Shown: in pieces, positions 1 through 24,491 of the stretch
How the letters are laid out: each line of letters starts with the position of its first letter
Numbering within the stretch: position 1 is the first letter of the stretch
Virus record (IMG/VR): IMGVR_UViG_3300006802_000540
Location: 1-24,491 of that record
DNA: 24,491 bases
Origin: a virus
Reading direction: 5' to 3' (one strand)
Made by a program: the position numbers and the translations under genes
Notes under the pieces: generated by a model
Databases searched by the model: none
What the model was told of the DNA's origin: nothing
What the model saw: only the letters and a program-made list of their open reading frames with translations

Positions 1-50
1 AAATAAAGCTTCTCGCCCATGTTGTCTATGATAGTACACCGGAGACATTT

Positions 51-596
51 ATGAAAGACAATTTTGATTTTTCTGCTCTAAAAAAGAAGAAGCGTAAGAA
101 CAGTCGTACAAAGGGTAACACTTTTGAAAGAAAAGTTTGTGGGATCTTAAACGAGCACTTCAATACTACAGATTTTAACAGGTCTCCGGGGTCAGGAGCG
201 TTTGCTAACACGCACAAATTACCAGATCACTTAAAAGTTTACGGGGACCTTCTAACCCCTCTTAATTTTAAATATATTATTGAATGTAAGAAAGGTTATA
301 ATAAAGAAGGATTAGGAAGTTTATTTAATAAGAAATCAGATGTTTACAATTTTATCAAACAAGCATCAGATGATGCAAGAAAAATCCAGAAAAAATGGAT
401 AGTAATATTTCAGCAAGACAGAAAAGATACACTTGCTATATTACCTCATAATGATATCTTATCTATTTCCGCTGGAATAAAGTATCACTTTGTAATGTTT
501 GGTGATGATATGGAGGGATGGAATGTTATTATGAAGTTAGAAGACTTACTTAAGTTAACTACTTACGAATTTTGGATCGGCGGGAAGAGCCTTTAG
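51..596 (+). CDS. PD-(D/E)XK-type nuclease, possibly Holliday-junction-resolvase-like
   Basis: This 181-aa protein is the only plus-strand gene. It has a Lys/Arg-rich start (KKKKRK, 11-16), then a layout typical of PD-(D/E)XK nucleases: an early helix glutamate (FERK, E26), an RSPGSG stretch at 44-49, a GD pair with D66, and the E-x-K core E78-C79-K80 in a beta-strand context (YIIECKK). Together E26, D66, E78 and K80 would form the metal-binding and catalytic set. Hjc-like resolvases and small phage endonucleases share this arrangement, so branched-DNA cleavage or host-DNA degradation are both possible, and specificity cannot be read. Start: ATG 51 has GGAG at 41-44, a good spacing. However, the frame is open upstream to base 3, so a longer protein beginning outside the window is not excluded. 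Its last 38 nt overlap the 3' end of the convergent 940-aa gene. Fold call fairly sure, function unsure. Confidence 0.7.
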   Translation: MKDNFDFSALKKKKRKNSRTKGNTFERKVCGILNEHFNTTDFNRSPGSGAFANTHKLPDHLKVYGDLLTPLNFKYIIECKKGYNKEGLGSLFNKKSDVYNFIKQASDDARKIQKKWIVIFQQDRKDTLAILPHNDILSISAGIKYHFVMFGDDMEGWNVIMKLEDLLKLTTYEFWIGGKSL

Positions 597-3381
597 TGTC
601 TGATCCTTGAACATCATAAACGGTACGTCTATGAGACAAAGCACTCATTCCAGCTTTATTAACAACACCAACAGTTTCTCCACCACTTTTTGAATTACCT
701 GTAAACTTAGTTGTAATAGTTAAGCTTGCATCTTGCGTTGGAGCATCAGGGTCACTTCTACTAGCTTCTTTTTCAGTAGAAATTCTTATTCCATCTGCTG
801 TTACAAAAATTTTATGATCTTCGTTAGCTCCTTTTGTTCTTGCCATTCCTATAATTGCCTGAGCAAAATGTTCTAGTATACCATTATGAGAAGCAACACC
901 AACGGTTCTTGACCCATAATTAGTATGTGATATAGGCAGATCATCTATAGATACTCCGAGTTTACTAAACATAGTAGCAGCTAAAACTTCTGCTTCTTCC
1001 ATATTACCACTTCTAATTTTTCTAGCACTAGCTTCATTCATTAAGAAATTTAAAGCTTTTTGAACACATTGAGTTGCATACTCTGGATTTTCTTCATACT
1101 TTGAAGGATTATCAATATCCTTTAGAATATCTCTAAGTCTTCCATACTCTACATCTGTATCATCTTCGGAAGTAAGTCTACTAAAAGTTTCTTCGTCGGT
1201 TGGAATTCCTAGTTCAGAACAAGCTTTTTTTAGCATCCCTGCAACCATTGTTAATTTTTGACCAGTAACTTCTTTACCTCCAATTGTTCTAGTTATTTTT
1301 TCGGCAGTGTCATTTCCTATCTCTACTAATCTAGCACTTCTTCTATTGGATTCTTTTAAAGCCTTTACGATTCTTCTATTTATGTCAGCTTCATTTGCGG
1401 TAGTACCTTCTGGGGTAAATAGCTTACCCAGCCTAGATCTTACAGACCCTAGACGATCTTCAAATTCTTTTTGTGTTAGAGGTACTGCATTTAATTTTTC
1501 TGTTACAAATTTATTGTATTCTTCCATAGCCAGTTTTGCTTCCGGGGAATCAAAACCTTTTTCTAAAGCAGTTATCATAAAATTTGTTTCTATAGTATGA
1601 TGTTGAGATTTGATGGTAGCTAGTTTAGTATTTCCATCGGAATCTAAAGAGTTCTTTATAGAATCTTCCAGCATATAGATTTTAGTTTCTCCATTTGATT
1701 TAGCTTTATTAATCAAATAATCTAAATCAAAACCTCCTCTATCTTCTGGTATTAACCTTTTTAACTCTTCTACATCGTTTATATCAATTTCCTGCAATTT
1801 CATTCCTAGAAAGTCTGCTGCTTCCTTTGCCTTGTTTTCATCTGCATAAAAATATCTAATGTCCTGTCTTCTACCTCCACCTTTTACTTTACCTCCTACA
1901 CCAACTGCATGGTCTGCATTTGCCAGTGCTTTATTAAAGTCTGCAGAGTAGAACATAACCATACCAGCTACTTTATTACATAATTTAACAAACAGATTTT
2001 TTGTTTCTTCTTTTTTTTCTTTCTCAGTTAATTTTTCAAGTTGTTTTAATTGGTCTTTATATTGATCTCCTAATATAGGAGTAAGCTCTGCTATTGCTTG
2101 AGAGATACCCTCAATATACTCAGCAGATCCTAAAGCTGCTTGTTGGTCTACGGCTAAGTTTGCTAACTCTCTAACATTTACAACAAGTGTTTTAACTCTT
2201 TCAGAAAATTCATTGTCTAATTGTTTTATTTTTTCTCCTAAGTTAGCACATCTTTGTGCAAGTATTTTTCTATAATTTTCGTCTTTACATTTTTCTAAAT
2301 CATCTCTAGCATTATTTAACTGAACCCTTGCTACAGTTAATTGTTCTAATATATTACCGAAGACTCCTGAATAAGCATTTGAATATGTTTCTACATCTAG
2401 TGCTTTTAATTCTTGCTTTGAGTCTTTAAATTTTTCTATAGCAAGACCTTCAAAGACTGCTCTGGATATTCCAGCATAAGGTAAAGATATGGCTAGTGAT
2501 TTATCCTCAGAATAAATTAATATTCTATATCTTCCATTTGTGGTAGGGCTTTTTACTATTTTGACGCTATCTTTATATTTTTGTCTATCACTAGCTGTCA
2601 TTTTATCACTTGATAATAATTTTGATAAATGATCAAATACCTGACTGACCATTCTAGCTCGTTCTTCGTCACTAGCTTCTACATATGTTCCATCAGCGAG
2701 TCTTGTTCTTTGTACAGACGCATCCAATATTTTTCTTCTTAAAGAATATTGACCATCTCCAAGGAATCTTTCTATAAATTTTTCAATCCCATCTGACATT
2801 AACCTAATATAGGATTCATCTGTGTTAGTTAAAGCTTTATTTTTTCTTTCTTCCATAACTTTTTTAATTAATCTTTTCGCTCTAGCTAACAATCCTCCGT
2901 CTGAGTTATGAGCTTTTCCTAAATCATCTACTACCCTATTTGCCTCAGTAATAAATAAGCTAACTGGTTGTTGAATAGTAGGATCTATGGCAGCTTCTTG
3001 TTCTTCGGGTTTCTCTTGAGGTGTATCCCCACTCCCATCTCCTTCTGATTTCCATACCCACAAAGTTTTGTTGTTACCTAAATCAACTTTTTGTGGTTTA
3101 TGGATATTAGGTCCGGGAACTACTTGATTAACAATTTCTGGATTTGCTAAAAGATAATTCTGAAGTTCAGCACTTTTATAGCTTTGTAAACCTTTTATGG
3201 TGAATGGAAGTTTATACGATTTTTGATCTGGTAGTTTTCCTTGTGCAGAGTAATTAAATACTGGGGGACCAGTGTTTTCTTTATTAGGATCCTCAGCCTC
3301 CAAAATGGTAGCTTCAAATATACGAAGGTTTCTTTTTGAGTGCTTGCTAAACCATTCCAGTATTTCAACAAAGTAAGACAT
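559..3381 (-). CDS. Large virion-associated protein, candidate head-packaged and ejected protein (unknown function)
   Basis: I do not recognise this 940-aa protein. The N-terminus carries prohead-protease-type sites, (L/I)-x-E followed by Ala: IFE23|A24, ILE28|A29 and ITE146|A147. Between the last two lies an acidic Pro/Gly-rich segment (about 111-135). Residues about 320-460 look helical and coiled-coil-prone. A Gly/basic stretch GGKVKGGGRRQD (about 496-507) is followed by a beta-like segment, and the C-terminus is basic (SSRRSKIRK). In T4 the gene after the tube (gp19) is the portal gp20, but nothing here resembles a portal. The cleavage motifs instead suggest a protein packaged in the prohead core, comparable in role to T4 Alt or the internal proteins; that role is inference. 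It sits just past a terminator, so it needs its own promoter. I see no clear Shine-Dalgarno before ATG 3381, only an AT-rich TATAATAATGT leader. Coding status is secure, role uncertain. Confidence 0.6.
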   Translation of the reverse strand: MSYFVEILEWFSKHSKRNLRIFEATILEAEDPNKENTGPPVFNYSAQGKLPDQKSYKLPFTIKGLQSYKSAELQNYLLANPEIVNQVVPGPNIHKPQKVDLGNNKTLWVWKSEGDGSGDTPQEKPEEQEAAIDPTIQQPVSLFITEANRVVDDLGKAHNSDGGLLARAKRLIKKVMEERKNKALTNTDESYIRLMSDGIEKFIERFLGDGQYSLRRKILDASVQRTRLADGTYVEASDEERARMVSQVFDHLSKLLSSDKMTASDRQKYKDSVKIVKSPTTNGRYRILIYSEDKSLAISLPYAGISRAVFEGLAIEKFKDSKQELKALDVETYSNAYSGVFGNILEQLTVARVQLNNARDDLEKCKDENYRKILAQRCANLGEKIKQLDNEFSERVKTLVVNVRELANLAVDQQAALGSAEYIEGISQAIAELTPILGDQYKDQLKQLEKLTEKEKKEETKNLFVKLCNKVAGMVMFYSADFNKALANADHAVGVGGKVKGGGRRQDIRYFYADENKAKEAADFLGMKLQEIDINDVEELKRLIPEDRGGFDLDYLINKAKSNGETKIYMLEDSIKNSLDSDGNTKLATIKSQHHTIETNFMITALEKGFDSPEAKLAMEEYNKFVTEKLNAVPLTQKEFEDRLGSVRSRLGKLFTPEGTTANEADINRRIVKALKESNRRSARLVEIGNDTAEKITRTIGGKEVTGQKLTMVAGMLKKACSELGIPTDEETFSRLTSEDDTDVEYGRLRDILKDIDNPSKYEENPEYATQCVQKALNFLMNEASARKIRSGNMEEAEVLAATMFSKLGVSIDDLPISHTNYGSRTVGVASHNGILEHFAQAIIGMARTKGANEDHKIFVTADGIRISTEKEASRSDPDAPTQDASLTITTKFTGNSKSGGETVGVVNKAGMSALSHRRTVYDVQGSDTKGSSRRSKIRK

Positions 3382-3393
3382 ACATTATTATAG

Positions 3394-3434
3394 CTATAAA
3401 AAAACAAGCCTACCTTAGATAGATAGGCTTGTTT
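3394..3434 (-). terminator. Intrinsic terminator after the tail tube gene
   Basis: An 11-bp perfect stem pairs 3402-3412 (AAACAAGCCTA) with 3424-3434 (TAGGCTTGTTT) around an 11-nt loop. Read on the minus strand it is followed at once by seven Ts (3404-3398) and more AT. It lies 23 nt past the tube stop codon and upstream of the 940-aa gene, so it closes the neck/tail unit. Confidence 0.85.
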
Positions 3435-3456
3435 AAGGTTAATTAGTTAGTATTAA

Positions 3457-4092
3457 TCAGGTGCTGGGAAATATACCTGCAACGAGATCAACAGAAGTAC
3501 TAGTTGTACTTGGGAACATATCGATTAGATCATATCTAAAGGATACCTCTAATGTGTGGAACTCGTTTTGGCTGTAATTAAATTCAGACATCTTAACTGC
3601 GAAGGGCCAAACACCGATAAAATCTACATAAGCTATTGGTGTCATTGATCCATCATATTGAATTAGTCTTGCTTTTTCAGCCTTGAACGACTTTCTGTCG
3701 CTGGTTCCGTTAGCAATAGGAGATTGATATCCAGTTAGTGGATCATAAGCACATGTTCTAAACCAAGCAAAAAGATTAGCTCCAGCTTGGCTTGTTAGTA
3801 AGTTATCAAATGTAACAACCAGTTCATCCATGTTAGACTTACCGGGATAGAAGAATCTATCGTTAAGTCTGTGGACTTCTATTGGCTCAACTTTTGGACC
3901 AGTAGCAGAAACCTTTTTAGCGGCTACGCTAAGTTGTTGTGCTTTGGTGCTTGGAGAAACACCGTCTGGAAACCAGAATTGAATTTCAAACTGATAAGTT
4001 CTGATCGAATCTAGGCTTGTTGACAACAGGGGTAATCTGTTCCCTGTTGTCTGATTTCTCTCAACTGCTAAACGCTTAGTGGATGTTGCCAT
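3457..4092 (-). CDS. gp19: Tail tube protein (T4 gp19-like)
   Basis: This 211-aa protein forms the stacked hexameric rings of the inner tail tube through which DNA passes. Support: an N-terminal strand RTYQFEIQFWFP, a central beta block (EPIEVHRLNDRFFYPG, then MDELVVTFDNLL), LFAWFRTCAYDPLTG, and a C-terminal segment on the pattern KARLIQYDG...PIAYVDFIGVWPFAV...EFNYSQNEFHTLEVSFRYD. This is the usual tube-protein order with the conserved late W-P and S-F-x-Y-D features. T4 gp19 is 163 aa; the extra length here is mainly the N-terminal 30 residues and a disordered-looking Ser/Thr tail. It follows the sheath gene by 6 nt, the standard sheath-tube pairing. The GGAG used for initiation lies inside the end of the sheath gene. 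A strong terminator follows, so it is the last gene of the neck/tail unit. Confidence 0.88.
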   Translation of the reverse strand: MATSTKRLAVERNQTTGNRLPLLSTSLDSIRTYQFEIQFWFPDGVSPSTKAQQLSVAAKKVSATGPKVEPIEVHRLNDRFFYPGKSNMDELVVTFDNLLTSQAGANLFAWFRTCAYDPLTGYQSPIANGTSDRKSFKAEKARLIQYDGSMTPIAYVDFIGVWPFAVKMSEFNYSQNEFHTLEVSFRYDLIDMFPSTTSTSVDLVAGIFPST

Positions 4093-4098
4093 ATTTTA

Positions 4099-6228
4099 TT
4101 AAGCTCCTATATTAGAGGTATTGTTAGTTAAATTAACCTCAAAGATTATATACTCAGCAGCCTCAACAGGTCTCAATATAATCTTGCACCATAACTCTCT
4201 TCTTGATACCCTTGTTGGAGTATTAATTGTTGAGTCACAGACAACTCTTGATTCAGCTATACCTCTTCTTCCTGCGATATCTCTGAGTAAAGATTCGACA
4301 TTAGTCTTAACTGCATCCCATGTTATTGGATCGTTAGGCTCGAAAACGTAAGCTCTTGTGTTTCTAAGAAGATTCTTTCTGATATAAATCATAAGTCTTC
4401 TTACATTGATTCTGTCTGTAGCAGATGGTAATCTCTTACCAGTCTTTTGTCCGAATATTGTGATACCTTCTGGGAAGAACTTAACCATAGGATTAAGATT
4501 ATTCTCGTAAAGGATATCTCTGTCACCTTGGCTGAGAACCAACTCAGTGTCGAGTGGCTTGGTGAGTCTACCTCTGTTGAATCCTGCTGGAGCAAACCAT
4601 GGGTCACTGATTGAATCTGTGAAAGCCATAGCTCTTATTCCATATATTGCTGGATCCATCCAGACATCTCTTTGAGTGTAGGTATTGAAGATCTGAACGT
4701 GGGGCCAGTAGAGTGCGACATAAGAGCTATTTATAGCTGCTTTTCTATCGCCTACTGTTCCTTTACCATTCATCCAATCTACAGCTTTCTGAGCGGTAGT
4801 TATACCTAAGGGTGGTGCTGTTGCTGCAATGAAGTTCTGACTGGTCTCAGCTAGAGTTATCAGAGCATTTTGAACATTTGCAGTGAATACACCGGGAACC
4901 ATTGCCATTGATATGTTAAGGTTATCATCATCAAGAGCATATATTCCTGTTTTCTCAGCGGCTGTTCCTATTAAAGTAGCAGCCAGTGATGACAGAGCAT
5001 CGGAGGTATCGCCGTCTCCATTCATACCACCTGTAAGATTGTATGTTCCGGGCTTCAGTTTAGCAAATCTACCAAAGGTAGAAGATGTCTCCCAACTTGA
5101 AGGTCCATACCCAGAGTCAGAAATTCTTAATCCAGATGCTTCATTAAATGTATTGTTAAACAATTGTGATAATTTGTTAGCTGGGGATGTTAAAGGAACT
5201 AGTGTTGCTGATGCAGCTTGAGTACCTACAAAATCTCCTTTAATATAATCAGATCTTAATGGAGTATCGTTTTCCGAAGCTTTAATGACTTCTTCTATGA
5301 ATGTATTATCCCCATAGAAACTTACTCTAAACGATTCGTTTGTATAACCTTTGTCATTAACATTAATATTGAACCAAGGTCCAAGAATATTGTCAACTGT
5401 AACACTCACTCCGGTAACTTCGCCAGTTCTTAGCGATCTACCTAAGTTATATCCGGGTCCTCCATAAAGAGCCTCAACTAAATAAGAAGCTTCTGATGTA
5501 TAAAGTTCTAATCCATAACCAGAAGCTGCGCTAGTAATAGTAGCATCTGCGGATCCATTGATTCCTAGGGAAGAAGCATATAAAGAACTATACCCAGTAG
5601 TTATTTGGGTGCCATCAGAGGATACTCCAGCAGTAACCTCTAAAACATATTTTGGTCCAGCATAAGCACCATAAATATACAGGTCACCTTCAGAATCAAT
5701 ATCTGCTGCAACAAGGTCTCCCTTAGCAGTACCGTCACCAAATACAGCTTGAAGGGCTGCAATTGAAGTTGCATACTTTCCTCCATCTGATGAGGTTGCA
5801 GGAACTGTGTATAACTTGTTAAAAATTTCTTCAGTGTCCTCTTTTAATTTAACTAAAAAGTAAGTTGCTGTAGCAGTAGTACTTACTCCAAAATAGTTTT
5901 TCAGAGCAGTGTCAATTTTTACATAAGGACAAGTTGCGATTGGGATTGTGGCACTAGCTTCTATAGATCCACTAGCTGCTCTTACATAATAAATTCTATT
6001 TGTTGTCTCCAGAACTTCTAACGCAGCAAGGAGTCCTTGTCCGTAAAGGTTTTCATTGGGTTCACCGAAAGTTTTTACTAATTGCTCTGGAGTAGTAATT
6101 AGTGTAGCCTTGTTTTCAGGGCCTTTGTCAGCGAAACCTACGATACCAACAATTGAAGAGTCAATAGTGACAGGATAAACTGTTGCATCTACTTCTCTGT
6201 AAGCAATACCGGGGCTATTTAATACCAT
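4099..6228 (-). CDS. gp18: Tail sheath protein (T4 gp18-like)
   Basis: This 709-aa protein is the contractile sheath subunit surrounding the tail tube; T4 gp18 is 659 aa. The N-terminus has the classic sheath opening (NSPGIAYREVD, then GIVGFADKGP and LVKTFGEP), followed by a variable middle of about 350 residues that corresponds to the surface-exposed domains. The conserved C-terminal core includes INVRRLMIYIRKNLL, FEPNDPITWD, NVESLLRDIAGRRGI and a final beta segment RRELWCKIILRPVEAAEYI. This core makes the tube and inter-subunit contacts in gp18. Translation begins at ATG 6228 with AAGGTG just upstream, overlapping the stop of the 58-aa gene. It sits between that gene and the tube gene, as expected for an assembly of equal copy number. 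Identification is confident; the middle domains are not individually assigned. Confidence 0.93.
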   Translation of the reverse strand: MVLNSPGIAYREVDATVYPVTIDSSIVGIVGFADKGPENKATLITTPEQLVKTFGEPNENLYGQGLLAALEVLETTNRIYYVRAASGSIEASATIPIATCPYVKIDTALKNYFGVSTTATATYFLVKLKEDTEEIFNKLYTVPATSSDGGKYATSIAALQAVFGDGTAKGDLVAADIDSEGDLYIYGAYAGPKYVLEVTAGVSSDGTQITTGYSSLYASSLGINGSADATITSAASGYGLELYTSEASYLVEALYGGPGYNLGRSLRTGEVTGVSVTVDNILGPWFNINVNDKGYTNESFRVSFYGDNTFIEEVIKASENDTPLRSDYIKGDFVGTQAASATLVPLTSPANKLSQLFNNTFNEASGLRISDSGYGPSSWETSSTFGRFAKLKPGTYNLTGGMNGDGDTSDALSSLAATLIGTAAEKTGIYALDDDNLNISMAMVPGVFTANVQNALITLAETSQNFIAATAPPLGITTAQKAVDWMNGKGTVGDRKAAINSSYVALYWPHVQIFNTYTQRDVWMDPAIYGIRAMAFTDSISDPWFAPAGFNRGRLTKPLDTELVLSQGDRDILYENNLNPMVKFFPEGITIFGQKTGKRLPSATDRINVRRLMIYIRKNLLRNTRAYVFEPNDPITWDAVKTNVESLLRDIAGRRGIAESRVVCDSTINTPTRVSRRELWCKIILRPVEAAEYIIFEVNLTNNTSNIGA

Positions 6229-6237
6229 TTATTCACC

Positions 6238-6414
6238 TTATGCGTTAGTGAGCTTGATAAGTTTTCTCTTATTAAGAACTAGGATTTGCTCTGTTACTGC
6301 AGAATCCTCGACTACAATTTTCTGTTTTGGCTTGAGCCAAAACGATTGTTGGCCGTTTTCGGCCTTTAAATAAATCTCAAAACCTTGAGTGGTTTCGTTC
6401 TTAATAATCTTCAT
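6238..6414 (-). CDS. Small 58-aa beta-rich protein before the sheath gene
   Basis: This short gene reads as a 58-residue protein starting MKIIKNETTQGFEIYLKA and ending LIKLTNA. ATG 6414 has a strong AGGAG (6420-6424) six bases upstream, and its TAA (6238-6240) abuts the AAGGTG that serves the sheath gene. Alternating hydrophobic strands (FEIYLKA, SFWLKPKQKIVV, ILVLNKRKLIKL) suggest one small beta-barrel or SH3-like unit without a signal or membrane segment. A central LKPKQ element resembles IKPNQ in the 74-aa protein at 8762-8986, so the two may be distantly related; this is weak. Function is unknown. Position between the tail completion protein and the sheath suggests a tail assembly or minor tail role. 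A TATAAATA late-promoter element overlaps its upstream region. Confidence 0.78.
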   Translation of the reverse strand: MKIIKNETTQGFEIYLKAENGQQSFWLKPKQKIVVEDSAVTEQILVLNKRKLIKLTNA

Positions 6415-6424
6415 AACAAACTCC

Positions 6425-6432
6425 TATTTATA
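6425..6432 (-). promoter_or_regulatory. T4-type late promoter element TATAAATA upstream of the 58-aa and sheath genes
   Basis: The minus strand shows a perfect match to the T4 late consensus TATAAATA in the 64-nt gap between gp15-like and the 58-aa gene. It is preceded by an overlapping one-mismatch copy (GATAAATA, 6431-6438). It would boost the 58-aa, sheath and tube genes. If the start lies about 6 nt downstream, as in T4, transcripts from the perfect copy would begin near 6419, past the AGGAG; those from the upstream copy would retain it. Confidence 0.6.
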
Positions 6433-6478
6433 TTTATCTATAATAACTTAATTTTTTACTAAAAATATGGTTATTTTA

Positions 6479-7336
6479 TTAATTAGTAAGCCATGTCATA
6501 GACTGTAACTCTTCTGGAGTGACATACTGTTCGTGGCTGTGGTCTTCCGGGGCATAAGGTCCTTGTTGGGATGTCCCCCCAGCAGCCTGAGCTTCCGATT
6601 CAAATATGCTTGTTATTGCAGACTCTAATTGAGCGGCAGCGGTATCAGTTAATTTTCCACTAACCACTTCTAATTCAAAATTAAGCCTCTCTATTTTCCC
6701 GGTAGATGTGTAAAGAAAAGAAGGTGCTGGGATAGCTGTCTCAACCGTTAAATTTATAGACTTTTGCAGTACTCTATCTTCTTTATCGGATACTTTAACT
6801 TCTGAGTCATCCTCCTCACTTTCTATAAAAGCTTTTATAGAAAACGTTTTACCCACAGTTATGTTTAAATCTGGATTAAACATAGAAAAAATCATTTCTC
6901 TTATTTGATCCAAATCGTTTTTGTAGAAAGACCAAATATTTAAACTATAAGATATACTTATTGGTCTTGGAGGTAAGCTTATTATTCTTATTGCTCTTTG
7001 TATCTTTGGGTGCCAGTATTTCTGATCAATTAAAACCGGGGCATATCTTTGTTTCTTTTCAAATGTTGATGTAGAGTTTTCAGAAACTGTTATAACAGGA
7101 AGCACAACGTTAGCATCATTAAACAATACTGCGACTGCTCTCTCTGCATTTGCATGATAGCATTTAATGTTTATAGATCCGTTGTTACCATCAAAATAAG
7201 TTAAGTTAGAAAACTTGTTTATAAGAAATCTTAAGGTATCTTTGTACAAGAATTGAATATGCTTTTTGGGATCTTTATCAATCTTGTTAAAGATGTCCAA
7301 GGATATATCATTTCTAACTGTGCTTACGGCTCTCAT
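6479..7336 (-). CDS. gp15: Tail completion / sheath stabilisation protein (T4 gp15-like)
   Basis: This 285-aa protein matches T4 gp15 (272 aa), the hexameric ring that caps the head-proximal end of tube and sheath and joins the neck. Shared features run through the middle: a LPVITVSE strand, an aromatic RYAP segment, then PRPISISYSLNIWSFYKNDL followed by QIREMIFSMFNP and a DLNITVG strand. This parallels the P-x-x-I-x-Y-x-L-x-I, D-x-x-Q-I and F-x-P block of gp15. The last 30 residues are a likely flexible tail ending with an H-S-H motif (H266, H268) and an acidic stretch. The start at 7336 overlaps the stop of the preceding gene (ATGA), with GGAGG about 11 nt upstream. Position after gp13- and gp14-like genes and before the sheath repeats T4 order. 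Confidence 0.82.
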   Translation of the reverse strand: MRAVSTVRNDISLDIFNKIDKDPKKHIQFLYKDTLRFLINKFSNLTYFDGNNGSINIKCYHANAERAVAVLFNDANVVLPVITVSENSTSTFEKKQRYAPVLIDQKYWHPKIQRAIRIISLPPRPISISYSLNIWSFYKNDLDQIREMIFSMFNPDLNITVGKTFSIKAFIESEEDDSEVKVSDKEDRVLQKSINLTVETAIPAPSFLYTSTGKIERLNFELEVVSGKLTDTAAAQLESAITSIFESEAQAAGGTSQQGPYAPEDHSHEQYVTPEELQSMTWLTN

Positions 7337-7902
7337 AGATCTATTTTCCCTCCAAGATCATCAGGTCTATTAAGTTTCTTTTGATTTTGTACTTCCTCAG
7401 TATCTCTGAGAAGGTTGCAATAACACAGTAGATGATATACTCCGTATACTTCAAAAGAGTCTTCAGATACTTGATACACTTTGTATTTTATATCTTGAAA
7501 TAAAGGAGCAATAATATCTCCAACAATTACTGATCTACCTAATTTTCTTTCTACATACATTTTGTTGAAAGTAAATATTTGATCGTTTTCTAAACTCAAA
7601 CCAAATTGATTTAAATTTTGCTCGACAGCTTTTGGTTCATAATGAGCAAATACAGTCACTGGCTCTTTTGATATAGTTTTTGATCTAGACTCCATGTAGA
7701 CATCGTCGAATTCGTTTGAAGGATAATATTTGTAAATATTAACCTTAGAACCAGATATCCTTATAGTCTCATCATCGATTAAGTTAAAAAAATCTATGTC
7801 AGGGTTATTTTGATCAAAGAAATTTAATATACTGTCAGAAGGATCTACTTCGACTATTGGAGATTTCTTTGGTGGATTTTTAACTGTGTATTTATCTTTC
7901 AT
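7333..7902 (-). CDS. Neck protein, gp14-like by position and weak similarity
   Basis: This 189-aa protein lies exactly where T4 has gp14 (256 aa), between gp13-like and gp15-like genes, and is coupled to both by 1-nt (TAATG) and 4-nt (ATGA) overlaps. Visible elements are an N-terminal disordered Lys/Pro segment, an IYKYYPSNEFDDVYMES stretch, a FGLSLENDQIFTF strand, and VGDIIAPLFQDIKYKV followed by FEVYGVYHLL. The last part resembles the gp14 pattern in which G-D-x-I is followed by a Q-D loop and a (F/L)-E-V strand. Gp14 joins gp13 in the collar that seals the filled head. The protein is shorter than gp14, so the call depends mostly on synteny. An unrelated head-closure protein is the main alternative. 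Confidence 0.6.
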   Translation of the reverse strand: MKDKYTVKNPPKKSPIVEVDPSDSILNFFDQNNPDIDFFNLIDDETIRISGSKVNIYKYYPSNEFDDVYMESRSKTISKEPVTVFAHYEPKAVEQNLNQFGLSLENDQIFTFNKMYVERKLGRSVIVGDIIAPLFQDIKYKVYQVSEDSFEVYGVYHLLCYCNLLRDTEEVQNQKKLNRPDDLGGKIDL

Positions 7903-8765
7903 TAGTAGACAGAGAAGAGTGGTGGCTCCTCAATCTCCATTAACAATTCTTTCATTAACAACTCTTTTTCTTTGGTGGCTTCTGAAATTAAATCTTTACC
8001 ATCCAATGAAGCTCCTTTTCCGGGACCGGGTATTGATTGGAACTTTCCTCTAATTCTACCAAGCACATGTTTGGCACAAGCTAAGGCATATTTTTGTACC
8101 CAATTTCTAAACGCTGGGAGAATTGTGTTAGAGTCTAAAGCCCTATACTCAAGTATTACTGGAGTTGGTGTGCTAAATGGTTCTGGGTATAATTGTAGGT
8201 ACTTACCATTAACTATATCAAAGCCACCGTCTCTAGATAAAACTTTCCTAATCATCTCCATGTATTGTTGAACAAGCAGATAATCACCTACGTTCATGTT
8301 TTGAAAGAACCTATTGTTCTGCCAAAAGCCTAAAAAGAAATCGAATTCTAAAGAACCTTTACTGAATTGAAAAGCTAACAGGTCTTTTTGATACACAACA
8401 TAATTTAAATTATTAGCAATGAAAGCTGGCAACTCGTATAAACTAATTCCAGCAGATGCATCGAACACAGCATACTGCATTGCCCATTGAGGAGCGTGAT
8501 AATCTAATTTAGTTACAGCTTCGTCAATACAGGTTTTTATTTGAAAAGGAGTTAATTCTACTCTAACAACAGGATGTCCGAGTTGAGCCATTACATAATC
8601 TTTTATTGTCTCATCAAATTTATTAAACTCAACGTCATCAATTATTAAATTTTTATTTAATGCGTCAACGTCAATATCAGATGACTCAACATAAGAGGTT
8701 AAATCATTTCCTTTATATGAACCGTAAGTAGAACCGTAGGTGCTTATTTTTGGTTTAGCTATCAT
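7902..8765 (-). CDS. gp13: Neck / head-completion protein (T4 gp13-like)
   Basis: This 287-aa protein is probably the gp13-type neck protein (T4 gp13 is 309 aa) that binds below the portal after packaging. The N-terminal 45 residues look flexible. The segment from about residue 62 (LGHPVVRVELTPFQIKTCID, then EAVTKLDYHAP) matches the gp13-family opening, where a helix follows a (V/I)-E-L-T element. It continues with a YELPAF-type strand, a long helix-rich middle (FFQNMNVGDYLLVQQYMEMI), and a LQLYPEP strand. The end is a helical NWVQKYALACAKHVLGRIRG followed by a Gly/Pro-rich loop IPGPGKGASLDG. The start overlaps the stop of the 74-aa gene (ATGA). Good agreement with position; similarity judged by eye. 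Confidence 0.75.
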   Translation of the reverse strand: MIAKPKISTYGSTYGSYKGNDLTSYVESSDIDVDALNKNLIIDDVEFNKFDETIKDYVMAQLGHPVVRVELTPFQIKTCIDEAVTKLDYHAPQWAMQYAVFDASAGISLYELPAFIANNLNYVVYQKDLLAFQFSKGSLEFDFFLGFWQNNRFFQNMNVGDYLLVQQYMEMIRKVLSRDGGFDIVNGKYLQLYPEPFSTPTPVILEYRALDSNTILPAFRNWVQKYALACAKHVLGRIRGKFQSIPGPGKGASLDGKDLISEATKEKELLMKELLMEIEEPPLFSVY

Positions 8766-8986
8766 GATTCATCCTTAATTTGTTTTTTATAATTCTTAGA
8801 TGTATCATTTAATTTGGTTATGACTTGAGGGGTTGGAGGAATAACTTCTTTTGTTACACATTCAACTATGAAGTTATTGTTTATATAATTTTTGCTAGTA
8901 AACTCTTGATTTGGTTTAATTGATTTCATTACACCATCAACAGTTACTATCAAAGACATTGGACAAATACTCTTAAACTTAAACAT
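8762..8986 (-). CDS. Small 74-aa protein opening the neck/tail unit
   Basis: I do not recognise this protein. It begins MFKFKSICPMSLIVTVDGV and appears to hold a small beta domain (about 1-50) followed by a polar, Lys-rich tail. ATG 8986 has GAGGG three bases upstream, rather close, and that site lies in a short hairpin. The internal Met10 has no ribosome binding site, so the first Met is preferred. Its TGA overlaps the gp13-like start (ATGA), implying translational coupling. An IKPNQ element mirrors LKPKQ in the 58-aa protein at 6238-6414. Being first after the head-unit terminator, it may simply lead the neck operon; a structural role is a guess. Confidence 0.65.
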   Translation of the reverse strand: MFKFKSICPMSLIVTVDGVMKSIKPNQEFTSKNYINNNFIVECVTKEVIPPTPQVITKLNDTSKNYKKQIKDES

Positions 8987-8989
8987 ATA

Positions 8990-9008
8990 CCCTCTACATT
9001 ATGTAGGG
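8990..9008 (-). promoter_or_regulatory. Leader hairpin covering the 74-aa gene's ribosome binding site
   Basis: On the minus strand CCCTAC (9008-9003) can pair with GTAG-A-GGG (8997-8990) with one bulged A and a 5-nt loop. The GAGGG that would recruit ribosomes for ATG 8986 is inside the stem. The core CTACAT-T-ATGTAG (8994-9006) is a perfect palindrome, so a DNA-level role is also possible. Only the complementarity is certain. Confidence 0.35.
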
Positions 9009-9013
9009 TCCAT

Positions 9014-9045
9014 AAAATAAAAAAGCGGGGCTTTATGCCCCGCTT
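9014..9045 (-). terminator. Strong intrinsic terminator after the major capsid gene
   Basis: A 9-bp GC-rich stem pairs 9023-9031 (AAGCGGGGC) with 9037-9045 (GCCCCGCTT) around a TTTAT loop. On the minus strand it is followed by a T-rich run (TTTTTTATTTTA). It starts 22 nt after the capsid gene stop and ends the head-assembly unit. Confidence 0.92.
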
Positions 9046-9067
9046 AATTATTTAGTTTACAAACTTA

Positions 9068-10690
9068 TCATCTATAAACTGATGCTGTACCTATTCCAGT
9101 GTTTCGGAATATGTTAGGAGCCATGTAATTCTTGCCTGCGCCAATGAGTCTAATGACTCTGTAGAATCTGTTGGCTGGGGCAATTGCTGCCTTAGCATAA
9201 CGGGTCATGATACCCTTTCTTGGTTGGAAGGTCTCAGGATCAGTTATGGTCTGGATTGGCATGAGTGGGATGTATGGGCAGTATACAAAACCAGCATCCA
9301 TTGGGTTGGTTCCGTTGTAACCAACGATGATCTCGTCTTCTGGGAAGAGAGGATCAACGATTAAGGTGTACTTGCCAGCAAACTTACCACGGTACTCAAT
9401 TCTGTTACCCATGTTGGTAGGACCATCTTCTCTAGCTAATCCACCCTCAAGCTTGGCGGCTGACTCTAGGAGTGAAGCAACCAGTGGTGAGGTGATTAGG
9501 ACTGTACCGGGACCACGCATTGTGGTGCGGTAAATGTCTTGTGAAGCGTGGTTTATCAGAGCAAGTAAGTTGCTGTAGATATGACCAACGTGTTGAGGAG
9601 CAAAGCTAATTCCAGTGAATCCTGCAACTGGATTAGTTAAATCTAGTGCAAAGACGTTAGAACGAGCAGTGTCATTTGTTGGGATTGGGACACTTCCGGT
9701 TGTGTTAAACTCGTACTCAAATGCTCCGGGAGTAAATGAGGTGCTACCATCTGGTGAGGTTCCATAAGTATTTCCAAAGTTATTAGCATTGTTATTATCT
9801 AATCTCTTTGGAACCCATCCGTAAGTATTTGTTATGCTATCTTGAGCAAATCCGTAAGCTATACCACGGATGTCTTCGATTAACTCGCGGTCGATCTCAA
9901 GTGAGATTTCCTTGCTAAGAAGATCGGTAAGTTCACGCTCTAGATCTAAATTGTGATAAGCCTTGAGGTCTTGTGTGGCCTCGATGGTCCACAAAGCTCT
10001 CATCTTACGGGTCTTAGCTACTACAGCTTGGCTTTGAATGTTAAAGCTAATTTCTGGAATAGCTGATGCTCTGAGTTGCTCACCAGCAGAAACGTACCAA
10101 GCTTCAACGGTAGTCTCATTTGGGAAAGCAGCAATCTTACCACCATAGGTAGTAGTAGGTCCGCCTCTTGTGTTACTTAATACGTTTGAGGTATTAAATC
10201 CATTATCAGCAAGAACCTTTGATCCAGTGAGACCACTACCGTTGCCTGTGAATGGATCATTCCAAGCACCATCAGCAGAGGTTGATCCGATACCTGAAGC
10301 AGTTAAGCCCAAGTATGTCATTTGATACTTGGAGTAGACTTGTTGCTGATCATAGTTTCCAGCATTGTTCTTTCCTGCACGACTGTTACCAATGTAGAAG
10401 ATCTGGCTGACAGGTCCTTCCATTGGTTGAGTTGATCCAATCATGTTGAAGATAAGATCAGGGAATACTCTACGAACGATTGGGAAGGCGAACTTTTGGA
10501 AGGTGCCTAACTTGCCAACGGTTGTAGCTCCGGGAGTAAGCTGCTCCTCGGTCAGTTTGCTAGCCTCGGTCAAAACGGCCTTGGCTTGGTTCTCTAAAAG
10601 TTGAGCGGTTACTTCAGCCATGTAGTCGGACTTGATTCCGTCTAGGGCCTTCTCCCACTTCTGTACGACGTTACTATCAATTTTTCTCAT
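9068..10690 (-). CDS. gp23: Major capsid protein precursor (T4 gp23-like)
   Basis: This 540-aa protein (T4 gp23 is 521 aa) builds the HK97-fold capsid shell. Residues 1-42 form the helical delta-domain-like propeptide ending AVLTE42|A43, directly comparable to the T4 gp23 cleavage site SFLTE|A. The next segment, VRRVFPDLIFNMIGSTQPM (72-90) and then GPVSQIFYI, aligns with the gp23 stretch RRAIPNLIAFDICGVQPM. The C-terminus has the family's PETFQPRKGIMTRYA motif. Cleavage by the gp21-like protease encoded two genes upstream would release the propeptide during maturation. ATG 10690 has AGGAG nine bases upstream. Base composition is visibly less AT-rich than the adhesin genes (26 of 60 G+C in one sampled line against 19 of 60), as expected for the most abundant late protein. 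It is the last gene before a strong terminator. Confidence 0.95.
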   Translation of the reverse strand: MRKIDSNVVQKWEKALDGIKSDYMAEVTAQLLENQAKAVLTEASKLTEEQLTPGATTVGKLGTFQKFAFPIVRRVFPDLIFNMIGSTQPMEGPVSQIFYIGNSRAGKNNAGNYDQQQVYSKYQMTYLGLTASGIGSTSADGAWNDPFTGNGSGLTGSKVLADNGFNTSNVLSNTRGGPTTTYGGKIAAFPNETTVEAWYVSAGEQLRASAIPEISFNIQSQAVVAKTRKMRALWTIEATQDLKAYHNLDLERELTDLLSKEISLEIDRELIEDIRGIAYGFAQDSITNTYGWVPKRLDNNNANNFGNTYGTSPDGSTSFTPGAFEYEFNTTGSVPIPTNDTARSNVFALDLTNPVAGFTGISFAPQHVGHIYSNLLALINHASQDIYRTTMRGPGTVLITSPLVASLLESAAKLEGGLAREDGPTNMGNRIEYRGKFAGKYTLIVDPLFPEDEIIVGYNGTNPMDAGFVYCPYIPLMPIQTITDPETFQPRKGIMTRYAKAAIAPANRFYRVIRLIGAGKNYMAPNIFRNTGIGTASVYR

Positions 10691-10709
10691 TGTAAAATTC
10701 TCCTAAATA

Positions 10710-11354
10710 TCAATCTTTAATCATAAGATTCAGAGTCTCTTCGCTAAGGAAGGGGTTGTAGACACCTGATGCCTTATGAGTTTTTGCTTCAGTAAGTGTT
10801 TCTCTTTTCTTAAAGTTTTCTTCTGAAACGACTACTGCATCACCACTAACTTCCATTTTAGCTTTTTCTCTATTTTCCTTTATGCTAACCTGTAAGTTAG
10901 AAACTCTTGATTCAAGAAGACCAATTTTGTCCTTTTGAATCTTGATAACGTTTTTGAACTTGTTATTCTCTTCAAGTACTCTTGTCATTTCCTCTTTGAG
11001 AACACCAACATTCTTTTCTAAATTGGTCTGTTCTAATGCCATGAGGTTAACAGCGTTGACCTCATCATCAGGGGATAACTCAAGAGCCATTAGAGCTTTT
11101 ATGTGCTCGTACATTGCAACGTTTCTTGCAGTGTCATTCTCTAATTCAAGCTCTCTTAAAGCTTGCTCTTTGAGTTTCTCAACTTGACCACGAATAAAAG
11201 AAGTAGTTCTGATTGTTAGATCTTGCTTAACCTTCTGAACTTCTTCGGTAATTTTCTCACTAACTAGATTGGCTATTTCAATAGCAACTGACTCGTCCAG
11301 ATTTTCTGGGAGTAGTTTGGCAATCTCTTCCATTTTGTTTGTCTTCTTAGTCAT
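10710..11354 (-). CDS. gp22: Prohead core scaffold protein (T4 gp22-like)
   Basis: This 214-aa protein is almost entirely charged helix: Lys/Glu-rich heptad-like stretches from about residue 8 to 165 (for example VGVLKEEMTRVLEENNKF), consistent with the coiled-coil scaffold that fills the prohead core. The C-terminus has ETLTE189|A190, a perfect prohead-protease site, then a short SGVYNPFLSEETLNLMI element that may contact the capsid protein. T4 gp22 (269 aa) is destroyed by gp21 to empty the head. I chose ATG 11354 rather than an in-frame upstream start at 11408. The later start has AAGGAA (11361-11366) six bases before it and avoids a 44-nt overlap with the protease gene. It lies between protease and capsid genes, exactly the T4 order 21-22-23. 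Confidence 0.88.
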   Translation of the reverse strand: MTKKTNKMEEIAKLLPENLDESVAIEIANLVSEKITEEVQKVKQDLTIRTTSFIRGQVEKLKEQALRELELENDTARNVAMYEHIKALMALELSPDDEVNAVNLMALEQTNLEKNVGVLKEEMTRVLEENNKFKNVIKIQKDKIGLLESRVSNLQVSIKENREKAKMEVSGDAVVVSEENFKKRETLTEAKTHKASGVYNPFLSEETLNLMIKD

Positions 11355-11364
11355 AACTAATTCC

Positions 11365-12438
11365 TTATTTCTTGCCGCCTTTTTTATTAGCGGCTTTTCC
11401 GTAACCACAGGACTTCATCTCTTGGATAAATTTTCCTGCAAATTTTTCGTACATGTTGGAAGCATCATTTCGTCTTGCTCGGGCTTCGGCTCTTTCTCCA
11501 GCAGCGTCTTTACCCTCTCCACCTTTTGGACCGAATTTGCTCCCACGAATCTTATCTTTTATTTTTGCACGTTCAGAAGGAGACTTTTCTCCAAAAGTTC
11601 CTCTACCAGTTCCGACTCTAGAAGGATCTTTTTCTGCTCTAGCTAGAATCAAATTCATGGTATCCTTGTTTTTTCTTTTGGTTTCTACAAGAGCAGCTTC
11701 TTCTTTTGTTGCTTCATTAGCTGGAACGCAGTTAGGTACTTGTCTACCACCTTTCATCTTCATTCCAACTTGCTTGTAGTTCTTCCAGCAAGGATCTCCG
11801 GCTCTCTTATCTTTTACTTCATCAACGCGAAGCTCATCAAGTTTGTTGTCGATCTTGGCTTCTAGCATTGATAAGAATACATTGCGACCAACAACTTTCT
11901 TTATTGTACTTTCTACAATTTTTGAGTTGTAATTCTTGCTTTCAGCTAAGGTTGGGAATGCGCCACGGGTCGAAGGATCAGCGACGATATCAAATGTTAA
12001 GAGCTTGAAATCCTCATTAACAATCTTATGTCCTTTACCTTCGCTCAAGGTTCCCATACCACGGCTAGAAATACCAATCTTGATTCCGTCTCTAATAAGT
12101 GCCTCAACAACCTTTCCGGCTGGGGTAGAAAGAATCTCAGCTTCTCCGATAACATCCTTGCCCTCGAAACGAAGGCTGGTTATAATATGGGAAGCATTGG
12201 ATAGCTTTACCATATCATAAGTAGGGTGATCTAGCTCACCTACACAACGACGCTCTTGGACAGCCTCTATGAGATTGTTAATTGCACTTTCTAATACTTT
12301 TTGAGGATAGATACGACCGTTGTTATTAGCTTCGTCGGCTCTTTGGAAAATTCCACGAACCTTCATGGGCTTTCCGGGTCCAGTAGACTCACTAATTACT
12401 TGTAAATTTTCTACTAGTCTAACGTCAGTTAATAACAT
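11365..12438 (-). CDS. gp21: Prohead maturation protease with long basic C-terminal extension (T4 gp21-like)
   Basis: This 357-aa serine protease matures the prohead by cutting scaffold, core and capsid proteins. The catalytic part (about 25-160) follows T4 gp21 closely: KVRGIFQRADEANNNGRIYP, GELDHP with H71 as candidate catalytic His, GISSRG with S124/S125 as candidate Ser, KIVNEDFKLLTFDIVADPS and a conserved Asp-Pro. T4 gp21 is only 212 aa. The 150-residue extension here includes a paired-Cys element (DPCWKNYKQVGMKMKGG, then VPNCVP; C217, C237), a Lys/Arg/Gly-rich region and a KKGGKK end. Self-cleavage sites are plausible at VISE17|S, LAE166|S and IVE176|S, which would separate the extension from the enzyme. 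The gene begins 2 nt after the preceding stop. Protease identity is confident; the role of the extension is unknown. Confidence 0.93.
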   Translation of the reverse strand: MLLTDVRLVENLQVISESTGPGKPMKVRGIFQRADEANNNGRIYPQKVLESAINNLIEAVQERRCVGELDHPTYDMVKLSNASHIITSLRFEGKDVIGEAEILSTPAGKVVEALIRDGIKIGISSRGMGTLSEGKGHKIVNEDFKLLTFDIVADPSTRGAFPTLAESKNYNSKIVESTIKKVVGRNVFLSMLEAKIDNKLDELRVDEVKDKRAGDPCWKNYKQVGMKMKGGRQVPNCVPANEATKEEAALVETKRKNKDTMNLILARAEKDPSRVGTGRGTFGEKSPSERAKIKDKIRGSKFGPKGGEGKDAAGERAEARARRNDASNMYEKFAGKFIQEMKSCGYGKAANKKGGKK

Positions 12439-12440
12439 AA

Positions 12441-12860
12441 TTAATCTTCTTTCGTACCCTTCTTTTTGTTTTTCTTAAAGTAGCCTTTAAGACTTGTTGC
12501 AGTGGACTTTCCATGACGAACCATTGTTCTAGCGGCATATTTCTTTACGTCTCGGAAACTAGAAGGGATACTTCCGGGACTAAATCCTTTTGCAACTCTG
12601 CCACCACACTCCTGCTCTTTATCAGTTCCCCATTTTCTTTTTGTAATTACATACAGTCTATCAGAACCTTTTGTTGAAAAGATCTGACCGACGTATCCAT
12701 TACATAAAGCGTCTTTTATACTTCCGTATAATTTAACTCTAGACTTTGTTGATATGCTGTGAGCTTTGCCCTTGCCAGAGAGCATCTTCTCTCTACCAGC
12801 CTTAGAACCTTTAGCTTTCTCGCTTCTTGATTCAGTTATGATTGAAAAGAGATCTAACAT
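12441..12860 (-). CDS. Basic head-internal protein with candidate 10-aa capsid-targeting peptide
   Basis: This 139-aa protein is strongly basic, with many Lys/Arg along its length, a GREKMLSGKGKAHS region, a central beta-like VGQIFSTKGSDRLYVITKRK, and a KKNKKKGTKED end. It starts MLDLFSIITE10|S11: exactly ten residues, amphipathic, ending in I-T-E. T4 internal proteins carry a 10-residue capsid-targeting sequence of this kind (for IPIII, MKTYQEFIAE) that gp21 removes, after which they remain with the DNA and are ejected. By analogy this could be a DNA-binding core or injected protein; its position, next to the protease in the gp67/gp68 region, fits. The start overlaps the preceding stop by one base (TAATG), with only a weak ribosome site. 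No specific activity can be read. Confidence 0.72.
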   Translation of the reverse strand: MLDLFSIITESRSEKAKGSKAGREKMLSGKGKAHSISTKSRVKLYGSIKDALCNGYVGQIFSTKGSDRLYVITKRKWGTDKEQECGGRVAKGFSPGSIPSSFRDVKKYAARTMVRHGKSTATSLKGYFKKNKKKGTKED

Positions 12861-13279
12861 TATCTTTTCGATTTCTTATTTTTTCCAACTAACTTAACTC
12901 CAATTGAACCTACTTTAGTGGCTGCGGGAGTTAATGGCATATCCATTTCTTTTAACACTTGTTTTGCTTCACTTAGTAGAGAAGATAATCTATTAACCAG
13001 ATCGTTTAATTTGTTTTCAACGGTGATTTTTTTGGTATTAGACTCTGGTTTCTTGGTTACTTTAACTCCAAGTGACTCTTGTAGGATATTATCAACATAG
13101 TTATCAGAGACATCAGTTTTGGTAATGTCCGGGACATAATCTGAAACTACTCCCTTATCCTTATTTTCTACAATTTTATTAGAAGTTCCTTCTAATTGTA
13201 TAGAAGACTTTTTGGGATCCATGTTTTCAAGGATCCCCATGGCAATATCAACAACTGAGGTTTTTGGATATTTGGACAT
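12860..13279 (-). CDS. Prohead core protein candidate with a capsid-like LTPxAT segment
   Basis: I do not recognise this 139-aa protein by family. The first 60 residues are polar and probably extended. Residues 85-112 are a likely amphipathic helix carrying SLLSE104|A105, a prohead-protease-type site, with another candidate at ILQE68|S. After the first site comes PLTPAATKVGSIGVKL (115-130), which resembles the segment after the capsid cleavage site (LTPGATTVGKLG, residues 51-62). The tail is basic (GKNKKSKR). The gene lies in the head unit between the acidic protein and the basic internal-type protein, where T4 has its small core proteins gp67 and gp68. A role in core assembly is likely from context; direct homology to gp68 is not shown. 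Confidence 0.65.
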   Translation of the reverse strand: MSKYPKTSVVDIAMGILENMDPKKSSIQLEGTSNKIVENKDKGVVSDYVPDITKTDVSDNYVDNILQESLGVKVTKKPESNTKKITVENKLNDLVNRLSSLLSEAKQVLKEMDMPLTPAATKVGSIGVKLVGKNKKSKR

Positions 13280-13303
13280 AACTTGTCTCAGTATTAATTA
13301 AGA

Positions 13304-13849
13304 TCACTTCTTCTTAGGAAGTGGTTTCTTTTTTCCATAGCCTTCTTCAAGTTGTTCTGCTTCTTCAAGCATTTCTAAAACAACATCGAAGTGCTCATTC
13401 ATGTTATTGAGAATAACTGAATCGTCTTCAACGGCTGATTCACATAGTGGGCAGCAGCCATCTTCAACAACTGACTCAATCATTACCTCTCCATCAAAGT
13501 CTTCGGACTCTTGGATTTGCTCAACTTGATCAACCAAATTGAGAAGGTTACTAAAGTGAGTGTCGATGTTTTCAAATATAACATCATCATTCTCTAGCTC
13601 TGACTCACAAAGGGGGCAAGCATCGTAACCTAGTTCGACAGATTCCTCTTGCTTCTCCTCGTCCTCCCCACCTTCTTCTTCCTCGTTATCACCATTCTCC
13701 TTTGGCTCTTCTTTCTTCTCATCGTCCTTCTTTTCAAAAGGATTAGACTCTTCATTAAGTTTTAACTTAATGTTAGCTTGATCCCAGTTAGCCTCTGTTA
13801 GAACGGTGTTAATAAAACTGTCAGTTTCGTCAAAACGCTTTTTTACCAT
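13304..13849 (-). CDS. Acidic prohead core protein with duplicated CPLC...H metal-binding-like motif
   Basis: This 181-aa protein opens the head unit. Residues 1-19 end SFINTVLTE19|A20, a strong prohead-protease site. Residues 33-72 are extremely Glu/Asp/Lys-rich. Then come two copies of one module: CPLCES at 78-83 with H98, and CPLCES at 133-138 with H153, offset by exactly 55 residues. Each has an acidic D-D-x-(V/I) turn and a helix (N-I-D-T-H-F, N-M-N-E-H-F) ending E-Q. The C-x2-C plus His pattern suggests zinc binding, perhaps completed by dimerisation because each copy has only three obvious ligands. The tail is basic (KKKPLPKKK). T4 gp67 is also a small acidic core protein in this slot, so an analogous role is plausible. 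A late promoter lies upstream and GGTGA precedes ATG 13849. Confidence 0.72.
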   Translation of the reverse strand: MVKKRFDETDSFINTVLTEANWDQANIKLKLNEESNPFEKKDDEKKEEPKENGDNEEEEGGEDEEKQEESVELGYDACPLCESELENDDVIFENIDTHFSNLLNLVDQVEQIQESEDFDGEVMIESVVEDGCCPLCESAVEDDSVILNNMNEHFDVVLEMLEEAEQLEEGYGKKKPLPKKK

Positions 13850-13883
13850 AAAATCACCAATTAATAAATTATGTCCTATAAAC

Positions 13884-13891
13884 TATTTATA
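13884..13891 (-). promoter_or_regulatory. T4-type late promoter TATAAATA driving the head-assembly unit
   Basis: A perfect TATAAATA on the minus strand lies in the 85-nt gap before the acidic core gene, 34 nt upstream of ATG 13849. This is the correct orientation for the six-gene unit ending at the terminator after the capsid gene. With T4 geometry transcription would begin near 13878, leaving about 28 nt of leader including the GGTGA ribosome site. The rest of the gap is AT-rich, with no convincing terminator for the upstream genes. Confidence 0.75.
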
Positions 13892-13934
13892 ATCAAACTC
13901 AAAAAATATAGATAAAATTTTAATAATTATTTAA

Positions 13935-14273
13935 TTAAATTGGACCTACAAATACATTGTTAGCAAAAGGAGTAAGAGAATTTATATATAAAGGAGCACA
14001 AGGTGGGCTTTGTATCTGATGAGCGGATGTAACAAAAGCTGTATTTGCTGGACCTACAAAGACCCTTGCCTCAACTAAGGGGTTAGGAGGAATTAAGGAA
14101 ATGTGTGTTATTGCAACCAAAATGTGTTCTGCTAGCTTTGCTGGCAACAACTCAGAAGTTACTGCGGCCAAAGATCCATTCACAAACACATTTAAGTTTG
14201 GGCTGGGGGGAACAAATGGTAAAGGCCCAACGTCTGTTATAACTGCATCTGTCTGTCTTAGCACATAACCCAT
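13935..14273 (-). CDS. PAAR-like tail-spike tip protein candidate
   Basis: This 112-aa protein looks like a divergent PAAR-repeat protein, the sharpening cone at the tip of contractile-tail spikes (T4 gp5.4, 97 aa). Three related strands recur: SPNLNVFVNGSLAAV (24-38), EARVFVGPANTAFV (68-81) and the C-terminal ANNVFVGPI (104-112). These mirror the N-V-F-V-N-G and terminal N-V-F-x-G of PAAR proteins. Known PAAR tips bind a metal through three His and one Cys; H57, H85 and C92, with H50 as a further candidate, could supply these ligands. There is no signal or membrane segment. The start overlaps the stop of the 911-aa gene by one base. The call rests on pattern, size and location among tail proteins; an unrelated small beta protein remains possible. 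Confidence 0.55.
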   Translation of the reverse strand: MGYVLRQTDAVITDVGPLPFVPPSPNLNVFVNGSLAAVTSELLPAKLAEHILVAITHISLIPPNPLVEARVFVGPANTAFVTSAHQIQSPPCAPLYINSLTPFANNVFVGPI

Positions 14274-17008
14274 TATCTATCTCCTGCTGTTATTATAGGT
14301 TCCCGAACTGTAACTTCTATATCTTCCGATTCCTCTGTAGATATGATTCCAGTTATAGTATCTTTATCTGTGGCAATAACATCTTTAATCGATATGTTAT
14401 ATAATTTTTTAACTAAATCTGTTATTAAGGTATAATCACCCCTAGTTACATACTCTCCCATTTCTGAGTATGTTAATCTGGAAAATATATCAAACCATTT
14501 TAATTCTTTTGGAGAATACTTTATAATTAAAGGTTGTATAATTTCTTTTATTATTTTAGCAACAATAGGTCTAGTTGAGGTTATTTGAGTTGGTTTATTT
14601 GAGTAACGGGTGTTGTCATAGTAATAAGTATTTGTATAAGAACTAGGATCATAAGAATAATAAAGTTTATCAGCGTACCCATAGTAATCTGGTGGTGGGC
14701 TGTCAGTTCTTTCTGTAGGTGCTTCTTTTAAAGATGTGTCTAACTCTTGGTTGTCTTTTACTTTTATAGTATTAATTAAAGTTATATTTCTACTAATTAT
14801 ATTATTATTAAAGTTTATAAATTCAGATTGACTATCAAATGGATTGTGTTCTGATCCACAACCGGGAACTAAAACAATAGCAAAAGGAATGTTTCTGGTT
14901 AATATAAATGAGCTATCGTGTGTCCCACTAATATAAAAATCAAAGTTTCTAAAAGTAATGTCCGACTTCTCCATTACAAAAGAACTAGAATCCTTTGCGT
15001 AAGTTAGTAAAGGATCTCTAAAGTCTAAATTGATTTTTGTTGTATTAAATCCATAATTAATAATTAGATCATTAATTCTAGATTCACTTGTTACAAGTTT
15101 ATAATTTGCTTTTAATTTGTTAAGTAAAGTTTGGGATTCATTTGTTATTACTACTGAAGATAACACTAATTCAAAGAATAGTGTACCTTCCTCATGCATA
15201 GTAAAAGTATCAGTAAGTTCGTTATTACTGCTGACAGAGCTAACTGTTATTGAAATTGTATCAGGTTCCCCCGCTGTTCTTAATGCTAAATTTCTAATTG
15301 TAGATGGAGTTAATAGAGCTTTTACAGATTCATTAGGGGTAGGAACAGATAACTGAACATCGTCAATGTTAGTGGTTTCGATAAAGTATCCATCACCAAC
15401 CCCTATCTCAACGAAATTATCCGTGGCATCTATGTCACTAAAACTGATACCAGCATCTTCTAAAAATATATCTAAATCTTGATTGTCTAACGTGGTTACT
15501 TCTATCCTAGAATTTATATCTGTATTTAATCTTTTTTGTCTTAGTAATTTAAACTTGTTATATCCATCATAATATCCCGGGTCAGCTAGTATCGCTCCAT
15601 TTTCCACAAGGGATATTACTGCCCTGTCTTTTAGTGTTTGAGTTGCAGGTTGACTTATACTTATCAACTCATCGTTTTTTTGTTTAATTGATAAATCTGT
15701 ATAAAAAGACGGATTAAATTCTTGTAACTTATTACTTATCAATAGGTTTTTTAATGTTATTAAAAAATCGTCTAAAGAAACTAAAGTTGATTGATTATCA
15801 TGAATTGATTTAAAAGAATTTAAAAGTGTATTATTAATACTCAAAGCTAACTTATCTAAAGTTAAATCAAAGTAAATTTTTTCATGCCACTTATTCGATT
15901 GTTGATTTTGATTTTTCTTTAAAAAGTAACTAACTTCTTCAGGAATTCTGTCTTTGAAAATGTCTAATCTTATAGAGTTTGAAACTATCTTGGTCTGTGT
16001 TGTTGGTGGGTAATCAAAAAAATTATAAGTCTCATCGTATAATTTATCTAAGTTTATTTTTATTTCTATTCTTTTATCATCGTCAAAATACATTGTATTT
16101 TTTTGTTCATCATATTTAATAGGCTTTACTTCTCTTACAGAGTCTCCGACTATTCTTAAATTTTCTGCTCTAGGACTTGTGTTAGGGGGAGGATTTGGTA
16201 AAGATCTTCTAAAAAATTCTGATGACTGTGCGTCATAAGTATTTCTTGAAATTTCTGTGTATTGAGATTGAGGAAGATATCTAGGCTTTTGATTATTTGT
16301 TAATCCTCTTGAGGGAACTTCAAAAGATAAATCAGGATCACCAAATAAAAATGACTGAATACACTCAGCCTCTGATCTATACTGACAGGGTTCGTTAGTT
16401 AAACAGGGCTCACAACTTTTTATTCCATTATTAACTACACCCTTGTATCTTGTCGGAACTTCAGTAATTTTAGGATTTAAAGTTCTACCTCTAGTATCAA
16501 CTGGAGTATTCTCCCCTAAAGTATTAGTAGTTTGATTAGTAACAACTACAGTTGATTCATTAGATCTTGGAAATAAAGCATTAGTAGTATTAATTTTAGG
16601 GGGTCTAGTTATGCCTGCACCAACAACATTTACTACTCCAGTTTGAGTTACTTGGGTTACTCCTCCCGGAAAAGTTCCTATTGTTCCTGTCTGAGTTGGA
16701 CCAGTAGGTATTCCCGTAGATACTCCTGCAGGATTCGTAGGAGTTCCTGTAGACTGATTTGCAGGCTCGTTGGGAACCACAGGGACTGAAGGGACAGTTG
16801 TGCTTGGGGGTCTTGGTTTTACCGTTGTAGTAGGTATGTCCGGTGGCTCTTGAATCGTAGGAGGGAATATTCTAGGCTTAACTCTCGGCCTAGTTCCAAC
16901 ATATGGAGGCTCTATAGTAGGTATATTTATTACGCCCCTAGATGTTAATCTATAACTTAATGGTCTTAACCCACCACAGTTAAAATAATTTGATAATCTA
17001 GAAGGCAT
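14273..17008 (-). CDS. Large virion structural protein with Pro/Thr-rich N-terminus and Cys cluster
   Basis: I do not recognise this 911-aa protein. The N-terminus (about 30-170) is a long Pro/Thr/Val/Gly-rich, low-complexity and probably extended region, with short repeats such as T-Q-T-G and P-T-G-P. A compact Cys cluster follows at C199, C202, C208 and C216 (SCEPCLTNEPCQYRSEAEC), suited to metal or disulfide crosslinks. From about 270 on the sequence alternates beta-rich and helical stretches with many Asn/Asp/Ser. The last 130 residues contain helices such as LKWFDIFSRLTYSEMGEYV and an acidic end. No enzymatic motif is visible. It sits between the 942-aa protein and the PAAR-like tip candidate, so a baseplate or fibre role is likely by context. 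The ribosome site before ATG 17008 is weak; reinitiation from the neighbour, whose stop is 6 nt away, is plausible. Confidence 0.62.
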   Translation of the reverse strand: MPSRLSNYFNCGGLRPLSYRLTSRGVINIPTIEPPYVGTRPRVKPRIFPPTIQEPPDIPTTTVKPRPPSTTVPSVPVVPNEPANQSTGTPTNPAGVSTGIPTGPTQTGTIGTFPGGVTQVTQTGVVNVVGAGITRPPKINTTNALFPRSNESTVVVTNQTTNTLGENTPVDTRGRTLNPKITEVPTRYKGVVNNGIKSCEPCLTNEPCQYRSEAECIQSFLFGDPDLSFEVPSRGLTNNQKPRYLPQSQYTEISRNTYDAQSSEFFRRSLPNPPPNTSPRAENLRIVGDSVREVKPIKYDEQKNTMYFDDDKRIEIKINLDKLYDETYNFFDYPPTTQTKIVSNSIRLDIFKDRIPEEVSYFLKKNQNQQSNKWHEKIYFDLTLDKLALSINNTLLNSFKSIHDNQSTLVSLDDFLITLKNLLISNKLQEFNPSFYTDLSIKQKNDELISISQPATQTLKDRAVISLVENGAILADPGYYDGYNKFKLLRQKRLNTDINSRIEVTTLDNQDLDIFLEDAGISFSDIDATDNFVEIGVGDGYFIETTNIDDVQLSVPTPNESVKALLTPSTIRNLALRTAGEPDTISITVSSVSSNNELTDTFTMHEEGTLFFELVLSSVVITNESQTLLNKLKANYKLVTSESRINDLIINYGFNTTKINLDFRDPLLTYAKDSSSFVMEKSDITFRNFDFYISGTHDSSFILTRNIPFAIVLVPGCGSEHNPFDSQSEFINFNNNIISRNITLINTIKVKDNQELDTSLKEAPTERTDSPPPDYYGYADKLYYSYDPSSYTNTYYYDNTRYSNKPTQITSTRPIVAKIIKEIIQPLIIKYSPKELKWFDIFSRLTYSEMGEYVTRGDYTLITDLVKKLYNISIKDVIATDKDTITGIISTEESEDIEVTVREPIITAGDR

Positions 17009-17014
17009 AACTTA

Positions 17015-19843
17015 TTAATCTAATCTAGTGTCTTCGTTTGGAATGTCCTCAACGTTATCATCGAAAGCCATAAGAACTGCATGGTTTTTCATTTCAGGAG
17101 CATTCTCTCCTATTTGTTGTGGCTCTACTCCCTCATGATTCACTATTCCGGGAACCTCATGTATTGAATTTGCAAAGTTTTTAAATGTTTTTGTATTTTC
17201 TGAATCTAAATCAAAAGTAGCTGTAGATGGGTGACCAAAAACAGTGAACTCCACTGAGGGGTATATACATACTGGTAATGCAGTAGATGGATAATTAGTT
17301 GCATCAGCAGTAATATCATTGTTATCGTCAACTTCGCTCGCCACCTGTGTAGCCGCATTGTCCTTAAACACAGACTTTGTATTTATAGATTCTCCAAACT
17401 CACTAGCTATAATACTTGAATCAACAAAAGAATTAAATAGGAGAGCATGAGAGGCTACTGCGAACAAATTATAACCGCTGTTAGTATTAGCATATTGCGT
17501 ATTAGTACCATTATAAGCTAAGTACTGCCTCTTCTCTCTTGTCCAAGGAGGATTAACTTTCCAAGTAGACCTAGTAGGTCCCATAGAGCAGAATATTGTA
17601 AACTCTATAAATGTTCTGTTACCAGAAGAAGTTAAAATATTATATCGTTTTCCTTTAGATACAGTAATTGCAGGCGATGCTTTATAGTCTGAGCCGTGTT
17701 CATGAAGGCTTGTGTCTTGTATAGGGAAACAATTCCAGTAGGAAGCAGCTACAGTTATTTCTTTTACCCAAGGTGTGTTCGTAACATCTAATCTAATAGT
17801 TTTTTGAACCCAGAAAGCAGTAGCTCTTCTATGTTCCCAAAAGTCAACATTTTGTACAGCATATTGGATATCATTAGAAGTTCTATTAGAAACACTTGGA
17901 TTATATATAAAAGGCCCAAAGTCTAGTTCAGAATTTCTAGTTGATATAAAAGGTTGATAAATCTTCTGCTCATTTGGATTTCTGAAAGTATACCATGCGC
18001 TTATTCTGTCAGTAATACCGTAACCTACAGCGGGATATCTTTGAGTATTTGTGCCTAATTCTCTCTCATTTCTATTTTTTACAGCCCAGTTAGCTAAGTC
18101 CCAGTCTGGCAAATCTTTTAGTTGGTAGTCTGAACCGTAATTGTAGATACTTTTAAATGCAGATATTGTTTGTTCTTTATCAAGATTGTATTTTATTTTT
18201 ATGGCTCTACATAAAGCACCTTCCACACCAAACCAAGCACCTCCTCTAATTAAACCTCTTGATACAATTTTACCTGCACCATGCCCGGTTTTTACTGAAT
18301 TAACTCTTATCTTAGCTATTTCTGTATCGGTATATTGTTTAGCTCTAGCATAGGTTTCCTTTGCTTTATCGTACACCACTGCTTCAGATGCTACAGGATT
18401 AGCCAAGGAAATAGAGGGAACTGCAGCAGCTATACCAGCCCTTTCACCATAAGTTAGCTCGGCAGTTCTAAAGAATGGTCTTATATCAATAATGTCTTCT
18501 GGTTCAATTATTTGATTACCTTCTTCATTTAAATTATCCTTTTTTACTACTATGTAAGCAATAGGCAGTATTGACTGACCAACTAAGGCATAATGATTAT
18601 TAGGCAACCAATCTGCTAATGCAGGAGCCATGTTCATTAAATCATCAGGAGAAGGGAATGATCCTCTAATACCTAGAGTTTTAAATCCTAAATTTTGGTT
18701 TAATTCGTCAGAGGGATTTCCAAGTATTTGATTTTCATAATCAGGAACAAAGAATTTGCTAGTAGGATTATTACCTTCTGCAAAATTTAGTGTAAGTCCT
18801 GCGCCTTTTACTATACCTAACTCAGCTTTATAAATTTTTCTAGGAATTTCTGATGACCAGCCTTGAGCAAGGTTAACTGCTGATGAATCAATTGGTTTAG
18901 AATAAATAAACAAGAGATCTATTCTTTGTGTAGCTTGTGCAGCAGGGCTAGCACCATTTGAACTATCAACAACAGATCCTAATTCATTGACATAACTATA
19001 ATCATCTGATTGAAAATTTTGTACTTCTATGGAAAGAGTTTGTGGTACGTCAACTACCGCTGTTCTAGCTATCCCTCTCCATCTTTTAATTAGTTGAGTA
19101 TCTGCCTTGAACAAATCAAAAAACCCTGAATCTGAGCTATCTCCAGATTTATATTGACCTACTCTAAGACTAGGTCCAGCAGAGGTTGCTTGATTAAATA
19201 GAAAATTTGTTACATGAGTTCCTCCCCATAAAAACTTTGGAAATGTAAATTCATCGTCTGTATCTAATCCAAAATTTGATTTTAAAGGATCAACACCATT
19301 AGTTGCTGTAGACGCAAGACCAGTAGTAGATAAATTTTTAAAAATAAACGATCCGAAGCTTTTTTCGGACAATCCATTCATTCCTAAAGCAGCAGTAGCA
19401 GTGTATTGTTGAAATCTAAAAAGAGTTGGTGATAGTAAAGTATTATTTATAGCAGCTATTTGCCATTCCTTGTACTTATCAATGTCAACCTCTCCAGTTC
19501 TTTGTATTATCTGTAGAGGATCAATACCATAGGCATCGTTTATCCTAGCCATGAATCTTCCCGGCTTTACAGAAACTATATTTGAATTGGTTCCTGAAAC
19601 AAATGGTTGAAGTTCTGTAAATGTTTCTCTGGATGTCCCAGCACCTATATTGGCACCATCATCAGGTAATTCAATACTTATGTTCTCAACAGCATCCTTT
19701 ATCCAAAGGATATTCTCTTCAAGTTGATTAATTGGAATATTGTCTACTTCATAATAATAAGGATCATTTGCCTTGTATTTACGGACAGGGTCTGTAAATT
19801 TATAATTTGTAGAACCACTTAAATTAAGACTAATAGTGACCAT
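17015..19843 (-). CDS. Large virion structural protein sharing an N-terminal domain with the beta-helix protein
   Basis: This 942-aa protein begins with a domain shared with the next gene upstream: D18-x-V-x-K-Y23, then YYEVDNIPI (30-38) and LEE (41-43). The same residues occur in the 1117-aa protein at a constant five-residue offset. This is probably a common attachment or trimerisation module. Following are FTELQPFVSG and VSVKPGRFMARI, then a long Ser/Thr/Asn-rich beta body with aromatic clusters, a helical YDKAKETYARAKQYTDTEIA near 490-510, and an acidic C-terminus. No catalytic motif is evident. Its start overlaps the stop of the beta-helix gene by one base, so the two are co-translated. 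It is likely a baseplate or fibre component; the exact T4 counterpart is not recognisable. Confidence 0.68.
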   Translation of the reverse strand: MVTISLNLSGSTNYKFTDPVRKYKANDPYYYEVDNIPINQLEENILWIKDAVENISIELPDDGANIGAGTSRETFTELQPFVSGTNSNIVSVKPGRFMARINDAYGIDPLQIIQRTGEVDIDKYKEWQIAAINNTLLSPTLFRFQQYTATAALGMNGLSEKSFGSFIFKNLSTTGLASTATNGVDPLKSNFGLDTDDEFTFPKFLWGGTHVTNFLFNQATSAGPSLRVGQYKSGDSSDSGFFDLFKADTQLIKRWRGIARTAVVDVPQTLSIEVQNFQSDDYSYVNELGSVVDSSNGASPAAQATQRIDLLFIYSKPIDSSAVNLAQGWSSEIPRKIYKAELGIVKGAGLTLNFAEGNNPTSKFFVPDYENQILGNPSDELNQNLGFKTLGIRGSFPSPDDLMNMAPALADWLPNNHYALVGQSILPIAYIVVKKDNLNEEGNQIIEPEDIIDIRPFFRTAELTYGERAGIAAAVPSISLANPVASEAVVYDKAKETYARAKQYTDTEIAKIRVNSVKTGHGAGKIVSRGLIRGGAWFGVEGALCRAIKIKYNLDKEQTISAFKSIYNYGSDYQLKDLPDWDLANWAVKNRNERELGTNTQRYPAVGYGITDRISAWYTFRNPNEQKIYQPFISTRNSELDFGPFIYNPSVSNRTSNDIQYAVQNVDFWEHRRATAFWVQKTIRLDVTNTPWVKEITVAASYWNCFPIQDTSLHEHGSDYKASPAITVSKGKRYNILTSSGNRTFIEFTIFCSMGPTRSTWKVNPPWTREKRQYLAYNGTNTQYANTNSGYNLFAVASHALLFNSFVDSSIIASEFGESINTKSVFKDNAATQVASEVDDNNDITADATNYPSTALPVCIYPSVEFTVFGHPSTATFDLDSENTKTFKNFANSIHEVPGIVNHEGVEPQQIGENAPEMKNHAVLMAFDDNVEDIPNEDTRLD

Positions 19844-22800
19844 TAATTTTTCCTCTTAAGATCAAACACATTCACAGAATACAAACCATTACCTAATTGT
19901 TTAAATGAATCTGACGCAGATTCTCCACCCTCATATTCTTCATAAGGATGATATATATTAACTAGTTTAGCCAAACCAGATTTACCAACTGAACAATGTT
20001 TAGCGTTAGCGAAAGTATTTGCGGCAGATTCGTCTAGCATAGCTCTAACACTTTTAGAGTTAGACATAATCGAGGATCCATAATAATATCCTGATAAGAA
20101 TAACCGTGGCGCGTTTCCTGTTAATAATGATTTGTGTATCGTACTAACACTACTAACAGCAGACATTGAGAATGGAGGTTGATAACCTTGAGAGTAAATT
20201 TGATTTAGCCAACCAGTATTGTAATATCCGTCTGTAGTGGTTTGAATACCACTAATTAAAAGTAAGAAATTAGCAGCAGGATCTACTGAGAAGTATAATC
20301 TAAATGGTCCTTGGTTAGCATGAGATGAAGTAAATAAACCTAAAGAAGATACTGAACTAGTCCATGCTCCGTAATAATCGAATATTGAGAGGCTGGACGT
20401 ATCAGGTGTCCCTGTTGGTAACCCTGATAGAGGTCTTCCACTAAATTCTAATGATGTAGAATTAAAAGATGACAACCATACAGACAATGGCCCGTGATAT
20501 CCGGCATTCTGAGGAAATAGCCCACTTACTGAGCAATAGCTTGCATTTAGTTTTGAATTATCACAAATGTTCCAAATAAACAAATAGGAACACAGCAGTG
20601 GATCTCCAGTAACATAATTATAGAAAGGACCAGAAGCATTCCACCATCCACAAGGGAAGTTAACATTTCTTACATTAACTATACTATCCTCAACCGCTCT
20701 TACACACATTCCACCCCTAGTAACAGAACTAAAATTATTAAAAGCAGTTGATTTATCTATTAAATATGAGTAATTAGTGAAGTTGTTATCTGCAAAACCT
20801 GTTGTAATCTGTTGATTAATATCTACATCATTTGGATTAGGGTAGAATTGTAGATGACCTCCCTTAATATAATCACCAGTATTCCCAATATCGTAATCTG
20901 GGATATCAGTTATTGCTTGCTGTCCTAAAGTAGTATTATTCCAACTTGATACATAATAACCTAAATCTTGTAAATTTATTACAGAAGATTTATTGGCGAC
21001 TACACAAGCTCTGTTGGAATGCAACTCAACCATTGTGTGATTCAATGGATCATTTAAGTTAAATTCAGATATTTGTAGATTGTTATTAGATTCATCTAAA
21101 TGAGGAGTAACGTTTAGTACAGAATTATTTTCTACTAAACAATCTACGTCGAATTGAGCTATTACTGTTGGTCCTTGAATATTTATTATTGAATTATCCC
21201 CAGCATAAGCTCCAGCAGAGTTTATTTTTGTTACTTGTGTTGAAGGTCCTTGAATTATGTTAGCATAATTTTTGCTACCCTTTAAAGTAAGTTTAGAATT
21301 ATTAAGAACTGAAAGAGCTAAACCATATTTTGCATAAGGATCACCATCAACAGTTGCAACGCTTGCATCATTTCTTATAATTTTTGGATGTACTAATAAG
21401 CATTTAGAAGAGTTAAATATTTTTATTGAAGGTTGAGAGTGTTCTAAAATATCTTTACTAACGGCATGAGAATCTTCAAACCTATGACCTCCTATTTTAG
21501 TTGGCATAGATGAAACGATATTACACTCATAATTTGAATTATTTAATAATAAATGAGTTCCATTTTTGTTATAATGGAACTGAGTGGCCCCAGCATCAGT
21601 AAAATTCTTATTGTATATAAAGTTAGAGTTATTTAAATGAACTCCATTTCTTTGATTATACCTTACGATAAATTTGTCTGTGTTTACGACTGAGTTATCA
21701 GCAAGTAACCCTGTATGGTTACCTTCTAATATTAATCTTCCGTCCCATTCAAATTGTGAGTTGAATAACTTAATACCTGCATAATTATTAAAGTCAGCAA
21801 TTAACTGAGTTGGTTTAGTCCCAGACACTCCTCCATAGAATTTAGAATTTTCTAAAATAATACCGTTTGCATTTTTATGGAAATTAATTGGATAATTCAG
21901 ACCATATGCAAGTTGATTAGTTCCCGTTAATGAAGTTGAGTAAACAGGATCGTTTACTGCTAAGTTATATTCAAATGCGCTAGTGGAACTAAAATTAACT
22001 TCTGAATTAACTGCTAGAAGTCCTGCACCTAAATCTTGTTGATAAGTTTCTGTGTCTACAACTCTAGGAGTATTATAATTTCTGTATGCAGCAATGCCTC
22101 TTGTTAAAATAACTTTAGAATTATTGAAATAGAATCCTGCTTTTCTGTTTCTTATACTTACACAATTTTCTAATACAATTTTTTCTGAATTGTTTATTTC
22201 TACTCCAACGTCATTTCTAGTACTAGGGTAACGTGAACCATCAATAAAGAAATTTCTAATATATATTGGACCATCACAATTCGTTACTAAAAGTTTACTT
22301 AACTTATTACCGAAGTATAAACCAACATAAGGCTGTAATGTTCCGGGAAGAGTTCCGGGAGCTATAACAGTTTTTACTTGAGTTCCTAAAGTTTCATCTG
22401 TAGCACTTATATCATAAGTAGTTGGTAAATCTACTGAAGTAACCTCTGGGAAAGCAAGAAGTTCATAAGGAGATAATTGAAGAACATCATCTCCATATGC
22501 TGTTAAAGATGGGGAACTAACATGATAAGTAGGAACCGTATAAGAAGTACTTTGATTAGTGTCTGCTCTTAATGAAATTCCATAAAGATTATTATCTATT
22601 GAAGCTAAATGACCTACGCTAGAAAAAATATTTTTATTTAAAAATTCAGATTTTGTATTGGCGAAATGTTGTCTTATTCCCAAAGTCGTTGCAGAGAGAT
22701 ATCCTAATCTTTCGTACCCAGTAGTTTCCGTTGCAGCTACTTTATTAATTACAGTATTCCCAGTATAAGGCTCTAACTTTCCAAATACTTTGTTAGCAAT

Positions 22801-23196
22801 CTCTAAAGAACCTCTAGCCCCACATTTTATATTTTTAAGATTTAATTCTCCTAAATCTTTCGTATTGCAAACTTCAATTATTACTGGGTAATTTAACACC
22901 TCAGGTAATGCTTCAATAGCATCTTGTAGTGTTTCAAAAATGTTCTTATTACAAAGGTAATCACCGGGGCTTCCGCCTGCTGACACGACTAAACCTACTC
23001 CCGGAAGACTTGATGTTGGGTGACCTAGCTTCTCCCAAAGGTAGTATGTTCTTTCTTCTAAATCATATATTGGAAGGTTGTCTTGCTCCCAATTGTAGAA
23101 AGAGCTTGTGTCGAACTTAGTAACTTTATCAGTCCAGCAATTGTATAGCTTTACTGATCCGCTAGCAGTGTAAAAGTCGTTATGAAGAAATACCAT
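19843..23196 (-). CDS. Beta-helix tail fibre / tailspike-like adhesin
   Basis: This 1117-aa protein is dominated by a right-handed beta-helix. After the N-terminal module shared with the 942-aa protein (D23-x-V-x-K, WEQDNLPI, LEE48) comes a typical beta-helix cap, NIFETLQDAIEALP then VIIEVCN. Repeated coils then carry N-x-S turns, each followed by a short hydrophobic strand: VEINNSEKIVLENC, FYFNNSKVILTRG, GIILENSKFYGG, GVHLNNSNFIYN, LVENNSVLNV and MCVRAVEDSIVNV, spanning roughly residues 75-835. The last 280 residues are a separate Ser/Gly/Tyr-rich region, possibly the receptor- or carbohydrate-binding tip. Such folds occur in tailspikes that bind or cleave surface polysaccharide; no active-site acids can be assigned, so enzyme activity is open. 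AAGGT precedes ATG 23196. Confidence 0.8.
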   Translation of the reverse strand: MVFLHNDFYTASGSVKLYNCWTDKVTKFDTSSFYNWEQDNLPIYDLEERTYYLWEKLGHPTSSLPGVGLVVSAGGSPGDYLCNKNIFETLQDAIEALPEVLNYPVIIEVCNTKDLGELNLKNIKCGARGSLEIANKVFGKLEPYTGNTVINKVAATETTGYERLGYLSATTLGIRQHFANTKSEFLNKNIFSSVGHLASIDNNLYGISLRADTNQSTSYTVPTYHVSSPSLTAYGDDVLQLSPYELLAFPEVTSVDLPTTYDISATDETLGTQVKTVIAPGTLPGTLQPYVGLYFGNKLSKLLVTNCDGPIYIRNFFIDGSRYPSTRNDVGVEINNSEKIVLENCVSIRNRKAGFYFNNSKVILTRGIAAYRNYNTPRVVDTETYQQDLGAGLLAVNSEVNFSSTSAFEYNLAVNDPVYSTSLTGTNQLAYGLNYPINFHKNANGIILENSKFYGGVSGTKPTQLIADFNNYAGIKLFNSQFEWDGRLILEGNHTGLLADNSVVNTDKFIVRYNQRNGVHLNNSNFIYNKNFTDAGATQFHYNKNGTHLLLNNSNYECNIVSSMPTKIGGHRFEDSHAVSKDILEHSQPSIKIFNSSKCLLVHPKIIRNDASVATVDGDPYAKYGLALSVLNNSKLTLKGSKNYANIIQGPSTQVTKINSAGAYAGDNSIINIQGPTVIAQFDVDCLVENNSVLNVTPHLDESNNNLQISEFNLNDPLNHTMVELHSNRACVVANKSSVINLQDLGYYVSSWNNTTLGQQAITDIPDYDIGNTGDYIKGGHLQFYPNPNDVDINQQITTGFADNNFTNYSYLIDKSTAFNNFSSVTRGGMCVRAVEDSIVNVRNVNFPCGWWNASGPFYNYVTGDPLLCSYLFIWNICDNSKLNASYCSVSGLFPQNAGYHGPLSVWLSSFNSTSLEFSGRPLSGLPTGTPDTSSLSIFDYYGAWTSSVSSLGLFTSSHANQGPFRLYFSVDPAANFLLLISGIQTTTDGYYNTGWLNQIYSQGYQPPFSMSAVSSVSTIHKSLLTGNAPRLFLSGYYYGSSIMSNSKSVRAMLDESAANTFANAKHCSVGKSGLAKLVNIYHPYEEYEGGESASDSFKQLGNGLYSVNVFDLKRKN

Positions 23197-23204
23197 AGAT
23201 TACC

Positions 23205-23804
23205 TTAAAAGTTTAGAGTCCATCTTAGGACTAAAGCAAAGTCTGAAGTTTTTCTTATTGGAGAAAAATATTTATATGCAACCAGTATGGGAGACGGAAT
23301 AGGAGAGGTGTTTAGAGGATTTTTCATAAACAGCCCAACTTCATTTAAGTAAGTCGTAGCTGTTCTTAAATTATTACAAGAGTCCTTATCTATTGTTATT
23401 GTATATCTTACAGAGCTATCCCCAATCTTAGTTACATTGTGGGCAGGGATAGCTGCGTACCAAGATATATTTCCGTCAAACGTTCCCTTGATTTGGTTAG
23501 CAGACAAAGGAAACAGTTCTCCATCCTCGCCAGTGTATTCAAAAGCACTTGATAACGGGCCAGATAGCGAGTTAGTTGAGCTTACTTCTCTAGCCTCAGA
23601 ACCAGAGACACCTATTTGAAATCTATCAATTTGATAATCTAAGATAGAGGTTGATCCAGATACTCCAAAGAAGGATGCTAAACCAACTCCCATACCAGAG
23701 ACAATAACATTATGGTCATCGTAAATAAGCTCTTCAGTACCATCACCTAATAGTTTATGAATGGTAACGTGTCCGTTAATATTTAAGTAATCAAATATAT
23801 TCAT
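23205..23804 (-). CDS. Small beta-rich tail/fibre-associated protein
   Basis: This 199-aa protein has the look of small fibre- or baseplate-associated beta-sandwich proteins. The N-terminus reads HVTIHKLLGDGTEELIYDDH then NVIVSGMGVGLASFFG. The C-terminus follows a recurring phage pattern: YLNEVGLF (152-159), then ILVAYKYFSPIRKTSDF (173-189) and an ending RWTLNF. That ending resembles the closing strands of the neighbouring gene to the right (LFAKKTFS ... QWTIRFL), suggesting the two are diverged copies. No catalytic motif is seen. Its ATG directly follows the stop of the right-hand gene. A structural role beside the fibre proteins is inferred from context and fold pattern. Confidence 0.65.
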   Translation of the reverse strand: MNIFDYLNINGHVTIHKLLGDGTEELIYDDHNVIVSGMGVGLASFFGVSGSTSILDYQIDRFQIGVSGSEAREVSSTNSLSGPLSSAFEYTGEDGELFPLSANQIKGTFDGNISWYAAIPAHNVTKIGDSSVRYTITIDKDSCNNLRTATTYLNEVGLFMKNPLNTSPIPSPILVAYKYFSPIRKTSDFALVLRWTLNF

Positions 23805-24491
23805 TTATAAAAACCTTATTGTCCATTGATAAACTAAGTACTGAACTAATGCCGAGCTTTCTAATAAGTTTTTCATTCCAGATAAACCAGCTACATCATT
23901 TAAATATAAAAGGTCTCTGGAGAATGTTTTCTTAGCAAAAAGACGATATTTTCTAATATTATTTAGAGGGTTAAAATTAAAAGGAGGTTTATGACCTTCT
24001 TTTAACATGGCTCTAATATCAAGGCACCAAAGACCTAATTGGTATACCCCACCATATAACAGTAATGAAGCTGCATCATTACCTGATAGATGCCAAGCAA
24101 TATTAACATAACCTGTGGAGCTAAAATTAGGCGACAGGTTAATTAAAACTCCACTAGTAAATCTAAGCAGGGCTGTGTTTTGATTTCCTTGAGACCCATT
24201 CAGTGGTGCAAATGTTAAAAATCCTGATGAGTCCATTAAACCATATTTGTTATAATTACCACTTAAAGTGCCTGAGTAAATTAAGTTACTTTGATTAAAA
24301 TTTGAATCATCATGACTAGGATTTACTACAATATACTTTACTCCTCCTGATGGAGGGAAACAACCTAAAGTTATATAATTTGAAGAATACTGTGATAATA
24401 TCGCATGATTGGCACAGTGACCTATATCCAAACCAGAAAAAGATCCTAAGCCACTATAAAATGTTAGACAGCTTTCTGGTTCTAACCTAGT
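23805..24491 (-). CDS. Tail/fibre-associated protein, partial (5' end beyond the window)
   Basis: The reading frame is open from the right edge to TAA 23805, giving 228 visible residues. A TTG at 24431 could serve as a start, but the frame continues upstream without a stop (ESCLTFYSGLGSFSGLDIGH), so the gene is most likely truncated by the window. The visible part is Ser/Asn/Gly-rich with beta-strands. A GVYQLGLWCLDIRAMLKEGH segment is followed by YRLFAKKTFSRDLLYLNDV and a final YQWTIRFL. The strand order and the W-T-(L/I)-x-F ending match the 199-aa neighbour, supporting a shared fold. It is probably a fibre or baseplate protein; nothing more specific can be read. Confidence 0.62.
   Translation of the reverse strand, partial: TRLEPESCLTFYSGLGSFSGLDIGHCANHAILSQYSSNYITLGCFPPSGGVKYIVVNPSHDDSNFNQSNLIYSGTLSGNYNKYGLMDSSGFLTFAPLNGSQGNQNTALLRFTSGVLINLSPNFSSTGYVNIAWHLSGNDAASLLLYGGVYQLGLWCLDIRAMLKEGHKPPFNFNPLNNIRKYRLFAKKTFSRDLLYLNDVAGLSGMKNLLESSALVQYLVYQWTIRFL

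Follow-up and report, generated by a model that had tools for sequence, protein, structure and literature searches.

A family of large, hypervariable proteins with a capsid-targeting-like N-terminus and a nuclease-like core in far-T4-like phages

The structural gene module of a far-T4-like phage, carried on a single 24.5-kb virus sequence (the window, that is, the whole stretch of DNA analysed here), ends with a 940-aa open reading frame (ORF) which belongs to a family of large proteins. Its members share a conserved N-terminal tag that includes a motif typical of prohead protease cleavage sites, together with three near-invariant residues, E, D and K, in an otherwise hypervariable body, and the gene is exchanged between phages together with a convergent nuclease gene. 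We tentatively suggest that they represent a new family of head-packaged nucleases of far-T4-like phages, delivered with the DNA and swapped, allele by allele, as a unit with the neighbouring nuclease gene. These candidate virion-delivered nucleases of abundant uncultured phages are open to test.

Genomic context and distribution

On the minus strand the module includes fibre-like genes, genes for acidic and basic core proteins, a gp21-type protease, a core protein, the major capsid protein, neck proteins, sheath and tube, and then the 940-aa ORF (Table 1). The initial annotation had viewed this ORF as a transcription unit of its own, and rightly so: the ORF is real, it is separated from the tube gene on its 5′ side by a terminator and its 3′ end is overlapped by the convergent nuclease gene. 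The terminator hairpin has a dG of -19 kcal/mol (z -3.8), and a stable fold is found in 53 of the 54 distinct upstream regions of the gene family.

Table 1. Position of the 940-aa gene, its parts and associated features in the window
Feature	Position	Strand	Basis or remark
PDDEXK_15 / RusA-like nuclease gene, convergent, 3′-overlapping	51..596	plus	Pfam PF24608, 3e-25; PHROG 244
CTATGATA, promoter box of convergent nuclease gene	26..33	plus	
940-aa protein	559..3381	minus	ORF with ATG start; family; full-length model
-10-like promoter box CTATAATA	3386..3393	minus	ends 4 nt before the ATG of the 940-aa gene
Intrinsic terminator between tail tube gene and 940-aa gene	3402..3434	minus	14-bp hairpin then T-run; recurs in relatives
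N-terminal tag, residues 1–22 (MSYFVEILEWFSKHSKRNLRIF), capsid-targeting-like	3316..3381	minus	best-conserved stretch of the family: Y3, F4, L8, F11, R17
Candidate prohead protease site 1, I21-F22-E23/A24	3313..3321	minus	L/I-x-E motif of the family
Candidate prohead protease site 2, I26-L27-E28/A29	3298..3306	minus	sequence; L/I-x-E motif from PMC9026906
Acidic low-complexity linker, residues 111–135	2977..3051	minus	net charge -6; low pLDDT 114–165
Nuclease-like core, residues 332–614	1540..2388	minus	alignment A6; domain model pTM 0.71
E346, helix 336–364, motif GxxxE	2344..2346	minus	51/52 full-length, 51/51 in A6; DSSP
D507, start of strand 508–512, after Gly/basic loop GGKVKGGGRRQ	1861..1863	minus	52/52; DSSP
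K576, strand 567–578, motif (S/G)-hydrophobic-K	1654..1656	minus	52/52
H832-N833, second conserved patch	883..888	minus	H 30, Q 12; N 36, M 9 of 52
Prohead protease, gp21 type, expected processing enzyme	11365..12438	minus	PHROG 207, 2e-55

Related contigs were found by way of the capsid, neck and tube genes, which served as anchors. In the ORFs of these contigs, iterative HMM searches yielded 49 homologues located after the tube gene, and a scan for the conserved tag raised this number to about 110, of which 81 are longer than 740 aa; among these 81, 52 full-length sequences are non-redundant at 75%. The protein, earlier called an orphan, can therefore be given that label only with respect to curated libraries. 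Short N-terminal matches had suggested that the tag might be fused to unrelated bodies, an idea abandoned because all proved to be full-length homologues. Wherever the flanks are readable, the homologues lie after the tail-tube gene of far-T4-like phages. In the Prochlorococcus single-cell genome AG-409-P03 one contig carries a relative, so marine cyanobacteria may be hosts of at least some of these phages, or had such phages attached to them.

The 940-aa protein itself matched no PHROG and gave no significant hit in Pfam, and the family is absent from Pfam, PHROGs, NCBIfam and PADLOC in the searches used. When these libraries and PDB profiles were searched with the full protein, the core, a clade consensus or the whole alignment, only chance-level matches were obtained; those of one or two members to TelA and DUF6674 were coiled-coil-like and below the cut-off, and were discarded. 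No relative was detected by tblastn of four different family members against 50,697 phage records. A family profile (A3) did not match anything in the whole T4 genome, with no detectable homology to any T4 protein including Alt and the internal proteins, and profile comparison revealed no similarity between the 940-aa protein and the neighbouring convergent nuclease.

In a cyanophage the tube gene is followed by the portal gene, and in the window by the 940-aa gene; the initial annotation had placed the ORF in the slot where T4 has the portal. This position directly after the tube gene could indicate a portal substitute, or a tail protein, in the slot of T4 gene 20. However, five long contigs with a member of the family also encode Portal_T4 (PF07230), tens of kb away, and the 940-aa gene is therefore not a portal substitute. 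The protein shows no match to Portal_T4, in agreement with the earlier remark that it lacks portal features, and neither family nor fold searches gave a match to a portal or tail protein. We rejected this interpretation, which is extremely improbable.

Exchange of the 940-aa gene with the convergent nuclease gene

The 940-aa gene and the convergent nuclease gene are swapped together between phages. In the window and a related locus, L003, the 8.7 kb of flanking sequence reaching as far as codon 23 of the 940-aa gene are 98.96% identical, and the capsid, neck, sheath and tube proteins are approximately 100% identical. Their versions of the 940-aa protein share 33% identity overall and 30% in the best-aligned part, and near-identity resumes at the 5′ end of the convergent nuclease gene. 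The reverse case is provided by L005 and L007, where the gene and the nuclease are 95–98.6% identical at the nucleotide level while the genes before them are 76–86% identical and those after them 78%; the change in identity falls at the two start codons. In L069 and L072 the proteins are nearly identical to residue 210 and are then about 50–70% identical. Since the convergent nuclease gene is adjacent in all of the 69 loci with enough downstream sequence, the exchanged unit is the two-gene pair.

The N-terminal tag and its candidate cleavage motif

In most members the first 20 or so residues read M-x-Y/F-F/Y-x-x-L/I-L-x-S-Y/F-x-x-L-K-K-R-K-L. Residue 4 is F or Y in 49 of the 52 full-length homologues and L in the other 3, and residue 7 is L or I in all 52 (F4 and I7 in the window). 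An L/I-x-E motif starting at residue 21, 22, 23, 24, 25 or 26 is present in 51/52. This is far beyond chance: shuffling residues 17–30 within each sequence (2000 shuffles) gave a mean of 18 and a maximum of 28. In an earlier test with 35 members, a looser L/I/V-x-E motif occurred in 35/35 compared to 21% of random windows in the same proteins. The two candidate N-terminal cleavage motifs noticed earlier, I21-F-E/A and I26-L-E/A, are both present and belong to a conserved feature. The position following the motif, P1′, is variable, with A the commonest residue (14/52), and this variability, together with the slightly shifting position of the motif, would be expected of a cleavage site but not of a helical register. 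The same motif occurs in about 92–93% of the members of two other families, that of the protease of the module and that of a basic 139-aa protein, and it is not above its own background in the tube, neck_287 and tail-fibre-like families.

In T4, gp21 cleaves after L/I-x-E and the internal proteins carry propeptides of 10–19 residues which target the prohead core (PMC9026906). The T4 targeting work concerns residues 4, 7, 8 and 10, of which 4 and 7 matter for targeting (PMC9026906). Both T4 ipIII and ipII start with MKTYQEFIAE/A. With an aromatic residue at 4 and aliphatic residues at 7 and 8, the sequence of the family tag fits this capsid-targeting logic, and the phage encodes a gp21-type protease in the same genome. 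By direct score, the window tag compared to the T4 tag gives 2 against a background with a median of -5 and a 95th percentile of 6, so that the similarity of this tag alone is not significant; the family median is 5.5.

Two long relatives (110 and 130 kb) contain 13 ORFs whose N-terminus has the aromatic residue, the aliphatic residue and then L/I-x-E, where 0.84 would be expected from shuffled N-termini; this enrichment is descriptive only, since the pattern was written after some of these ORFs had been seen. Twelve of the 13 are small and strongly basic (for example MNSYERIYNLLTE/A) and many share MNSYxRIYxLLxE. They look like an internal-protein repertoire, with a common tag and different bodies, of the sort described from T-even phages (PMC3012670). 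Taken on its sequence features, the 940-aa protein is rather likely to be targeted to the head.

The nuclease-like core

Behind the conserved tag, the 940-aa protein includes a variable linker, a core with E346, D507 and K576, and a C-terminal beta-rich region. The linker is acidic, as the initial annotation had stated (Table 1). The basic tail also described there exists in the window, where the last 41 residues have a net charge of +6, but it is not conserved in the relatives and was rejected as a conserved DNA-binding feature; most relatives have instead a conserved amphipathic C-terminal segment, FLxxQxxLLxxLL.

Mean identity in the family body is only about 15–20%. In the core alignment (A6; 51 sequences, L006 being left out because its E column is misaligned) the only invariant columns are E346, D507 and K576, in the contexts RGxxxE, a G-rich basic loop followed by D-x4-Y/F, and (S/G)-hydrophobic-K. 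As judged from the alignment, three near-invariant residues in the order found in nucleases, amid about 15% identity, are a catalytic pattern. A glycine-rich basic region followed by beta structure had earlier been proposed as part of a nucleic-acid-binding domain. This was too cautious: the GGKVKGGGRRQD segment carries D507 of the E-D-K set and looks like part of a nuclease site, beyond simple nucleic-acid binding.

AlphaFold2 models were obtained for the full-length protein (pLDDT 72, pTM 0.71), with long helices, and for the core (pLDDT 76, pTM 0.71). In both, the order is a helix with E346 near the start of its long course, beta1, beta2 opened by D507, and beta3 with K576. PD-(D/E)XK nucleases have their motifs in the order I-II-III (PMC8805305; PMC9635880). 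For motif I, where a Gly precedes the Glu of the first helix, G is found at E346-4 in 46/52; the Asp opening the second strand, motif II, is D507 in 52/52. In place of the acid or Gln expected at K-2 in motif III, this position is S in 28, G in 21, E in 2 and T in 1. The helical stretch from E346 to D507 is long (109–182 residues across the family). The Foldseek and VIA lists, for the whole model as for the core, are filled by long-helix and bundle matches, and the absence of PD-(D/E)XK folds from them is uninformative. The predicted core is PD-(D/E)XK-like in residue order and secondary structure. Because of the S or G at K-2, the long E–D stretch and profile and fold searches that gave no relative, we describe it as nuclease-like without assigning it to the superfamily. 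A nuclease-like activity is likely on these grounds, slightly more so than head targeting.

The tag and cleavage motif, the adjoining head and tail genes and the long helices of the model would also suit a non-enzymatic component of the prohead core, structural or DNA-organising, in which E, D and K have a structural role. Such a role would not readily explain why these residues are near-invariant, in nuclease order, at about 15% identity; moreover, allele exchange between near-identical phages would be unusual for a core scaffold and the promoter class of the gene (see below) is non-late. We regard this alternative as decidedly improbable.

Promoter class and timing of expression

A CTATRAT-like box is found in 53 of the 54 distinct upstream regions and lies 4–8 nt from the ATG in 47 of them. 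With a -10 element so near the ATG, a leaderless mRNA is expected. The CTATRAT-like box is scarce in the structural cluster, although its raw count across the window is not above chance. In the two long relatives, a CTATRATA box also precedes the convergent nuclease gene and genes which, judged from their sequence alone, we take to be uvsX-like, uvsW-like and gp55-like. The T4 late box TATAAATA stands before structural genes in the window and occurs in just 3/54 upstream regions of the 940-aa gene family; a late promoter of this type was rejected for the 940-aa gene. To judge from the promoter class, expression may be early or middle, which of all the evidence weighs most heavily against a simple late head protein. 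It is not decisive and does not exclude packaging, since the DNA upstream of T4 ipII and ipIII likewise carries early-type promoters (GTTTAC).

The same observations could be accounted for by an early or middle intracellular nuclease which is never packaged and is made alongside recombination genes. It would degrade host or competitor DNA or serve phage recombination, and the tag would serve for docking to a conserved protein of the phage or of the host. A promoter class common to the convergent nuclease and the uvsX-, uvsW- and gp55-like genes, the terminator separating the gene from the late tube gene, the E-D-K core and the location at the border of the structural cluster all agree with this. 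It nevertheless leaves unexplained the L/I-x-E motif at shifting positions in 51/52 tags as well as the resemblance to the tags that the small basic proteins carry, and we consider it unlikely, though less so than a prohead-core component.

A possible role as a packaged effector

The reading we prefer, a head-targeted effector with a nuclease-like core that is ejected with the DNA, is a real possibility, if somewhat short of probable. In kind, the earlier guess of a packaged effector was well aimed, given the tag, the motifs and the variable body, but neither a late promoter nor homology to T4 was found. We infer the following course of events. The first 22 or so residues would act as a capsid-targeting propeptide and carry the protein into the prohead core, where the gp21-type protease of the phage itself would cleave after L/I-x-E, at I21-F-E/A and/or I26-L-E/A. 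This would leave a mature protein of about 912–917 residues in the head, to be ejected with the phage DNA. The E346-D507-K576 core might then act on nucleic acid in the new host, whether host DNA, competitor DNA or a defence intermediate. Exchange of the gene with the convergent nuclease gene as one unit would provide near-identical phages with different effector alleles. A packaged active nuclease would need to spare the DNA of its own phage, and this counts against the effector reading.

If the packaged-effector reading is true, near-identical phages would attack different DNA or escape different defences, and these phages would have a broader group of internal proteins with such tags, the 940-aa protein being the large one with enzymatic activity. 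Phages that are all but identical yet have unrelated-looking alleles form natural pairs for studying the adaptation of the variable body. The combination of tag and cut site may also serve as a rule by which the proteins packaged in the heads of uncultured T4 relatives can be listed purely from sequence; as internal proteins diverge in sequence, this has been hard to do.

Comparison with known systems

The predicted core resembles the PD-(D/E)XK superfamily in its helix with GxxxE, the strand that follows, the D opening the next strand and a strand with hydrophobic-K. It differs in having S or G at K-2 in 49/52 members, in the 109–182-residue helical insertion between E and D and in the lack of a profile or fold match.

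Polyvalent proteins of phages and plasmids (Iyer et al. 2017, PMC5512222) combine two or more recognisable disparate catalytic domains, and no significant Pfam domain was found in the window protein. As far as known domains go, the family differs from them in that no combination of several catalytic domains was recognised within a single chain. It is like them in the large size, the probable injection, the proximity to virion genes and a putative DNA-targeting domain.

T4 Alt, a packaged ADP-ribosyltransferase, is also a large, enzyme-sized protein, and packaging and gp21 processing (PMC9026906) would be expected in both cases. Alt has an R-S-E ADP-ribosyltransferase site in contrast to the E-D-K core of the family, a different gene neighbourhood and no detectable homology to the family.

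The T4 internal proteins IPI, IPII and IPIII have no detectable homology to the family either and are much smaller (about 100–190 aa compared to about 900 aa); the family tag differs in its length of about 22 residues and its basic patch, and the family has in addition the nuclease-like core. IPI, IPII and IPIII nevertheless share with it a targeting-like N-terminal peptide ending in a gp21-type L/I-x-E site and divergent bodies, and for ipII and ipIII also a non-late promoter upstream. Hypervariable bodies have been reported for the internal proteins of T-even phages, and live T4 heads can accommodate a nuclease of foreign origin (PMC3012670).

Tagged basic proteins and fibre-like ORFs

In two long relatives (G001 and G002), clustered small, strongly basic ORFs have in common an N-terminal tag that follows the pattern MNSYxRIYxLLxE/ (slash, candidate prohead-protease cut after E), the remainder differing among ORFs. 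Thirteen tag-bearing ORFs were found in the two contigs against 0.84 expected, a descriptive enrichment since the pattern was written after viewing some of them, and a PHROG search returned no significant match for them. They probably represent an internal-protein (capsid-targeting) repertoire of these phages. The basic 139-aa protein of the window is likely another processed head-core protein: in its family, 93% of 28 non-redundant members carry a hydrophobic N-terminal tag closing in L/I-x-E. Of the three large fibre-like ORFs of the window, none had a PHROG match; homologues of the first two are present in related contigs.

Location of the features
Feature	Location	Strand	Basis
Basic 139-aa protein, start MLDLFSIITE/SRSEKAKGSKAGR...	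window 12441-12860	minus	sequence
Small basic ORF cluster	L172:1647-9352 = G002 121647-129355	minus	N-terminal tag
Small basic ORF cluster	L178:3763-10617 = G001 103763-110620	minus	N-terminal tag
Fibre-like ORFs (911, 942, 1117 aa)	window 14273-23196	minus
CTATRATA-preceded genes (examples)	G001 9071-10057	minus
	G001 41573-41914	plus
	G001 95415-96785	plus
Main-gene homologues compared	L069 6699-9626
	L072 8125-10977

CTATRATA boxes

In G001 and G002, genes labelled by eye from sequence as uvsX-like, gp55-like and uvsW-like have a CTATRATA box 4-6 nt upstream of the ATG, and leaderless transcription may be common in such phages.

Variation among main-gene homologues

The homologues of contigs L069 and L072 show an intragenic switch: they are near-identical over residues 1-210 and share ~50-70% identity beyond, so that tag and linker can join different bodies. 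In most relatives (L028-L093) the C-terminus is a conserved stretch resembling SLMITFLKGQAKLLEQLLANS, which is absent from the window, L003, L005, L007 and L021 homologues. An L/I-x-E lies at the C-terminal end of 42 of 52 non-redundant full-length homologues (shuffled mean 24, maximum 35) and is possibly a second processing site, a candidate parallel to that of T4 Alt.
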